Of a DNA stretch of 64,000 nucleotides, positions 1-64,000 are shown one piece after another. Below the pieces are notes generated by a model. That model was not told the DNA's origin. It was given only the letters and a program-made list of their open reading frames with translations, and made no database searches. Source of the DNA: Actinomyces timonensis DSM 23838 (lineage in GTDB: Bacteria; Actinomycetota; Actinomycetes; Actinomycetales; Actinomycetaceae); NCBI RefSeq assembly GCF_000295095.1, contig NZ_JH806632.1, positions 648,233-712,232 on the forward strand, written 5' to 3'. The position numbers and the translations under genes were made by a program. Every line of letters begins with the position of its first letter. The stretch's first letter is position 1.

Positions 1-262
1 CCACGCGGGAGTCCCCGGCCAGGGTGGAGGCGTAGCCGGCCACGGCGGAGCCGTCGGGCATGGGAGCGGAGGAGTCGTAGGGGGCGACGGTCGCGCCAGC
101 GGCGCCGTCGAGGGAGGCGGCGGTGGGGAAGGCCGCCGGGCGGCCCGCGCCGGTGACGGTCAGGGGCCCGGGCACGATGTCGAGGGCGTCGGCGACGCCG
201 TAGTAGCCGCCGACGACGAGGAGCGTCGCGGCGGTGAGGGCGGCGGTCGTGATGCGGCGCAC
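1..262 (-). CDS. dacB: D-alanyl-D-alanine carboxypeptidase, N-terminal part (cut by window edge)
   Basis: Only the first 87 codons are present; the gene runs off the left edge. The start is a GTG at 262 with a GGAGG Shine-Dalgarno six bases before it. The product opens with RRITTAALTAATLLVV, a signal peptide or signal anchor, followed by ADALDIVPGPLT, a stretch I associate with the start of the exported region in actinobacterial penicillin-binding proteins of the PBP4/DacB family (S13). Such enzymes trim D-Ala from peptidoglycan stem peptides outside the membrane. It is divergent from ppa, an arrangement common in actinobacteria (dacB, then tilS, hpt and ftsH). No catalytic motif lies in the visible part, so the family call rests on the N-terminus and the neighbour. 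Confidence 0.7.
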   Translation of the reverse strand, partial: MRRITTAALTAATLLVVGGYYGVADALDIVPGPLTVTGAGRPAAFPTAASLDGAAGATVAPYDSSAPMPDGSAVAGYASTLAGDSRV

Positions 263-468
263 GGCGCCTCCGATCTGTTGCCAGCTGGTGTGCTCGATCA
301 GGCCGGCGCCAGGCAGTCCGCCGGGATGCGGACGGGAGACGCCGTCGTAGTCCACACTAGTGCCATCGTGGCCAGCCCTCCCAGAGCTGCGCCGCCCCGT
401 CCGCAGCCGCGGGGAGTGCCGGTCTTGCCCGGGATTCCATCGGATCGCACGAGAGTCAGGAGCACAGC

Positions 469-960
469 GTGGAGTTCGACGTCACCATCGAGATCCCCAA
501 GGGGAACCGGAACAAGTACGAGATCGACCACGAGACCGGCCGCATCCGCCTCGACCGGATGCTCTTCACCTCCACCCGCTACCCGGACGACTACGGCTTC
601 ATCGACGAGACCCTCGGCGAGGACGGCGACCCGCTCGACGCGCTCGTCCTCCTGGAGGAACCTACCTTCCCCGGCTGCGTCATCCGCTGCCGCGCACTGG
701 GCATGTTCCGCATGCGCGACGAGAAGGGCGGCGATGACAAGGTCCTGTGCGTGCCCGCGGCGGACCAGCGTGCGTCCTGGCGCACGGATATCGAGGACGT
801 CAGCGAGTTCCACCGTCTGGAGATCCAGCACTTCTTCGAGGTGTACAAGGATCTGGAGCCGGGCAAGAGCGTGGAGGGCGCCCACTGGGTGGGGCGAGAC
901 GAGGCCGAGGCGGAGATCCGCCGCTCCTACGAGCGCGAGCAAGAGCACCGCGCCCACTGA
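469..960 (+). CDS. ppa: Inorganic pyrophosphatase
   Basis: Family I soluble pyrophosphatase of 163 residues, the usual length for the hexameric bacterial enzyme. It hydrolyses pyrophosphate in the cytoplasm and so pulls biosynthetic reactions forward. The start is a GTG giving [18 protein letters not shown], with the substrate-binding lysine and arginine in place. The metal-binding signature [10 protein letters not shown]-type motif appears as [13 protein letters not shown] (about residues 51-63), followed by [11 protein letters not shown] further on. AGTCAGGAG lies seven to nine bases upstream. The gene ends 40 nt before a family 1 repeat that separates it from the convergent NlpC/P60 gene. 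Confidence 0.95.
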
Positions 961-1000
961 GTGCTCCTCTGAGCGCCCACTAATTCGCCTCTCTTATCAC

Positions 1001-1101
1001 CGAGACCGGGCGATCAGCACCGCGAGACCGGGTGGTTTTCCACAGATCGGAATCTCGCCGTGCTGTTCGCCCGGTTTCGGCGTGCTGTTCGCCCGGTCTC
1101 G
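1001..1101. repeat. Family 1 intergenic repeat, copy 1 (two-sided)
   Basis: A 22-nt unit that begins CGAGACCGGGCG and ends with an AACAGCACGG-like tail occurs at 1001-1022, and its first ten bases recur at 1023-1032. Two tandem inverted units follow at 1058-1079 and 1080-1101. The centre reads GGTTTTCCACAGATCGGAAT and contains TTTTCCACA, one mismatch from the DnaA box TTATCCACA. The element fills the gap between the convergent ppa and NlpC/P60 genes, 40 nt after one stop codon and 21 nt after the other. In each direction the RNA of the preceding gene would read the CGAGACC strand first. It could fold into a long imperfect hairpin. Confidence 0.85.
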
Positions 1102-1122
1102 GTTATAGGGGAGGGCGATCGA

Positions 1123-2634
<1,512 letters not shown>

Positions 2635-3054
2635 GGATCCTCCAGGGTTTGACATTCCCGTGCCATGGGTCGCACGGCGATACACCCGCAACACTAGTCA
2701 TCACACGCCCCGTTGAGAACAGCGACCACTGATTTCACATTGGTAACACCTCCCCCATGCGCCCCATAAGTCGTGGAATCCCGCGGATCGGACCGCACTC
2801 CGCCACTCCGGTGACCTCTCTCACAACCGCATGTCGTTACCTCATCGTGACCCACAACGATCCGCCCGCTTCCGGGATCCGGACGCGCTTGCGGTCCACC
2901 GCGCCGCCGTGGCACCTTTCGGGGCATGTCCTGCCGCCTCACCCGCCGAATGCAACGCTGACGCGCACGCCGCCGCGCCGCCGTCGGCCCACGTGCGCGT
3001 CCCGCCCCACGAGGGCGCGAACCGAAACGCACAGGCACCACTGAAGGACATCCG
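2635..3054. other. Divergent intergenic region between NlpC/P60 gene and metY
   Basis: These 420 bases must hold two divergent promoters. On the metY side a short imperfect stem can form from TCGTT and AACGA around 2832-2857, and GGTCCAC and GTGGCACC near 2892-2917 could pair. I see no SAM-riboswitch core and, on the other strand, no ydaO-type c-di-AMP riboswitch core. On the minus strand GGGGGAGGTGTTACC (2744-2758) looks like an isolated Shine-Dalgarno-rich stretch but leads no convincing gene. No confident -10 or -35 could be assigned. Confidence 0.4.
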
Positions 3055-4395
3055 ATGAGCAACGCAGCGACCACCCCCGACACCCTCGCCTCCTGGCAGT
3101 TCGAGACCCTCCAGGTCCAGGCGGGCCACACCCCCGATTCGGACACCGGCGCCCGCGCCCTGCCGATCTACCAGACCTCCTCCTTCGTCTTCCCCAGCGC
3201 CGCCGAGGCCGCGGATCGCTTCTCCCTGGCCTCGCTCGGCCCCATCTACACCCGCCTCGACAACCCGACGAACGCCTCCGTCGCCCAGCGGATCTGCGCC
3301 CTGCACGGCGGAACCGGCGCCCACCTCGTGGCCTCGGGCAGCGCCGCGACGACGCTGACGATCCTCACCCTGGGCGGCGCGGGATCGAGCGTCGTCGCCT
3401 CGCCGTCGCTCTACGGCGGCACGGTCAACCTGCTGACCACCGCGCTGCCCCGCCTGGGCATCACCACCCGCTTCGTCGAGGACCCCTCCGACGCCGCCGC
3501 CTGGGAGGCCCTGGCCGATGACACCACCGTGTGCTTCCTCGGCGAGTCGATCCCCAACCCCAAGGGCGACATCCTCGACATCGAGCCCATCGCCGCCGCC
3601 GCGCACCGCGTGGGGGTGCCGCTCGTCGTCGACAACACGGTGGCCTCCCCGTATCTCACCCGGCCCTTCGAGTGGGGGGCGGATATCGTCGTCGAGTCCG
3701 CCACGAAGTTCCTGGACGGGCACGGCTCCTCGATCGCCGGCGTCATCGTCGACGGCGGGAGCTTCGACTACGCCGCCCACGCCGAGCGCTTCCCCGGCTT
3801 CAACGAGCCCGACCCGTCCTACAACGGCGTCGTCTTCGCCCGCGACCTCGGGGTGGGCTCGCCGCTGGGCAACGTGGCCTTCGTCCTCAAGGCGCACACG
3901 CAGGGCCAGCGGGACTTCGGCTTCGCGGCGAGCCCCCTCAACGCCTTCCTCATCGCCCAGGGAGTGGAGACCCTCTCCCTGCGCATGGAGCGGCATGTGG
4001 ACAACGCCCTCGCCGTCGCCCGCCACCTGGAGTCCCACCCCGCTGTGAGCCAGGTGCGCTACTCCGGCCTGGAGTCGAGCCCCTACTACGAGCTGCACCG
4101 CAAGTACTGCCCGCGTGGCGCCGGGTCGATCCTCACCTTCGACCTCGCCGGCGGGCGCGAGGCCGGGAGCGCCTTCATCGACGCCCTCCAGCTGTTCTCC
4201 AACGTCGCCAATATCGGGGACGTGCGCTCCCTGGCCATCCACCCGGCGACGACGACGCACTCGCAGCTCGACGACGCAGGCCTGGCCGCGGCGGGGATCG
4301 GCGCGGGAACGGTGCGCCTGAGCATCGGCATCGAGCACATCGACGACATCATCGCCGATCTTGATCGCGGCCTGGCGGCCCTGGGCCAGCGCTGA
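3055..4395 (+). CDS. metY: O-acetylhomoserine sulfhydrylase (O-acetylhomoserine aminocarboxypropyltransferase)
   Basis: A 446-residue PLP enzyme of the Cys/Met metabolism family that makes homocysteine from O-acetylhomoserine and sulfide in the cytoplasm. FETLQVQAGHTPDSDTGARA and PIYQTSSFVF are the family's opening signatures. The PLP-binding lysine is Lys218 in ESATKFLDGHGSS, preceded by VVDNTVASPYLTRPFEWGADI. The length matches MetY (about 430) rather than MetB (about 380), and the loop with YCPRGAGSILTFDLAGG is MetY-like. AAGGACATCCG precedes the ATG. metX follows 28 nt later on the same strand, the standard actinobacterial methionine pair, so the two are probably co-transcribed. Confidence 0.93.
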   Translation: MSNAATTPDTLASWQFETLQVQAGHTPDSDTGARALPIYQTSSFVFPSAAEAADRFSLASLGPIYTRLDNPTNASVAQRICALHGGTGAHLVASGSAATTLTILTLGGAGSSVVASPSLYGGTVNLLTTALPRLGITTRFVEDPSDAAAWEALADDTTVCFLGESIPNPKGDILDIEPIAAAAHRVGVPLVVDNTVASPYLTRPFEWGADIVVESATKFLDGHGSSIAGVIVDGGSFDYAAHAERFPGFNEPDPSYNGVVFARDLGVGSPLGNVAFVLKAHTQGQRDFGFAASPLNAFLIAQGVETLSLRMERHVDNALAVARHLESHPAVSQVRYSGLESSPYYELHRKYCPRGAGSILTFDLAGGREAGSAFIDALQLFSNVANIGDVRSLAIHPATTTHSQLDDAGLAAAGIGAGTVRLSIGIEHIDDIIADLDRGLAALGQR

Positions 4396-4423
4396 GCGCC
4401 GGCCCCGCCCCGAGGAGAGCGCC

Positions 4424-5713
4424 ATGAGCCAGTCGGCATCGCCCGGCCTCGGTCTGCCCGCTTCCGGCCCGTCCGCGGCTGGCCTGCCCGAGCCCGGTCT
4501 GCCGGGGTCCGGCGCGTCCGCGCCCACGCCGTCGGAGCCCATCACGGCGGGTGTGGGGACGGCCGCCTCCAAGCTCGTCGACCGCGCGGCGGGCTCCCCC
4601 ACCGGCGCGTGGCGCACCGGGGACGATCCCGGGCACCGCCGCTTCCTGGAGATCGGGGACCTGCCCCTGGAATCCGGCGAGACACTGCCGGACACGGTGC
4701 TGGCCTTCGAGACCTGGGGGGAGCTGAGCGAGGCGCGCGACAACGCCGTCCTCGTCCTGCACGCCCTGACCGGGGACTCCCACGTCACCGGCGAGCCCGG
4801 CCCCGGCCACCCCACCCCCGGCTGGTGGGACAGCCTCGTGGGGCCGGGCCGCGCGATCGACACCGAGCGGTACTTCGTCGTCGCCGCCAATATCCTCGGC
4901 GGCTGCCAGGGCTCCACCGGCCCCTCCTCGCTGGCCCCGGACGGGCGGCCCTGGGGCTCGCGGTTCCCGTGGCTGACCACGCGCGACGCCGTCGCCGCCG
5001 AGGCCCGGCTCGCCGACGCCCTGGGGATCGACGTCTTCCACCTGGTCATCGGGACATCGCTGGGCGGTCACCGCGCCATCGAGTGGGGGGTGGGCCATCC
5101 TGAGCGGGTGCGCAACCTCGCGCTCGTGGCCACCGGCGCCTCGACGACGGCGGACCAGCTCGCCTGGTGCCACCTCCAGGAGCTCGCCATCGTCGGGGAT
5201 CCCTACTTCTTCGACGGCGACTACTACTCCCATCCGGTGGGGCCGGTGCGCGGGCTGGCGCTGGCGCGGGCGATCGCCCACACCACCTACCGCAGCGCCG
5301 CCGAGCTCGACACCCGCTTCGGACGGGCGCACCAGGGGGCCGAGGACCCCGCCGTCGGCGGGCGCTACCAGGTGGAGTCCTACCTCGACCACCACTCGGG
5401 CAAGCTGCTGGCCCGGTTCGACGCCAACACCTACCTCATCGTCACCCACTCGATGATGGTCCACGACGTCGGCACCGGGCGCGGCGGGATCCCGGCGGCC
5501 CTGGCCGGGGTCAGCGCCCGCACCCTGGTGGTGGACGTCTCCTCCGATCGGCTCTTCCCGACCTGGCAGGCTGACGAGCTCACTGATGGCATCCCGGGCG
5601 CGCGGCGCGCGACCATCGACTCGCTGCACGGCCACGACGGCTTCCTCATCGAGGCCGATCAGATGGACGCCGTGCTGCGCGACTTCCTGGCCGACGACGA
5701 GCCCGGGCGCTGA
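4424..5713 (+). CDS. metX: Homoserine O-acetyltransferase
   Basis: A 429-residue alpha/beta-hydrolase-fold acyltransferase that activates homoserine with acetyl-CoA and supplies MetY. The ATG at 4424 has GAGGAGAG five bases upstream; the frame extends further 5' into metY without another ribosome site. The nucleophile is Ser212 in GTSLGGHRAIEWG (many family members have GGSMGG), the acid is in VDVSSDRLFPTWQ and the histidine in LHGHDGFLIE. NAVLVLHALTGDSHVTG and NILGGCQGSTGPSS are family signatures. The first 65 residues are a low-complexity Pro/Ser/Gly extension that MetX does not normally need. The stop codon lies inside a 22-nt direct duplication. Confidence 0.93.
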   Translation: MSQSASPGLGLPASGPSAAGLPEPGLPGSGASAPTPSEPITAGVGTAASKLVDRAAGSPTGAWRTGDDPGHRRFLEIGDLPLESGETLPDTVLAFETWGELSEARDNAVLVLHALTGDSHVTGEPGPGHPTPGWWDSLVGPGRAIDTERYFVVAANILGGCQGSTGPSSLAPDGRPWGSRFPWLTTRDAVAAEARLADALGIDVFHLVIGTSLGGHRAIEWGVGHPERVRNLALVATGASTTADQLAWCHLQELAIVGDPYFFDGDYYSHPVGPVRGLALARAIAHTTYRSAAELDTRFGRAHQGAEDPAVGGRYQVESYLDHHSGKLLARFDANTYLIVTHSMMVHDVGTGRGGIPAALAGVSARTLVVDVSSDRLFPTWQADELTDGIPGARRATIDSLHGHDGFLIEADQMDAVLRDFLADDEPGR

Positions 5714-5772
5714 GAGGAAGGCGCGGCGCCCGGGGGACGGAGGCGCCGGAGCGCTGAGAGGAAGGCGCGGCG
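5707..5772. repeat. 22-nt direct duplication across the metX stop codon
   Basis: Bases 5707-5728 are repeated exactly at 5751-5772, 44 nt downstream; both copies contain GCGCTGAGAGGAAGGCGCGG. The first copy includes the metX stop TGA. It looks like a local tandem duplication whose intervening bases have since diverged. Confidence 0.8.
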
Positions 5773-5854
5773 GCAGGGAGGCGGCGGCGAGGCGGTGGGC
5801 CTCGGGCTCTGTAAGAGAGTCGAGGAACCCGCCCTGACGGGGCGCTTCTTCGGC

Positions 5855-5860
5855 TAGGTT
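5855..5860 (+). promoter_or_regulatory. -10 box for a leaderless start
   Basis: TAGGTT ends six bases before the ATG at 5867, so transcription would begin at or next to the start codon. There is no Shine-Dalgarno sequence upstream, in keeping with a leaderless mRNA. Confidence 0.5.
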
Positions 5861-5866
5861 CATCCC

Positions 5867-7333
5867 ATGAGCCAGTCCCCGTCCAGCGCCGGACCCGGCG
5901 GCCCGGCGCCCGAGAGCGACGACGACGTCGACTACCTGGCCACGCCGGCCGGCCAACTGCCCCTCGACGACTCCTACGCGCCCACGCAGGCCCTGGCCGC
6001 CGGCTCCCCGCCCGCTCAGTACTCCCAGGCCCCATCCCCTCAGGCCTCGTACGCGCAGGCCCCCTACGCCCCGGGCGGGTACGCCCCGGAAGCCACCATC
6101 CCCGGCGCCTATGGCCAGGTGGTGCCTCCCAAGTGGCGCCGGACCGGTCTCATCGTGGCGGCGGTTCTCGCCGTCGTGCTCGTGCTGGCGGGAGGCGGCA
6201 TCGCCGGCTACCTGCTGTGGGAGAAGGACGACACAGCCCCTGCGTCGGCCGCTGATCCGCTCGCCCCCGATCCCGCCTGGGCCGAGGGCGGTCACGAGCT
6301 GTGGCACGAGGAGTTCTCCGATGCGGACGATGTCATCCCCGCGGGCACCTCGTTCCTCACCGTGAAGAGGAAGGGCGCGGGCGCCACGATCACCAGCTAC
6401 CCCATCACGGACTCCGAGCCGGCACAGCAATGGCGGGCGGAGATCACGAAATACGCGCCCTACTCGGGCGGGGTGCGGGGCACGTACTTCCTGACCGGGG
6501 AGCAGCTCATCGATCTCACGACCGGCGAGGTGAGCGACACCCCCTGGGATTCCGCGATGGATGTCATCGGTGTTGTCGACAACGTCATGATCGTGTGCTC
6601 CTCTTCCCAATGCGATGGATACGCCGAGGACCTGACGCAGAAATGGACAGGAGCGAGATTCAACAAGAGCCTCGAATCCTCACTCCGCCCCGATCTGGTC
6701 CTCCCAGGATCGCCGTCGTTCATCACTCCTGATGGGCACACCATCATCAACGTCGAGACCGGTGAGACTCATAAGGTGAAGACCACCAGGCACCTCAACG
6801 CCATGGCTGACGGATGGGCGACCTATGACACGGCGAGAAAAAAGACGATCCTCTACTCCCCCACTGGGGAGGAGGAGGACGCCGTGAGCGCGGATAATCT
6901 GAACAGGATGGCGACCACGCAGCGGTTCGCCCCCACCACCGGTCAGATGCGGCCCTCCAAGGAGCAGATCAAGACCTGGGCGAACAACAGCGATATCTCA
7001 TGGGCCGTCGCCACCACTGACGACAAGCACAAGGGCTATGACTGCTTCACGGTCACGTTGACCGAGAGCGGCTCCACCATCGAGTTGGTCACCGATGGCG
7101 CATGCGTGACCGACGACGTCTACGCGCTCGCTACCAGCGGCTCGGCCGCTTTCGGGCTCGTCGGCTCACCGGACCGGGGGTTCCAGATCGCGGGCATGTG
7201 GAACACCGCCACCGGGCAGGAGATCTCGCTGCCGAGCAGCACGCGTCGCACCCCGTACTATTTCGTCTCCCCCGGGCGCCTCATCACGGTGAAGAGCAAT
7301 GAGGTCACTCTTTACGCGGCGGGCGCGAAATGA
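5867..7333 (+). CDS. Membrane-anchored protein with disordered Pro/Tyr-rich tail and extracytoplasmic domain
   Basis: Function unknown; 488 residues. Residues 1-90 are rich in Pro, Ala, Gln and Tyr with repeated YAQAP/YAPGG motifs and should be disordered and cytoplasmic. Residues about 93-117 form one membrane segment, flanked on the inside by KWRR. The remaining 370 residues would be outside. They contain repeated short strands and a CSSSQCDGY pair of cysteines, which could be a beta-propeller-like fold, but I cannot assign a family. The same plan (basic patch, helix, beta-rich exterior) recurs at 40594-42456, 42583-44037 and 61630-63513. Third-position GC falls in the second half (6550-7150). 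The stop overlaps the next start as ATGA, so the two genes are translationally coupled. Confidence 0.75.
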   Translation: MSQSPSSAGPGGPAPESDDDVDYLATPAGQLPLDDSYAPTQALAAGSPPAQYSQAPSPQASYAQAPYAPGGYAPEATIPGAYGQVVPPKWRRTGLIVAAVLAVVLVLAGGGIAGYLLWEKDDTAPASAADPLAPDPAWAEGGHELWHEEFSDADDVIPAGTSFLTVKRKGAGATITSYPITDSEPAQQWRAEITKYAPYSGGVRGTYFLTGEQLIDLTTGEVSDTPWDSAMDVIGVVDNVMIVCSSSQCDGYAEDLTQKWTGARFNKSLESSLRPDLVLPGSPSFITPDGHTIINVETGETHKVKTTRHLNAMADGWATYDTARKKTILYSPTGEEEDAVSADNLNRMATTQRFAPTTGQMRPSKEQIKTWANNSDISWAVATTDDKHKGYDCFTVTLTESGSTIELVTDGACVTDDVYALATSGSAAFGLVGSPDRGFQIAGMWNTATGQEISLPSSTRRTPYYFVSPGRLITVKSNEVTLYAAGAK

Positions 7334-8391
7334 CCGGGGAGGGAGCCGCCCCCGTTGGCGCCTGGGGCCCGGACCACCTCGGCCCGGGATTCCAGGCGCG
7401 CACCCTGGAGCTGCTGCCGGATGAGGAGGCCGACGGCGCCGTCGCCACCCTCGTGCGGCATGTGCCCGCGGAGGATCCCGGGGCCCTGCCCGGCACGCCC
7501 AGCGCGCCGACTTTCGCCTGGCTCTATCTGCACGGCTGGAACGACTACTTCTTCCACACGCACCTCGCCCGGGAGGTCTCCCGGCTGGGCGGGGCCTTCT
7601 ACGCCCTCGACCTGCGCCGCTATGGGAGGTCCCTGCGCGAGGGGCAGATGCTCGGCTGGGTGACGTCCTTGGACGACTACGACGAGGAGATCGGCCAGGC
7701 CCTCGGCGTCATCCACGCTGAGCACGGGGAAGGGATCGACGTCGTCGGCTATGGGCACTCGACCGGCGGCCTCGTGGCCTCCCTGTGGGCGGATCGCCAC
7801 CCGGGGGCGCTGGGCTCGCTCATCCTGGCCTCCCCGTGGCTGGAGATCCAGGGAGCCTCGCCGGTGAGGCTCCTCGGGCAGCCGGTGCTGCGGGCCCTCG
7901 CCCGCCGTGATCCGCGCAGGCCACTGCCGACGCCGAGCTTCCCGCCGGAGAAGCGCTTCCGCGTCACCGACGGCTGGGACGAGCGCGACGGCGAGCCGAA
8001 CCCGGCATGGGCGGATGACCCGTGGGTGCGTGGCTGGGATGTCAACGACGAGTGGGTCCACTGGCCCGGAGCGCCGATTTGGCCCGGGTGGCTGCAGGCG
8101 ATCCTCGCTGGCCAGACGCGGGTGGCGGCGGGGCTCGACATCCGCTGCCCGGTGCTATCGATGGGCTCGGCGCGATCGCGCCTGGGGGTCACGTGGACGC
8201 CGGACTCGCGGTCGACGGACACGGTGATCGACGCCGATGCCACGGCCCAGCGCGCCGTCTGCCTGGGCTCACTCGTCACCGTGGCGCGCTTCGACGGCGC
8301 CGTGCACGACCTCGTGCTCTCCGCGCCTCCCGTGCGCGAGCAAGTGCTGGGCGCTATGCGCCGCTGGATGACCGCCTACGTCCTGCGCTGA
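7330..8391 (+). CDS. Alpha/beta hydrolase (serine aminopeptidase S33 / lysophospholipase-like)
   Basis: A 353-residue cytoplasmic hydrolase. The oxyanion region is FAWLYLHGWNDYFF, followed by YALDLRRYGRSL, as in monoacylglycerol-lipase-like proteins. The nucleophile elbow is GHSTGGLVASLWA, and SLILASPWLEI follows. The acid probably lies in VIDADATAQRA and the histidine in FDGAVHDLVLSAP near the C-terminus, so the triad looks complete. The ATG overlaps the preceding stop by four bases. The substrate is not predictable. The gene ends 22 nt before repeat copy 2. Confidence 0.85.
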   Translation: MTGEGAAPVGAWGPDHLGPGFQARTLELLPDEEADGAVATLVRHVPAEDPGALPGTPSAPTFAWLYLHGWNDYFFHTHLAREVSRLGGAFYALDLRRYGRSLREGQMLGWVTSLDDYDEEIGQALGVIHAEHGEGIDVVGYGHSTGGLVASLWADRHPGALGSLILASPWLEIQGASPVRLLGQPVLRALARRDPRRPLPTPSFPPEKRFRVTDGWDERDGEPNPAWADDPWVRGWDVNDEWVHWPGAPIWPGWLQAILAGQTRVAAGLDIRCPVLSMGSARSRLGVTWTPDSRSTDTVIDADATAQRAVCLGSLVTVARFDGAVHDLVLSAPPVREQVLGAMRRWMTAYVLR

Positions 8392-8413
8392 GGCTGAATC
8401 GCCCGCCCCGCAT

Positions 8414-8480
8414 CGAGACCGGGCGAACAGCACGGCGAAACCGGGCGAACAGCACGGCGAGATTCTGTTCTTGTGGGCGC
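8414..8480 (+). repeat. Family 1 intergenic repeat, copy 2
   Basis: Two tandem 22-nt units (8414-8435 and 8436-8457) differ at one position (CGAGACC versus CGAAACC) and are followed by CGAGATTCTGTTCTTGTGG, a degenerate form of the trailing module seen in copy 5. Further decayed CGAGACCG fragments lie at about 8509 and 8530. The element starts 22 nt after the hydrolase stop, between convergent genes. Confidence 0.85.
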
Positions 8481-8568
8481 GGGCATGATCGGGGCGCGCC
8501 TTCATGACGAGACCGAGCGAAATGAGGAGCGAGACCGGTGGCGGGTTCGGGGCGGTGTGTGGTGGGGG

Positions 8569-9408
8569 TTAGTGGCCTTGGTGCTCTTCAGCGTCGTCGG
8601 ACAGGTAGGGGATGAGTCGGCGGATGTTGAAGGGTGGGGCTGTTTGGGTGGTGGTGACGTAGCCGTCGACGGGCTGCCAGTCGGTGGCGCCTGCGGGTTT
8701 GAATCTCGCGGTCCAGGTGGTGGTCAGGGTGACGGTGACGTTGTCGGCTGTGGTGGCGTACAGGTGGGTGACGGTCTGGTTGGGGTAGGGGTTGCCGGGG
8801 TCGGTGGTGGAGAAGGTGGTTCCGTCTCCCCAGTTCCAGGTGTAGGTGGCGGGGGTGACTTCGACGTCGACACTGGTGCCGCCGACGTTGGTGGTGAGTG
8901 TTCTGGTGGCGGGGTTGGTGTAGGCGATCAGCGGCATGTGGAGCAGGATGGTGCCGGTGGGCGGCTGGATGAAGACGCCGGAGCCGTCGACGATGAGGGT
9001 GGCCACATCATGCGACGTGAGGACGATGGGTGCGGGGGCCGGGGCAGCGGGCGCCGCAGCGGCGGGAGTGTCGTCGGCCACCAGGGCGCAGTGCCCCTTC
9101 TTGTCGAGATCACTGATCTCTTCCACCCAGCAGTTCCAGCGTCCCCCAGCTGGGTTGTCTTGAGGTGATGCCGCTGATACTGCGACAGCGCTGGATGAAC
9201 CTTCTGGCGGATTTGCTGAGTCCCCTGATGGCGGACCTCCCTGGACTGGGACCTCCTCGTACACCGACGACGCCATCGAGACTTCATTGCCAGATGCTCG
9301 ACCACTGTAGCCTCGTTGATCTTCCGGGGATGAAATATCGCCCGTAGGAATGGAAAAAAATGTCGATTGCATGACAAACACGCCGACAACAACAGTGAGG
9401 CGCATCAT
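8569..9408 (-). CDS. Exported protein with PKD-like domain, function unknown
   Basis: A 279-residue protein without a recognised family. The first 20 residues (MMRLTVVVGVFVMQSTFFSI) are hydrophobic enough to act as a signal or anchor. A low-complexity Ser/Pro/Ala stretch follows to about residue 130. Residues about 165-215 contain YTWNWGDGTTFSTTDPG and later TVTHLYATT, the hallmark of a PKD-like beta-sandwich (WxxGDG, then HxY). GGGGAGGTG lies eight bases before the ATG. The start overlaps the stop of the DUF6318 gene as ATGA, so the pair is coupled and may form one surface complex. The 5' part has more A+T than its neighbours. Confidence 0.75.
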   Translation of the reverse strand: MMRLTVVVGVFVMQSTFFSIPTGDISSPEDQRGYSGRASGNEVSMASSVYEEVPVQGGPPSGDSANPPEGSSSAVAVSAASPQDNPAGGRWNCWVEEISDLDKKGHCALVADDTPAAAAPAAPAPAPIVLTSHDVATLIVDGSGVFIQPPTGTILLHMPLIAYTNPATRTLTTNVGGTSVDVEVTPATYTWNWGDGTTFSTTDPGNPYPNQTVTHLYATTADNVTVTLTTTWTARFKPAGATDWQPVDGYVTTTQTAPPFNIRRLIPYLSDDAEEHQGH

Positions 9409-10181
9409 TTTGTCGACACCTCCCCGATGCGCCAGCCGTCATCGTGGTAACGAAGGGTTAAAAAGAGGTTTGAGTCCGTCGCCTCGTTCCTGATCGCCTC
9501 ACCTTGCCGATTGATTGTCGTCGACCCGCTCGATGATACCGCGATCTTGATGCCGCAATATTCTTTTCCGCTCCCAGGTGGAATGTATTCGACATTTTGG
9601 ACCTCATCAACCCAAGGATTAGCCCATCCTCCACCTTCGTGGAGTTTTGCAGCATCGTCGATGGTGGATTTGCAGAAGACGCACCCCTCCTCGCTCATGG
9701 CGGCCAAGTCGGCGGTGTCGCCGGTGATGAAGGCGTAGCGGTAGAGCTGAAGGAAGTAGAAGGCGGCGTTGACAGCGCCTTCTTCTGTATATTGCCTGGC
9801 CTCCGGAGGTTTGATGGGCTTGGGTTCGGCCAGGGCGGTGGCGCGCTGCGCCGCCAGTTCCGGGCTGAGGGACGGCAGGGCGCTGGCGGTGGGGGTCGCG
9901 TCCGCGCTGGCGTCGGGGGTGGAGAAGAAGCGCGTGGGCAGGGTCCCGTAGGTCACGGGCGAGGGCTCGTCTTTGGCACAGGCGGTCAGCAGCGTCAGGC
10001 TCGCGGCGCAGCAGGCCGCCAGAACGAGGGCGATCGGGTGAGCCCACCGCCCGGACGCCACCGCCGCGAGACGGTTGCGTTGTCGGCGCCGGCCTGCTGG
10101 CCGAGGGACGACGCTTGGGCGCCGTCGAGATCCTGTCGCGCCGAAGGCGAGGGGCGGGGTGTGGGGAGGCGTGGGGGCCAT
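9405..10181 (-). CDS. DUF6318 family lipoprotein
   Basis: A 258-residue predicted lipoprotein. The ATG at 10181 is chosen for its GGAAGG ribosome site and because the frame above it is only GC-rich filler. A basic N-region (RRRPSVVPRPAGRRRQRNR) leads to a hydrophobic stretch and the lipobox LLTAC at about residue 69. The C-terminal 120 residues carry AAFYFLQLYRYAFITGD, then EGCVFCKSTID, then WRIGEVST at the end, the pattern of DUF6318, an actinobacterial domain of unknown role. Cys-rich CVFC may form a disulfide outside the membrane. Base composition over 9405-9800 is markedly less GC-rich than flanking genes. Confidence 0.8.
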   Translation of the reverse strand: MAPTPPHTPPLAFGATGSRRRPSVVPRPAGRRRQRNRLAAVASGRWAHPIALVLAACCAASLTLLTACAKDEPSPVTYGTLPTRFFSTPDASADATPTASALPSLSPELAAQRATALAEPKPIKPPEARQYTEEGAVNAAFYFLQLYRYAFITGDTADLAAMSEEGCVFCKSTIDDAAKLHEGGGWANPWVDEVQNVEYIPPGSGKEYCGIKIAVSSSGSTTINRQGEAIRNEATDSNLFLTLRYHDDGWRIGEVSTK

Positions 10182-10334
10182 GGGTCTGGGGCCTTCCAAG
10201 CGGGAAGCGGACGGGCGGATATGGACCAGGGGAAGGATCCGAGGCCCCAGGTCGGCCCCAGTGACGGCGGCCTCGCCGTCGGCTCCCAACCTTAGAGGCC
10301 CGCGCCGTCCGCGCGCCAGGCCCTCTCGCGGATC

Positions 10335-10440
10335 TGTGGATAACTCGCCAACACCGCCCCGACCAGCAGCGGCCTGTGGATACGGAACCGGTCTCGCCGT
10401 GCTGTTCGCCCGGTTTCGCCGTGCTGTTCGCCCGGTCTCG
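10335..10440 (-). repeat. Family 1 intergenic repeat, copy 3, with exact DnaA-box sequence
   Basis: Two tandem 22-nt units on the minus strand occupy 10419-10440 and 10397-10418, beginning only 15 nt after the transglutaminase gene. Read on the minus strand, CGAGACCGGTTCC follows them and then GTATCCACA (10375-10383), one mismatch from the DnaA box. A further 32 nt away TGTGGATAA (10335-10343) matches the DnaA box exactly in the other orientation. The element lies between two co-directional genes. Confidence 0.8.
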
Positions 10441-10455
10441 GCGAGGGGGTGGGGG

Positions 10456-13023
10456 TCAGATGCGGAGGGGGCGGAGGAGGCTCGTGGGCAGGAGCGTCGC
10501 GCGGAGGCGGCGGAGCCAGCCGGCCTGCTCGCGCATGGCCCTCACGCATGATCCCAGCGCCTCTTCCAGGCCGCGTTCCGCGGCACCAGATCCGACGCCG
10601 TCGCCGTCCTTCTCGATATCGGCGCTGTAGCGCTCCCGGACGACCGCGCTCTCCAACGCGCCCAGGGACTCCCCCGCGGCGCTGGCACCAGCACCGAGGG
10701 CTTCCGCCAGGCGCGCCACCACGGCGCCGGGCGTGCGCGAGGGCAGGGGTGTCCCCTGACCGATGAGCCCAAGGTCGACGGCGCAGTCCAGCAGCTCAGC
10801 CCACGCGGCCTCGGCGGGCCCGTCCCCGCCTCGTCCGCCACCCCGCATCACCGCAGTGCGGCGACGCCGCCTCACCACCCTGGCGAGCGCGGGCGCGCCC
10901 ACCACAGCCAGCGCAGCCAGCGCGCCCAGCGTGGCGCCCCCTGTCGCGAGCCCGCCCAGTCCCGCAGCGGGGCCGCCCTCCCCCGGGTCCTCGCCCTTCT
11001 CGCTGTCTCCGGCGGACTGATCGGCATCGCCCGCCGTCGGTGCCGCCGCGCTCGGCGTGGGCCCGGCAGTGGCGGAGGCGCTCGGCTCCGGGGAGGGGGT
11101 CGTCGTCGGGGCCGGGGTGGCCTCCGCGGGCGTCGCCTTGTTGGCGCGCGCGCCGGCCCCGCCGGGCGTGGGCTCGAAGGCCACCCATCCCGCGCCGTCG
11201 ATCCACACCTCGGGCCAGGCGTGCAGGTCCTCGGCCCGGACCTGTGTCTGCCCCGCGTTCTGGCCGGGGGCGGGGCTGTGGGAGGCGTAGCCGATGGCGA
11301 TGCGGGTGGGCAGCCCCATGTCCCTGGCCATGAGGGTGAAGGCCGCGGAGTAGTGGATGCAGTAGCCGGATCGCTCGGTCAGGAAGGCCTCCACCGTCCC
11401 CACCGGGCTCGCGGAGCCGCCACCCGCTCCCGCGCCGTCGAAGCTGCCCGGGGCGGACTCGTCGTAGACGAAGCCGTTGCCGTGGAACCAGGCGGCCAGG
11501 GCGGCGGCGCGCACGGGCGCGGGCGAGGAGGGATCGAGTCCCGCCGCGGCCAGCGCCTGAGCCCCGGCCTCGTGGATCGCGCTGGAGCCACCAGCGTCCC
11601 CCCGGCTCACCCCGGCGGGCAGCGCTAGGTAGGGGGCCAGTTCCTCGGCGGCGGGTGCGGGCGCGGGGTAGGGCGGCGCGATCATCGGCTGTCCGTCGAG
11701 CCCGGCGACGGCGCTCCAACCGTAGGCCCGGTACATCTCGCCACTGGCCGTGGTGTCGCGCCAGGAGCGGGCGGTGGAGGTCCCGGGGATCCAGCGCCAG
11801 GACGCCGGGTCGAGCGCGGTGCCGCCCCACGAGCCCGTCACCTCATCATCCGCCGAGTCGACGACGAGGGTGGATTGGAGCGTGGGCAGCCGGTCGGTGA
11901 CGAGGTCGTCCACCCGCATGACGACGGCGCGCAGCCCCGGCACGTCGGCACCACTCCCGGCCTGGCCCCCGGAGGCCTCGAGGGCGGAGATCGGGGTGAG
12001 GGCGGCGCCGTCGAGCCCCGTCGGCGGCTCGCTGATGGTCCGGGCGTTGTCGGGGACGCTGATCGGCTCCCAGGTGCTGCCGTCGAGGTCGCGGACGACG
12101 GCGAGGGTGAAGCGCAGGGACTCTCCCCCCTCAGAGCCCTCGGCCTGGTAGGAGAACGCGGTTCCACTGCCGTGGACGAGGTCGCTGCCCAGCGTCAGAC
12201 TGGTCTCGGGCACGCTCTTCTCCCGGCCGACGATGCGGTCGAGAAAACCGTCCTGCCCCCGCACCGGCATCCCGCCGCCAACCCCGGCGGCCAGGACGAG
12301 CGCGAGGATGAGCACCGCGATCCGGGTCCCGGCCAGGCCCAGCCGTGCGCGCAGGCCCGCCAGCCCTCCGCGCACGGCGGGCATCACGGGCACGGCGGAG
12401 CCGATGAGCAGGAGGATGCCCGCGGCGAAGCCCAGGACCATCCGTCCCGGCGGGGTCCAGTCGGTCAGCAGTCCCGCCACGAGCATGGAGGAGGCGGGGA
12501 CGACGGCGGTCACCCCGACCCGGTCCCCGCCGGTGGTGGAGATGAGCGCGCACCACCAGGCGATGAGGAGAGTGAGGGCGGCGAGCACGAGGGAGAGGCT
12601 GTCGCTGACCGGCATGGGCGGGTCGGTGGCCCGGACCTGTTGGCCGACGGCGGCGAGCTCGGAGGCCGGGCTCGCCGTCCAAGCGCTCAGTGCCGGGCTG
12701 GTGAGGACCTGGACGGCGAGGATCGCGCTGCCGACGGCGAGCGCGAGGAGGCAGGGCAGGACGGGGCGCTTGGGCCACAGGGCCCGGCCGCCGCCGGTGA
12801 CGAGCAGGACGGCGGCCGCGATGAGGAGGGCGCGCGATTGCCAGGGCCCAGGGAGGAGGACCTGTTCGAGGACCCTCAGCCCCGCCCACCACAGAGCGGT
12901 GACGATGAGCGCCCCCCACAGGGGCTGGAGCCGGGGCGCCTCGCCGGAGGGCCGGGGCTCGCGGGACCAGCGCAGTCTGCTCTGCCGGACCAATCCGCCC
13001 GCGCGCTGACTCGACCGGCTCAT
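10456..13023 (-). CDS. TgpA-like membrane transglutaminase (DUF3488 and transglutaminase core)
   Basis: An 855-residue membrane protein. The first 270 residues contain about six to seven helices (DUF3488-type). An extracytoplasmic transglutaminase-like domain follows, with Cys555 in RSGYCIHYSAAF and His601 in DLHAWPEVW. The position equivalent to the TgpA catalytic aspartate is Glu617 in AFEPTPG. A Thr/Pro/Ser linker, one late helix (about residues 680-700) and a basic cytoplasmic tail complete it. The ATG overlaps the DUF58 stop as ATGA; codons above it in the same frame are a shadow of DUF58. The MoxR-DUF58-transglutaminase set is widespread in actinobacteria and is thought to work at the cell envelope, but its substrate is not established. 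Confidence 0.9.
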   Translation of the reverse strand: MSRSSQRAGGLVRQSRLRWSREPRPSGEAPRLQPLWGALIVTALWWAGLRVLEQVLLPGPWQSRALLIAAAVLLVTGGGRALWPKRPVLPCLLALAVGSAILAVQVLTSPALSAWTASPASELAAVGQQVRATDPPMPVSDSLSLVLAALTLLIAWWCALISTTGGDRVGVTAVVPASSMLVAGLLTDWTPPGRMVLGFAAGILLLIGSAVPVMPAVRGGLAGLRARLGLAGTRIAVLILALVLAAGVGGGMPVRGQDGFLDRIVGREKSVPETSLTLGSDLVHGSGTAFSYQAEGSEGGESLRFTLAVVRDLDGSTWEPISVPDNARTISEPPTGLDGAALTPISALEASGGQAGSGADVPGLRAVVMRVDDLVTDRLPTLQSTLVVDSADDEVTGSWGGTALDPASWRWIPGTSTARSWRDTTASGEMYRAYGWSAVAGLDGQPMIAPPYPAPAPAAEELAPYLALPAGVSRGDAGGSSAIHEAGAQALAAAGLDPSSPAPVRAAALAAWFHGNGFVYDESAPGSFDGAGAGGGSASPVGTVEAFLTERSGYCIHYSAAFTLMARDMGLPTRIAIGYASHSPAPGQNAGQTQVRAEDLHAWPEVWIDGAGWVAFEPTPGGAGARANKATPAEATPAPTTTPSPEPSASATAGPTPSAAAPTAGDADQSAGDSEKGEDPGEGGPAAGLGGLATGGATLGALAALAVVGAPALARVVRRRRRTAVMRGGGRGGDGPAEAAWAELLDCAVDLGLIGQGTPLPSRTPGAVVARLAEALGAGASAAGESLGALESAVVRERYSADIEKDGDGVGSGAAERGLEEALGSCVRAMREQAGWLRRLRATLLPTSLLRPLRI

Positions 13024-14333
13024 CGGTTGCCTCCCGCAGGTGGGTCGGTGTGGAGGCGGGCGGCGCCGTCGTCGCCGATGAGGATGATCGCCGAGGCCTC
13101 GGGGAGCTCGCGGCCCGCGCGGGCGGCGAGCGCCGCCGAGTCGGTGACGAGCGCGTCGGGAGCGGCGGTGCCGCGCGTCCCCCAGTGCTCGACGGCGTTC
13201 ACCCGAGCATCGGCGGGACCCAGCGCGGCGAGCCGGCGCAGGAGGGCGACGCGATCGCTGGCGCCGCCGGAAGCGGAACCGCTCGCGTCGTCGGGCCCGC
13301 CATCCCCCTGGCCGCCCAGATCGAGGCCGACGGCGCAGCCCTGCTCGTCCCACGCGGCGATGAGGGCGGCGACGACGCTGATCGCCCGCTCCGCCCGCTC
13401 CGCAGCCTCCCCAGCCCCGGCGGAGCCGGCGCGCTCAGCAGCGCTCCGCCCGGCGCGCTCACCGCTGCCGCGCCCCGCGCCCGCGGCCTCCGCCGAGAGC
13501 CGGAGGGCGAGCGAGCGGCGGGGATGCGGCACCCGGTCCCTCTCGGCGACGATGAGCCCGCCCTGGCGCGCGGACTGGCGCCAGTGGATGGAGGCCAGCG
13601 CATCACCGGGGCGGTAGTCGCGCAGGCGGGAGATCTGCTCGCCGCCGCGCTCAGCCGATCCGCGCTCCCGGGGGACGCTCCGGCCCCAGGGGGCCGAGCC
13701 AGAGCCCGCGACGACGCCGTCGGGCAGGGGGGCGGGCGTGGGCAGGACGAGCACGTGGGCGGTGGCGCGGATCGGCACGCGGGCGCTCGCCAGGCCGAAG
13801 GGCTCATGGATGAGGAGGCCCCTGGCCTCCAGTCGCAGCGCCCCCCGCTCGGCGCCGGTGACCGTCAGGGCCGAGGCGAGGGCCCCGCCGCCCGCGCGCA
13901 GGGGCCCGGTGAAGCGCCGCTCGCCGTAGGGCGCGACCCCGCCGCCAGCCCCAGCAGAGTGCGGATGGTGCTCGATATCCCAGCGCGCCCAGGCGGGCAG
14001 GACGCTGAAGAGCCTGGCGCGGCCGTCGATGGCCCAGGCGCCGGACTGCCCGGCGGTGATCTCCTCCGGGCCGAGGAGGCGCGCCCGCGGCCGGGCGAGC
14101 AGCCCCAGCCCCAGCGCCATGAGCAGGCACAGGACCATGAGGGCGATCAGGAGCACACCGGCGCCCATGAGCAGGGGCAGGCGCACGGCCCACCCGGCGA
14201 GAAGGAGGAACAGCGCGAGGGCCAGCATCTCCCAGCCGTGGGACGTCGGCACGGCCATCGGGAGCCGCGCCGGCAGCCCCCGTCGCGCCCGCGGCCCCCG
14301 CCCCGCGCGCTGGCCGGGCGCCCGGCGAGCCAT
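13020..14333 (-). CDS. DUF58 family protein (MoxR-associated)
   Basis: A 437-residue protein with two N-terminal helices (about residues 33-78) and a cytosolic DUF58 domain. The signature RDYRPGDALASIHWRQSARQ lies near residue 240 and is followed by GLIVAERDRVPHPRRSLAL. A von Willebrand-A-like fold usually follows. The start overlaps the moxR stop and the stop overlaps the transglutaminase start, each as ATGA, so the three proteins should be made in fixed proportion. The segment from about residue 275 to 345 is unusually rich in Ala, Gly and Ser. DUF58 proteins are presumed partners of MoxR ATPases; the exact role is unknown. Confidence 0.88.
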   Translation of the reverse strand: MARRAPGQRAGRGPRARRGLPARLPMAVPTSHGWEMLALALFLLLAGWAVRLPLLMGAGVLLIALMVLCLLMALGLGLLARPRARLLGPEEITAGQSGAWAIDGRARLFSVLPAWARWDIEHHPHSAGAGGGVAPYGERRFTGPLRAGGGALASALTVTGAERGALRLEARGLLIHEPFGLASARVPIRATAHVLVLPTPAPLPDGVVAGSGSAPWGRSVPRERGSAERGGEQISRLRDYRPGDALASIHWRQSARQGGLIVAERDRVPHPRRSLALRLSAEAAGAGRGSGERAGRSAAERAGSAGAGEAAERAERAISVVAALIAAWDEQGCAVGLDLGGQGDGGPDDASGSASGGASDRVALLRRLAALGPADARVNAVEHWGTRGTAAPDALVTDSAALAARAGRELPEASAIILIGDDGAARLHTDPPAGGNR

Positions 14334-15514
14334 CAGGACCTCGGCGCCGGGGTGCGGGCGATGATCCCGGCGAGCACCGACTCGGCGGCCTGGCGCTCGT
14401 GGGCGGAAGAGGCGAAGCGCCCGGCGGGCGCGATCCGATGGCCGAGGACGGCGGGAGCGGCCGACGCGATGTCGTCGGGCGTCACGAAGCCGCGCCCGTC
14501 CATGGCGGCACCGGCCCGGCCCATGGCCACGAGGTGGAGGGCGGCCCGGGGGCTGGCCCCCAGCACGAGCTCGCTGGTGTCACGGGTGGCGGCCGCGAGC
14601 GCGACGGCGTAGCGGGCCACCGGCTTGGCGACCTTGATGGCGGCGACGGCGGAGCGCGCCCTCCTGGCCCCGGCCTCGGTGGCCACGGGGGTGAGGGAGG
14701 TCAAGGGGTCGGCGCCGCCACGGGCGAGCACCATGGCGGTCTCCGCCTCTGGGTCGGGGTAGCCCAGGGACAGGCGCGTCATGAAGCGGTCGCGCTGCGC
14801 CTCGGGCAGGGGGAAGGTGCCCTCCATGTCGAGGGGGTTCTGGGTGCCGACAGTCATGAAAGGGTCGGGCAGGGGGCGCGCGTGCCCCTCGACGCTCACA
14901 TGCCCCTCCCCCATGGCCTCCAGGAGGGCGGACTGGGTGCGGGGCGTGGCGCGGTTGATCTCATCGGCGATGAGGATGCCCGTGAAGACGGGCCCGGGGT
15001 GGAAGCGGAAGGTGCGGGCCGCCTGGTCGTAGATGGACACGCCGGTGACGTCGGCGGGCAGGAGGTCGGCGGTGAACTGGATGCGGGCCGAGCGCAGGTC
15101 GAGGCAGCGCGCCAGGGCGAGGGCGAGCGTGGTCTTGCCGACGCCGGGGACGTCCTCGATGAGGAGGTGCCCGCCGGCGAGGAAGGTGGCGACGGCGGTG
15201 CGCACCTCGTCCTCCTTGCCGAGCACGACGGCGCAGATGCGCTTGGTCAGGCGCGCGGTGAGGGTGGCGAGCTCGTCGGCGCCCATGGGCGCCGTAGGGG
15301 TCCCTAGGCTCTCTGCTCGCTCGGGCGAGTCGGTGGCGCCCTTGGCCGGCGTCGGCTTCCGCGCTCCCGGGGCGATGCCGTACCCGCTGCCCGTGGCCGA
15401 CCCGGGCGGGGCCGGGGGGATCGCCGAGGGCGCGGCTGCGGCGGCAGCTCCGGCCGTGGCGCCGGGCGCACCGGTGCCACGGGCTTCAGGGATACGGGCC
15501 GTCGGAAGGCTCAT
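14333..15514 (-). CDS. MoxR-family AAA+ ATPase
   Basis: A 393-residue cytoplasmic AAA+ ATPase. Residues 1-75 are a low-complexity Pro/Gly/Ala extension. The Walker A motif is EDVPGVGKTTLALALA, Walker B is GILIADEINRATPRTQSALLEAM, sensor 1 is VGTQNPLDMEGTFPLPEAQRDRF, and sensor 2 lies near LVLGASPRAALHL. MoxR proteins act as chaperone-like remodellers for the neighbouring DUF58/vWA protein, so this is probably the motor of the operon. The ATG at 15514 was chosen because translation above it has no ribosome site. Confidence 0.92.
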   Translation of the reverse strand: MSLPTARIPEARGTGAPGATAGAAAAAAPSAIPPAPPGSATGSGYGIAPGARKPTPAKGATDSPERAESLGTPTAPMGADELATLTARLTKRICAVVLGKEDEVRTAVATFLAGGHLLIEDVPGVGKTTLALALARCLDLRSARIQFTADLLPADVTGVSIYDQAARTFRFHPGPVFTGILIADEINRATPRTQSALLEAMGEGHVSVEGHARPLPDPFMTVGTQNPLDMEGTFPLPEAQRDRFMTRLSLGYPDPEAETAMVLARGGADPLTSLTPVATEAGARRARSAVAAIKVAKPVARYAVALAAATRDTSELVLGASPRAALHLVAMGRAGAAMDGRGFVTPDDIASAAPAVLGHRIAPAGRFASSAHERQAAESVLAGIIARTPAPRS

Positions 15515-15671
15515 GCGGCGATTCTCGCACGGCCCGGGCCGCGGCCGGGATGCCCCGAGATGTGGGACGGCGCCCACTGCCCGCTGGGGCGGTGGGCGCC
15601 GTCGTGCCGGTGGCCTGGCCCGCGGCCCTGAAGGGGCGCGGCGGCCGGTCTGCCCGGCCTACTGATGGGCG

Positions 15672-18386
15672 CTACTGCTGGCCCTCCTCCGGGGCGAGGA
15701 CGGCGGCGCGGCCGGCCTCGAGGCGCGCCACGGGGACGCGGAACGGGGAGCAGGACACGTAGTTGAGTCCCGCGGTGTGGAAGAAGGCGATGGAGTCGGG
15801 GTCACCGCCGTGCTCGCCGCACACGCCCATCTTCATCTCCGGCTTGGTGGAGCGCCCGCCCTCGACGCCCAGGCGGACCATGGCGCCCACGCCGTCGGCG
15901 TCGAGGGACTCGAACGGCGAGGTGCCGAAGATCGCCTCGTCGATGTAGCGCCCCACGAAGGAGGTCTCGACGTCGTCGCGGGAGAAGCCCCAGGTGGTCT
16001 GGGTCAGGTCGTTCGTGCCGAAGGAGAAGAAGTCGGCCTCCTCGGCCACGTGGGCGCTGGTGACGGCGGCGCGCGGCAGCTCGATCATGCAGCCGATCGG
16101 GAAGGAGAGGTCGTAGCCGGACTCGGCGCCGACCTCGGCCAGGACGGCCTCGGCGCGCTCGCGGGCGATCTGGAGCTCCCGGACGGACCCGATGAGCGGG
16201 ATCATGATCTCGGGGTGCGGGTCTCCCCCGGCGCGCAGGCGCTCGACGGCGGCCTCGGCGATGGCGCGCACCTGGAGCTCGATGAGGCCGGGCATGGTCA
16301 GCAGGAGGCGGGCGCCGCGCAGGCCGAGCATGGGGTTGGACTCGTGGCTCTTGCGCACGACGGCGAGCAGTTCCTCGTCGGCGGGGTCGAGCACGCCCTT
16401 CTCCCGGTCCACGGCCACCTTGACGCTCAGCTCGGTGAGGTCGGGGAGGAACTCGTGCAGGGGCGGGTCGATGAGGCGCACCGTCATGGGCTTGCCGTTC
16501 ATCGTCGCGAACATCTGCACGAAGTCGTCCTTCTGCAGGGGCAGGAGGGCGGCGAGGGCGGCCTCGCGCTCGGCGTCGGTGGCGGCCAGGATGAGGTTCT
16601 GGACGAACTTCTTGCGCTCGCCGAGGAACATGTGCTCGGTGCGGCACAGGCCCACGCCCTCGGCGCCGCGGTGGATGGCGTGGCGGGCGTCGTCGGGGGT
16701 GTCGGCGTTGGCGCGCACCGCGAGGCGGCGGACCTTGTCGGCGTGGCGCATGAGGCGGTCGACGCTCGTGATGAGCTCGCGGTTGTCGACGTCGCCGGCG
16801 CTGTCCAGGGCGGTCTCCAGGCCGCGGCGCAGGTAGGTCATGACAGGCGAGTCGGCGACCTCCACCGAGCCGAGGAAGACCTCGCCGGTGGTGCCGTCGA
16901 TGGCGATGATGTCCTCACTGGTGAGCACCTCGTCCCTGCCAGCCAGGCGCACGGTCTTGGCCGCGGCGTCGACCTCGAGGGCCTCGGCCCCGCACACGCA
17001 GGTCTTGCCCATGCCGCGTGCGACGACGGCGGCGTGGGAGGTCTTGCCGCCGCGCGCGGTGAGAACGCCGGAGGCGGCGACCATGCCGGGCAGGTCGTCG
17101 GGGTTGGTCTCGCGGCGCACGAGGATGACGGACTCGCCGGCCTCGGCGCGGGCGGTGGCCTCAGCGTTGTCGAAGGCGATGAAGCCGACGGCGGCGCCGG
17201 GCGAGGCGGGCATGGCCTTGGTGAGCAGGTCGCGCTCCCCGGCGGTGGAGAACTGCGGGAACATGAGCTGGGTGAGCTGGTCCCCGGTGACGCGGGTGAG
17301 GGCCTCGTCGGTGGTGATGAGCTTCTCGTCGACGAGCTGCGTGGCCACGCGGAAGGCCGCGGCGGCGGTGCGCTTGCCCACGCGGGTCTGGAGGAGCCAG
17401 AGCTTGCCGCGCTCGATGGTGAACTCGATGTCGCACAGGTCCCGGTAGTGGGTCTCGAGCTTGCGCATGGCGGCGCGCAGGTCCTTGTAGGACTCCGGGT
17501 CGAGGGACTTCAGGTCCGCCAGGGACAGGGTGTTGCGGATGCCGGCGACGACGTCCTCGCCCTGGGCGTTGACGAGGTAGTCCCCGTAGACGCCGGAGCG
17601 GCCGGTGGACGGGTCGCGGGTGAAGCAGACGCCGGTGCCGGAGGTCTGCCCCATGTTGCCGAAGACCATCGTGCACACGTTGACGGCGGTGCCCAGGTCG
17701 TGGGGGATCTTCTCGCGGCGCCGGTAGATGTGGGCGCGCTCGGTGTTCCAGGAGCGGAAGACGGCCTCGGTGGCCATGTCGAGCTGGCTGCGGGGGTCCT
17801 GGGGGAAGTCGATGCCGGCCTGCTCATGGACGATGGCCTTGTACTCCTCGACGAGCTCGCGCAGGGCGTCGACGTCGAGCTCGTAGTCGAGGGTGACGCC
17901 GCGGGAGGCCTTCTTGGCGTCGAGGGCGTCGGAGAAGTGATCGCCGTCGATGTCCAGGACGGTCTTGCCGAACATCTGGATGAGGCGGCGGTAGGAGTCC
18001 CAGGCGAAGCGCGCGTCCCCGCTGGCCTCGGCCAGGCCCGTGACGGAGGCGTCGTTGAGGCCGATGTTGAGGACGGTCTCCATCATGCCGGGCATGGAGA
18101 ACTTGGCGCCCGAGCGCACGGAGACGAGGAGGGGATCCTCGGGGGCCCCGAGCTCGCGGCCGAGCTCCTCCTCGACCTCGCGCAGGGCTGTGGTCACCTG
18201 GACGGCGAGCTCGTCGGGGACCGCGCCGTCGGCGAGGTAGGCCCGGCAGGCGTCAGTGGTGATCGTGAAGCCGGGGGGAACGGGCAGTCCGAGCCGGGTC
18301 ATCTCGGCGAGGTTCGCGCCCTTGCCGCCCAGGAGGTCCTTCTGGTCCTTGTCTCCCTCGCTGAAGCGGTACACGTACTTGGGCAT
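15672..18386 (-). CDS. ppdK: Pyruvate, phosphate dikinase
   Basis: A 904-residue enzyme that interconverts pyruvate, ATP and phosphate with phosphoenolpyruvate, AMP and pyrophosphate in the cytoplasm. The N-terminal ATP-grasp domain opens with DLLGGKGANLAEMTRLGLP. The swivelling phosphohistidine domain has GGKTSHAAVVARGMGKTCV with the catalytic His. The C-terminal PEP barrel has GADGVGLCRTEHMFLGER-type sequence (GVGLCRTEHMFLGERKKF) and ends with the general-acid cysteine in GVCGEHGGDPDSI. The ATG at 18386 has GAAAGAGG seven bases upstream. Length is normal (about 880-900). With ppa nearby the pyrophosphate economy of the cell is represented, though the genes are not linked in an operon. Confidence 0.96.
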   Translation of the reverse strand: MPKYVYRFSEGDKDQKDLLGGKGANLAEMTRLGLPVPPGFTITTDACRAYLADGAVPDELAVQVTTALREVEEELGRELGAPEDPLLVSVRSGAKFSMPGMMETVLNIGLNDASVTGLAEASGDARFAWDSYRRLIQMFGKTVLDIDGDHFSDALDAKKASRGVTLDYELDVDALRELVEEYKAIVHEQAGIDFPQDPRSQLDMATEAVFRSWNTERAHIYRRREKIPHDLGTAVNVCTMVFGNMGQTSGTGVCFTRDPSTGRSGVYGDYLVNAQGEDVVAGIRNTLSLADLKSLDPESYKDLRAAMRKLETHYRDLCDIEFTIERGKLWLLQTRVGKRTAAAAFRVATQLVDEKLITTDEALTRVTGDQLTQLMFPQFSTAGERDLLTKAMPASPGAAVGFIAFDNAEATARAEAGESVILVRRETNPDDLPGMVAASGVLTARGGKTSHAAVVARGMGKTCVCGAEALEVDAAAKTVRLAGRDEVLTSEDIIAIDGTTGEVFLGSVEVADSPVMTYLRRGLETALDSAGDVDNRELITSVDRLMRHADKVRRLAVRANADTPDDARHAIHRGAEGVGLCRTEHMFLGERKKFVQNLILAATDAEREAALAALLPLQKDDFVQMFATMNGKPMTVRLIDPPLHEFLPDLTELSVKVAVDREKGVLDPADEELLAVVRKSHESNPMLGLRGARLLLTMPGLIELQVRAIAEAAVERLRAGGDPHPEIMIPLIGSVRELQIARERAEAVLAEVGAESGYDLSFPIGCMIELPRAAVTSAHVAEEADFFSFGTNDLTQTTWGFSRDDVETSFVGRYIDEAIFGTSPFESLDADGVGAMVRLGVEGGRSTKPEMKMGVCGEHGGDPDSIAFFHTAGLNYVSCSPFRVPVARLEAGRAAVLAPEEGQQ

Positions 18387-18552
18387 CGTCGCCTCTTTCA
18401 CTCGTGGATCGCGCGGCATCGCGCTGGTCGGATCGCCCCCACTCTAATGTGACCTCGGTCCTACGCTCAAACCGCGCCGCTCCTCCCAAGGTCGCCCGAA
18501 AGGCCCGGCGCGCCCGGAGGCGCCCCCGGAGGCGTTCCCGCCGCGCACCCGA

Positions 18553-20391
18553 TCAGCCCCGCTCGTCCCCGGAATGGCTCCCCGGGGACTGCGCGCCCGA
18601 GTCGTCAGAGTCGTCAGCATCGTCAGAGTTGTCCGGGAAGGCGCTCTCGCGCTCACGGGCCTCATCGAGAACCCGGAGGGCGTCAGTGGTGGCGCGGGTC
18701 GCCCGGGCGAGCTTGGCCCGGGCCCTGTCCTCCCAGGCCTGCGCCACCTCGACCTCGGCGAGGGCCTCCACAACGGTCGGCTCGGTGTCGACGAGGTGGG
18801 CCGGGGCGATCGCGAAGATCTCGGAGACATCCAGGTCGGGGTTCTCCTCCTGCGTCTCGACGAGCTCGGCGACCTCCTCCTGGCTGGCCACGGCCGGCAT
18901 GGAGCCGGGCAGGGGGCGGCGGGCGGTCTCCTTGAGCCCGAAGATCGCCAGGAGGGCCGCTGTGGAGGTCCCCAGCAGCCAGAAGGCGGGCGCCAGGTGG
19001 CTGCCGGTGGAGGCCACGAGCGCCTCCATGATGAAGGCGGCTGTGCCACCGAAGAGGGCGACGGCGACGTTGTAGGCGATGCCCATGCCGCCGTAGCGCG
19101 AGCGGGTGGGGAAGATCGCGGGAAGGGAGGCGGCCAGGTTGCCGACGTAGGCAGCCGTCGGATAGGCGAGGAGGGTCAGGCCGAGCAGCACCGACCAGAC
19201 CTCCTTGTGCTCCAGCAGGAGGAAGACGGGGACCGCCAGGATGATCGTGCTGATCGCCGCGGACAGGAGGACGGGCCTGCGCCCCACATGGTCCGAGAGC
19301 CGACCGCAGGCGGGGACGAGGAAGGCAACGAGGACGAGGATCGGCAGGGTGAGCAGGGGGCCGTGCTCGGCGTCGAGGTTGAGCGTGGTGGTAAGGTAGG
19401 TCGGCATGTAGGAGGTGAGGGTGTAGCCCACCGTGTTGGCACCGGCCACGAGGATGATGGCGATTCCCAGTTCGCGCCAGTAGGTGCGCACCATCTCCTT
19501 GAAGCCGAGGGGGCCCTCCTCCGGTTTCATGATCTCGGTCTCGACGGCCGCCAGATCCGCGGGCTCCTCGTCGTCGGCCTCCGCCTGGGCACCGCGGAAG
19601 GCCGGGGTGTCCTCGATCCGGGTTCGCAGGTAGAGGGCGATGGCGCCCATGGGCAGGGCGAGGAGGAAGGGGATGCGCCAGCCCCAGGTGGCCATGAAGT
19701 CCTTGGGAAGGGTGAGCATGAGCGCGGTGACGAAGCCCGCGCCCAGCGCGTTGCCGATGTAGGAGCCCCAGTCGAGCATGGCGGCGTAGAAGCCGCGGCG
19801 CTTGTCCGGGGCGTACTCGGTGACGAAGGTGGTGGCGCCGGCGTACTCGCCGCCGGTGGAGAAACCCTGGACCAGCTTGAGGCCAATGAGGAGGATCGGC
19901 GCCCACATGCCCAGGACGCTGGCAGGCGGCAGGATGCCGATGCCGAAGGTCGCCAGCGCTATCATCATGAGGGTGAAGGCCAAGACCTCCTTGCGGCCGA
20001 GGCGGTCCCCGAGCTGGCCGAGGATGACGCCACCCAGCGGCCGAGCGACGAAGGTGACGGCGAAGACCCCCAATGAGAAGAGGTTCTGCGCGGTGCCGCT
20101 GGCATTGGGGAGGAAGGCCTGCCCCACGAGCACGGCGACATAGGCGAACACGCCGACGTCGTACCACTCCATGATGTTGCCGACCACCGAGCCGAGGATC
20201 GCCTTGCGCAGCGCGGACTCCTCGACGACGGTGACGTCGTCGGCGCGCAGCCGGCGCCGCCGCCGCATGTACGCCAGTCTTCGCTGCTCCCGGCGGATCC
20301 TCTCCACCTTGCGCTCCGCGCGCGCCAGCCCCATGTCGTGGGAGGGGCGGGTGTCAGTATGTTCATCCTGCGTTGTGGCCATATAGTCCAT
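18553..20391 (-). CDS. MFS transporter of the metabolite:H+ symporter (MHS) family
   Basis: A 612-residue 12-helix permease. NIMEWYDVGVFAY in helix 1 and GGVILGQLGDRLGRKEVL after helix 2 are MHS-family signatures shared with ProP, KgtP and shikimate transporters, as is EYAPDKRRGFYAAMLDWGSYIGN. Substrates are small osmolytes or organic acids; ProP-like proline/betaine uptake is possible but not provable here. Two features are unusual: a basic 65-residue N-terminus (RRRRRLRADD) and a cytoplasmic tail of about 110 residues after helix 12 that is acidic, Ala/Glu-rich and possibly coiled, like the osmosensory tail of ProP though longer. AAGGA lies eleven bases upstream of the ATG. Confidence 0.85.
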   Translation of the reverse strand: MDYMATTQDEHTDTRPSHDMGLARAERKVERIRREQRRLAYMRRRRRLRADDVTVVEESALRKAILGSVVGNIMEWYDVGVFAYVAVLVGQAFLPNASGTAQNLFSLGVFAVTFVARPLGGVILGQLGDRLGRKEVLAFTLMMIALATFGIGILPPASVLGMWAPILLIGLKLVQGFSTGGEYAGATTFVTEYAPDKRRGFYAAMLDWGSYIGNALGAGFVTALMLTLPKDFMATWGWRIPFLLALPMGAIALYLRTRIEDTPAFRGAQAEADDEEPADLAAVETEIMKPEEGPLGFKEMVRTYWRELGIAIILVAGANTVGYTLTSYMPTYLTTTLNLDAEHGPLLTLPILVLVAFLVPACGRLSDHVGRRPVLLSAAISTIILAVPVFLLLEHKEVWSVLLGLTLLAYPTAAYVGNLAASLPAIFPTRSRYGGMGIAYNVAVALFGGTAAFIMEALVASTGSHLAPAFWLLGTSTAALLAIFGLKETARRPLPGSMPAVASQEEVAELVETQEENPDLDVSEIFAIAPAHLVDTEPTVVEALAEVEVAQAWEDRARAKLARATRATTDALRVLDEARERESAFPDNSDDADDSDDSGAQSPGSHSGDERG

Positions 20392-20631
20392 GGCATTCCG
20401 ATCCTTGCGCGGCCCCTCGGGTCAGGACCGCTCGTGATTCGGCGTCCGCCGACGCCGTGGAGCCGGGCAGCGCAACGGGCGACAGGGACCGAGAGGCTCA
20501 GGGAACGTCCGGCGCGCCGCCTTCCGGAGCGGGCCGGCACGCACCCGGCAGACCGGGCACGCACCGCCTCACTGCAGATCCGGCACGACTCCAGATCACA
20601 CGAGGGTACAACAGCTGGTCAAAATGCCGCA

Positions 20632-20666
20632 GCGGGCGTCCGCCCCGGGAAAGGGAGGACGCCCGC
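20632..20666 (-). terminator. Rho-independent-like terminator after the stress-protein gene
   Basis: GCGGGCGTCC (20632-20641) pairs perfectly with GGACGCCCGC (20657-20666) around a 15-nt loop. Read on the minus strand the stem is followed by TGCGGCATTTTGACC. It lies 22 nt past the stop of the universal stress protein gene. Confidence 0.75.
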
Positions 20667-20688
20667 CGGTGAGACAGGTCGGTGGCGG

Positions 20689-21144
20689 TCAGGGCACGAC
20701 GACGAGGACGTCGCACTGCGACTTGCGCAGGACCTGGACGGAGACCGCGCCGAAGATGCGGCCGAGCAGGGAGTCCACGCCCTTGGAGCCGACGACGACG
20801 AGATCCGCCTCGGCCTCCAGGGTGACCAGGGTGACGGCGGAGACCGCCGTCCCCTCGACGACGACGCCCTGGGCGAGGCCGACGCCGCGCTCGATGGCGA
20901 TGTCGCGCGCCTTCTCGACGACGGCGTAGGCCTCGTCCTCGGTCAGCTGGACCTCGTTCACTCGCACGTCGGCGACCTGCGCGGTGTCGGCGACTCGGGC
21001 TTTATCCCGGGCCGAGACGGGATCGAATCCGGCCACGAGGAGCAGGGTGGCGTCGCACAGGCGCGCCATCTCACAGGCTCGGTCGATGACGTGGGTGTTC
21101 TCCTCAAGGTTGCCGACTCCGGCGACGATAGTGGTATAGGTCAC
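20689..21144 (-). CDS. Universal stress protein (UspA family)
   Basis: A single-domain Usp of 151 residues. I place the start at the GTG at 21144 (VTYTTIVAGVGN) because GAGAGG sits nine bases upstream of it; an ATG nine bases earlier would have no gap to that Shine-Dalgarno. The ATP-binding loop reads GSKGVDSLLGRIFGAVS, i.e. GxxG, nine residues, then G, with Ala where Ser or Thr is usual. It probably binds ATP and acts in stress adaptation in the cytoplasm. The gene starts 28 nt after the sugar-transporter stop on the same strand, so the two are probably co-transcribed. Confidence 0.9.
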   Translation of the reverse strand: MTYTTIVAGVGNLEENTHVIDRACEMARLCDATLLLVAGFDPVSARDKARVADTAQVADVRVNEVQLTEDEAYAVVEKARDIAIERGVGLAQGVVVEGTAVSAVTLVTLEAEADLVVVGSKGVDSLLGRIFGAVSVQVLRKSQCDVLVVVP

Positions 21145-21172
21145 GGATGTCATCCTCTCGTGTGGCGCCCGG

Positions 21173-22585
21173 TCAGGCGACGGCGGTCTCGGTGGTAGCC
21201 ACAGCGGCGGCGCGCACCCTCGGGTCGGCGTCCTTGTCGGTGTCGATCCACTCGATGAGCAGGCCGGCGATGACGAGGAAGACTGCGACGAAGAGCAGGG
21301 CGTTGACAGGGTGGTTGCCGAGCAGGTTCTTGTAGATGAAGCCGAAGGTGAGGGTCTGAAGGAGCTGGGGGACGACGATCATCATGTTGACGACGCCCAT
21401 GTAGACGCCCCGGCGCTCCTTGCGGATCATCTCGGTGACCATAACGTAGGGTACGCCCACGATTGAGGCCCAGGCCACACCAATGCCGATCATGGGCAGG
21501 TAGAGGACCGTCGTGTTCTCGGGGCTGCCGATGTGGGTCAGCAGGTAGAGGCAGATGGCGGCCAGGAAGAGGGCCGCGGTGTGGACGTGCTTGGGCCCGA
21601 CCTTGTTGGCCAGCCGCGCCAGGAAGAGCGCCACGATCGTGCAGGAGATGTAGTAGACGACCATGAGGCCGGTGGCGAAGCCCGAGGCGTCGCTGAAGGC
21701 ATCGGTCTTGGCGTAGTTCGGGTCGCTCAGGTTGACGCCGAAGTAGGCGATGGCGCACATGAGCCCGAGGTACTGCCAGAAGACGTTCATGGCGTACCAC
21801 TGGAAGAGGTAGACGAGGGCCATCTTCTTCAGGCCGCGGGGCATCTCGACAATGGCGACGCCGACGTCCTTGACGAAGCCGAAGGGGCCCTCCTCCCTCT
21901 TCTTGCGCTCGAGCTCGGCGCGGCCCTCCGGCGTGGGCGGCAGCTCCTTGGTGGAGAGCACCGAGATGAGCACGGAGCCGATGGAGCACACCGAGCCCAC
22001 CATGAAGGCCCCGAACACCCAGTAGGGGATGCCCGCGGCGGTGGCGCCCCTGAGGATCTTCTCCAGAACCGCCAGCGTGCCGGCGGCCAGGGCCGAGCCG
22101 GCGCCGATGAACAGGGCCTGGGTGAGGAAGCCCTTGGCGAACTGCTTGGAGGGCAGGCGGTCGGCGATGAAGGCCCGGTAGGGCTCCATGGCCGTGTTGT
22201 TCGAGGCGTCCAGCAGCCACAGGCACAGCACCGCCATCCACACGGCGGTCACGAAGGGCATGAGGAACAGGAAGATGGAGCAGCCGACGGCGCCGATGAG
22301 GAAGAAGGGCTTACGGCGGCCCCACTTGTCGCTCCAGGTCCGGTCCGACAGCGCCCCGATGAGGGGCTGGATGAGCAGGCCGGTGACGGGTCCGGCCAGG
22401 TTGAGGATGGGCAGCTCGTCGGGGGAGGCCCCGAGGAACTGGTAGATGGGCGACATGACGTTCTGCTGCATGCCGAAGGAGTACTGAATGCCGAAGAAGC
22501 CGACGTTCATCAGCAGGATCTGGCCCGTACTCATCATGGGCTTGTGCGCGAGATCCACCGCGCCGTTCTGGGAGGTCTGTGCCAT
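21173..22585 (-). CDS. SLC45-type MFS sugar transporter
   Basis: A 470-residue 12-helix permease. GFFGIQYSFGMQQNVMSPIYQFLGA in pieces (GFFGIQYSFGMQ, then NVMSPIYQFLG), PLIGALSDRTWSDKWGRRKPF and DASNNTAMEPYRAF match bacterial relatives of the SLC45 sucrose-proton symporters. The ATG at 22585 has AAGGACG seven bases upstream. A LacI-type operator lies 132 nt before the start, which fits sugar-responsive control, although no LacI gene is in the window. Sucrose or another alpha-glucoside is the likely substrate; this is inference from the family. Confidence 0.85.
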   Translation of the reverse strand: MAQTSQNGAVDLAHKPMMSTGQILLMNVGFFGIQYSFGMQQNVMSPIYQFLGASPDELPILNLAGPVTGLLIQPLIGALSDRTWSDKWGRRKPFFLIGAVGCSIFLFLMPFVTAVWMAVLCLWLLDASNNTAMEPYRAFIADRLPSKQFAKGFLTQALFIGAGSALAAGTLAVLEKILRGATAAGIPYWVFGAFMVGSVCSIGSVLISVLSTKELPPTPEGRAELERKKREEGPFGFVKDVGVAIVEMPRGLKKMALVYLFQWYAMNVFWQYLGLMCAIAYFGVNLSDPNYAKTDAFSDASGFATGLMVVYYISCTIVALFLARLANKVGPKHVHTAALFLAAICLYLLTHIGSPENTTVLYLPMIGIGVAWASIVGVPYVMVTEMIRKERRGVYMGVVNMMIVVPQLLQTLTFGFIYKNLLGNHPVNALLFVAVFLVIAGLLIEWIDTDKDADPRVRAAAVATTETAVA

Positions 22586-22716
22586 AGGTCGTCCTTGTCC
22601 TGGGCCCTGCGGTTGTCGGCGCCATCCGAAGCGGATGCCGTGCCTCCCGTCCGAGAGAGCGCTGTGCGGGACGGCGGGGAGTCTCAGGGGGTGGCAAGGC
22701 AATGATCTACCCAACA
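22586..22716 (-). other. 5' untranslated stretch of the sugar-transporter gene
   Basis: Between the LacI-type dyad (22717-22732) and the transporter start there is no open frame with a ribosome site and no clear structured leader apart from short GC stems. The AAGGACG ribosome site closes the stretch. Confidence 0.35.
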
Positions 22717-22732
22717 TGGCTAACGTTTGACA
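22717..22732. promoter_or_regulatory. LacI/GalR-type operator upstream of the sugar transporter
   Basis: TGGCTAACGTTTGACA is a 16-bp dyad with a central CG and 12 of 16 positions symmetric, in the form expected for LacI/GalR repressors (TGnnnAACGTTnnnCA). It is the only AT-rich dyad in the region. Confidence 0.6.
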
Positions 22733-23063
22733 TGCCTTTAGTCTTACATTGGGTCGATCTGGGCATGGTTCAGGCGCACGATCCGATTATTCCACGGTAT
22801 GTCTCGTGGAGCACTTTCAAATCCGAAGAGCCGTCGTCGTGCCTCCGACCCCGGCTCCCGCGGGCCCGCAGAACACAGGGGTGCCGCGCCCCGACGGGAC
22901 GCGGCACCCCAAGAAAACTGCGTCGTGCTGAGAAGGCGGGAGCCCTGGTGCCGTGCCGCGGGCCCCGGCGTCGAACCCTCAGCGCGGCGCAGCAGCGCTC
23001 ACGCGCGGCGGCAGGCCTCCGCCCTCCTCGCGCCCTCCTCGCCTCGCGGCCGGCTCGCGCGGC
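22733..23063. other. Gene-free stretch between clpC and the sugar-transporter operator
   Basis: These 331 bases lie downstream of clpC and upstream of the transporter, both on the minus strand. They hold an 11-bp perfect hairpin (see 22878-22910) and a weak dyad CCACG/CGTGG at 22793-22810. The AT-richer part (22733-22820) probably includes the transporter promoter, but I could not fix its -10 and -35. Nothing else is recognisable. Confidence 0.4.
22878..22910. terminator. GC-rich hairpin, probable clpC terminator
   Basis: GGGGTGCCGCG (22878-22888) pairs perfectly with CGCGGCACCCC (22900-22910) over an 11-nt loop, 154 nt past the clpC stop. There is no T-run on the minus side, so it may need a factor or act mainly as an RNA-stabilising stem. 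Confidence 0.55.
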
Positions 23064-25625
<2,562 letters not shown>

Positions 25626-25719
25626 CGCGGGTTATCTCCTCGGCACGTGCGGTCGGTTGGGGGCGCGGGGGCCGCGCGCCCGATGAGGGCGACGGGCCCA
25701 GCGCGGGCACGTGCTGCCA

Positions 25720-25725
25720 AGGCTA
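25720..25725 (-). promoter_or_regulatory. Probable -10 box of clpC
   Basis: On the minus strand TAGCCT lies about 95 nt before the clpC start. No good -35 is present at the expected spacing, as expected for an activator-dependent promoter. A perfect 8-bp palindrome, GGCATGGG/CCCATGCC with a 2-nt centre (25733-25750), lies just upstream. Confidence 0.4.
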
Positions 25726-25753
25726 ACGGCGCGGCATGGGGGCCCATGCCCCT

Positions 25754-25768
25754 GTTCGCGGTAGGCGT
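25754..25768 (-). promoter_or_regulatory. ClgR-like activator box upstream of clpC
   Basis: On the minus strand ACGCCTACCGCGAAC fits the core of the corynebacterial ClgR motif as I recall it (CGC, five bases, GCG followed by two A/T and C/G), with one mismatch. It lies about 30 nt upstream of the proposed clpC -10, where an activator would bind. Confidence 0.45.
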
Positions 25769-25835
25769 GAGTCAAGGTTGAGTCGATCCCGCTCAGGAAT
25801 GGCTGGGGATCGCGCAGAGCCTGCGCGGTTTTGGT

Positions 25836-25868
25836 CCAGTGCCGACCCACTGCCGACCCACTGCCGGT
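25836..25868. repeat. Three tandem 11-nt repeats
   Basis: CCAGTGCCGAC, CCACTGCCGAC and CCACTGCCGGT follow each other without gaps, and CCCACTGAG-like copies continue to about 25892. They lie just upstream of the leaderless promoter at 25926 and might be binding sites or a replication-slippage tract. Confidence 0.6.
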
Positions 25869-25925
25869 GCGGAGACCCACTGAGCCCCACTGAGGAGGTC
25901 CACCGTCCGCATGGCGGTCGCCGTC

Positions 25926-25955
25926 ATGACATCGCGCCAGGCCAGTGCGTAGGGT
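25926..25955 (+). promoter_or_regulatory. Promoter of the ABC-importer leader transcript
   Basis: ATGACA (25926-25931) is an acceptable -35 and TAGGGT (25950-25955) a good actinobacterial -10, 18 bases apart. Seven bases separate the -10 from an ATG at 25963, so the transcript should start at or beside that codon. Confidence 0.6.
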
Positions 25956-25962
25956 GCGCCGC

Positions 25963-26082
25963 ATGGAACACATCTCGCGCATCCTTGCCGGCCACGACGC
26001 CCCCGCGTCGTCGGCGATGATCGGCCGCGCGCGGATGATGCGCTGTTGTCGCTGTTCCAGCGCCCGCTGCCAGGCCTGTTGA
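25963..26082 (+). CDS. Leaderless cysteine-rich leader peptide (candidate cysteine attenuator)
   Basis: A 39-codon frame whose ATG begins seven bases after a -10 box and has no Shine-Dalgarno, so it should be translated from a leaderless mRNA. The peptide ends MMRCCRCSSARCQAC: five of its last twelve residues are Cys, encoded TGT or TGC, immediately before the TGA. Actinobacterial and mycobacterial poly-Cys leader frames of this form act as cysteine-responsive attenuators of downstream operons. Here the downstream operon is a NitT/TauT-type importer, a family that includes sulfonate and taurine uptake. Ribosome stalling at the Cys codons during cysteine shortage would favour expression; this is inference. 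The frame lies 325 nt upstream of the binding-protein start. Confidence 0.6.
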   Translation: MEHISRILAGHDAPASSAMIGRARMMRCCRCSSARCQAC

Positions 26083-26407
26083 TCCTTCCAGGCCCAGTCC
26101 GTCCAACCCTCGCCGCCCAGTGATGGGCCAGCGGCGATAGCTGGTTCGCGCGAGCGGAGCCACTGGCGGTTCCCGCGTCGAAAGCACCCCCAGATCCACT
26201 GGAGCACCCCAGAGCGCCCGAAGCACCCCGCTACGGGATGCTTCCAGCGTCTTGCAGATGCCCCAGACGGTCCCCGGATGCTCGGGGCGGCGCGGTAATG
26301 CCGAGCACGCTCCCGATGCGCAGGCCCCCGACCGCCTCCGCGGGCCCGCGCCAGCACCCTCATCAGGCCCGCGCCACCCCAACACCGTCATTCCACAGGA
26401 GACCACC
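26083..26407 (+). other. Structured leader RNA between the Cys-rich peptide and the ABC operon
   Basis: A 325-nt stretch without a gene. CAGCGG at about 26131 can pair with CCGCTG inside the Cys-codon run (26064-26069). AGCACCCC recurs at 26183, 26203 and 26222, i.e. every 19-20 nt. AGCACCCC (26222-26229) pairs imperfectly with GGGATGCT (26235-26242), and TGCTCGG (26279-26285) pairs perfectly with CCGAGCA (26301-26307). These could be alternative stems of an attenuator, but no stem is followed by a T-run, so a Rho- or translation-coupled mechanism is more likely than intrinsic termination. Confidence 0.4.
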
Positions 26408-27586
26408 ATGACCGCTTCCCCATCCGCCCCCTCCCCCGCTGAGGCTCCCTCAGCGGCCCCCACCCCCGCGGCCGAGGGGGCGCCCACCGCGCAGGCGCCC
26501 GCCGATGCCCCCGTCACCTCCGATAACGCGGCCGATATCCTCGCCGCCGATGACAGCGCCGACGAGCTCGCCGCCGTCGCCAAGCGCTCGACCACGCGCC
26601 GGGGCCTCCTCATCGGCGGCTCGGTGGCCGCGGCCGCCCTCGTGGCCGGGGGCGCCTGGCTCACACTGCGCCGCACGAACCAGGGCGTCGTCGGCGCCGC
26701 CGAGGAGATCCCCCTCGTCATCGGCGGGGACATCTGCGCCGCCCCGCTCTACGCCGCCTACCACCAGGGCTACTTCGATGACGCCGGGCTCAACGTCACC
26801 CTCGTGCGCACCCAGCAGACCGAGGACACGAAGGACGGCGTCGGCGCTGGCAAGTACATCGGCGCCCCGGGCATCTTCTTCTCCTGGCTCGAGCCGATCT
26901 ACAACGGCCTCAACGCCCGCCTGACAGCGGGCCTCCACGCCGGCTGCCTGCGGGTGGTGGCGCCCGAGGGCTCGTCCTACTCCTCGCTGGCCGACCTCAA
27001 GGGCGCCTCGATCGGCGTGCCCTCCCTGTCCTCCTCCGCCTTCGCCTACTTCTCCATCGGCCTGTCCGACGCCGGTATCAACCCCGATCCCTCGGCCGGG
27101 GACATCAGCTGGCGCACCATCGACTCCGACTCCCTCGGCCAGTCGCTGACCTCGGGGGATGTCGACGTCATCATGGGCTCCGACCCCGGCGTCCTCCTGC
27201 CGGTCCTGGCGGGCACCGGCCACGAGATCGCCAACAACGACGCCGAGCAGTTCTGCTGCTCCGTCGTCCTCAACGGCGACTTCGTCTCCAAGCAGCCCGA
27301 GAGGGCCAAGGCCCTCACCGAGGCATGGCTCAAGGGCTCGGCCTACGTGCCCGACCACATCGAGGAGATCGCCAAGCTCGAGGTGGACAACGAGTACGTG
27401 GCCACTGAGCAGGACGTCGTCCAGAAGGTGCTGCGCACCTACGGCTTCGACGCCTCCGCGACCCGCTTCCGGGCGGCCATCGAGCCGGGCATCGAGCGCT
27501 TCAAGAAGACCGGCTTCATCTCGGCCGATGTCGAGGCGGGCAAACTCGCCGACGCCGTCTACGCCGACCTGGGGATCAGCCAGTGA
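26408..27586 (+). CDS. ABC importer substrate-binding protein, NitT/TauT (SsuA-like) type
   Basis: A 392-residue exported binding protein. The ATG at 26408 has ACAGGAG six bases upstream. Residues 1-60 are an unusually long Ala/Pro/Ser-rich pre-region; then TTRRGLLIGGSVAAAALVAGGAW (in pieces, TTRRGLLIGG and the hydrophobic run) forms a signal anchor or possible Tat signal. The mature part has IPLVIGGDICAAPLYAAYHQ and GYFDDAGLNVTLVRTQ, the start of the NMT1/SsuA-like periplasmic-binding fold, and SSYSSLADLKGASIGVPSLS. It should capture the solute for the following permease and ATPase. A sulfur compound is suggested only by the Cys-rich leader; nitrate, taurine or a pyrimidine cannot be excluded. 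Confidence 0.85.
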   Translation: MTASPSAPSPAEAPSAAPTPAAEGAPTAQAPADAPVTSDNAADILAADDSADELAAVAKRSTTRRGLLIGGSVAAAALVAGGAWLTLRRTNQGVVGAAEEIPLVIGGDICAAPLYAAYHQGYFDDAGLNVTLVRTQQTEDTKDGVGAGKYIGAPGIFFSWLEPIYNGLNARLTAGLHAGCLRVVAPEGSSYSSLADLKGASIGVPSLSSSAFAYFSIGLSDAGINPDPSAGDISWRTIDSDSLGQSLTSGDVDVIMGSDPGVLLPVLAGTGHEIANNDAEQFCCSVVLNGDFVSKQPERAKALTEAWLKGSAYVPDHIEEIAKLEVDNEYVATEQDVVQKVLRTYGFDASATRFRAAIEPGIERFKKTGFISADVEAGKLADAVYADLGISQ

Positions 27587-28641
27587 GCGCCGCGGCACGC
27601 GAACCCCAGACCGAGCGCCACGACAGCCCCGCCAGCGCTGCCTCCCCCACCGGCGCTGCGGGGACGGCGGCGCTGGAGTCCCGCCGCCGGGCCCTCGTCC
27701 GCGGCGGATCCCTCGCCCTGGCGCTGTGGGCGGCGCACCTCGTGGTCGTCGTCGCCATGCCGGATACCGCGCTGCGCACGGCTAGCCACCAGCCCCTCCT
27801 CATCGTCGTCGGGGCCTGGATCGCCGTCCTGGCGGTCTGGCTCGCCTGGGCTCTGGCCCGCCCCGCCTCCTCCGCGGCGGGGGCCCTGGCCCACCGTCTG
27901 CCGTGGATCGCGCTGGGCGGCGCGTGGATGATCCTGTGGCAGGTGACGACGGCGAAACTGGACTGGCTCTCACCGCCCTACTTCACCTCCCCGGAGGTCC
28001 TCATCGACGCCTTCCGCGGGGACCTCGACCTCATCGCCTCCAGCCTGGGGGCCTCCGCCCTGCTGTTCCTTGCCGGCTACGCGCTGGGCTCCGTGACGGG
28101 CTTCATCACCGGGCTGCTCATGGGTTGGTCGCGGCGGGCCGACTACTGGCTCCACCCGCTCCTGCAGACCATCGGCCCGGTCCCGGCCGCCTCGCTGCTG
28201 CCGCTGGCGCTGCTCGTCGCGCCGTCGACCTTCGCCTCCGCCGTCCTCATCATCGCCTTCGGGGCCTGGTTCCCCATGGCGACGATGACCCGCGCCGGCG
28301 TCCACGCCGTACCCCGCAGCTATATCGACGCCGCCCGCACGCTCGGCGCGAGCGAGGCCTTCCTCGTGGGCCGCGTGGCGATCCCCGCCGCCCTGCCCGA
28401 CATGCTCACCGGCCTGTTCACGGGCCTGGGGACCTCCCTCGCCGCGCTCATGACGGCTGAGCTCGTCGGCGTCGACCGAGGCCTGGCCTGGTACATCAAC
28501 TGGGTCAAAGGGTGGGCGGACTACCCCCGCATGTACGTGGGGCTCGTCGTCCTCGTCGTCTTCTGCCGCGCCCTCATGATCCTGCTCTTCAAGCTCCGCT
28601 CCTCGCTGCTCGCCTGGCAGCACGACCTCGTCCGGTGGTGA
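27583..28641 (+). CDS. ABC importer permease, NitT/TauT (SsuC-like) type
   Basis: A 352-residue inner-membrane permease. The GTG start overlaps the preceding stop as GTGA. Two helices near residues 40-85 precede the usual six-helix BPD_transp_1 core. The cytoplasmic coupling (EAA) loop reads YIDAARTLGASEAFLVGRVA, followed by IPAALPDMLTGLFTG. It forms the channel with the adjacent ATPase. The two extra N-terminal helices make it longer than SsuC or TauC (about 260 residues). TGA is followed six bases later by the ATPase start, so all three genes are one operon. Confidence 0.9.
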   Translation: MSAAAREPQTERHDSPASAASPTGAAGTAALESRRRALVRGGSLALALWAAHLVVVVAMPDTALRTASHQPLLIVVGAWIAVLAVWLAWALARPASSAAGALAHRLPWIALGGAWMILWQVTTAKLDWLSPPYFTSPEVLIDAFRGDLDLIASSLGASALLFLAGYALGSVTGFITGLLMGWSRRADYWLHPLLQTIGPVPAASLLPLALLVAPSTFASAVLIIAFGAWFPMATMTRAGVHAVPRSYIDAARTLGASEAFLVGRVAIPAALPDMLTGLFTGLGTSLAALMTAELVGVDRGLAWYINWVKGWADYPRMYVGLVVLVVFCRALMILLFKLRSSLLAWQHDLVRW

Positions 28642-28647
28642 CCCACG

Positions 28648-29550
28648 ATGACCAAGAACGCGACCAGCGCCCCCGCGGCGCCCGACCCCGGGAGCACGAC
28701 GAGCACCGCTGAGCGCCCGCGCGGCGCCGAGGTGGCGCTCACCGGCGTCACCCACCGCTACCCGCTGCACCACGAGCTCGACCACGGCTGGGTCCCCTGG
28801 GCGATCCGCCAGGTCTCGCCGGCCGCCCGCGCCCGCTACGAGGCCGAGGCCGCCAAGGGCTCCTCCCTCCACGTGCTCGACGACGTGACGCTCACGATCC
28901 CGCCCGGGCAGTTCGTCGCCGTCGTCGGGCAGTCCGGCTGCGGGAAGTCCACGATCCTCCGGCTCCTCGCCGGGCTGGAGACGCCCAGCCAGGGCAGTGT
29001 CGTCGTCGACGGCGAGCGGATCACCCGCCCGGCACCAGAGCGCGCCATGGCCTTCCAGGATGCCACCCTCCTGCCGTGGAGGACCGTGAGGGACAACGTG
29101 GCGCTCGGGCCGCAGGCGCGAGGGCGCCTGGCCATCGACCAGCGGCGCATCGACGCCGCCCTGGAGATCGTGGGGCTGCGCGACTTCGCCGGCGCCTACC
29201 CCTCGACGCTCTCCGGCGGCATGGCGCAGCGCGCCGCGCTGGCCCGGGCGCTGGTCAACCGGCCCCGGCTCTTCCTCCTGGACGAGCCCTTCGGCAAGCT
29301 CGACGCCCTGACCCGCTTGGGCCTCCAGGACGAGTTCGCGCGCCTGTGGTCCTCCCAGGCCTTCACCGCGATCCTCGTGACGCACGACGTCGACGAGGCT
29401 CTGCGCCTGGCCGAGCGCGTCGTCGTCCTCTCGGAGCGGCCCGCCCACGTGGTGGCCGACCTCGAGGTGCCCGCCGCGCTGGCCGACGCCCCCGCCTCCA
29501 CCGAGTACCAGGACCTCAAAGCGCGCATCCTCGCTCTCCTGGGCCGGTGA
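28648..29550 (+). CDS. ABC importer ATP-binding protein, NitT/TauT (SsuB-like) type
   Basis: A 300-residue ATPase. Walker A is GQSGCGKSTILRLLAG, the Q-loop region is MAFQDATLLPWRTVRDNVAL, the signature is LSGGMAQRAALARAL, Walker B is LFLLDEPFGKLDALTR and the switch is LVTHDVDEALRLAER. All match the SsuB/TauB/NrtD group. An insert of about 35 residues (HHELDHGWVPWAIRQVSPAA and beyond) after the first strand is not typical of the family. It energises the preceding permease. Confidence 0.93.
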   Translation: MTKNATSAPAAPDPGSTTSTAERPRGAEVALTGVTHRYPLHHELDHGWVPWAIRQVSPAARARYEAEAAKGSSLHVLDDVTLTIPPGQFVAVVGQSGCGKSTILRLLAGLETPSQGSVVVDGERITRPAPERAMAFQDATLLPWRTVRDNVALGPQARGRLAIDQRRIDAALEIVGLRDFAGAYPSTLSGGMAQRAALARALVNRPRLFLLDEPFGKLDALTRLGLQDEFARLWSSQAFTAILVTHDVDEALRLAERVVVLSERPAHVVADLEVPAALADAPASTEYQDLKARILALLGR

Positions 29551-29592
29551 GCGGCGCCCGCGCGGGGGCGGGGCCGGGCTGACATGCCAGCC

Positions 29593-29621
29593 TTGGTTGT
29601 CTGATATCCGTCGGTTAGAGT
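29593..29621 (+). promoter_or_regulatory. Promoter of the broken CPBP protease gene
   Basis: TTGGTT (29593-29598) and TAGAGT (29616-29621) are separated by 17 bases, a good vegetative promoter. About 70 nt of leader follow up to the AGGAGGACA ribosome site, which begins 15 nt before the ATG at 29696. Confidence 0.6.
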
Positions 29622-29695
29622 CCCCTGCCCGGGCCGGGCCCGGCTCCGCGCGGCGACAGCACAGCGCGTGAGCAAACCAGGAGGACACCACCAAC

Positions 29696-30418
29696 ATGCC
29701 GACGACGGGACTCGCCAAGAGGATCACCCGCCTCAACCGCACTTGAACCAATGACCCCCGGATCGCCCTGACCATCCCCCTCTTCCTCGTGCTCGTGGCC
29801 CTCAGCCTCGCCCTGCCCTACGCCCTCGTGGAACTGCCCGGCATCTCCAGCCTGCCGGAGAAGGAGGGCGCCGCCGTCGGGATCCTCGCCTCCGAGGTCA
29901 CCTGCGCGCTGGGCGGATGGGGGCTCCTCCACCTGCTCGGCTACCGCTTCTCCGAGGCCTCGCCCCTGCGCTCCACGCGGTTCTGGCTGGTGGTGGTACT
30001 GGGTTGCCTCGCCGTGCCGCTGAGTGATGAGATCGTCGGGAGGATCGGGGACCTCGTCGAGGGCGCCGGCTACGCCGCGGGCAGCCAGGAGGAGCACGCC
30101 GACTCGATCCTCAGCAGCCCCCTGTGGCACACCTTCTTCTCGATCAACGTGCTCGGCCCGATCTTCGAGGAGATCACCTTCCGCGGGCTGCTCCTCAAGT
30201 ACGTCTTCACCCGGCACGCGGTGATCGGGGTCGTGGCCTCCACGCTCCTCTTCGCCTTCATCCACTCCCCCGCCACCGCCGTGGACTGGCTGTACTACGT
30301 CATCCCGGGCGCGATCTTCGCCGTCGCCTACTACGCGACCCGCCGCCTGGAGGCGTCGATCCTCATCCACGCCCTGACGAACCTGTACATCTACGCCAGC
30401 GTCCTCGTGGAGGGCTGA
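29696..30418 (+). pseudogene. CPBP-family intramembrane protease interrupted by an in-frame TGA
   Basis: An AGGAGGACA site leads to an ATG at 29696, and the frame reads MPTTGLAKRITRLNRT before a TGA at 29744-29746. Without any shift the same frame continues TNDPRIALTIPLFLVLVAL and runs as a normal CPBP (Abi/CAAX) protease to 30418, with EEITFRGLL, FAFIHSP and LIHALTN, the motifs of the glutamic intramembrane protease site. A single TGG-to-TGA change would explain it (LNRTW TNDP). The remnant could be translated from a GTG at 29789 but would lack the N-terminus of helix 1. Either a recent nonsense mutation, a sequencing error, or poor readthrough; I favour a pseudogene. Confidence 0.75.
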
Positions 30419-30484
30419 GCGCGATGCCCGGCGGAAGGCTGAGCCACAGGCAGTGAGCCCGCGCGGCCGGCCCAGCCACCGCCC

Positions 30485-32755
30485 CTACTCGCGGTCCTTG
30501 AGGGCCTCGCCCAGGTCCACCCCCGCCAGGCGCCGCGCGCCCATGAACCGGGCCAGCGCGTAGCAGGCGAGGACCAGGGCGACGATGATCGCGACCGATG
30601 CCGGGTCCAGGGCGAAGCGGAAGGCGGTGGGCTGGGTGGAGATCATGCGCAGCCAGATCGGCCGCATGACGAGGTAGGACAGGGGGATGCCCAGCGCCAG
30701 GGAGGCGAGGATGACGACGAGGTAGTTGCCCAGGTAGAGCCGCCCGACCTCGCGCTCGTCGTAGCCCAGCGCCTTCATGAGGGAGATGGCGTAGGCCTCC
30801 TTGTCCACCACCATGCGCATGAGGAGCACGACGACGAGGATCGTCATGATCGTCGAGGCGCCGAGCAGGGTGGTCATGTGGGGGCCGAGCGCGTCGGTGA
30901 GCGCGTCGATGTCCTCCTCCATCCCCGCCCGGCTGATGACCTGGGCGCTGACGGCGTCGAGCTCGGGGCTGGGGGCGCTCGCCATGACGGCGTTCGTGGC
31001 CGTGGCCGGCTGGCCCGCCAGGGCGTTGGCGGTGTCGAGACTGGACATGAGGGCGGGCTGCGGGTAATCGACGACGCCCGCGACCACCGCGCTCCGACTC
31101 TCGCCTCCCGGGCCGCGCAGGGTAAGGGGGTCACCGTCGTCGAGGCCCTCGCGCAGGGCCGTGGCCGAGGAGACGTAGATCCGCCCGTCGCTCAAGTCGA
31201 GGCCCTGGCCGAGGTAGGGGTCCGCCTCCTCCAGCCCGAGGAGCACGGCGTTACTCCCGCTTCCCTGACTCCCCTGCGCGGTCTCGAGGCTGACTGGGCG
31301 AACCGCGAGCGCCTGGGCGCCCTCCGGCAGCGCCCCCGGGGGCTCCTGCCCGGGGGTGAGAACATAGAGGTGGGAGAAGGGGATCGTGTCATGCACCGAG
31401 TCGGCGAAGGACTCGATGCTGTCGCGCATGCCGAGGCCGAGCACCATGAAGAGCACGGCCAGCACGACGCCGACGAGCATGACGGCGCTGGTTCGCCATT
31501 CACGGATCGCCCCGCGGAGCCGGAAGCGCGTGGGGAAGGAGAACCTGGTCAGTCGGGCGCCTGCCCGCCTCCCGGTGCCCAGTTCGCGACGCAGGAGGGC
31601 CAGCGGCTCCTTGGTGAGCCTGCGGCGCAGCACGAGCGCCCCGATGGCCAGGACGATGAGCACGGGCGCCCCGACGCCGAAGACAACCGCCCGCCCCGTC
31701 AGCCCGATCGAGATCTCGGGGAGGGAGTAGTAGGCGGCGTCCGAGGCCAGGTACGGCGCGAGCAGCAGTCCCGTCCCGGTGCCCGCGCAGGAGCAGACGA
31801 CCGCCAGGGCCACCGGCAGTGTGAGGTAGTGACGGATCAGCTCGCCGGGAGTGAGCCCGAGGGCGTAGAAGGTCCCGATGACGGGGGACTCCTGCCGGAT
31901 GTCCTCGGCCACCATGACCGCCAGGAGGTAGGCGATGACCACCAGCGCGAGGATGCCGGCGATGTATGAGGAGCTCTCTGTCAGTGCCAGGTCATTCGCT
32001 CCCGTGGTGATCCGCCCGTTGGAGTCCGCATCGAGGACGGAGACCACCACGACGCCGGAGGGCGCGCCAGCCCGCATGACGAGGGCGGCGGCCTCCTGAA
32101 TGCTCATGCCGGAGGCGCCCAGGTCCACGGCATATCCGTGGATGGGCGCGAGCTCGCCAGCGGGCCAGGCGCTCATCGTGCCGGGCGCCACGAAGGCGGT
32201 CCCGAAGGCGCGCGAGTCGACGGCGAAGTCGGAGGCGCGGGGCACGACGGTGGTGTAGTCCGGGCTGGAGCCGATGCCCGTCACCCGGAGCTGGCGGCCT
32301 CCGGCCTCGATCGCATCGCCGACGCCGATGGCGTGCTGGGCCGCGTAGTGCTTCTCGACGACGGCCTCGCCGTCGGCGGTGGGCAGCGACCCGGCGTCGA
32401 GGTTGATCCGGTCGACGCGTGAGCGGGACTCGAAGAAGCGCAGGGTCGAGCCCTGCGGTCCCGCGACGTCCGCGTAGGTCGTGTCCTCCAGGACGACGCC
32501 AGTGGCCTCGACGGCCGCGATCTGGTCGGCGCCCAGGGCGCCGGTGGTCTCGATGGCGCCATCCTCGAGGTTGGCGGCCGCCCGTCCGTCGCGCAGGGCG
32601 CTCAGGGAGGCCTGGCTGGCGGAGGCGCTCCCGATGGCCGCCGCGATACCGACAACGATGAGCGCTGCCAGGAGGGCATACCTCGTCTTCTTGGACCACA
32701 GGTCGCGCGGCAGCTGGTGGCGAAGCACCGGCAGGGGCCCGCGAGACCTCACCAT
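30485..32755 (-). CDS. FtsX/MacB-like ABC transporter permease
   Basis: A 756-residue permease with one N-terminal helix (YALLAALIVVGIAAAIG) followed by a 210-residue extracytoplasmic domain, three helices, a second extracytoplasmic domain, and four C-terminal helices: a duplicated FtsX arrangement. LMKALGYDEREVGRLYLGNY near the C-terminus and TFYALGLTPGELIRHYLTLP in the first half are the FtsX coupling segments. Such permeases do not take up solutes; they transmit ATPase strokes to outside domains for export, resistance or wall-enzyme control. The start overlaps the stop of the ATPase gene by seven bases. It ends 66 nt from the convergent CPBP gene. Confidence 0.9.
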   Translation of the reverse strand: MVRSRGPLPVLRHQLPRDLWSKKTRYALLAALIVVGIAAAIGSASASQASLSALRDGRAAANLEDGAIETTGALGADQIAAVEATGVVLEDTTYADVAGPQGSTLRFFESRSRVDRINLDAGSLPTADGEAVVEKHYAAQHAIGVGDAIEAGGRQLRVTGIGSSPDYTTVVPRASDFAVDSRAFGTAFVAPGTMSAWPAGELAPIHGYAVDLGASGMSIQEAAALVMRAGAPSGVVVVSVLDADSNGRITTGANDLALTESSSYIAGILALVVIAYLLAVMVAEDIRQESPVIGTFYALGLTPGELIRHYLTLPVALAVVCSCAGTGTGLLLAPYLASDAAYYSLPEISIGLTGRAVVFGVGAPVLIVLAIGALVLRRRLTKEPLALLRRELGTGRRAGARLTRFSFPTRFRLRGAIREWRTSAVMLVGVVLAVLFMVLGLGMRDSIESFADSVHDTIPFSHLYVLTPGQEPPGALPEGAQALAVRPVSLETAQGSQGSGSNAVLLGLEEADPYLGQGLDLSDGRIYVSSATALREGLDDGDPLTLRGPGGESRSAVVAGVVDYPQPALMSSLDTANALAGQPATATNAVMASAPSPELDAVSAQVISRAGMEEDIDALTDALGPHMTTLLGASTIMTILVVVLLMRMVVDKEAYAISLMKALGYDEREVGRLYLGNYLVVILASLALGIPLSYLVMRPIWLRMISTQPTAFRFALDPASVAIIVALVLACYALARFMGARRLAGVDLGEALKDRE

Positions 32756-33447
32756 GACAGGGCCTCCGCGCGCACCGGCGCCTGGGTGGCGGAGGACTCC
32801 CGCACCTGGCCGTCGCGCACGACGATGCGCCGGTGCGCCATGCGGGAGATGGCCTCGTTGTGGGTGACGATGACGATGGTGGTCCCCAGGTCCTCATTGA
32901 CCCTCTGGAGGAGGGCGAGCATCTCCTTGGAGGTGGAGTAGTCGAGCGCGCCCGTGGGCTCATCGCACAGCAGTACCTCGGGGCGCTTGGCCAGTGCCCG
33001 TGCGATGGCGCAGCGCTGCTGCTGGCCCCCGGAGAGCTGGGAGGGGAACTTGTTCTTGTGCTCGCTCAGCCCCAGCGTGTCCACCAACTCGCCGATGGGC
33101 ATGGGGTTGTCGGCCAGGTGCTCGCAGACCTCGATGTTCTCCAGCACGGTCAGGTTGGGGACGAGGTTGTAGAACTGGAAGACGAAGCCGACGCTCTCGC
33201 GCCGGAAACGGGTGAGGGCCTTCGGGCGCAGGCCGGTAATGCTCTGTCCATTGACGGTGATGGAGCCATCATCCGGGCGGTCCAGTCCGCCGATGCAGTT
33301 GAGGAGAGTGGATTTTCCCGATCCACTCGCGCCCACGACGACGCAGATCTCCCGGTCCTCCACGTGGCAGCTGAGGTCGCGCAGGACCTCGACCCTCCCA
33401 TCGCCCTGGCCGAAGGACTTGCTGATCGACTCGACGACGATGGACAT
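32749..33447 (-). CDS. ABC transporter ATP-binding protein (MacB/LolD type)
   Basis: A 232-residue ATPase partnered with the FtsX-like permease. AGGAGG six bases before the ATG at 33447 fixes the start ([13 protein letters not shown]); two earlier in-frame ATGs overlap that site. Walker A is [16 protein letters not shown], the Q-loop [20 protein letters not shown], the signature [17 protein letters not shown] and Walker [22 protein letters not shown] is the hallmark of the LolD/MacB/FtsE-like group. Confidence 0.93.
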
Positions 33448-33478
33448 CCTCATCCTCCTGCGCAGCGACATTTCATCG

Positions 33479-33524
33479 TTGGCGCGTACGCCAAAACGAT
33501 AGACAGATCGGAAGCCCCTGACAA
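33479..33524 (-). promoter_or_regulatory. Promoter with overlapping operator dyad for the ABC pair
   Basis: On the minus strand TTGTCA (33519-33524) and TATCGT (33496-33501) stand 17 bases apart. Immediately downstream, where the transcript should start, TTGGCGCGTACGCCAA (33479-33494) has perfect 6-bp arms round a 4-bp centre. A repressor there would block initiation. No regulator gene is adjacent. Confidence 0.6.
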
Positions 33525-33565
33525 GAGTCCTCGCAGAGCATAGACCCTCTGGCCTCCGGCGAGGC

Positions 33566-33991
33566 TCAGGCCTCCAGCAGGATCGTCACAGGGCCGTCGG
33601 CCTCCATCTCAATGCGCATGTCAGCCCCGAAGCGGCCCGTCGCCACCTCCAGGCCGCGCCCGCGCAGGTCCTCCACGACGGCGTCGACGAGGGGCTCGGC
33701 CACGGGGCCGGGGGCCGCCGCGTTCCAGGTCGGGCGCCTCCCCTTGCGCGCATCGCCGTAGAGCGTGAACTGGGAGACGACGAGCACGGGCGCGCCCGCG
33801 TCAGTCACGGAGAGCTCGCCGTCGAGGAGGCGCAGATCGGCGATCTTGCGGGCGATCGTCGCCACCTGCGCGGGGCCGTCGTCGTGCGTGGCTCCCACGA
33901 GCACCATGAGGCCCGGGCGCGAGATCTCCCCGACGACGTCGCCGTCGACCCGCACCGCCGCGCGGGTGACCCGCTGGAGGACAGCGCGCAT
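33566..33991 (-). CDS. dtd: D-aminoacyl-tRNA deacylase
   Basis: A 141-residue homodimeric editing enzyme that removes D-amino acids (and glycine from tRNA-Ala) from mischarged t[20 protein letters not shown] opens it, the signature [18 protein letters not shown] contains the SQxT motif, and [13 protein letters not shown] holds the chirality-selecting Gly-Pro pair near the end. Length is exactly that of bacterial Dtd. The ATG overlaps the DUF2516 stop. Confidence 0.95.
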
Positions 33992-34353
33992 CAGCGGCGC
34001 CAGCCCTTCGAGCCACCATTGCCCGGACGCCGGATCGTCGAGCGCACCCGGACCGGCCGGTACATCCGGAGGGCCGGGCGCACATCGGCGAGGTAGACGG
34101 CGTTGGCCACCATCCCCAGCAGCCCGAACAGGGACATCTGCCCCATGAGCAGGACCACCGCGAGGCCAGCGGCGTTGACGCCCACCCAGAAGCCCTTGCT
34201 GCGCTTGCCAGCGGCGATGTAGTGATCGGGCTGACGGACGAGGGAGTCGACCAGCGCCCAGACGCCGATGATCATCCCAGCCGCGAAGAATGCCCACTGC
34301 AGGTAGAAGAGGGTGTAGTAGAGGGCTGTCGCGATGCCGATCAGAATGCTCAC
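33991..34353 (-). CDS. DUF2516 family membrane protein
   Basis: A 120-residue protein with two to three helices (about residues 3-33 and 52-85) and a basic C-terminal tail ([16 protein letters not shown]). The DUF2516 pattern is visible in [25 protein letters not shown]. Role unknown. The GTG start has both a Shine-Dalgarno-like GGAGG and a -10 (TAGGGT) six bases upstream, which suggests a leaderless transcript independent of ygfZ. It is coupled to dtd by an ATGA overlap. Confidence 0.8.
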
Positions 34354-34359
34354 GCCTCC

Positions 34360-34365
34360 ACCCTA
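34360..34365 (-). promoter_or_regulatory. -10 box for a leaderless DUF2516 transcript
   Basis: On the minus strand TAGGGT is followed by six bases and then the GTG start at 34353. Confidence 0.45.
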
Positions 34366-34480
34366 ACGGCTCACCGCCATCGGGCTAAGGGCCGCCGCGC
34401 CCGGGCAGAAGCGGCGCGAGGGGATGTCAAGGCCCCAATCGACATCAACATCGGCAGCCAGTGGACCGGCGCGCCACCGC

Positions 34481-35842
34481 TCACGCGGAGCGCGGTCCGC
34501 TGGCCAGGCCGCCCGCGGTCCCGCCATTGCCGAGCCCGATACCGCGGCCGCCCGCGCGCAGTCCCGCACCCGGGCGCTGCGCTGGGCTCGCCTGCGCGCG
34601 CCCCTCGGGACTCACCAGCGGCTCCTGGGCGGCGTCCACCGCGCCGGCCCTGTTGGCAGTACCTGCGTCAACCGCGGCCGCCGCAGACGCCGCCCCAGTG
34701 GCGGGACCCACGGCGCCGTCGTCGTCTGGATCAGCCACATCCACCAGGAGCGCCGCGTCCGCGGGCACGCCCCGGCGCAGGAGGGCGAGGGCGATCGGGC
34801 CGAGCTCGTGGTGACGGGCGACGCTCGTCACCACGCCCACCACCCGCTCCCCCAGGCGCACGGCGGCGCCCGGAAGGGGCGCCTCGCCCGTGAGGCCGTC
34901 GAGCTGCAGGAGGGTGAGGCGGCGGGGCGGGCGCCCGAGGTTGAGGGTGCGGGCCACCGTCTCCTGGCCCGGGTAGCAGCCCTTGTCGAGGTGGACCGCG
35001 GTGCGCAGCCAGTCGAGCTCGTGCGGGATGGCGCGCTCGTCGGCCTCACGGGCCCAGCGGGGGCGCCCCGCCTCAACGCGCAGCGCCTCCCAGGCCAAGG
35101 ACCCGGCCAAGCGGCGCCCCTCGCCCCCGTCGAGGAAGGCATGGGCGATCGCGGGGACGCGCTCAGCGGGGACGAGCACAGCGGCGGCGCGGTAGCCCTT
35201 CCCGGGGTGTCGGGCGGCCTCGAGGCCGACGTCGTAGCTCGTCCCGCCGTCGACGACGCCGGGCCAGGGATCGCGCCAGGTCACAGGCAGGCTCGGGAGG
35301 GGCTGGGCTGCGGCTCCGGCCTCGGGCTCGGCTCCCGGGCCGGTGGTGGGCCCGCCATCCTCGGGGCTGGCGGCGCGCGCCGCCTCCTCCAGGGCGGCGA
35401 TGCCCGCGCCCATCGCGCCGAGGATGGCGACGTCGTCGCGCGGCGCCACCTCGACGCGCAGCATGAAGCGCATCCGCTCCAGGTGCTCGGCGAGCGCCGG
35501 CCCATCGCCCGCGTCGACGACGATCCAGGCGGTGGCGCCGTCGTCGACGACCGCCAGGGCGTGGGAGATCCGCCCGTGGGCGTCCAGGATGAGGGCCTCC
35601 GCGCCGCCGTCGCCCGGGAGCAGGCCCGTGAGGACCTGGCTGGTCAGCGTGGTGAGCCAGGAGAGGCGATCCGGCCCGCTCACGGCCACGACATCCCTGG
35701 CCAGGGCGGTGATCGCCTGCCCCTCGGCCAGGGCGGACTGCTCGCGCAGGGGGTTGCCGTAGTGCGCGGGGACGGCGGCGTCGGGGCTCGCGGCGTCCTC
35801 GGCGATGGCGCCGGGAGAGCCCAGCAGGGCGGAGCAGCGCAT
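34481..35842 (-). CDS. ygfZ: Folate-binding YgfZ-family protein (iron-sulfur repair / tRNA-modification factor)
   Basis: A 453-residue member of the aminomethyltransferase-like COG0354 group. The family signature KGCYPGQETVART, with its conserved Cys, is at about residue 287. The N-terminal GcvT-like fold has GPDRLSWLTTLTSQVLTGL. YgfZ binds tetrahydrofolate and helps some iron-sulfur enzymes such as MiaB. The protein is about 100 residues longer than E. coli YgfZ; the excess is an Ala/Asp-rich tail and a Pro/Ala insertion (about residues 155-190). The ATG overlaps the FABP stop as ATGA. Confidence 0.88.
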   Translation of the reverse strand: MRCSALLGSPGAIAEDAASPDAAVPAHYGNPLREQSALAEGQAITALARDVVAVSGPDRLSWLTTLTSQVLTGLLPGDGGAEALILDAHGRISHALAVVDDGATAWIVVDAGDGPALAEHLERMRFMLRVEVAPRDDVAILGAMGAGIAALEEAARAASPEDGGPTTGPGAEPEAGAAAQPLPSLPVTWRDPWPGVVDGGTSYDVGLEAARHPGKGYRAAAVLVPAERVPAIAHAFLDGGEGRRLAGSLAWEALRVEAGRPRWAREADERAIPHELDWLRTAVHLDKGCYPGQETVARTLNLGRPPRRLTLLQLDGLTGEAPLPGAAVRLGERVVGVVTSVARHHELGPIALALLRRGVPADAALLVDVADPDDDGAVGPATGAASAAAAVDAGTANRAGAVDAAQEPLVSPEGRAQASPAQRPGAGLRAGGRGIGLGNGGTAGGLASGPRSA

Positions 35843-36534
35843 CAGCGGGAGGCCTCGCCGTCGTCGGGGCCCTCAGGAGGCTCGGGGTGCTCGGCGGGCT
35901 CGGGAAGGAGCGCGCCCGGCTGGGTGGCGGGGTCGTCGGGGTCCTCGACCCGCCCGAGGCGGCCGGAGGCGTAGCTCTGGAGCTCCTGTCCGAAGGCGGC
36001 CATGTCCTGCGCCCACATGAGGTCCCCGCCGACGAGCCCGACAACGCGGGTCATCTCGGTCATGGGCGCGCTGGTGCGGGTGCGCCCCACGGCCTGGGTG
36101 CCGATCTGGGCGCGGGGGCCCTGGATCCAGCCCTCCCAGACGCCGACCTGCCCGGCCGGGTCGGCCGAGACCACTTCGAGGCGGGTGATCGGGGTGCGGG
36201 TGTCGGCGTCATCGGCGTCGGGCTGCTCCTGGCCGACGGGGCGCCAGTAGGCCGTCTCCGTGGACCAGATCTGGGCCGGCGCGATGCGCGTGGCGCCCTC
36301 GAGGCCGGGGACCTCGAAGTCGAGGTCCTCCGAGCGCGTGGCGTCCAGGGTCCACACGGTGGTGATCTGGCGAAGGTAGGGGCCGCCGTCGTGCTCGAAG
36401 ACGATCTCCTGGTAGACCGCCTGCTCGGGAATGGTCTCGCCGTAGGTGAGGATGCCGTAGCCGCGCCAGGTGCCGACCAGCCAGGCGAGCGGGTAGAGCT
36501 CGGGGGCCAGGTCCTCGGGGAGGGAGAAAGTCAT
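35842..36534 (-). CDS. FABP-type beta-barrel protein (DUF1794, nitrobindin-like)
   Basis: A 230-residue cytoplasmic protein. LAWLVGTWRGYG (GxWxGxG) near residue 19 and later IWSTETAYWRP are the family marks of actinobacterial FABP-like/THAP4-like ten-strand barrels, some of which bind ferric haem. The haem-ligand histidine cannot be assigned with certainty here. The C-terminal 40 residues are acidic and Pro-rich. TAGGGT six bases before the ATG suggests a leaderless start. It heads the FABP-ygfZ pair. Confidence 0.85.
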   Translation of the reverse strand: MTFSLPEDLAPELYPLAWLVGTWRGYGILTYGETIPEQAVYQEIVFEHDGGPYLRQITTVWTLDATRSEDLDFEVPGLEGATRIAPAQIWSTETAYWRPVGQEQPDADDADTRTPITRLEVVSADPAGQVGVWEGWIQGPRAQIGTQAVGRTRTSAPMTEMTRVVGLVGGDLMWAQDMAAFGQELQSYASGRLGRVEDPDDPATQPGALLPEPAEHPEPPEGPDDGEASR

Positions 36535-36540
36535 GCCCCC

Positions 36541-36546
36541 ACCCTA
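36541..36546 (-). promoter_or_regulatory. -10 box for a leaderless FABP transcript
   Basis: On the minus strand TAGGGT, six bases, then ATG at 36534. No better ribosome site than GGGGG exists between them. Confidence 0.5.
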
Positions 36547-36569
36547 AGCCGCCACCCCGCCCCCTCCAT

Positions 36570-36670
36570 CGAGACCGGGCGAACAGCACGGCGAGACCGG
36601 GCGAACAGCACGGCGAGATGCGAAACCACGCGGCAATCCACAATCTCGCGGTGCTGTTCGCCCGGTCTCG
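36570..36670. repeat. Family 1 intergenic repeat, copy 4 (two-sided)
   Basis: Two exact tandem units lie at 36570-36591 and 36592-36613 and one inverted unit at 36649-36670. Between them CGAGAT and ATCTCG form an inner stem, and the centre contains CAATCCACA, seven of nine bases of a DnaA box. The inverted unit starts 23 nt past the stop of the membrane-protein gene. The direct units lie upstream of the FABP gene. Confidence 0.85.
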
Positions 36671-36693
36671 CTCATAGGGGGAAGCGATGAGTG

Positions 36694-37596
36694 CTAGCCG
36701 GCGACGAAGCTGCCCATGAGACGGGCGATGGCGTAGGACGGCGCCCCGACGGCGAGGATCGGCACGATGGCGCTGGCGATCGCGGCCCGCCCGCCGGGGA
36801 CCCACTGGTGCGTCCACAGCACCCGGTTGGCGGCCGCCATGAGAACACCGGCGGTGAAGCCCACGATGAGGCAGGCCGCTCCGGACTGGGCGGCCTCGCT
36901 GAGCCCCGTGTGCGCCGGGCCGAAGAAGCCGACGACGGCGAGCAGCCCCCCTACGGCGCCCGAGATGATCGCCGGCAGCGTCATGGTGAGCATCTCCAGC
37001 ACCCGGGCGCGCACCTCCAGCGTCGTCAGCAGCGCGCCGACGAACAGCGCCAGGCTGCACGGGACGATGACGGCGGGGTCGGCCACGCCGGGCTCCAGCG
37101 CGCACCACGCGGCGCCGGCGATCGCCACGAGGCCGCCGGAGATCGTGGAGGACAGACTCTCGAGCAGGCTCGCCCTCTCGCCCTTGCGCAGCATCTGCGC
37201 GACGAAGGCGATGAGGATCGACAGGGCCATGACGACGCCCGCGGCGCCGTAGTCCTGCCGCCAGGCCACCGCCAGCGCTCCTGCGACCCCGGTCAGCGCG
37301 ATGACCGCCGTCGAGCCGGCGTCGTGGCGGGCCCGCACGAGCGCCGGCCACCCCTGCGCCATGGCCAGGACGAGGACGAGGACGAGAACCATGCGCACCC
37401 ACACCGCCATGGGGGCCGAGGCGGCGAGGAGGACGGGGATAAGCCCGGCCACCGCCAGGCGGGTCCAGGCGGGGTCCACGATGCCGGCCTCTTTCGGCAC
37501 GGCGCTGCCGCGCCGGGTGCCGTATCCGGGGCGGGAGGCGGCTGGGGTGGGCGCTGAGCGCCCTGGACCGCTCTTGGGATTGGCAGGGGTATCCAC
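36694..37596 (-). CDS. Polytopic membrane protein, function unknown
   Basis: A 300-residue protein. Residues 1-45 are a soluble Pro/Gly/Arg-rich tail. Seven or eight hydrophobic segments follow, with short loops, for example LIPVLLAASAPMAVWVRMVL and IISGAVGGLLAVVGFFGP. The start is a GTG giving VDTPANPKSGPGR. There is no transporter or enzyme signature I recognise. It is divergent from the GlnR-like regulator, with 143 nt between them, so shared control is possible. Confidence 0.75.
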   Translation of the reverse strand: MDTPANPKSGPGRSAPTPAASRPGYGTRRGSAVPKEAGIVDPAWTRLAVAGLIPVLLAASAPMAVWVRMVLVLVLVLAMAQGWPALVRARHDAGSTAVIALTGVAGALAVAWRQDYGAAGVVMALSILIAFVAQMLRKGERASLLESLSSTISGGLVAIAGAAWCALEPGVADPAVIVPCSLALFVGALLTTLEVRARVLEMLTMTLPAIISGAVGGLLAVVGFFGPAHTGLSEAAQSGAACLIVGFTAGVLMAAANRVLWTHQWVPGGRAAIASAIVPILAVGAPSYAIARLMGSFVAG

Positions 37597-37739
37597 ATCT
37601 CGTATCGTCGCACACCCCAGCGCGGTTCCATGACGTGTGCTTGACTTGGGGCGGCCCGCCGGGGCGCCCGGGCACGCCCCCGCGCCGCCCAGGGGCGGCC
37701 AGTCCGGCAGTGCCCAGGAGATCCGATGGGAGGGATCGC

Positions 37740-38411
37740 GTGCGCGTCGTCATGTTCACCCACGCGGCCGATCCCGCGGACGCGCTACCGGCGATGTCGT
37801 TCCTCGACGCGGCGGTGGCCTGCCTGCCCCCGCTGCCCTCGAACTACAGCGCGGTCGACGACGCCGACGCGATCCTCATCGACACGCGCGCGGACCTGAC
37901 CCGGGCCCGCGCCCTGTGCCAGCTCCTGAGCGGCCCGATGGAGTGCGGTCCGATCCTGCTCGTCGTCGACGACGGCGGGGCCGCGGCCGTCCAGGACGAC
38001 TGGGGCGCCTCGGACTTCGTCATGGCCGGCGCCTCCCCCGCCGAGCTCGGCGCGAGGCTGCGGATGCTGCGCCGCGCCGCGCCCGTCTCGAGCGCGCCCC
38101 GGGAGGATCGCTTGGAAGTCGGGGACCTCGTCATCGACGTCACCGCCTACACCGCCAGGATCCATGGGGAGATCCTCGATCTCACCTACAAGGAGTTCGA
38201 GCTCCTCAAGTTCATGGCGATCAACCAGGGCCGCGTCCTGACCCGGGAGATCCTCCTGGACGAGGTCTGGGGCCAGGACTACATCGGAGGGGCGCGGACG
38301 GTGGACGTCCATGTGCGCCGCCTGCGCGCGAAGCTCGGCACGGAGTACGACCAGCTCATCGGGACGGTCCGCAATGTGGGCTACCGCCTCGACGCACCGG
38401 GGAGCATGTAG
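37740..38411 (+). CDS. GlnR-like OmpR-family response regulator (orphan)
   Basis: A 223-residue transcription factor. The GTG at 37740 has GGGAGG six bases upstream. The receiver-like half contains ADAILIDTRADLTRARALCQLL and DDWGASDFVMAGASPAELGARLRML, close to GlnR, where the usual phosphorylation pocket is degenerate. The C-terminal winged helix, LDLTYKEFELLKFMAINQGR and then GGARTVDVHVRRLRAKLG and LIGTVRNVGYRL, is almost textbook GlnR. No sensor kinase is adjacent. GlnR governs nitrogen assimilation in streptomycetes and mycobacteria; in this organism the regulon is unknown, and the nearby DUF47-Pit genes may be targets. Confidence 0.85.
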   Translation: MRVVMFTHAADPADALPAMSFLDAAVACLPPLPSNYSAVDDADAILIDTRADLTRARALCQLLSGPMECGPILLVVDDGGAAAVQDDWGASDFVMAGASPAELGARLRMLRRAAPVSSAPREDRLEVGDLVIDVTAYTARIHGEILDLTYKEFELLKFMAINQGRVLTREILLDEVWGQDYIGGARTVDVHVRRLRAKLGTEYDQLIGTVRNVGYRLDAPGSM

Positions 38412-38876
38412 GGGCGAGCCGGGAGCATGGCAGCGTCACTCAGTGCCAGGCAGGGCCGCCTCATGCCGGCCAGTGCGAGTCCGCGACAGCCCCCTCCAGC
38501 AGCATCGCCATTCCCCCTGTTCCTTCTTTGGCGCGCGTGCTGCGCTGCTGCTACCTTGAAGCCGACGCCGGGTCGCGACGGGCCCCGGGCTCCACCTTGC
38601 GCCGCCACGAGCGGCATTCGCGCCGACTGGCGCTCTTGCGGCCCGGCGTCCTTGACCACGATTCCTTCTCGAGAACGATTCCGACACCGCAGCCGAGAAC
38701 ACGCACCACATCTGAGTATCCCGACCACCTTCACTCACCTGAATCGACTCTTCCCCGAGGCGGCCCGCCCCCAACCGGCCGACCGCCCCCGGGACCCGCC
38801 CCGGGAACGCACCGGGGCCGCGCATTCATGACAGGCGCGGCCATACGAGCCGCCCAGACCAGCAAGGAGCCATTCC
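38412..38876. other. Gene-free stretch between the GlnR-like gene and the phosphate-transport pair
   Basis: These 465 bases show no convincing gene. TTCTCGAGAA at 38666-38675 is a perfect palindrome flanked on both sides by ACGATTCC-type direct repeats (38659-38665 and 38676-38682), which could be a regulator site. TTGACC (38652-38657) overlaps it as a possible -35. AGCAAGGAG before 38877 is the ribosome site for the DUF47 gene. Confidence 0.4.
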
Positions 38877-39497
38877 GTGCGCATCCACCCCCGCAACAAT
38901 GACGAGGCGCTCTTCGACCTTCTCTCGCGGTCCGCGCGTCATCTCGTCATCGCCTGCGATGTCCTCGAGCAGATCGTCGCCGCCGACCGCGAGGAGCGCA
39001 TCGGCCTTCGCGAGACCCTCCACGCCGAGGAGCACGCGGCTGACGACTCGCACCACGAGTTCCAGCGCCTCATCAATGCCACCTTCGTCACCCCCCTGGA
39101 CCGCGAGGACCTCCACCTGCTCGGCTCGACCATGGATGACTGCATGGACCTCGTCGACGAGGCCGGTGACTGCATCGTCCTCTACCACGTCGGGGTCCTG
39201 CCCCAGGCCTGCCACGAGCTGGTCGACATCCTCAAGCAGTGCGCCGAGCTCACCGCGCAGGCCATGCCGCGCCTGAAGTCGCTCAAGGACCTCGAGAGCT
39301 ACTGGGTGAAGATCAACGAGCTGGAGAACCACGGCGACCAGACCTACCGCGCTGGCATCGGCCGGCTCTTCGAGGAGGAGATGGACCCGATCAGCCTCAT
39401 CAAGCGCAAGGAGATCATCGAGCGCATGGAGGCCGCCATCGACGCCTTCGAGTCCCTGGCGAACACGGTCGAGTCGATCGCCGTCCGCGAGTCCTGA
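38877..39497 (+). CDS. DUF47 family protein (Pit accessory, PhoU-like)
   Basis: A 206-residue all-helical cytoplasmic protein. The GTG start has AAGGAG seven bases upstream. The DUF47 fold is recognised by HPRNNDEALFDLLSRSARHL, NATFVTPLDREDLHLLGSTMDD and HGDQTYRAGIGRLFEEEMDPI. Such proteins pair with Pit phosphate carriers and are thought to regulate them. The pit gene follows 15 nt later, so the two form an operon. Confidence 0.92.
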   Translation: MRIHPRNNDEALFDLLSRSARHLVIACDVLEQIVAADREERIGLRETLHAEEHAADDSHHEFQRLINATFVTPLDREDLHLLGSTMDDCMDLVDEAGDCIVLYHVGVLPQACHELVDILKQCAELTAQAMPRLKSLKDLESYWVKINELENHGDQTYRAGIGRLFEEEMDPISLIKRKEIIERMEAAIDAFESLANTVESIAVRES

Positions 39498-39512
39498 CGG
39501 ATCGGCACTGCC

Positions 39513-40526
39513 ATGATGACAGCACTGGTCATCGCGATCCTCATCGTCGCGCTCATCTTCAACTTCACCAATGGTTTCCACGACGCCGCGAACGCCATCG
39601 CGACGTCGGTGTCGACGCGCGCGCTGTCCATGCGCTCCGCCCTGCTCATGGCCGCCGTCATGAACATCGTCGGCGCGCTGCTGGGCACCTCGGTGGCCCA
39701 CACGATCGGCTCCGACATCGTGTCGATCAGCTATGGGACGGATGAGGGCAACATGATCGCCCTCATCGTCGTCTTCGCGGCGCTGTTCTCCGCGATCGCC
39801 TGGAACCTCATCACCTGGTGGTTCGGCCTGCCGTCGTCCTCCTCGCACGCGCTCATCGGGGGGCTTGCGGGCGCCGGCCTGGCCTGCGGTCTGATGGTCC
39901 ACTGGACCTCGATCCTCGACAAGGTCGTCATCCCGATGATCGTCTCACCGCTGGGCGGATTCATCGTGGCGTACATCGCCATGATCATCGTTCTGCGCCT
40001 GTGCGCGGCCCTGCCCTACCACCGCACGATGCGGCGCTTCCGCTGGGCCCAGACGGTCTCGGCAGCGGCTATGGCGCTGGGGCACGGCCTCCAGGACGCC
40101 CAGAAGACGATGGGCGTCATGCTCATCGCGCTGACGGCGGGCGGCTTCCACTCCTTCGAGCACGGCGTGCCCGCGTGGGTGAAGATCACCGCGGCGCTGA
40201 CGATCTCCATCGGCACCTACTTCGGCGGCACCCGGATCATGGCGACCCTCGGCTCGAAGGTCATCGACCTCGACCCGGCCCACGGCTTCGTCGCCGAGAG
40301 CGTCGCCGCCGGGTTCCTGTACGTGGCCGCCATGGGCTTCGGCGCCCCCGTCTCGACGACGCACACGATCACCACCTCCATCATGGGCGTGGGCGCCACG
40401 AAGCGCCTGAGCGCTGTGCGCTGGGGCGTGGCCGGGGACATCGTCGTGGCCTGGGTGATGACCCTTCCCGCCGCGGCGGCCATCGCCGCCGTCGTCGCCC
40501 TCCTCCTCCGGGTGGCGCTCCTCTAA
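39513..40526 (+). CDS. pit: Low-affinity inorganic phosphate transporter (PiT family)
   Basis: A 337-residue membrane carrier with about ten helices. The two inverted PiT signatures are present: NFTNGFHDAANAIATSVSTR near the N-terminus and GHGLQDAQKTMGVM with PVSTTHTITTSIMGVGATKR in the second half. WWFGLPSSSSHALIGGLAGAG is also diagnostic. It moves phosphate, probably as a metal-phosphate complex, with protons or sodium. It is co-transcribed with the DUF47 gene and ends at a strong hairpin. Confidence 0.95.
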   Translation: MMTALVIAILIVALIFNFTNGFHDAANAIATSVSTRALSMRSALLMAAVMNIVGALLGTSVAHTIGSDIVSISYGTDEGNMIALIVVFAALFSAIAWNLITWWFGLPSSSSHALIGGLAGAGLACGLMVHWTSILDKVVIPMIVSPLGGFIVAYIAMIIVLRLCAALPYHRTMRRFRWAQTVSAAAMALGHGLQDAQKTMGVMLIALTAGGFHSFEHGVPAWVKITAALTISIGTYFGGTRIMATLGSKVIDLDPAHGFVAESVAAGFLYVAAMGFGAPVSTTHTITTSIMGVGATKRLSAVRWGVAGDIVVAWVMTLPAAAAIAAVVALLLRVALL

Positions 40527-40551
40527 GAGGGCGGCGCAGTCCCGCCGAGTC

Positions 40552-40588
40552 GGAGAGCCCGCGCGCCCTGGTGGCGCGGGGGCTCTCC
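40552..40588. terminator. Bidirectional hairpin terminator between pit and an unknown gene
   Basis: GGAGAGCCCGCGCGCC (40552-40567) and GGCGCGGGGGCTCTCC (40573-40588) pair over 16 bases with one mismatch around a CTGGT loop. It lies 25 nt after the pit stop and 5 nt from the stop of the convergent gene. Confidence 0.85.
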
Positions 40589-40593
40589 CGCTC

Positions 40594-42456
40594 TCAGGAG
40601 ACCCGGCGCAGTTCCAGAGTCCTGAGATCGTCGTCAGAGGCCTCACTGGTCTCGGTCAGGATCGTCTTGGGGGCGACCACGCGAACCAAACGGCTGTCCT
40701 TCATCGACCACTTCACCTCTCCGGTGGCGGCATCGTGGACGCTGGTCGCCTGAACACGGAGATCAACGCCGTCCCACCACCGGATCATGACGAGGGAGCC
40801 GTCCCCCACCACGCCTTCCATGCTCGGCGCGGCGCTTGAACCGACATCAGCGGGCCGCTCGAGGTCATGCCCGTCGATCTTCGGGGAGCTGCTCGTGCTA
40901 CTCGTCACCGAGTGAACAGCACCGGAGGAGTCCAGCGCGTAGGTGTCATCCTTGAAGCCGGATGTGGCGGTGCCGGCCATGTCGGCGCCCGCCTTCTTGA
41001 GCGCCTCGGCGCTGACCTCCGGCGACGCGCCGATATAGGGCCCGTCCCACGTATCGAAGGGGGTGGTCTGCCCGTTCTTGTACGCCGATACCTCGCAGTT
41101 CTGGGAGGCGGAATCAGCGCAGAAGTACAGGGCGACTCCGTCGGCGATCGGCCGCGCCCTGAGGTACTTCACCTTTCCACCGCCCAGCGCCGTGCCGGTC
41201 GCTATGTCGACGACGCTCTCTTCCACCTCGTTCTTGTCGGAGTCATACCTGTAGACCTGGGCAGTCGACGCCGAGGAGCGCCATCCGTAGGACACCTCGT
41301 GGTCAGAGAAGCGCCATTTCTCGGCACCATCGGCACTGACCCCGACCACCCTCCCATCCCGTGAGGACCGGTCCCCCTTTGTCTTGATGGCGACCGCGAT
41401 GTCTCCCGCGCCCGCGACGAACTTCGATTCGTCGTCGAGCCAGTCGAGCGTGGTCTGCTCACCTGTGGTGTCGTTGACCCTGACGTTGCCGATGACGGCG
41501 TCCTGGTCCCAGAATCCGTGGCCCTTCGTGGCGTCCGCCCCCTCGCCGCTCGCGATGCTCCGGGGCTCGTCCCCCTCGAGGCTGAAGAGCTCCCAGGAGG
41601 CGTAGGACAAGTCGGGGGTCGTCGAGCGGGACGATGAGCGAGGGGGCGACGGCGGGGCGCTGCTGGCCCCGTTGGGGTCGCCCACCGTGAGCATCCTCGT
41701 GCCGTCCTCGGAGAAGAAGGCCAGATTCGCCTGGCGAGACCAGACGATGTCCGGCTCCTTGGAGAACTCGGTGGACATCTCGGTGGTGCCGAGGAGCCGT
41801 CCGCTTTTCGCCCCCGCCGACTCATCGCGGTGCAGCCACCACCAGGCTCCTCCGGCGCCTCCCGCCCCCAGGACGAGGACGAGGACGACGACGGCCGCGA
41901 TCAGCCCGCCCCGGCGCTTGCGCGGTGCCCCAGCGGTGGCGAATGGAGTCGCGGCACCAGCGACACCGCCGACATAGGGCGCAGGCATCATCGGCGGCTG
42001 AGCGCCATAGACGGGAGCGACGGCGGGGGCTGCCGGGGCGCTGCGCATCGCGAGACCCGCCTGGTAACCCACCTGATATCCCGCTGGCACCGGGGCGCCC
42101 TGCGGGCCGGACTGCGGGGGCCATCCTCTCTGCCCCGCTGGGCCGGCCTGGATGGCTGGCCCGACCTGGGGCCCCGGCCCCTGGGCCAGGGCGGCCGACG
42201 GCGCTGAGGAGGCGGTCGCCCCGGAGGGCTTGCCCCGATGGAACACGGCGGACTTCGCGTCGGCGGTGCCGAAGCGCATGATGAAGTCGAGGACGCCGGG
42301 AGTCGCGGCGGGGTTGGCCGCGATGGCCGCCTGGAGGTCGGGGCGCGCCGAGACGATTCTCGCGAGCTCCACCGACGGCGTCGTCGGGTCCGCTGCCGCT
42401 GCGGCGTCGGGATCATCACGGCGTGGGGGCGCTGGGGTGTTCGCATCCGTGCTCAT
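40594..42456 (-). CDS. Membrane-anchored protein with LRV-like domain and extracytoplasmic repeats
   Basis: A 620-residue protein of unknown function. Residues about 30-76 (ELARIVSARPDLQAAIAANP, then GVLDFIMRFG) match the variant-leucine-rich-repeat motif seen at the start of many actinobacterial membrane proteins. A Pro/Gly/Ala/Gln-rich cytoplasmic linker, a basic RKRR patch and one helix (about 184-207) ending AWWWLHR follow. The outer 400 residues are built of strand-rich blocks and share clear sequence with the next gene, e.g. LFSLEGDEP against LYSLEGGTP and TTLDWLDDESKF against SALDWVDDNYFF. Tandem duplication and divergence are likely. It may be a surface sensor or scaffold. Confidence 0.78.
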   Translation of the reverse strand: MSTDANTPAPPRRDDPDAAAAADPTTPSVELARIVSARPDLQAAIAANPAATPGVLDFIMRFGTADAKSAVFHRGKPSGATASSAPSAALAQGPGPQVGPAIQAGPAGQRGWPPQSGPQGAPVPAGYQVGYQAGLAMRSAPAAPAVAPVYGAQPPMMPAPYVGGVAGAATPFATAGAPRKRRGGLIAAVVVLVLVLGAGGAGGAWWWLHRDESAGAKSGRLLGTTEMSTEFSKEPDIVWSRQANLAFFSEDGTRMLTVGDPNGASSAPPSPPRSSSRSTTPDLSYASWELFSLEGDEPRSIASGEGADATKGHGFWDQDAVIGNVRVNDTTGEQTTLDWLDDESKFVAGAGDIAVAIKTKGDRSSRDGRVVGVSADGAEKWRFSDHEVSYGWRSSASTAQVYRYDSDKNEVEESVVDIATGTALGGGKVKYLRARPIADGVALYFCADSASQNCEVSAYKNGQTTPFDTWDGPYIGASPEVSAEALKKAGADMAGTATSGFKDDTYALDSSGAVHSVTSSTSSSPKIDGHDLERPADVGSSAAPSMEGVVGDGSLVMIRWWDGVDLRVQATSVHDAATGEVKWSMKDSRLVRVVAPKTILTETSEASDDDLRTLELRRVS

Positions 42457-42582
42457 GGTCGTATTCCAGCCGATCGCCGTCCCTAACGTCCATGGGGAGG
42501 TGGGGCCGGCCCGCCCGCTCCTGAGGCTCCGCCCCCGGCCGCGCGTGATGGCGGCCGGAGGCGGAATGAGCTCGTCGCCCGC

Positions 42583-44037
42583 TCAGGCGGCCCGGTAGAG
42601 GGAGACCGATTCGAGGTCGCCCCTGTCATCGCGCTTGGGGATGAGGAGTGTCTGGGAGTCGACGCCGATCGGGTAGTCGCCCCCATCGATGGACCACAGC
42701 TTCTCCCCTGTCGCGGAGTCGTAGATGCCCAGGTCCGGGGAGCCCATCGGATCCTCCCAGACGACAACGCCCAGGGCGCCTTTCGCCGCGACGAAGGCCG
42801 TATCGGGAGTGAAGACGCCTTTTGTCCCGATCCCCGCGGGCTCCAAGCGGTGCCCGTCAAGGCCGAGATCGCCGTCCTCCTTCGTGAAGGTGTAGAGCTT
42901 GCCGTTCCCATCGACGACGCGGGCGACGACGTGATCCTTGGAGCTATCCGCCTCCTGCGCCGCGCTCTTCAGGGAGGCGGCGCTCATTGGCGCGGTGGGC
43001 ACCAGGAGGGTGCCGGTCTCCCAACTGTCGACGGGGGTCGTCTCCCCTTTGTGGAGCACCGCGACATCCCAGGAGTCGCTGTCCAGCAGGAGGGAGGAGA
43101 GGGCGATGTCGCCGCCGTCGAGCAGGTCGACGTGGACCTGCTTGGCGCCTCCGACCAGTTCCGCGCCGGTCGCGATGTCCAGGGCGACCGCCGTCGACTC
43201 GGACGTCTCCGTGGAGGGTCCGGTGGTCCTTGTCGAGATTCCCTCGAGCCTGACCACTCCGGCACCGGTGTAGACCATCCCGGAGGAGTAGTCCTCCGTG
43301 GAGCTCCACACCTCGGTGCCGTCTTGCCGGATGCCCTTCGCCTTGCCCCTCTTGCCCGAGGAGCCGAGGTCGATGACGACGGCGGTGTCGCCCGCCGCCC
43401 CCATGAAGAAGTAGTTGTCGTCCACCCAGTCCAGGGCGCTTGTCGCCCCCGTGTCCCCATTGATGAGGGTGCTGCCGCAGAGGAGGTCGTGGCCCCACAT
43501 GCCGACGGCGTTGCCGCAGTGCTCCGTTCCGGACCAGATCTCGGTGGGGGTGCCACCCTCAAGGCTGTAGAGGGTGAGGCTGTTGGAGTCCTTCGAGGAC
43601 TCGGTATCGACGTACATCCGCTTCCCGTCGTCAGAGATGTCGTAATCCTCAGCAGGGCTCGACCACTCCTCGGTGGGCTGGGCGCGGAAACTGTCCGAGG
43701 CATCGCCGAGGCGGTAATCCGGCCATTGATCCTTCACGGATTCGGCGGCTTGCCCACGATCGCGGTGGGTCCACCACCAGGCGCCGCCGCCCGCTCCGGC
43801 GGCCAGGGCGAGCACGACGACGAGCACGGCGACGATGAGGCCGCGTCTGCGCTTGCGCGGCGGGGCGGCCAGCGGCGCCTGGTCATAGATGCCGGGCCCG
43901 TAGCCCGGGAGGGAGGCTGCGGGCGGCTGCTGGGAGGGCTGACCGGGATCGCCCATCGGCTGCGGGCCGTCAGCCGCGGTGCGACCCGCGGAGGGCCACG
44001 CGCCATTGACATCGTTGTCCTGGGAGAAATCACTCAT
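42583..44037 (-). CDS. Membrane-anchored protein, tandem paralogue of the preceding gene
   Basis: A 484-residue protein of unknown function. I start at the ATG at 44037 (MSDFSQDNDVNG); codons above it lack a ribosome site. Residues 1-60 are a disordered Pro/Gly/Gln tail without the LRV-like domain of its paralogue. A basic RKRRR patch precedes one helix (about 66-89) ending AWWWTHRD. The exterior has SLEGGTPTEIWSGTEHCGNA and GAAGDTAVVIDLGSSG, which align with the same positions in the neighbour, and a CGNAVGMWGHDLLCG cysteine pair. The two genes are 126 nt apart on one strand. Confidence 0.78.
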   Translation of the reverse strand: MSDFSQDNDVNGAWPSAGRTAADGPQPMGDPGQPSQQPPAASLPGYGPGIYDQAPLAAPPRKRRRGLIVAVLVVVLALAAGAGGGAWWWTHRDRGQAAESVKDQWPDYRLGDASDSFRAQPTEEWSSPAEDYDISDDGKRMYVDTESSKDSNSLTLYSLEGGTPTEIWSGTEHCGNAVGMWGHDLLCGSTLINGDTGATSALDWVDDNYFFMGAAGDTAVVIDLGSSGKRGKAKGIRQDGTEVWSSTEDYSSGMVYTGAGVVRLEGISTRTTGPSTETSESTAVALDIATGAELVGGAKQVHVDLLDGGDIALSSLLLDSDSWDVAVLHKGETTPVDSWETGTLLVPTAPMSAASLKSAAQEADSSKDHVVARVVDGNGKLYTFTKEDGDLGLDGHRLEPAGIGTKGVFTPDTAFVAAKGALGVVVWEDPMGSPDLGIYDSATGEKLWSIDGGDYPIGVDSQTLLIPKRDDRGDLESVSLYRAA

Positions 44038-44187
44038 AGGTCTATTGCAGCGATGACGCCCGCTCTTGTCCACCACTGGCCGCACTGGCGCGATCCGCCG
44101 ATTTTCCCCAATATCACGCCGCTTTCGCCTGCGATAGTGCGACTCCCCGGTGACCGCTCCCCATGCCCGCTCGGGGCGGCCGGCGCG

Positions 44188-44850
44188 TCAGTCGAGCAGA
44201 CCTGCTTGGGCTCGAGCGGCGGCGTCGGCGAGCTCGTCGGCGGTGGCCAGGAGGGCGGAGTCGCGTCGGGTGACGCGGTCGGCGAGGGGGTCGGCGTCGT
44301 CGTCGATCCACTGGGGGGCCGAGCCCGCGGCGAGGGCGCCCAGGAAGGAGGAGGTGGTGGCGAGCAGCGGGGCGAGTGCCGGGACGGAGCCCTCCAGCGC
44401 GCCGGCGAGGGCGGAGTCGAGGCGCTCGCGCAGCTCCTCGGGGGCGATGGCAGGGCGGCCCTGCGCCAGGGCGGCGTCGAGGCGGGAGGCGAGGGCGCCG
44501 TCGTCGTCCGGGCCGGTGAGGTCGACGACGGTGGCGTAACGGCGTTCGACGAGCGCGGGGTCGCGCCGGATCCACTCGCGCACGAGGAACAGGCGCCACA
44601 GGGCGCCGGGCAGGGTGGTGGCGGGCGAGTCGGCCCAGAGCTCGGCGACGTCGTCAACCCCCTGCCCGGCGACGACAGCGATGACGCCCTCGCGGGTGAT
44701 GGGGTCGTCCGGGGTGGTGGGGAAGCCGCCGACGAGGGCCTGGGCGGCGCGGTGGGCGAGCTCGGAGGCGACGGCGGTGTCCACGCCGCCCTCGATGGAC
44801 TCGGCGGCCTCGGGGTCGAGCCGGGCGGGGCGGTGGAACTGGCGTGCCAT
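44188..44850 (-). CDS. Conserved-looking cytoplasmic protein, function unknown
   Basis: A 220-residue protein without signal peptide or membrane helix, predicted largely helical and rich in Ala, Asp and Leu. The ATG at 44850 has AAGGAG six bases upstream, and codon usage is typical, so the gene is real. Motifs such as LPGALWRLFLVREWIRRDP and PQWIDDDADPLADRVTRRD suggest a compact helical fold, but I do not recognise a family. It ends 150 nt from the paralogous pair and starts 111 nt from tRNA-Lys on the other strand. Confidence 0.7.
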   Translation of the reverse strand: MARQFHRPARLDPEAAESIEGGVDTAVASELAHRAAQALVGGFPTTPDDPITREGVIAVVAGQGVDDVAELWADSPATTLPGALWRLFLVREWIRRDPALVERRYATVVDLTGPDDDGALASRLDAALAQGRPAIAPEELRERLDSALAGALEGSVPALAPLLATTSSFLGALAAGSAPQWIDDDADPLADRVTRRDSALLATADELADAAARAQAGLLD

Positions 44851-44961
44851 GGCGGTCTCCTTCGGTGGCGGGGCGGGCCCATTGTCTCGCACGCCCGGCA
44901 CGGCATGCCCTGCTCGCCCAGGTCCGGCTATGCTGCTCGTGGTGCTGGGCCCCAGCGCCGC

Positions 44962-45035
44962 GCCCCCTTAGCTCAGTTGGTCAGAGCTGCGGACTTTTAA
45001 TCCGAAGGTCGTGGGTTCGAGCCCCACAGGGGGTA
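44962..45035 (+). tRNA. tRNA-Lys (anticodon TTT)
   Basis: GCCCCCT pairs with AGGGGGT in the acceptor stem, the D arm is GCTCAGTTGGTCAGAGC, the anticodon loop CTTTTAA carries TTT, and the T arm has GTGGGTTCGAGCCCCAC. The discriminator A at 45035 is followed by genomic CCA (45036-45038). A family 1 repeat begins 14 nt after that. Confidence 0.97.
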
Positions 45036-45051
45036 CCACCGCCCTCTTCGC

Positions 45052-45132
45052 CGAGACCGGGCGATCAGCACGGCGAAACCGGGCGAACAGCACCGCGAGA
45101 TTCAGAACGGCGAGATTCAGATCTGTGGACAA
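45052..45132 (+). repeat. Family 1 intergenic repeat, copy 5, after tRNA-Lys
   Basis: Two tandem units lie at 45052-45073 and 45074-45095. They are followed by CGAGATTCAGAACGG and then CGAGATTCAGATCTGTGG, which ends in TGTGGACAA (45124-45132), an exact actinobacterial DnaA box in reverse orientation. This is the most complete one-sided copy, and it follows a tRNA rather than a protein gene. Confidence 0.85.
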
Positions 45133-45173
45133 CGGGCCTGCGGGAGGTCCGGGGCAGGTCCGACGGGCGCTCC

Positions 45174-45290
45174 CAGCACCGACGGTTGCCGTCAGCACTG
45201 GTGGTTGCGCGGAGCACCTTCGGCTGCGTTCCCACCGCACCCCACGGTGCTCGAGGCAACCACCGGTGCAGGACGCACCCCACGAGGCCC
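45174..45290. repeat. Palindromic array A: three direct and three inverted 19-nt units
   Basis: Three 19-nt units tile without gaps: 45174-45192 (CAGCACCGACGGTTGCCGT), 45193-45211 (CAGCACTGGTGGTTGCGCG) and 45212-45230 (GAGCACCTTCGGCTGCGTT). After a 3-nt centre, three units in the opposite orientation tile 45234-45252, 45253-45271 and 45272-45290; the middle one is GAGGCAACCACCGGTGCAG. The last two inverted units are almost identical to those at 58682-58719. The 19-nt period cannot hold one reading frame, so a structural or binding role is more likely than coding. Confidence 0.8.
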
Positions 45291-45414
45291 ATGACCAGGC
45301 CCCAATCACGTCACCTCCGCCGCCTACGTTGGTGCCGCCTTCTCCGGCACCTCCTCCCGGAACACGTCCGTGTCCTTGCCGGGGAAGGAGGCAGCCAGGG
45401 AGGAGGTGAGGGCC

Positions 45415-45558
45415 GTGACCCGACCGAGAGGCCGGCACGCCAAAGTCCACGAGGACAAGGAAACGGCCCGGCAGGTGAGCGAAATACTTAACTCCATCGC
45501 TCGCCCGATCCGGGCCGTCGGTGTCCTTGTGGATGCCCTCGGTCGATGGATCAACTGA
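45415..45558 (+). CDS. Possible small protein, 47 residues
   Basis: A GTG at 45415 is preceded by a strong GGGAGGAGG-type site (about 45399-45407), and the frame reads VTRPRGRHAKVHEDKETARQ and on to LNSIARPIRAVGVLVDALGR, WIN. A basic N-terminus and an amphipathic helical C-terminus are visible. Codons such as GAA ATA CTT AAC are unusual for this genome. There is no homologue I recognise, and the frame could be chance or a relic. Confidence 0.3.
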   Translation: MTRPRGRHAKVHEDKETARQVSEILNSIARPIRAVGVLVDALGRWIN

Positions 45559-45704
45559 GCCATCGGCCTCGGGGACCCATCCGGGATGCAGCCGGGTGGG
45601 TCCCCACCATTGTGCCCCGGCCTCACGACGCTGTCCACATCGCGGTGGGGCATTGAGCCGCGACGGCGGCACACAGAGGCGCGGTCCCTGCCTCTCGCCG
45701 CGCA
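45559..45704. other. Gene-free stretch before the TetR gene
   Basis: This short stretch after the possible small gene shows no structure beyond GC-rich stems; it is the 3' flank of the convergent tetR-type gene. The 41 nt between repeat copy 5 and array A, and 45291-45414, are likewise empty. Confidence 0.35.
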
Positions 45705-46454
45705 TCAATCGCCCGCAGCGCCCGTGTCGCCGGCGCGCCGGACGATCTCGACCCCGACCAGCCGCTCGCGGATCGCCGGGTCCCTCATCACCTCGGAGCG
45801 CACCACCTCCATATCCTCATCAGAGAGGCGGTGCGGCTGGAGCAGACGAGCCATTCCCGCTTGGAGGAGCTCGGGATCCAGCGCCCGACTCCCCGCGAGA
45901 GCCAAAGCCGCCGCCCCCTGGTCGAAAGCCGCCAGCAGGGCTCCCACTTGCTCAGCAGTGAGATCGTCAGTCAGGGCCACGCCGCGCTCAGCCCGCGCGG
46001 CACGCGTGGCCTCGACGGCGGCGCCGTAGACCTGTAGCAAGAGCCCGATCCGCCGCGCCACCTCTGAGCGCAGGGCCCCATCCCTGGCAGCGTAGGCCAC
46101 GAACTCCAGGGTCGCCAGGGCGAAACCCCTGATCGATGCCGTGAGCTCGTCGTCAGCGTTGAGGTCGACGGGCCTGCGCTCGAAGAGATCCCAGCCACCA
46201 CCGGCCATGGACTCATCGATGTTGGCATCCATGACCGCTAGGAAGAGCTCGGCCTTGGACGAGAAGTTGGAATACACCGCCCCCTTGGAGAAGCCGGCCG
46301 CACGGGCGATCTCATCGAGTCGCGCGCCGTGGTAGCCGTCGCGCGCGAAGGACGCCCGAGCGGCGAGAACAACAGCCTCGCGGGTCTGCCGCTGCCGGTC
46401 CCTGCGGCTGATCGGGTCAGGAAGATCTGTCACCCCGCCGATGCTAGTCGTCAC
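45705..46454 (-). CDS. TetR/AcrR-family transcriptional repressor
   Basis: A 249-residue regulator. The N-terminal helix-turn-helix reads TREAVVLAARASFARDGYHG, ARLDEIARAAGFSKGAVYSN and FSSKAELFLAV, a standard TetR DNA-binding domain. The C-terminal ligand domain is not conserved. The start is taken as the GTG at 46454; a second GTG seven codons later is possible. It is divergent from the ABC genes at 46526, with a 32-bp dyad between them, so it most likely represses that transporter and itself. Confidence 0.9.
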   Translation of the reverse strand: MTTSIGGVTDLPDPISRRDRQRQTREAVVLAARASFARDGYHGARLDEIARAAGFSKGAVYSNFSSKAELFLAVMDANIDESMAGGGWDLFERRPVDLNADDELTASIRGFALATLEFVAYAARDGALRSEVARRIGLLLQVYGAAVEATRAARAERGVALTDDLTAEQVGALLAAFDQGAAALALAGSRALDPELLQAGMARLLQPHRLSDEDMEVVRSEVMRDPAIRERLVGVEIVRRAGDTGAAGD

Positions 46455-46481
46455 ACGCCCTTGCCCTCAGGGGTCAATTCA

Positions 46482-46513
46482 GATACTCTCGGTATGCAAA
46501 TACCACGAGTATC
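46482..46513. promoter_or_regulatory. TetR-type operator dyad between the regulator and ABC genes
   Basis: GATACTC (46482-46488) and GAGTATC (46507-46513) are perfect inverted arms; symmetry extends inward as GATACTCTCGGTAT against GATACTCGTGGTAT, 12 of 14 positions. The dyad ends 12 nt before the ABC start and would cover its promoter. Confidence 0.75.
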
Positions 46514-46525
46514 CGAAAGGCGATC

Positions 46526-47542
46526 ATGTCCAGTCCCAGCCTGAGCATCACCGGGCTGACGCGTCGCTTCGGCACCGTCACCGCCAACGACAGCATCGAC
46601 CTGAGAGTCGACCCCGGCAGCGTCGTCGGCCTCCTGGGGCACAACGGCGCGGGCAAGACGACGCTCGTCTCCCAGGTGGTCGGGCTGCTGCGCCCTGACG
46701 CTGGCAGCATTCACGTCGGGAGCATCGACGCCGTCGCGGACCCCGGGGCCGCTCGGCGGGCGGTGGCGATCCAGCCCCAGTCCCAGGCTCCTATCGACGG
46801 GTTGACCCCGCGCGACGCCGTGGAGATCGCAGCCCGGCTGCGCGGCCTGTCCGCCCGCGACGCCCGCGCCGCCTCGCTGGCCATGGCCGAGGAGCTCGGC
46901 TACGGCCCCTGGCTGACCCGCCGCGCCCTGCCCGAGGGCGGCGGGCTCTCGGGCGGGATCCGTAGGCTCGTCGGCTTCGCCATGGCCGCGGTCGTCCCCA
47001 TGCCTCTGCTCGTCCTCGACGAGCCGACCAACGACGTCGACGCCGCCCGGCGCCGCCTCCTGTGGGAGGCCGTCCGGCGCCGCGCGGATGCCGGGACAGG
47101 GGTCCTGCTGGTGACCCACAACGTGATTGAGGCCGAGCAAATGCTCGACGAGCTCGTCATCCTCGACCGGGGCCACGTCGTCGCCAGCGGCACTCCCGCG
47201 AGCCTGCGAGGGACCGACGGCGCTCTGCGGCTGGAACTGCAGCTGTCGCCCGGAGCAGCCTCCCCGCTCGAGGAGCAGGGGCAGTCGCCGCAGCAGCATC
47301 ACCACTCCGCCACGCCCGCCCTGCCGGCGCCCGCGCTGCGGGTTGTGCGCACCGGCCGTCGCCTGCTCATCACAATCCCTGCCCCCGCGGCTGCCGCCTG
47401 CGTCGACTGGGCGGCCGGATTGCACGAGTCGGGCGACATCGAGACCTATGCCCTGAGTCCCAGCACTCTCGAAGACGCCTACCTCGCCCTGACCGAGGCG
47501 TCCGAGACCGACCACGACGAGAACGAGGAGATCACCGCATGA
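46526..47542 (+). CDS. ABC transporter ATP-binding protein (CcmA/DrrA-like)
   Basis: A 338-residue ATPase. Walker A is GHNGAGKTTLVSQVVGLLRP, the signature GLSGGIRRLVGFAMA, Walker B LLVLDEPTNDVDAARR and the H-loop VLLVTHNVIEAEQML. It resembles drug- or antibiotic-export ATPases of the DrrA/CcmA class, with a C-terminal extension of about 100 residues. GAAAGG lies six bases before the ATG. It partners the following permease and is probably repressed by the divergent TetR protein. Confidence 0.92.
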   Translation: MSSPSLSITGLTRRFGTVTANDSIDLRVDPGSVVGLLGHNGAGKTTLVSQVVGLLRPDAGSIHVGSIDAVADPGAARRAVAIQPQSQAPIDGLTPRDAVEIAARLRGLSARDARAASLAMAEELGYGPWLTRRALPEGGGLSGGIRRLVGFAMAAVVPMPLLVLDEPTNDVDAARRRLLWEAVRRRADAGTGVLLVTHNVIEAEQMLDELVILDRGHVVASGTPASLRGTDGALRLELQLSPGAASPLEEQGQSPQQHHHSATPALPAPALRVVRTGRRLLITIPAPAAAACVDWAAGLHESGDIETYALSPSTLEDAYLALTEASETDHDENEEITA

Positions 47543-48360
47543 CCGCCATGACCCGCTCAGCGACCACGCCCACCCCTGCGCCCTCCTCCGCAGCCACCCA
47601 CCGCCCGGAGCCCGGCAGCCCGAGCCCCTGGTCCGTCTACCGGGCCATGCTCCGCTGGCGCTTCTACTCCATCGGCCCCACCCTCCCGATCTTCGTCATC
47701 GTGCAGGCCCTCATGGCAGCAGGCATCATCGTCGGCTTCGGGCTTCTCATCCCGGGCATCGATTCCATGCCCTCCACTGCCCTGCTCATGTCCACCGGGG
47801 CGCCGACAGCCCTGCTCATGACGGTCGGCCTCGTCGTGGTCCCCCAGGTGGTGGCGCAGGCGAGGGCCAACGGGGCCTTCGCCTACATGCGCGCCCTGCC
47901 GGTCCCGCGTCCGACGCTGCTCGTCACCGACCTCAGTCTGTGGACACTGATCGCGCTGCCGGGGATCGCGGTAGCCGTGGGAGTCGCATGGCTGCGCTTC
48001 GACATACCCCTGGATGCCGACTGGCCACTGCTCGTGACCGCATCACTCCTCGCCACAGTCATGGCCACGTCCGTCGGCTACGCGATCGCCGTGAGCCTTC
48101 AGCCCATGGTCGCGCAGGCGCTCACCCAGGTGCTCGTCTTCTTCATCCTCCTGTTCTCGCCCGTCACCTTCCCGGCCTCCCAACTGCCGCGCTGGTTCCA
48201 GTCCGTCCACGACTGGCTGCCCATCCGCCCAGCGGCAGACCTCCTGCGCGCGGGGCTCGCGCAGGACGCCTACGCCTGGCACGGCAGGGACCTCGCCATC
48301 CTCCTGGCCTGGATGCTCGTGAGCCTGGGGGTCTGCCTGCGGGCGCTCTCGCGGCGCTGA
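47539..48360 (+). CDS. ABC-2 type transporter permease
   Basis: A 273-residue permease with six hydrophobic segments (for example FVIVQALMAAGIIVGFGLLI and LTQVLVFFILLFSPVTFP). The ABC-2 mark is the late SPVTFPASQLPRWFQSVHDW followed by LPIRPAADLLRAGL. The ATG overlaps the ATPase stop. The first 30 residues are a Thr/Pro/Ala-rich tail. Export of a toxic compound is likely from the TetR context, but the substrate is unknown. Confidence 0.88.
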   Translation: MTAMTRSATTPTPAPSSAATHRPEPGSPSPWSVYRAMLRWRFYSIGPTLPIFVIVQALMAAGIIVGFGLLIPGIDSMPSTALLMSTGAPTALLMTVGLVVVPQVVAQARANGAFAYMRALPVPRPTLLVTDLSLWTLIALPGIAVAVGVAWLRFDIPLDADWPLLVTASLLATVMATSVGYAIAVSLQPMVAQALTQVLVFFILLFSPVTFPASQLPRWFQSVHDWLPIRPAADLLRAGLAQDAYAWHGRDLAILLAWMLVSLGVCLRALSRR

Positions 48361-48467
48361 TCCCCGCGACGTCGGGGAGCCAGACGAGCCATGCCAGCGC
48401 TGCGGGGCCAGGGATCCGGGGCGCCCCGGGGACGCCCGGGCCCTGGCTCCGCCGTCGGCCCGATGGA

Positions 48468-48473
48468 TAGCCT
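48468..48473 (+). promoter_or_regulatory. -10 box for a leaderless quinone-reductase transcript
   Basis: TAGCCT, then GGAGGC, then ATG at 48480. GGAGG is too close to the ATG to act as a normal ribosome site, so leaderless initiation is favoured. Confidence 0.45.
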
Positions 48474-48479
48474 GGAGGC

Positions 48480-49139
48480 ATGAGCCCTGATCCCCATGGA
48501 AGCAGTCGGACCGGCCCCTTCGACCCGCCCAGCGCCTCGAGCGGCCCGCGCATCCTCGTCGTCGCCGGGCACCCGGACGCGAAGAGCTTCTCGCACGCCC
48601 AGGCGCAGGCCTACGCCGCGCAGGCCGAGGACGCGGGGGCGCAGGTGACCCTCCTGGACCTCGCCGCTGAGCGATTCGATCCAGTGCTGAGGTTCGGCTA
48701 CCGCGAGCACATGCCCGACGACGCCTTCATCAACCGCTCCCAGGAGGCGCTCATCGACTGCGACCACCTCACCCTGGTCTTCCCGACCTGGTGGTCCGCC
48801 GAGCCCTCCCTCCTCAAGGGCTGGTTCGACCGCGTTCTCACCCCGGGTATCGCCTACCGCTACCGCACTGGGAAGCTGTCGCCGGAGAAGCTCCTCGCGG
48901 GCCGTACCGCCACGATCATCACCACCTCCCACGGCCCGGCGGCATGGACGCGCTCGCCGGGGATGTCAGTGTGGAGGGTGAGCCGCGCCGTGCTGGGTTA
49001 CTGCGGCATCAAGACGACCCAGCGCCTGGTCCTGGGCGGCATGGAGGGCGAGAAGGACACGCCCGCCCGCCGCATGGCCTTCCTGGAGCAGGTGGCGACG
49101 GCGGCCCGCAAGGACGCGGCGGTGGCCCGCACACGCTGA
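48480..49139 (+). CDS. NAD(P)H-dependent quinone oxidoreductase (flavodoxin-like fold)
   Basis: A 219-residue cytoplasmic flavoprotein. ILVVAGHPDAKSFSHAQAQA is the FMN/FAD phosphate loop of the NQO1/KefF/MdaB group, HLTLVFPTWWSAEPSLLKGW is its aromatic substrate loop and FDRVLTPGIAYRY follows, as in the family. It reduces quinones or other electrophiles with two electrons and thus protects against redox cycling. It is located 120 nt after the ABC pair and may share the stress response. Confidence 0.9.
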   Translation: MSPDPHGSSRTGPFDPPSASSGPRILVVAGHPDAKSFSHAQAQAYAAQAEDAGAQVTLLDLAAERFDPVLRFGYREHMPDDAFINRSQEALIDCDHLTLVFPTWWSAEPSLLKGWFDRVLTPGIAYRYRTGKLSPEKLLAGRTATIITTSHGPAAWTRSPGMSVWRVSRAVLGYCGIKTTQRLVLGGMEGEKDTPARRMAFLEQVATAARKDAAVARTR

Positions 49140-49310
49140 GGGCGCCAGCGCGGGGACCAAGGGGGACGGTCGCGGGGCGGGCGTGGCCATCGCCACCTCG
49201 GGATATGCGGAGAGCGGATACCGCGGGCTCTCGATCACGATCCCGCCACGGCCGCGAGCAGGACGGCTAGGGTTGCCGGCGCACCGCGCACCCGATGCAA
49301 GGAGAATCCT

Positions 49311-50294
49311 GTGACGACTACCTGCGCAATGACCACCTCACGACGCGACGCCCTCAAGGTCGGCGGCCTGGTGGCCGCCAGCGGCGCGGCGATCCTCGGC
49401 GGCTCCGCCGTCATCGCCCCGAGCGCCGCCGCCTCCAGCCGGTTGGACACCGGCGTGCAGTTGGGCTCGGGCAGTGTGGGGACGCGCGCCGTGGTCCTGG
49501 ACCAGCCATCGGTCCACTCCGAGGCCATGGCGACCGTGCGCCAGCTGCGCCTGGACATGTGGGCCAAGAACCCGCCGCTGCTCAGCGTCGACGGCTCAAC
49601 AGGCGGCACCGTTCAGAGCTACGCCCAGGCCCAGGGGTACACGAGCGCCGAGGCCTACGCGAATGCCCTCGTCTGGGACCAGGACATGGAGCGCATCTCA
49701 GTGCAGCGCCTCGTGGAGTGCCTGGAGATGGGGAAGATCGAGCACAGCCGCCCCAACGGCGAGTCCTACAACACGGCCAAGGTCGGGGACGTGACCAACG
49801 GGACCTTCGAGATCCTGGCGGCGACGACGGACCAGTCGGCCACGATCTCCTCCGGGATCGGGATCTGGGCCGCCGAGTACGACAAGCTCGTCGCCGCCGG
49901 CGGCGCCTGGAACCACGAGACCGGGCACCTGCACACCCTGCTCAACCCGACGATCACGAATATCGCCTTCGCGGCCTCAGCCGGGTACTTCACCGGTGAG
50001 GGCCTGTGGGCCCGCTCGGCGTCGGCCGAGTCGGTGGGATGGTCCGGGATCTACGACGTCACCCTGGCCAACGGTGGCGGCTCGGCCTCCTCCGTGCCCG
50101 CGGGCTACCGGGCCCCGGCGCCCGCCACGTCCGAGCCGCCCAGCGCGCCTGCGTCGGCAGCACCGGCCGCCGCGGATTCGACGGCGGCGCCGAGCACCCC
50201 CGGCTCAGCCAGCACCGCGCCGCAGGCCCCCTCCTCGGAGTCCCCCCTGGAGTCGATCCTACGCGGACTGCGCGCCCTCCTCGGCGCCAAATAG
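49311..50294 (+). CDS. Tat-exported CAP-superfamily-like protein
   Basis: A 327-residue exported protein. The GTG start has AAGGAG six bases upstream. TSRRDALKVGGLVAASGAAI is a twin-arginine signal peptide with a cleavage zone at SAAAS. The mature domain has QLRLDMWAKNPPLL, ANALVWDQDMERISVQRLVE and then ETGHLHTLLNPTITNIAFAA, which resembles the CAP/SCP domain of Gram-positive surface proteins (the GHxxxLLNP element). The last 80 residues are a Pro/Ala/Ser linker ending in ESILRGLRALLGAK. The stop lies 39 nt before a strong hairpin. Confidence 0.78.
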   Translation: MTTTCAMTTSRRDALKVGGLVAASGAAILGGSAVIAPSAAASSRLDTGVQLGSGSVGTRAVVLDQPSVHSEAMATVRQLRLDMWAKNPPLLSVDGSTGGTVQSYAQAQGYTSAEAYANALVWDQDMERISVQRLVECLEMGKIEHSRPNGESYNTAKVGDVTNGTFEILAATTDQSATISSGIGIWAAEYDKLVAAGGAWNHETGHLHTLLNPTITNIAFAASAGYFTGEGLWARSASAESVGWSGIYDVTLANGGGSASSVPAGYRAPAPATSEPPSAPASAAPAAADSTAAPSTPGSASTAPQAPSSESPLESILRGLRALLGAK

Positions 50295-51911
50295 GAGTCG
50301 GGGGCGGCGGGCATCGGTCGCCCTGACTCGTCGAGGCGTGTGGGCCACCCGGGACAGGTTCTCGGGTGGCCCACACGCCTCATTGATGCGGGATCGGGAT
50401 GGAGCCGGCTCAGCGGCCCGAGCGGCGGGGCGGTGCGAGGCCCGCTTCTGGCCCTGGCGCCCGGCCCCCGCTCGGCGCCCGCCGTGCGGGCCGCCACGGC
50501 GCCCCTCCTGATGCCCGCCGCGACGCCCCTCCTGATGCGCAGTCTGGCGGGAGCCCTCCCCCGCCCTGCGGCCGTGCGCGCCGCGGGCCGGCGCCTGGGC
50601 GCCAGCGCCGGTGGGGCGGCCGCCCTTGATTGCGACGCCGTCGGGCATGTCCTCGGCGGCGACGCGCTCGGCCTGCTCTCCCACGAGGGCGGCGACGGCG
50701 TCGTCGTCGGGACGCACGCGCTCCATCTCGGCCTTGATGCGGGCCTTCTTGAGGAGCACCTGAACGTCCTTGCGCTGCTCGGGCAGGACGAGGGTGACCA
50801 CGGTGCCCGAGGCGCCCGCGCGCGCGGTGCGGCCCGAGCGGTGCAGGTAGGCCTTGTGCTCGGCGGGCGGGTCGACGTGGACGACGAGCTCGACACCGGA
50901 GACGTCGATCCCGCGGGCGGCGATGTCGGTGGCGACCATGACGCGCACGGCCCCCGAGGTGAACGCGCTCATGGCCCGCTGGCGGGCGCCCTGGCTCATA
51001 TTGCCCTGGAGCTCGACGGCGGGGATGCCCGCGCCCACGAGCTTGCGGGCCAGGCGGCGGGCGAGGTGCTTGGTGCGGGTGAAAAGGATGCGCTGGCCGG
51101 TCCCGGAGGCCAGACGCGTGACGACGCCGTCCTTGGCGGTCTTGTCCGCCAGCAGCCAGACGCGGTGGTCCATATCCGTCACCGGGGAGGAAGCGGGGTC
51201 GACGGCGTGCTGGAGGGGCTTGTGGAGGAACTCGCGGACGATGGCGTCCACACCGTTGTCGAGGGTGGCGGAGAAGAGCATCCGCTGGCCGTCGGCGGGG
51301 GTGGCGCGCAGGATGCGGCGCACGCTGGGCAGGAAGCCGAGGTCGGCCATGTGGTCGGCCTCGTCGATGACGGTGATGCTCACCTCGTCCAGGTTGCAGT
51401 GGCCCTGGGCGATGAGGTCGAGGAGGCGCCCGGGACAGGCGACGACGATGTCCACGCCCGCGCGCAGGGCTTTGACCTGCGGGTTCTGGTTGACGCCGCC
51501 GAAGATCGTCGTGACGGTCAGGTCGAGGGCGGCGGCCAGCGGTGTGATGGTCTCGGCGATCTGGAGGGCGAGCTCGCGGGTGGGGGCCAGGACGAGGCCG
51601 ATGGGGTGGCTGGCGCGGGCGCAGTCCTCGTCGGCGAGGCGCTGGACGAGGGGCAGGGAGAAGGCGAGGGTCTTGCCGCTGCCGGTGCGGCCCCGGCCGA
51701 GGACGTCGCGCCCGGCGAGGGTGTCGCGGAGGGTGGCGGACTGGATGGGGAAGGGAGTGGTGAATCCGCGCGCGGCGAGGTCGGCGACGAGATCGGGGTC
51801 GACGCCGAGGCTGGCGAAGTTTGGGGCGGGGGCCTTCCGACCGGCGGAGGAGGCCGGGGAGGCGGATGCGGAGGAAGCGGGCGCGCTGGGGCGCTTGCGG
51901 GTGGCGGGCAC
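50259..51911 (-). CDS. DEAD-box RNA helicase
   Basis: A 550-residue helicase that unwinds RNA in the cytoplasm. Motif I is GRTGSGKTLAF (GRT replaces the usual AQT/ARTG), motif II VIDEADHMADLGF, motif III FSATLDNG and motif VI HRSGRTARAG. The Q motif is GFTTPFPIQSATL. The GTG at 51911 (VPATRKRPSAP) with AGGA eight bases upstream is preferred; an ATG at 51980 is possible. The last 110 residues are low-complexity Arg/Ala/Gly and then unrelated sequence: the frame runs straight through the 19-bp hairpin and overlaps the end of the convergent gene by 36 nt, which is unusual. Confidence 0.9.
   Translation of the reverse strand: MPATRKRPSAPASSASASPASSAGRKAPAPNFASLGVDPDLVADLAARGFTTPFPIQSATLRDTLAGRDVLGRGRTGSGKTLAFSLPLVQRLADEDCARASHPIGLVLAPTRELALQIAETITPLAAALDLTVTTIFGGVNQNPQVKALRAGVDIVVACPGRLLDLIAQGHCNLDEVSITVIDEADHMADLGFLPSVRRILRATPADGQRMLFSATLDNGVDAIVREFLHKPLQHAVDPASSPVTDMDHRVWLLADKTAKDGVVTRLASGTGQRILFTRTKHLARRLARKLVGAGIPAVELQGNMSQGARQRAMSAFTSGAVRVMVATDIAARGIDVSGVELVVHVDPPAEHKAYLHRSGRTARAGASGTVVTLVLPEQRKDVQVLLKKARIKAEMERVRPDDDAVAALVGEQAERVAAEDMPDGVAIKGGRPTGAGAQAPARGAHGRRAGEGSRQTAHQEGRRGGHQEGRRGGPHGGRRAGAGRQGQKRASHRPAARAAEPAPSRSRINEACGPPENLSRVAHTPRRVRATDARRPRLLFGAEEGAQSA
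50333..50381. terminator. Perfect 19-bp hairpin terminator inside the helicase reading frame
   Basis: GAGGCGTGTGGGCCACCCG (50333-50351) pairs perfectly with CGGGTGGCCCACACGCCTC (50363-50381) around an 11-nt loop. It lies 38 nt past the stop of the plus-strand gene. It can terminate both strands, although the minus-strand helicase frame stays open across it. Confidence 0.85.
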
Positions 51912-52226
51912 GAGGGGTCCTGTCTGGATTGGGGCGGCGCCGCGCCGGTGGGCGGGCGCAGCGCTGCGGGGTGCCGGCATCGGGGCTCGACGGCGTCGCC
52001 CGCCCTCACGGGGCCTGGGACGATCCGGAGCCGGGGCACCAGCCTGGCCGCGGCATGCCGCCGGGCCGGCCGCCATCCTCTCAGGCTGGGGCCCACCCCG
52101 CCATGACCCGCGCCGTCCTGCGGCCAACGACGCGTGTGACCCCCGTCGCGCCCGCGATGACGGCGGCGCGACATTCTCTCACAGGCCAAGAATGTGCTTG
52201 CACCCCAGGACGGCCATCGGCCCTTC
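51912..52226. other. Upstream flank of the helicase gene
   Basis: This 315-nt stretch is GC-rich and open on the minus strand because of composition. A possible helicase N-terminal extension from an ATG at 51980 lies in it. AT-richer bases at 52170-52200 (GACATTCTCTCACAGGCCAA) may mark the helicase promoter, but I could not define its boxes. Confidence 0.35.
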
Positions 52227-53132
52227 TCAGGACCTCCCGGCGAGGGCGACGGCGAAGCTGACGAGGATGAGGCCGGCGAGCTCACCGAAATTGGGCATCT
52301 GGCGCAGCATGACGATTCCCACCACCATCGAGGTCGCCGGCATGAGGGATGCCAGGAGGCTGAAGGTGTCAGCGCTCAAGCGCCCGAGGTTGATCTGGTC
52401 GAGGGCGTAGGGGATGACCGTGGAGAGCACCGCGACTCCGAGCACCGCCAGGGCCGTCCCCGCGGAGGAGAAGGCCCCGGACGCGGTCGTCGCCGCCAGG
52501 GGTGTGTAGAACAGCGCGCCTGCCGCCGTCCCCACGGCGAGCGCGTCCATTCCCGCCCCGCCGGTGGCGACCTTGCGCCCCAGGAGGATGTACCCGGCCC
52601 AGGAGGACCCCGCCCCGATGGCCAGGATCATGCCCATGCGATGCGCGGGATCGGAGAGGTCGAGCCCCACACCGGAGATCGAGGCGACGCCAGCCATGGC
52701 GAGCCCTGCCGCGACCCTTGGCCGCCAGCCCCTGCCGGTGACGACGGCGACGATGACCGGCCCCAGGAACTCCAGGGAGACGGCCGTTCCCATGGGCAGG
52801 TAGGAGATCGAGGCGTAGAAGAGGACGTTCATCGTCGCTGTGGCGACCCCGAAGGCCGCGGACACCCCCAGCACCCGACGCGTCCAGGCGCGCCCGTCCT
52901 TCCTCGGTCTCCATGGCCGGCGCCAGGCGAGCAGCACGAGTGTGCCGATGGTCACGCGCCACCAGGCGACCGTGGCCGGGGGCATGACGCCGAACAGGCC
53001 CACCGCGAATCCGGCGCCCATGTAGGTGGACACGGCTGTGGCGATGAAGATGCCCGGGGCGGGAACGGCCGTCAGCGCAGCACCGATCCGGCTGGCCTGA
53101 CGGCCGCGCTGACGGGGTGGGGGCGGGAGCAC
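52227..53132 (-). CDS. EamA/DMT-family efflux permease (RhtA-like)
   Basis: A 301-residue ten-helix transporter of two EamA repeats. GAGFAVGLFGVMPPATVAWW, RVTIGTLVLLAWRRPWRP and later GTAVSLEFLGPVIVAVVTGRG in the middle match RhtA-type threonine/homoserine exporters. YALDQINLGRLSADTFSLLA and then SLMPATSMVVGI near the end are characteristic. The start is taken as the GTG at 53132; the true start could lie slightly downstream. Amino-acid or metabolite export is inferred from the family. Confidence 0.85.
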   Translation of the reverse strand: MLPPPPRQRGRQASRIGAALTAVPAPGIFIATAVSTYMGAGFAVGLFGVMPPATVAWWRVTIGTLVLLAWRRPWRPRKDGRAWTRRVLGVSAAFGVATATMNVLFYASISYLPMGTAVSLEFLGPVIVAVVTGRGWRPRVAAGLAMAGVASISGVGLDLSDPAHRMGMILAIGAGSSWAGYILLGRKVATGGAGMDALAVGTAAGALFYTPLAATTASGAFSSAGTALAVLGVAVLSTVIPYALDQINLGRLSADTFSLLASLMPATSMVVGIVMLRQMPNFGELAGLILVSFAVALAGRS

Positions 53133-53223
53133 GGGCCCATTGTCTCGCTCGTGCTGGCCGCCCCGACCGCGGTCTCCCTGAGCGCGCGCCCTCCTCTGGT
53201 GCCTGGTGGCTCACCCGCGACCC

Positions 53224-54180
53224 TCAGCCCAGGAGGGCAGCGGCGAAGAGGACGACGGGGGCGAATCCCGCCGTCGTGATGAGGACCGTGTCCCGGGCGA
53301 GGCCGGTGGCCCGCTCGTAGCGGGAGGCGTACATGAAGATGTTCTGCGCGGTGGGCAGGCAGGCCGTAGTGACGGGTACGAGCAGCGCCGCGCCGCGCAG
53401 CCCCAGGAGCGCGCCGACGGCGAGGGCGAGGACGGGGGCCACGAGCAGTTTCCAGCCCACCGCCCACCACAGCGCGGGGCCTGCCGGGGGCGGCGCCTCG
53501 CCAACCAGGCCTCCCCGGGGCGCGCGCCGCGAGTCGGCCAGGCTCAACCCCAGGGCGAGCATCATGAGGGGAACGGCCATGCGCCCCAGCAGGCCCAGGA
53601 CCTCGGCGGGGGTCCCGCCGGCGATATCCGCCAGGTCCCAATCGGCCAGGTTGATGGCGGTGCCCGTCGCCACCCCGATGAGCAGCGGGTTGCGCAGCGG
53701 CGCGAGGGTGCGCCGCGCGGGGGTCTGGCAGCGCCTGCCCGTGACGATGTCGAGGATCGCGAAGGAGACCGGCGTGATGATGAGGAGCTGGAGCAGGAGG
53801 ATCGGCGCGATCGGCGTCGCGTCCCCGACGACGAGGATCGCCACCGGGATGCCCAGGTTCGCGGCGTTGACGTAGCCCGAGGCCAGAGCCCCGATGAGAG
53901 CGCTGGCGGTGTCGCGCCCGAGGACCCAGCGGTGGAGTGACCAGGCGCTCGTGATCGTGAGGATCTCGGCGATGATGGCGGCCAGCGCCCGCGCGGAGAC
54001 GACGGCGCCGAGGTCGGCGCCCGCCAGGGTCGTCACCATGAGGGCTGGGGTGGCGGCGAAGAAGGCAAGGCGCGTGAGCACGCGGTCGGATCGGGGCGGC
54101 AGGGCGCTCGTGCGCCCGAGGACCCACCCGATGGCGATGACGACGGCGAAGACCGCCAGCCCGCTGGTGATCCTCAGCAT
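53224..54180 (-). CDS. AEC-family (auxin efflux carrier-like) transporter
   Basis: A 318-residue ten-helix carrier. VLTRLAFFAATPALMVTTLA in the first repeat, GALASGYVNAANLGIPVAIL with the conserved Asn-Gly-Asn-type segment, and LLVPVTTACLPTAQNIFMYA in the second repeat match the AEC fold (malonate, malate or amino-acid efflux relatives). The specificity is unknown. It lies 91 nt upstream of the EamA gene on the same strand, so two efflux carriers stand side by side. Confidence 0.88.
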   Translation of the reverse strand: MLRITSGLAVFAVVIAIGWVLGRTSALPPRSDRVLTRLAFFAATPALMVTTLAGADLGAVVSARALAAIIAEILTITSAWSLHRWVLGRDTASALIGALASGYVNAANLGIPVAILVVGDATPIAPILLLQLLIITPVSFAILDIVTGRRCQTPARRTLAPLRNPLLIGVATGTAINLADWDLADIAGGTPAEVLGLLGRMAVPLMMLALGLSLADSRRAPRGGLVGEAPPPAGPALWWAVGWKLLVAPVLALAVGALLGLRGAALLVPVTTACLPTAQNIFMYASRYERATGLARDTVLITTAGFAPVVLFAAALLG

Positions 54181-54231
54181 GATCTCAACACGGTCTCAGC
54201 ACCGTCTCAGCCCAGCATCAGCACGGCGCGC

Positions 54232-55221
54232 TCACGAGGCCGGCTCGAGGTCGGCCCAGGCTCCCACGTGATCGGAGACGACGAAGGCCCGGGTTCCCCA
54301 GGCGGCGGCGCGCAGGAGGGGCGCGCCCGCCGCATCAGCAGAGCCCGGGGAGCCCACTGCGCCTGACGCGCCCGGAGCGCCCGGCAGGCCGTCGGCGCCC
54401 GTTGGCCAGGGATCGGTGAGGAGGTGGTCGATGCGCTCGCGCGGCCGCCAGGCGGGGAAGGTCGGCCCTTCCCCCAGGGGCCGGGCCACCCCGGTGGAGG
54501 CGACGCCGCCCGGCCCCATGTTGAGGTCGCCCGCGAGCAGGCGCGGCCCGGGCAGGGTGGTCAGCGCCGCCCAGGCGGCGGCGAGCTGCCGGGCGGCCAT
54601 GCCGGTGCGGGTGGCCAGGTGCGTGGAGGCCAGCGTGAGCGAGCCCGCCGGGCCCGCTCCCGGCGCGTCGATCCGGGCGGCGAGCATGGTGCGGGCGGTG
54701 GAGGTGTCGAGGTGATAGGAGCGCGGGTTCCAGGCTCGCTCGCCGCGCAGGCTGATCGTGGCAGGGCCGCGGCCGAGGCGGCGCACGTGCCAGGAGCGCA
54801 CCGCCAGCCGCGACAGGATCGCGTTGCCGAATCCGGCGGGCCCGCGCCCGGTGACCAGGTGGACGGGGGCGAGGATGTCATCCCAGGCGCGCTCCAGCGG
54901 CGAGCGCAGGGGCCGGCGCCTCATGCCGACGACGGGCCCGGCCCAGGCCGCGGCGAAGCGGTGGTGCTCCCAGCCGAGCATGCGTGCGAGCTCGCCAGCC
55001 TGGTCGAGCCCGCCGGAGCGCTTCTGGCGCATGTCGACCTCCTGGAGGGCGACGACGTCGGGCGCGAGATCGGCGATCTGGGTGGCCAGTGCCTCCAGCA
55101 CCGCCCGGGCTGTGGCGGGGTCGGTGATATCGGCGCCCGCGAGAGCCGCGGTGGCGGCGTCCTGCTCCGCGCCAGCGCCGGGGAGGCAGTGCTGGAGGTT
55201 GAGGCTGAGCACCCGGATCAT
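54232..55221 (-). CDS. Endonuclease/exonuclease/phosphatase family protein
   Basis: A 329-residue metal-dependent hydrolase. The catalytic set is complete: Asn8 in RVLSLNLQHC, Glu in VALQEVDMRQ, GFGNAILSR, LASTHLATR, RLLAGDLNMGP (Asp, Asn), RIDHLL and a final VVSDHVGAW (Asp-His). The family hydrolyses phosphodiesters; the substrate may be nucleic acid or a phospholipid. A Gly/Ala/Pro-rich insert lies near residues 285-310. It ends 51 nt from the AEC gene on the same strand. Confidence 0.88.
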   Translation of the reverse strand: MIRVLSLNLQHCLPGAGAEQDAATAALAGADITDPATARAVLEALATQIADLAPDVVALQEVDMRQKRSGGLDQAGELARMLGWEHHRFAAAWAGPVVGMRRRPLRSPLERAWDDILAPVHLVTGRGPAGFGNAILSRLAVRSWHVRRLGRGPATISLRGERAWNPRSYHLDTSTARTMLAARIDAPGAGPAGSLTLASTHLATRTGMAARQLAAAWAALTTLPGPRLLAGDLNMGPGGVASTGVARPLGEGPTFPAWRPRERIDHLLTDPWPTGADGLPGAPGASGAVGSPGSADAAGAPLLRAAAWGTRAFVVSDHVGAWADLEPAS

Positions 55222-55230
55222 GCGCGCTCC

Positions 55231-55764
55231 TCAGCTGTCCTGGGCTGCGGCGTCGGCCTCGAAGGTGAGGCTGACGGAGTTCATGCAGTAGCGCTGCCCG
55301 GTGGGGGTGCGCGGGGCGTCGTCGAAGACGTGGCCGAGGTGGGAGTCGCAGGTGGCGCAGCGCACCTCGGTGCGCACCATCCCGTGGGAGGTGTCGCGCA
55401 GGAGGGTGACGGCCTCGGAGTCGGCGGGGTCGTAGAAGGAGGGCCAGCCGCAGCCGGACTCGAACTTGGTGGCCGAGCGGAAGAGCTCGGCGCCGCAGCC
55501 GCGGCAGCGGTAGACGCCGACGCGCTTCTCATCAAGGAGGTCGCCGGTGAAGGCGCGCTCGGTGCCGGCCTCGCGCAGCACGTGGTACTCCAAGGGGTCC
55601 AGGAGCGCGCGCCACTGGGCGTCAGTGCGGGCGATGGCGGCGGGGTCGAGGCGCGGGGCCACCGGCTCAGGGGCGGCGCTGTCGATGGGGCCGACTGAGT
55701 CGGCGGTGCCAGCGGCGCCGACGGCGTCGTTCATGGGGGCATCGGGGTCATGGGTCGTGCTCAC
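55231..55764 (-). CDS. msrB: Peptide-methionine (R)-S-oxide reductase
   Basis: A 177-residue enzyme that repairs methionine-R-sulfoxide in proteins. Two zinc CxxC pairs are present (YRCRGCGAE and VRCATCDSH), the catalytic Cys is in [11 protein letters not shown], and [13 protein letters not shown] is the family signature with a second, resolving-type Cys. The GTG at 55764 with GGGAGG eleven bases upstream starts a 35-residue low-complexity lead that MsrB does not need; the ATG at 55734 is possible. It ends 9 nt from the EEP gene, so they are probably co-transcribed. Confidence 0.93.
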
Positions 55765-55817
55765 GGGCCCATGGTCCTCCCGCACCCGTGCGCGGCGCGA
55801 GCCCGGCGGCAGGGTTT

Positions 55818-57128
55818 TCACGATCCGGGAACCGGCCCATCCGCGGGCCCGGTCGGCTCCGAATCGTCTGCCTCGCCGTCGGCACCACTGGCCTCCTGCG
55901 GCAGGCCGGGGGCATCCACCTCGGCGACGTCGGAGGAGCCGGGGGAAGTCTCGATGCGGATGCGGGTGCGCGGCAGGGCCTCGGGGGCCTCGCGCTGCAG
56001 CCAGACGAGGATCTCCTCGCGCACATGCGCGCGCAGGGCGCCGACGTCGAGGGGGTTGCGCCCGGAGACGGCGATGCGCAGCATGACCGTGGCGGTGGAG
56101 GTGTCGAGCACGGACAGGGTGGCCAGGCGCCCATCCCACAGGGGCGTTCCGGCGACGATATGCGCGAGTTGGGCGCGGATGTCCTCGATGGGTGCCCGCC
56201 AGTCGAGGGCGAGGTCGACGGAACCCGTGTACTGGGTGGAGCGGCGAGACCAGTTCTCGAAGGGGTTCTGGGTGAAATGCGTTGATGGCAGGATGAGGCG
56301 GCGGTCGTCCCAGGTGCGCATGACCACGTAGGTCAGGGTGATCTCCTCGATGACGCCCTGCTGGTCCTTCTGGACGACGACGGTGTCCCCCACTCTGATG
56401 GCGTCGGTGCTGGCGAGCTGGATGCCCGCGAAGACATTTCCCAGCGCGGACTGGGCGGCGAGACCCATGACCACCGAGACGATGCCAGCGGAGGCGAGCA
56501 GGGAGCCCATGGCGACCCGGGCGGCGGGAAAGGTCATGATGACGCCGACCATCCCGCAGATGATGATGAGGGCCTTGGCCACGCGCCGCAGGATCTGGGC
56601 CTGGGTCGTCACGCGGTTGGTGCGCCCGGGCTCGCCGCGGGCGCGCACGCCCTCGACGACGATCCCCTCGACGGCCTTGGTCAGGGAGACGACGAGGAGC
56701 GTGAGGGCGGCGATGACCGCGATGAGCAGCACGTGGAGCGCCTCGGTGGTCCACCCGGGGGCGACGCCGTCCTTGCTGAGGGCGGGCACGGCGATCTGCC
56801 CTCCGATATACCCTCCGACCACTGCTCCCAGGGCGACCATCGGGATGCGGCAGTGCTCGACGAAATGCGTGTAGAAACTGCGGCGCCGGGACATGACGCG
56901 CAAGGCGAAGACGAGGGCGACGGCGATGACCGCCCCCGCCAGCGCGGCGGCGCCGACCCTCCACACCAGGGAGAACACGTCGAAAGTGGTCTCCGCGACC
57001 ACTTGGACCGCATCGGGCGTCGCCGTGGCGCTCGGGGTGGGAGTGGCCGAGGGATCGAGCGGGGGCGAGGGGACAGGCGTGACGGACGGGCTGGGGATCG
57101 GGGTCGGGGAGGGGACCGGCGTCGTCAT
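55818..57128 (-). CDS. Small-conductance mechanosensitive channel (MscS family)
   Basis: A 436-residue channel. Residues 1-42 are a Pro/Ser/Thr repeat ([18 protein letters not shown]). Four or so helices follow, the last being the pore helix [19 protein letters not shown], then [22 protein letters not shown] and [20 protein letters not shown], the MscS beta domain. It releases solutes on hypo-osmotic shock. The ATG at 57128 has TACGCT six bases upstream and no ribosome site, so a leaderless start is likely. Confidence 0.92.
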
Positions 57129-57134
57129 GGGGCC

Positions 57135-57140
57135 AGCGTA
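57135..57140 (-). promoter_or_regulatory. -10 box for a leaderless mscS transcript
   Basis: On the minus strand TACGCT, then GGCCCC, then ATG at 57128. Confidence 0.5.
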
Positions 57141-57321
57141 CGAGGAGGGGTGTGTCGCCGCCTCATGCGAGGGTCGATAGCGCGGGCGCTCCGACGTAGT
57201 ATCGATCCTCATCGGCGACCGCGCGCCATGGCGGCGCGACCCGCGCGGCGCAGGCCCGCCCGCCACTGGCCGTCAGTCCCTCCCACCCTGCCCGATCCCA
57301 CGACAAGCGAAGAGAGCACCA

Positions 57322-57855
57322 ATGGATGCGATCGATACCTTCCTCGACACCATGTTCGCCCCCTACCCCGCCGTTCCCCGGCTCATCGGCGCCAAGGCGG
57401 AGCTCCGGGCGATGATGGAGGAGGCCTACAACAACGCCGTCGCCAGCGGCAGAACGCACAACGAGGCCGTGGGCCAGGTCATCGCGGAGTACGGCGACCT
57501 GGAGAGATTGGCGCCCACGCTCGGCATCGAGTCCGCGCTCATCCCCGGTGACGCGGTGGCGCAGGACGCGCCGCGCTCCTCGGCGCGGGGCAGTGCTTCG
57601 GGGGCGGCCCCAGCGGCCAGTTCGACCGGCACCATGCCCATGGGCGTCCCCCTGCGTGAGCAGGAGGAGGACAAGCGCCTCTCGGCGGGCGCGCTGTCCG
57701 CGATCTACTGGCCGGCCGTGGCAATCATCTTCCTGGCCTGGTCCTTCCTCGCGGATGCCTGGAGCGTCTCGTGGATCATCTGGCCGATCGCCGCGTTGAT
57801 CTACCAGATCCTCTGGTACTTCGTCGGGCCGAAGCGCGACCGCTCCAGGCGCTGA
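57322..57855 (+). CDS. Membrane protein with permease-prefix (HAAS-like) N-terminal domain
   Basis: A 177-residue protein. Residues about 1-75 (MDAIDTFLDTMFAPYPAVPR, then ELRAMMEEAYNNAVASGR and EAVGQVIAEYGDLERLAPTL) form a helical domain of the permease-prefix or HAAS kind that usually precedes a membrane part. A disordered Ala/Ser linker and two helices (about 124-165) follow, ending in the basic GPKRDRSRR. The sequence GAAGAGAG lies eight bases upstream. Role unknown; such proteins often accompany PadR-type regulators, but none is present here. Confidence 0.78.
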   Translation: MDAIDTFLDTMFAPYPAVPRLIGAKAELRAMMEEAYNNAVASGRTHNEAVGQVIAEYGDLERLAPTLGIESALIPGDAVAQDAPRSSARGSASGAAPAASSTGTMPMGVPLREQEEDKRLSAGALSAIYWPAVAIIFLAWSFLADAWSVSWIIWPIAALIYQILWYFVGPKRDRSRR

Positions 57856-57902
57856 GCGCCGCCGTCCGCGGGCGCCCGGGTGCCCGCGCGGCGCGGCAAC
57901 AT

Positions 57903-58421
57903 TCACTGATCCGCCGGGGGCTCCCACGTGGTGGCGAGCGCCTCGGCGCGCGCGGCGAGCTCGGAGACGTCCTCGCCGGTCGTGGCGGCGGCCCAGCCGA
58001 GGACGAAGGCGGTCATGGGCGCCCCGGGGCGGGGGGAGGTGATCGATGCCAGGGCGCGGTCGATGCCGGCCAGGACCGCCGAGCGCGACTCGATACCGCC
58101 CATGGAACCCTCGGCGCCGTCGGGGCCCGCGAGCTCGGCGAGGTCGACGGGCACGATCTCGGTGGGCCCAGCGGCGGGCGGCAAAAGGGCGGCCAGGGTG
58201 AGGGCCCCGGCGATGTAGCCGCGCCGGGCGCTCTGGACGGGGAGCTCGGGGACGAGGGCGGGCGCGTTGTCATAGCCAGCGCCCTGCCACTGCGGCCACA
58301 CGAGGCGCAGCGTGGTGGACTCGTCCAAGGGCCGGAGCGAGGGCAGGAGGCCGGGCACGGGCTCGCCGCGCAGAGCCGAGGCAGGCGGCGTAGCACCGCA
58401 GGTGACTGGGGTCGCGTCCAT
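57903..58421 (-). CDS. Truncated arginase-superfamily-like protein lacking the metal site
   Basis: A 172-residue protein. LRLVWPQWQGAGYDNAPALV, SARRGYIAGALTLAALLPP, AAGPTEIVPVDL and then GGIESRSAVLAGIDRALASI strongly resemble the N-terminal part of actinobacterial arginase/agmatinase-like proteins (about 300 residues). The rest, normally carrying GGDCS, DxHxD and DxD metal ligands, is missing; a short helical tail (TAFVLGWAAATTGEDVSELA) replaces it. TACCCT six bases before the ATG at 58421 supports a leaderless start, and codon usage is normal. It may be a decayed gene or a repurposed domain; catalysis is not expected. Confidence 0.65.
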   Translation of the reverse strand: MDATPVTCGATPPASALRGEPVPGLLPSLRPLDESTTLRLVWPQWQGAGYDNAPALVPELPVQSARRGYIAGALTLAALLPPAAGPTEIVPVDLAELAGPDGAEGSMGGIESRSAVLAGIDRALASITSPRPGAPMTAFVLGWAAATTGEDVSELAARAEALATTWEPPADQ

Positions 58422-58427
58422 CACACG

Positions 58428-58433
58428 AGGGTA
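58428..58433 (-). promoter_or_regulatory. -10 box for the truncated arginase-like gene
   Basis: On the minus strand TACCCT, then CGTGTG, then ATG at 58421. The final GTG within the spacer is an alternative start. Confidence 0.45.
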
Positions 58434-58564
58434 CAGGCCCGTAGATCACACATCCTCTGTTGAGCGCGGTTCCATCAGCCGCGGTTGTGGCCCGATCAGC
58501 GGATTATTGGGCGTGTTCTGTTGGTTCTGGTTTCTCCTGGCGCTGGGGCCGATGACCCGGTCGG

Positions 58565-58719
58565 CGGTCTCGTCGGCTGCGCGGAGCACCGGTGGCTGCG
58601 CTGAGCACCGGTGGCTGCGCTGAGCACTGCTGGTTGCGCACAGCACCTTCGGCTGCAGTGAGAACGCAACCCACGGCGTAAGAGGCAACCACCGGTGCAG
58701 GACGCACCCCACGGCGGAC
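58565..58719. repeat. Palindromic array B: four to five direct and three inverted 19-nt units
   Basis: Four units tile 58584-58602, 58603-58621 (both GAGCACCGGTGGCTGCGCT), 58622-58640 and 58641-58659, with a decayed fifth at 58565-58583. After a 3-nt centre (58660-58662) inverted units tile 58663-58681, 58682-58700 (GAGGCAACCACCGGTGCAG, identical to array A) and 58701-58719. The architecture, period and centre match array A, 13.4 kb away. Confidence 0.8.
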
Positions 58720-58774
58720 TCCAGGCACTGCCCGACGGCGCAGCATCCACGACGACCCCCACGCCCCGCTCCGT

Positions 58775-58900
58775 CCGGACTGGCTGTACGGGGGTTCGGG
58801 GCACAGAACGGGGGCACTACCCGCGTCACGAGGGGGAAGACCCCGGTCAGACAGGCGAAACCCCGTACGAGCGCGCAAGGCCCCGTCCAGAGGGCCACGA
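58775..58900. repeat. Palindromic array with 20-nt period
   Basis: ACGGGGG-type cores recur at 58788, 58808 and 58828 (the third as ACGAGGGGG), exactly 20 nt apart. Their reverse complements (CCCCGGT, CCCCGTA, CCCCGTC) begin at 58841, 58861 and 58881, again exactly 20 nt apart. Only about seven bases per unit are conserved, so the call is weaker than for the two neighbouring arrays, but the 3+3 layout is the same. Confidence 0.55.
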
Positions 58901-58972
58901 CGTCCACCTATCGGAGGAGGCTTCACCTGGGCTCACTCAAGGGCTCACACGGTTGACTGCCCGCCCCCGCAC

Positions 58973-59079
58973 TTGTGGACGTGCGGCAGGGTTGCGGACG
59001 TGCGTTGGGGTTGTGGACGTGTCCCCGGGGCGCGTCAGCAACCCCAAGACACGTCCACAACCCCCGGGCACGTCCACAA
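58973..59079. repeat. Palindromic array with 19-nt TTGTGGACGTG units, three direct and three inverted
   Basis: Direct units tile 58973-58991, 58992-59010 and 59011-59029, each beginning TTGTGGACGTG or TTGCGGACGTG. Inverted units tile 59023-59041, 59042-59060 and 59061-59079, each but the first ending CACGTCCACAA. The two halves overlap at the palindrome CCCCGGGG (59023-59030), which is the centre of symmetry. GTCCACA, the core of the actinobacterial DnaA box, occurs in four of the six units. Confidence 0.8.
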
Positions 59080-59402
59080 CGAGGCGGGTCCCGCGCGCCG
59101 GTGTCGCGCGCGGCGCTGGCGGGCGCCACCCCACGGGCAGCACGGGTGAGATCGGGAGGTGTGGGAGGGGCTCACGGCCCCTGACCTCGTCACGCCGATT
59201 CCGGCGCCATCGCAACGAAAACCCGGTGTCCGACCAACAGGGAATGTCCGGGAATGAACTGGGGACGAACCGACTCGAACACCGAGGAAACCCCGCGATA
59301 CTAACGAAAACCAGGCCTCAAACCAACACAAGGCGTCCTATAATCCCAGGCCTCAAGACACGCCGGGCGCTCGCGGGCCACCCAGGCCCAGGATGCGCGA
59401 AA
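59080..59402. other. Gene-free flank between the repeat arrays and the tRNA genes
   Basis: No convincing gene. The part from 59200 is AT-richer than anything else nearby and contains AACGAAAACC twice (59214-59223 and 59301-59310) and a perfect plus-strand TATAAT at 59339-59344 that precedes no obvious gene. It could be the promoter of a small RNA or the remnant of a lost gene. Confidence 0.4.
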
Positions 59403-59429
59403 CCCCTGGAACCTTGTGAGTTCCAGGGG
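59403..59429 (-). terminator. Terminator of the tRNA cluster
   Basis: CCCCTGGAAC (59403-59412) and GTTCCAGGGG (59420-59429) form a perfect 10-bp stem with a 7-nt loop. On the minus strand TTTCG follows. It begins 10 nt past tRNA-Phe. Confidence 0.85.
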
Positions 59430-59438
59430 CAATCGCCG

Positions 59439-59511
59439 TGGCTCCGACCGGCGTCGATCCGGTGACCTTTCGATTTTCAGTCGAACGCTCTACCAACTGA
59501 GCTACAGAGCC
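59439..59511 (-). tRNA. tRNA-Phe (anticodon GAA)
   Basis: On the minus strand GGCTCTG pairs with CGGAGCC, the D arm is GCTCAGTTGGTAGAGC, the anticodon loop CTGAAAA carries GAA, and the T arm contains GGATCGACGCC-type sequence (CCGGATCGACGCCGG), with TCGA in place of the usual TTCGA beginning GGTTC. The discriminator is A and CCA is not encoded. It is the last gene of the Glu-Asp-Phe cluster. Confidence 0.95.
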
Positions 59512-59523
59512 GTGGGACGCGAT

Positions 59524-59550
59524 CGGCCCGATCATCATCTGATCGGGCCG
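59524..59550 (-). terminator. Hairpin between tRNA-Asp and tRNA-Phe
   Basis: CGGCCCGATC (59524-59533) and GATCGGGCCG (59541-59550) pair perfectly over ten bases with a 7-nt loop. There is no T-run, so it may be a partial terminator or a processing signal within the tRNA precursor. Confidence 0.6.
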
Positions 59551-59559
59551 ACCTTTCCG

Positions 59560-59633
59560 CGACCTCGACGGGACTTGAACCCGCGACCTCCGCCGTGACA
59601 GGGCGGCGCGCTAACCAACTGCGCCACGAGGCC
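59560..59633 (-). tRNA. tRNA-Asp (anticodon GTC)
   Basis: On the minus strand GGCCTCG pairs with CGAGGTC, the D arm is GCGCAGTTGGTTAGCGC, the anticodon loop CTGTCAC carries GTC, and the T arm is GCGGGTTCAAGTCCCGT. The discriminator is G, as usual for tRNA-Asp. CCA is not encoded. Confidence 0.97.
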
Positions 59634-59685
59634 TCGTTTGGCACGAAGCCGGACTCTATTCGAGTTCTTCCACTCGCACAAGCCG

Positions 59686-59758
59686 TACCCCCAACGGGAT
59701 TCGAACCCGTGCTACCGCCGTGAAAGGGCGGGGTCCTAGGCCGCTAGACGATGGGGGC
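59686..59758 (-). tRNA. tRNA-Glu (anticodon TTC)
   Basis: On the minus strand GCCCCCA pairs with TGGGGGT, the anticodon loop CTTTCAC carries TTC, and the T arm is ACGGGTTCGAATCCCGT. It heads the Glu-Asp-Phe cluster, an order common in actinobacteria. CCA is not encoded. Confidence 0.97.
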
Positions 59759-59870
59759 CTAGATGCCCTCGGCGTCGCCGCGCCTCGAACCAGATAGAAC
59801 CTTAGGGGGCGCCGACGAGAACGCGCAAATCGGCTGGGCGTGAGTCGCCTCACCACGGCAGAATGGCGCC

Positions 59871-60260
59871 ATGGCACCAGCCCACCTGACCGCTGAGGAG
59901 TTCGAGGAGGCCGTCGACGCCGGCCTCGACCTCATCCCCGATGTCCTCCTCGACCAGATCGACAACGCCGCCATCATCATCGAGGCCGAGCCCGACGCCG
60001 AGATCCTCACGCCCGAGGACTACGACGCGGACGGCCTGCCCACGCTCCTGGGATATTACGACGGCGTGCCCCTCACCGAGCGCGACGACGGCTGGTCCGG
60101 CGCGCTGCCGGACCGGATCCTCATCTTCTCCGGCCCCCTGGAGCGCTGGTGCGACAGCCGCGAGGAGCTGATCGAGGAGATCGCGGTGACCGTCATCCAC
60201 GAGATCGCCCACCACTTCGGCATCTCCGACGAGCGCCTCCACGAGCTCGGCTGGGAGTGA
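59871..60260 (+). CDS. Zincin-like metallopeptidase family protein
   Basis: A 129-residue acidic cytoplasmic protein with the zinc motif HEIAHHFGISDERLHELGW at its C-terminus (HExxHxxGxxD/E). LTAEEFEEAVDAGLDLIPDV and LLGYYDGVPLTERD are the family's other conserved parts. This is the short actinobacterial metallopeptidase family (about 120-140 residues). Its peptide substrate is unknown. The ATG at 59871 is preferred over one eight bases upstream that is out of frame. Confidence 0.9.
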   Translation: MAPAHLTAEEFEEAVDAGLDLIPDVLLDQIDNAAIIIEAEPDAEILTPEDYDADGLPTLLGYYDGVPLTERDDGWSGALPDRILIFSGPLERWCDSREELIEEIAVTVIHEIAHHFGISDERLHELGWE

Positions 60261-60309
60261 GCCCCGCCGCAGGCCGCCCCACCGGCTCCCCTGCCCGGGG
60301 CCCGTCCTC

Positions 60310-60315
60310 TATGGT
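60310..60315 (+). promoter_or_regulatory. -10 box for a leaderless GH3 transcript
   Basis: TATGGT, seven bases, then the ATG at 60323. There is no Shine-Dalgarno sequence. Confidence 0.5.
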
Positions 60316-60322
60316 GCTGGGC

Positions 60323-61606
60323 ATGACGTCCCTCGATCCGCGCCCTGCCCCCGAGGCCGCCGCCCCCCGCGCCGGAGGGCGCCACGTGGGCCGGCGCCCC
60401 CTGCTCATGGCGGCCCTGCTGGGAGCAGCGGGCCTTGCCGCCTGCGGATCGGAGTCGTCCGACGCCGGGACAGCCGCGCCCGAGCAGAGCCCGTCCGAGG
60501 TCCCCTCCCCCGCCGGGACGGCGTCGGAGCCCATCCAGGAGCCGACCGCCGCGCCGTCGGCGACCACCGCCACCGATGACCCCCTCGTGGGATGGTCCCT
60601 GGAGGAGAAGGTCGGCCAGCTCCTCATGGTGGGCGTCGACGTCGCCGCCCCCTCGCAGACCTCCAAGGACGCTGTGACCACCCACCACGTCGGCAATATC
60701 TTCCTGTCCGGCCGCTCGTCCGCCTCCGCCGACGCGGTCAGCCAGACAGTCGCCTCGTTCACCGGGCTCACCGAGTCGTCCACTCATGGCACCGCCATGC
60801 TCGTGGCCACGGACCAGGAGGGCGGGGACGTCCAGGTCCTGACGGGCTCCGGCTTCTCCTCCATCCCATCGGGCGCCGAGCAGGCGGGGCAGCCCCGCGA
60901 GCAACTGGTCGCCTCCGCCACCACCTGGGGCAAGGAGCTCGCGAGCGCCGGGGTGACGATGAACCTGGCGCCGGTGGCGGATCTCGTCGACATCGCCAGC
61001 CCCACCTCCAACGCCCCCATCGGCAAGTACCACCGCGAGTACGGCCACGACGCCTCCACGGTGAGCGCCCAAGCGCTCGCCTTCGCCGAAGGGATGCGCG
61101 CCGCGGGCGTGACTCCCACCTTCAAGCACTTCCCCGGGCTGGGCCGGGTCAAGGAGAACACGGACACCGCCTCCGGCGTCACGGACTCGGTGACCACGCG
61201 CACCGAGGACCCCGCCGTCGCCGTCTTCGGCGATGCGATCACGGGCGGTGCCGAGGTGATCATGGTCTCCTCCGCCTACTACTCGCAGATCGACGGCAGC
61301 GCTCCTGCCGTCTTCTCCCCCACGATCGTCACGGACATGCTACGCACCGAGATGGGCTTCACCGGCGTCGTCATCACCGACGACGTCGCCGCCGCCGTCC
61401 AGGTTCAGGACTGGGCCGCGGGCGAGCGCGCCGTGAAGGCGGTGAGCGCGGGCTGCGATATCGTCCTGGCCTCTGCCGATCCCTCCGTCGCTGCCGATAT
61501 GGCGACGGCCCTCGTCTCCGCGGCCCAGTCCGATCCAGCCCTCGCGGCGCGCATCGACGAGTCCGCCCGAAGGGTCATGGCGCTCAAGGGCGTGAAGCAG
61601 GCGTAG
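60323..61606 (+). CDS. Glycoside hydrolase family 3 lipoprotein
   Basis: A 427-residue predicted lipoprotein. VGRRPLLMAALLGAAGLAAC gives a Tat-like or Sec signal with the lipobox LAAC; a Ser/Pro/Thr linker follows to about residue 90. The GH3 barrel has EKVGQLLMVGVDV, VATDQEGGDVQVL, MNLAPVADLVDI, FKHFPGLGRV and VVITDDVAAA, where the Asp of the last motif is the likely nucleophile. The DSH general-acid loop of NagZ is not evident, as in many actinobacterial relatives. It should act outside on beta-linked N-acetylglucosamine or another glycan. A leaderless start at 60323 is supported by the -10 seven bases upstream. Confidence 0.88.
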   Translation: MTSLDPRPAPEAAAPRAGGRHVGRRPLLMAALLGAAGLAACGSESSDAGTAAPEQSPSEVPSPAGTASEPIQEPTAAPSATTATDDPLVGWSLEEKVGQLLMVGVDVAAPSQTSKDAVTTHHVGNIFLSGRSSASADAVSQTVASFTGLTESSTHGTAMLVATDQEGGDVQVLTGSGFSSIPSGAEQAGQPREQLVASATTWGKELASAGVTMNLAPVADLVDIASPTSNAPIGKYHREYGHDASTVSAQALAFAEGMRAAGVTPTFKHFPGLGRVKENTDTASGVTDSVTTRTEDPAVAVFGDAITGGAEVIMVSSAYYSQIDGSAPAVFSPTIVTDMLRTEMGFTGVVITDDVAAAVQVQDWAAGERAVKAVSAGCDIVLASADPSVAADMATALVSAAQSDPALAARIDESARRVMALKGVKQA

Positions 61607-61629
61607 CGCGAGACCTCTGGCTCTGGGCC

Positions 61630-63513
61630 TCAGCGCAGCTTGGTGGTCCCGTCCGGCGTCCCGGAGGTGTCGATCTTCTTGGCGAAGCAGTGGTCGGCGT
61701 CCAGGCCGTGGGTGTCGCACCAGGCATTGGCCTCCTCGGGGGTGTCGTAGGCGACCCCGGCCAGGGTCACCCACCAGCCACCGCCGGCGTCGAAGACCGG
61801 CCACTCGTCGCTGTAGATGAGGACGGCGGTGGGCACGCTGTTGCGCGTGGTCTGGAAGTCCTCGAGCATGGCGCGGCTGTCCCAGGTCCGCCCCTCGGCG
61901 ACGAGCCCCGGCTTCTTGGAGGAGAGCTGGGGCGTCCACTTGCCCTTGAGCGTGGAGGTCACCGTCGTCTTGTCATGCGCCTTCTGCCACTGAAGCGCGT
62001 TGGAGGCGGCGGTGTCCTCGATGGCGTTGTCGGCGGGATGGGTCTCGGATCGCGCGAGCACGGAGACGCTGCCGCTCCCCACGCCCTGGGCCGGCAGGCT
62101 GCTTCCGGCGCTCCGGTCGGGCTCGGCCCCGACGCTGATGCTCGACACATTCAGGTCCTGCGCGGAGCGGAAGTAGTGGCCCTGCCCGAACCTGAGGGTG
62201 AGGGTCCGACCGCTGGAGGGGATGAAGAACGGAGTGGTCGAGAAGTCGAAGCGGCCGTTGGCCACCACGTCGTCACCACCCTGCCCCGACGGCGCCTTGA
62301 CGTAGATGCGGTCGACACTGCCGGACAGGAAGTCGCCGTCGTCGCAGGACGAGGCCACCCTCACCACCACCTGGAACTCCCCGTTCGACTCGGTGACCGA
62401 GGCGGGGCTGAAGGTGGGCGCCGTCTGGCAGGCCTTGATGGTGGAGTCCATCGTCACCGAGGGCTCGGCCGACGGCAGCTGGGAGGAACCCTGGGCCGTT
62501 CCCTGAGCGGCGCCGTCGATGGCTGCGGCGCCCGTTCCCGAGTCATCGTTCCCCTTGCGCGTGGTTCCGTACCACAGGCCGCCGCCCGTGGCGATGACGA
62601 GCAGCAGGATGACGACGACGACGAGGAGGCCCCGCTGGGAGGAGCGCGGCTCCTTGACCACCGGCGCCGGTTGCGGCTGGGGCTGGTACGGGAAGAGCGG
62701 CTGGTACGGGGCCGGGGCCATGTAGGCCGACGGCGCGCTGTAGGCGGAGGGGGCGGAGAATCTCGGGTAGGCCATCTGCGGCGCGGGATCGGCGAAGCTC
62801 GTGGGCGCCTGGCTGGGGGTGTCCGCCCAGGCGGCCGCGTCGTCCATCGGGGGCAGAGGGGCGACATAACCCGTTCCGGGGCCATCGGGGACATCGGGGC
62901 CATGGGCGCCGTCGGCGCGGTCGGTCTCAGCGGGGGGATCAGTATCAGCAGCCGCCTCATCCGCGGACGCGGTGGGATCCGCGTCGGTCTCATCAGGGGC
63001 CACCTCGTCCGAGGCCTCCTCGTCACCGGGCTCAGGGATCTCATCCTCGTGGACGGTGCCACCAGTCGACTCGTCGGAGGGATCGGCCGACGACCCTCCG
63101 TGGTCCTCAGCAGGCTCCTCGACGTCGTCGACAGCATCGTCGTCATCCGCATCGCCCTCCGACGCGGGCTCCTCGGGATCGGACCCGGTGGAGTCGGCGT
63201 CCTCGGAATCGCTCTCCTGAGAGCCTGCCGGGGCATCGTCGCCGTCGGAGTCGGCAGCGTCCGATTCCTCAGCCTCCTCCGCGCCGTCCTCGACGTCCGC
63301 CTCAGGCTCGGTGGCCTCCGGCTCGTCCGCGCCCTCGGCCTCCTCGGACTCCTCGCCGTCGATCACCCCAGCATCGTCGAAGGCGGCGCCCTCAGCCTCC
63401 TCGGTGCCCTCCGGCTCGTCAGTCTCCTCGGCGCCACTCGCCGCGCTCGCCGGACTGACCGAAGAGTCCTCACGAGCCTCGTCGGGCTCGTCGTCGGGGT
63501 GTCGGGAATCCAC
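61630..63513 (-). CDS. Membrane-anchored protein with very acidic cytoplasmic tail
   Basis: A 627-residue protein of unknown function. The GTG at 63513 has GGGAGG seven bases upstream; the frame above it is GC-rich filler. Residues 1-210 are almost entirely Asp, Glu, Ser, Ala and Pro. Residues about 215-290 form a Pro/Tyr/Ala-rich stretch (YMAPAPYQPLFPYQPQ). One helix (about 294-316) follows after SSQRG. The exterior of about 310 residues has a single Cys pair region and a C-terminal motif EEANAWCDTHGLDADHCFAK. The layout matches the three anchored unknowns at 5867, 40594 and 42583 but with a far more acidic tail. Confidence 0.8.
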   Translation of the reverse strand: MDSRHPDDEPDEAREDSSVSPASAASGAEETDEPEGTEEAEGAAFDDAGVIDGEESEEAEGADEPEATEPEADVEDGAEEAEESDAADSDGDDAPAGSQESDSEDADSTGSDPEEPASEGDADDDDAVDDVEEPAEDHGGSSADPSDESTGGTVHEDEIPEPGDEEASDEVAPDETDADPTASADEAAADTDPPAETDRADGAHGPDVPDGPGTGYVAPLPPMDDAAAWADTPSQAPTSFADPAPQMAYPRFSAPSAYSAPSAYMAPAPYQPLFPYQPQPQPAPVVKEPRSSQRGLLVVVVILLLVIATGGGLWYGTTRKGNDDSGTGAAAIDGAAQGTAQGSSQLPSAEPSVTMDSTIKACQTAPTFSPASVTESNGEFQVVVRVASSCDDGDFLSGSVDRIYVKAPSGQGGDDVVANGRFDFSTTPFFIPSSGRTLTLRFGQGHYFRSAQDLNVSSISVGAEPDRSAGSSLPAQGVGSGSVSVLARSETHPADNAIEDTAASNALQWQKAHDKTTVTSTLKGKWTPQLSSKKPGLVAEGRTWDSRAMLEDFQTTRNSVPTAVLIYSDEWPVFDAGGGWWVTLAGVAYDTPEEANAWCDTHGLDADHCFAKKIDTSGTPDGTTKLR

Positions 63514-63780
63514 GGGAGCCTCCCAAGGGAACACGGTCAGGGACGGTCGCCCGAGAACCAGCGCGCACGCTGTCGTGCTCGGGTCTCGAGTCTGCCCCGA
63601 TCCTAACCACGCCCTCCCCGGCCGCACCAAGAAACGGTGAGACGCTCGCGACCATGGCGGGCTTCCAGCCCGGCCTCGGGGCGGGGACAGCCTCCCCAGA
63701 GCCACAGCCCCTCGGATCAGGGACGATTCAGGGTTCTCACCGATCCCGCAGCGCTCTGCTGACGTGTATCTTGGGGCCTC

Positions 63781-64000
63781 ATGAGCACATACTTCTCGAC
63801 TACCCCTGGTCTCCTCACCCAGCACCGCCGCGCCGAAGATCCCGTCCTCACCGCCCGCTCCCTGACAAAGATCTTCGGCAAGGGCGATGCCTCCGTGACC
63901 GCCCTGGACAATGTCGACGTCGATATCGCCCGGGCGCGCTTCACCGCCATCATGGGCCCCTCGGGCTCCGGGAAGTCAACCCTCATGCACTGCCTGGCCG
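63781..64000 (+). CDS. ABC transporter ATP-binding protein, N-terminal part (cut by window edge)
   Basis: The first 73 codons are present. SLTKIFGKGDASVTALDNVD and then [16 protein letters not shown] (Walker A) match the LolD/MacB/FtsE-like class of ATPases that work with FtsX-type permeases. TATCTT eight bases before the ATG and no Shine-Dalgarno suggest a leaderless start. The N-terminal 25 residues (STYFSTTPGLLTQHRRAEDP) are longer than the family minimum. Confidence 0.85.
   Translation, partial: MSTYFSTTPGLLTQHRRAEDPVLTARSLTKIFGKGDASVTALDNVDVDIARARFTAIMGPSGSGKSTLMHCLA

Follow-up and report, generated by a model that had tools for sequence, protein, structure and literature searches.

What is the role of a short, cysteine-rich open reading frame (ORF) ahead of an ABC importer operon in Actinomyces timonensis DSM 23838, and what does this importer carry? 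The following features of the window (the whole stretch of 64,000 nucleotides that was analyzed) bear on the question.

From 25625, opposite direction: Clp-type ATPase gene (read as clpC).
25926..25931, plus strand: -35-like hexamer ATGACA, seen in the sequence and below threshold in a sigma-70 consensus scan.
25950..25955, plus strand: -10-like hexamer TAGGGT, 18 bp after the -35-like hexamer and 7 nt before the ATG.
25963..26082, plus strand: leader-peptide ORF, putatively leaderless, 39 aa, with Cys codons at 26044, 26047, 26053, 26068 and 26077.
26042..26054, plus strand: 5' arm of a predicted helix, which includes the first three of the five Cys codons; a shuffle as good came up once in 300.
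26083..26407, plus strand: untranslated leader from the ORF to the substrate-binding protein (SBP) gene, without intrinsic terminator and without Rfam family.
26129..26141, plus strand: 3' arm, within the leader, of the helix predicted with 26042-26054.
26397..26401, plus strand: Shine-Dalgarno sequence AGGAG of the SBP gene, seen in the sequence.
26408..27586, plus strand: SBP, NMT1/SsuA-like, 392 aa (PF09084, E 2e-14; TIGR01728, 55.9 bits, cut-off 163.5).
27583..28641, plus strand: ABC permease (PF00528, E 3.9e-20), its start overlapping the SBP stop by 4 nt.
28648..29550, plus strand: ABC ATPase (PF00005, E 5.1e-34), 6 nt after the permease.

Our analysis favors a leader that acts as a cysteine-responsive attenuator like the polycysteine leaders of mycobacteria, in front of an importer that most likely takes up a sulfur source; judged from sequence comparisons, we put the probability of this reading at roughly 0.84. 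The importer would very probably be switched on at cysteine shortage.

The leader peptide reads MEHISRILAGHDAPASSAMIGRARMMRCCRCSSARCQAC up to the stop codon (25963-26082), with five Cys within its last 12 codons. Upstream of the ATG at 25963 there is no purine-rich ribosome site, whereas the SBP gene at 26408 has its AGGAG. The original prediction had described exactly these hexamers, their 18 bp spacing and an ATG start, as well as a 39-codon frame with five Cys in the last 12 codons and no Shine-Dalgarno sequence, and the sequence agrees in every point. Since the sigma-70 consensus scan of 25700-26500 returned no promoter-like site, the case for a promoter is made by a TANNNT box conserved at fixed spacing from the ATG among orthologous loci. 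The hexamer ATGACA is shared with the two closest orthologs (L002 and L003), and TTGC was seen by eye at about the -35 place in 18 of the 25 other orthologs. Transcription would start at the A of the ATG. Neither a riboswitch nor a catalogued leader RNA was found by an Rfam search of 25400-29700 (no matches at E <= 1), Pfam and NCBIfam gave no match to the 39-aa peptide, and the intrinsic terminator with U-tract of a classical trp-type attenuator is absent from 25700-26500.

A search of 49 Actinomyces genomes with the SBP identified 28 with a close ortholog. Every one of these 28 loci carries an ATG frame of 31-39 codons with two to six Cys in the last 12 codons (two in L014, three in L002 and in L003), and the TANNNT box lies 7 nt before the ATG in 27 of them and 6 nt in the other (L024). 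The Cys cluster adjoining the stop, the mark of the mycobacterial type of polycysteine leader, is conserved in 28/28. Orthologs lacking the frame or its Cys codons, named beforehand as the finding that would speak against the prediction, do not occur among them. Two distant paralogs (L029 and L030) have no such leader frame. One might suspect a functionless chance frame before the operon, as short frames are common in GC-rich DNA and one background frame with two Cys codons did appear in 358 kb of sequence. However, none of 1120 dinucleotide-shuffled upstream regions of the 28 loci contained a frame of this kind, so that chance can be practically dismissed. One locus, L028, whose SBP is split over two matches, is included in the frame, shuffle and last-20-nt pairing counts and left out of the ribosome-site folding, the 45-nt-arm pairing, pN/pS and base composition.

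The 358 kb consist of 19 stretches of other Actinomyces genomes plus the window and were scanned for frames 6-7 nt behind a TANNNT box with at least two Cys in the last 12 codons. This returned 21 matches, i.e. all 20 importer leaders and the one background frame; with at least three Cys the 19 matches were leaders only. The leader is thus present in all 19 stretches and in the window. Flanking genes differ among the 20 stretches (the clpC side, a DEAD-box helicase, UbiA/enoyl-CoA hydratase genes), while the linkage of leader and SBP gene is kept. ORF calls recovered the SBP in 20/20, the permease in 19/20 and the ATPase in 14/20 stretches; one stretch stops within the operon, and in some others the spot was taken by a called frame of the reverse strand. 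Conservation as a neighbor does not extend to the CPBP-type protease at 29789, whose cluster the ORF calls show in the window's stretch only. The leader belongs to the importer operon.

Beyond the 28 loci a leader-profile search of the genus gave two matches better than E 1e-4. One of them (L060) was rejected as chance, there being no leader-like frame at that place. At the other (L059; G013:C15, about 6910-6990) an importer-type leader with CAGTGT as its -10-like box is retained, followed, as seen by eye, by an apparently decayed importer with broken permease and ATPase frames, in a genome (G013) without an SBP ortholog.

A similar leader precedes the sulfate-assimilation operon of the genus, which comprises sulfite reductase (PF01077), CysH and CysD (PF01507) and, by reading, CysN. 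Its peptide has the form M...VMCC[QR]A before the stop, with two Cys codons (three in L150), and begins 7 nt behind a TANNNT box in all 14 fetched stretches and in two further loci. Of the 28 genomes that encode sulfite reductase, 26 were matched by a profile of these leaders at E < 1e-9, a few hundred bases before the sulfite reductase domain. The other two, G012 and G039, possess a GTG-started version that ends CSMCCQA and lies 6 nt behind TAGGTT. Profile matches and GTG versions together place the leader in 28/28 Actinomyces genomes with sulfite reductase. The 21 genomes without sulfite reductase, for each of which up to 150 candidates were scored, yielded no match below E 0.03. The presence of a similar leader at the sulfate operon ties this leader type to sulfur supply. 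It is furthermore selective within the sulfur genes, because it is absent from the cysK and metQ loci scanned: with at least two Cys required and 1500 nt covered on each side, so that one lying farther up a longer operon would escape, no leader turned up at 30 cysK loci, and the 30 metQ loci contained nothing but an unrelated frame of 10 codons (L125); six wider metQ stretches contained no leader and a single unrelated frame (L159). An attenuator with a counterpart at the sulfate operon makes it most likely that the importer brings in a sulfur source and serves together with that operon.

The putatively leaderless Cys leaders before sulfite reductase-cysH-cysD operons are those of loci L143-L156, L163, L164, L226 and L227. 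In genome G024 sulfite reductase and the Cys leader are present; a PAPS-reductase-family match (CysH/CysD) was not found there, which makes its sulfate route look incomplete.

Could the peptide itself be the product, a small Cys-rich protein that binds metal or thiols and is co-transcribed with the importer? We calculated pN/pS for one length class per group (4 of the 8 listed leaders of subclade B, 14 of C, 3 of A, and 6 and 5 sulfate leaders). Values of 0.36 in the four subclade-B leaders and of 0.29 in the group of five sulfate leaders indicate some constraint at the peptide level. The other three groups, however, gave 0.79-0.90, and number and spacing of the Cys vary, while the frame, the start spacing and the Cys codons adjoining the stop are what is kept. 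A function of the peptide as such is therefore very improbable.

For the attenuator reading the following course of events is proposed. RNA polymerase would begin with the A of the ATG, and translation of the leaderless frame would set in at once. With plentiful cysteinyl-tRNA the ribosome would pass the Cys codons and leave, whereupon the Cys-codon segment would pair with leader sequence further downstream and importer levels would stay low. With scarce cysteinyl-tRNA the ribosome would stall on the Cys codons, cover the segment and block this pairing, and the importer would be expressed. The transcription start, the stalling, the direction of control and the substrate class are what we infer here from the comparisons.

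The leaderless polycysteine short ORFs of mycobacteria reportedly respond to cysteine, according to Canestrari and colleagues (2020), whose abstract is said to describe a ribosome site in M. smegmatis that is hidden without stalling and freed by stalling. The Actinomyces leaders resemble these ORFs in the start at the 5' end (a predicted feature here), in Cys codons adjoining the stop, in their position before sulfur genes and in a Cys region predicted to be able to pair downstream. In contrast, Actinomyces represents another family of Actinomycetota, the target is an importer restricted to the genus, complementary strands can be seen to be conserved, and hiding of the ribosome site lacks folding support. 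In M. smegmatis the description of polycysteine leaders made use of ribosome profiling (PMC4633059), and PMC4633059, PMC9031893 and PMC13236596 provide the mycobacterial precedent for cysteine-responsive leaders. Already in 2005 cys leader peptides were predicted in Mycobacterium, in Propionibacterium acnes and for cbs of Bifidobacterium longum, with Rho suggested (PMC1262725, available sections). They likewise have runs of Cys codons near the stop before cysteine genes and no conserved terminator hairpin. An A. naeslundii genome was part of the set analyzed there; the available sections of the paper name no Actinomyces cys leader, and no importer appears in what is available of its cysteine section. 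A literature search returned no published report of such leaders in Actinomyces among the matches listed.

A leader outside the mycobacteria is likely a relative in kind. In S. lividans the leaderless 29-aa metL leader, which ends ARCMCRRMCAF, precedes metNIQ without a typical Rho-independent terminator (PMC8079986, in extracts). It shares with the Actinomyces leader a leaderless start (putative in Actinomyces), the lack of such a terminator and the position ahead of an importer, in S. lividans one for methionine; the importer family differs. Unlike in S. lividans, the metQ loci scanned in Actinomyces have no leader. The authors stress, in the extracts of PMC8079986, the methionines and threonines of metL; three Cys codons close to its stop suggest that it senses cysteine.

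The proposed switch needs Cys codons that can pair with the leader downstream, as the original prediction had claimed. For the window this was borne out by a predicted helix of 26042-26054 with 26129-26141 (13/13 pairs including G-U, pair probability 0.97-0.98), the score of which was matched by 1 of 300 shuffles. The nearest relatives L002 and L003 show no comparable helix (92/300 and 43/300 shuffles as good). When only the last 20 nt of the ORF are considered, the window (L001) scores poorly (191/300), because its paired segment sits further upstream; across L001-L012 at least 12/300 shuffles did as well in 11 of the 12 loci, the exception being L008 (3/300). In L013-L028, which form one subclade, the last-20-nt pairing was reached by at most 6/300 shuffles in all 16 loci. 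Here the last Cys codons together with CAGGC have as their predicted partner a CCTGRCAGC strand that follows at a distance of about 110-260 nt, and with a 45-nt arm allowed the pairing in L013-L027 was reached by 1-29 of 300 shuffles. A Cys tract able to pair downstream is accordingly found in the window and in L013-L028, and such pairing does not stand out from shuffles in most of L002-L012. After near-identical leaders had been dropped, 12 of the 16 subclade leaders entered the strand-pair statistics: 92.9% of cells were paired (0/500 shuffles), the covariation score was 0.160 (0/500), four cells were changed on both sides (9/500), and two pairs were changed on both sides, which is not informative (218/500). 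A second short helix is predicted in the same subclade, between the sequence just behind the stop and a strand behind the first partner. It was tested on nine distinct patterns for 15 leaders (the row of L022 placed by eye) and has moderate support: 83.3% of cells were paired (36/500), both sides had changed in three pairs (25/500), and the covariation score was reached by 11/500 shuffles.

In the sulfate leaders five complementary strands recur in 14/14, each able to pair with the next: GTC[AG]GGC within the ORF, GCGCCTGA(C), CGGCGC (GGGCGC in L154), GCGTCCGG, and finally CCGGACGC in ten leaders with a close variant in the other four. The strands are nearly invariant and thus yield little evidence from covariation. 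In folding of the free leaders strands 1:2 paired with a probability of at least 0.5 in 14/14; with the ORF end masked, 2:3 rose by about 0.05 or more in 8/14 and 4:5 clearly in 4/14. Judged from these folding models the strands look like an attenuator chain. Similar strands occur in one importer subclade in another order (1-4-2-5, by eye), which would give two crossing helices. A wider picture may tentatively be drawn, in which Actinomyces has a ribosome-directed cysteine regulon whose RNA switch of competing strands starts from the Cys codons and controls an importer that is restricted to the genus and takes up a reduced sulfur compound. We know of no NitT/TauT importer with such a cargo.

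The step downstream of stalling would be either Rho-dependent termination or control of SBP translation. In the first case the long C-rich leader would be the target of Rho, protected either by the alternative RNA fold or by a ribosome held up at the Cys codons. The lack of an intrinsic terminator in 25700-26500 is consistent with this, and so is the base composition of 27 leaders (C 0.419 against G 0.279), given balanced values upstream of the promoter (0.346/0.353). The C bias is not specific to the leader, however, since C is almost as abundant in the coding sequence of the SBP (0.384/0.282), and no Rho site was identified. A role of Rho had been proposed before, both for the B. longum cbs leader and for cys leaders in Mycobacterium and P. 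acnes (PMC1262725). All in all, termination by Rho is a real possibility, somewhat short of an even chance.

The second case supposes that the fold without a stalled ribosome hides the ribosome site of the SBP gene and that stalling frees it, which is the mechanism that Canestrari and colleagues reportedly put forward for M. smegmatis in 2020. The ortholog SBP genes have AGGAG-like sites (that of L027 was re-placed), and translation attenuation is the name given to the mycobacterial mechanism in the available part of PMC13236596. Folding lends it no support: with the ORF end masked, the mean cost of opening the site changed by 0.0 kcal/mol across 27 importer leaders, of which 5 opened more easily and 9 less easily, and by -0.03 kcal/mol across 14 sulfate leaders, with 6 opening more easily and 4 less easily. 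Moreover, in L013-L027 tens of nucleotides separate the ribosome site from the partner strand upstream of it. Control at the ribosome site is a possibility too, at slightly lower odds than termination by Rho.

Under the attenuator reading the importer probably carries a sulfur compound. Its SBP, permease and ATPase are similar to the SsuABC/TauABC families, all below the curated NCBIfam cut-offs, and the profile of the SBP matches a solved putative exported protein (3qsl, E 1.4e-8) and, weakly, an SsuA (3uif, E 0.0065). Among the 49 genomes SsuD exceeded its cut-off in none (four weak matches) and TauD was found in none; seven of the 28 importer genomes, including that of the window, have no sulfite reductase. 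On these grounds an alkanesulfonate/taurine (Ssu/Tau) importer is disfavored, and the cargo is probably not an alkanesulfonate. A reduced sulfur compound would fit better than a sulfonate. The predicted sulfur-source importer induced by cysteine shortage is supported by the frame conserved in 28/28 loci and by the sulfate-operon leader, while the sulfonate reading implied by its NitT/TauT label does not hold up well.

These findings would carry a mycobacterial regulatory principle into oral and animal-associated Actinomyces, with the taxon, the target and the clearer pairing partners being new. Conservation appears strong enough for a rule of annotation in this genus, and we suggest that a leaderless frame ending in Cys codons marks a sulfur-supply operon. 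A genus-restricted importer that sequence families cannot name thereby receives a testable substrate class, and it may be the main sulfur route in species such as that of the window, in whose genome no genes for sulfate or sulfite reduction were found.

Importer and sulfite reductase co-occur in the genus more often than expected (21/28 against 7/21 genomes, Fisher p 0.008, a value that ignores the kinship of genomes). CysK is above its cut-off in 47/49 genomes, that of the window included. The SBP family (26408-27586) appears confined to Actinomyces among the genomes searched, as far as the matches listed go: none of those listed from 35 other genera of a 213-genome family search reached E <= 1e-30 (up to eight candidates scored per genome), and none of those listed from 395 other genomes of the phylum reached E <= 1e-25 (up to four per genome). 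Within the SBP itself Cys110, Cys180 and Cys283-Cys284 are invariant in 17 aligned sequences.
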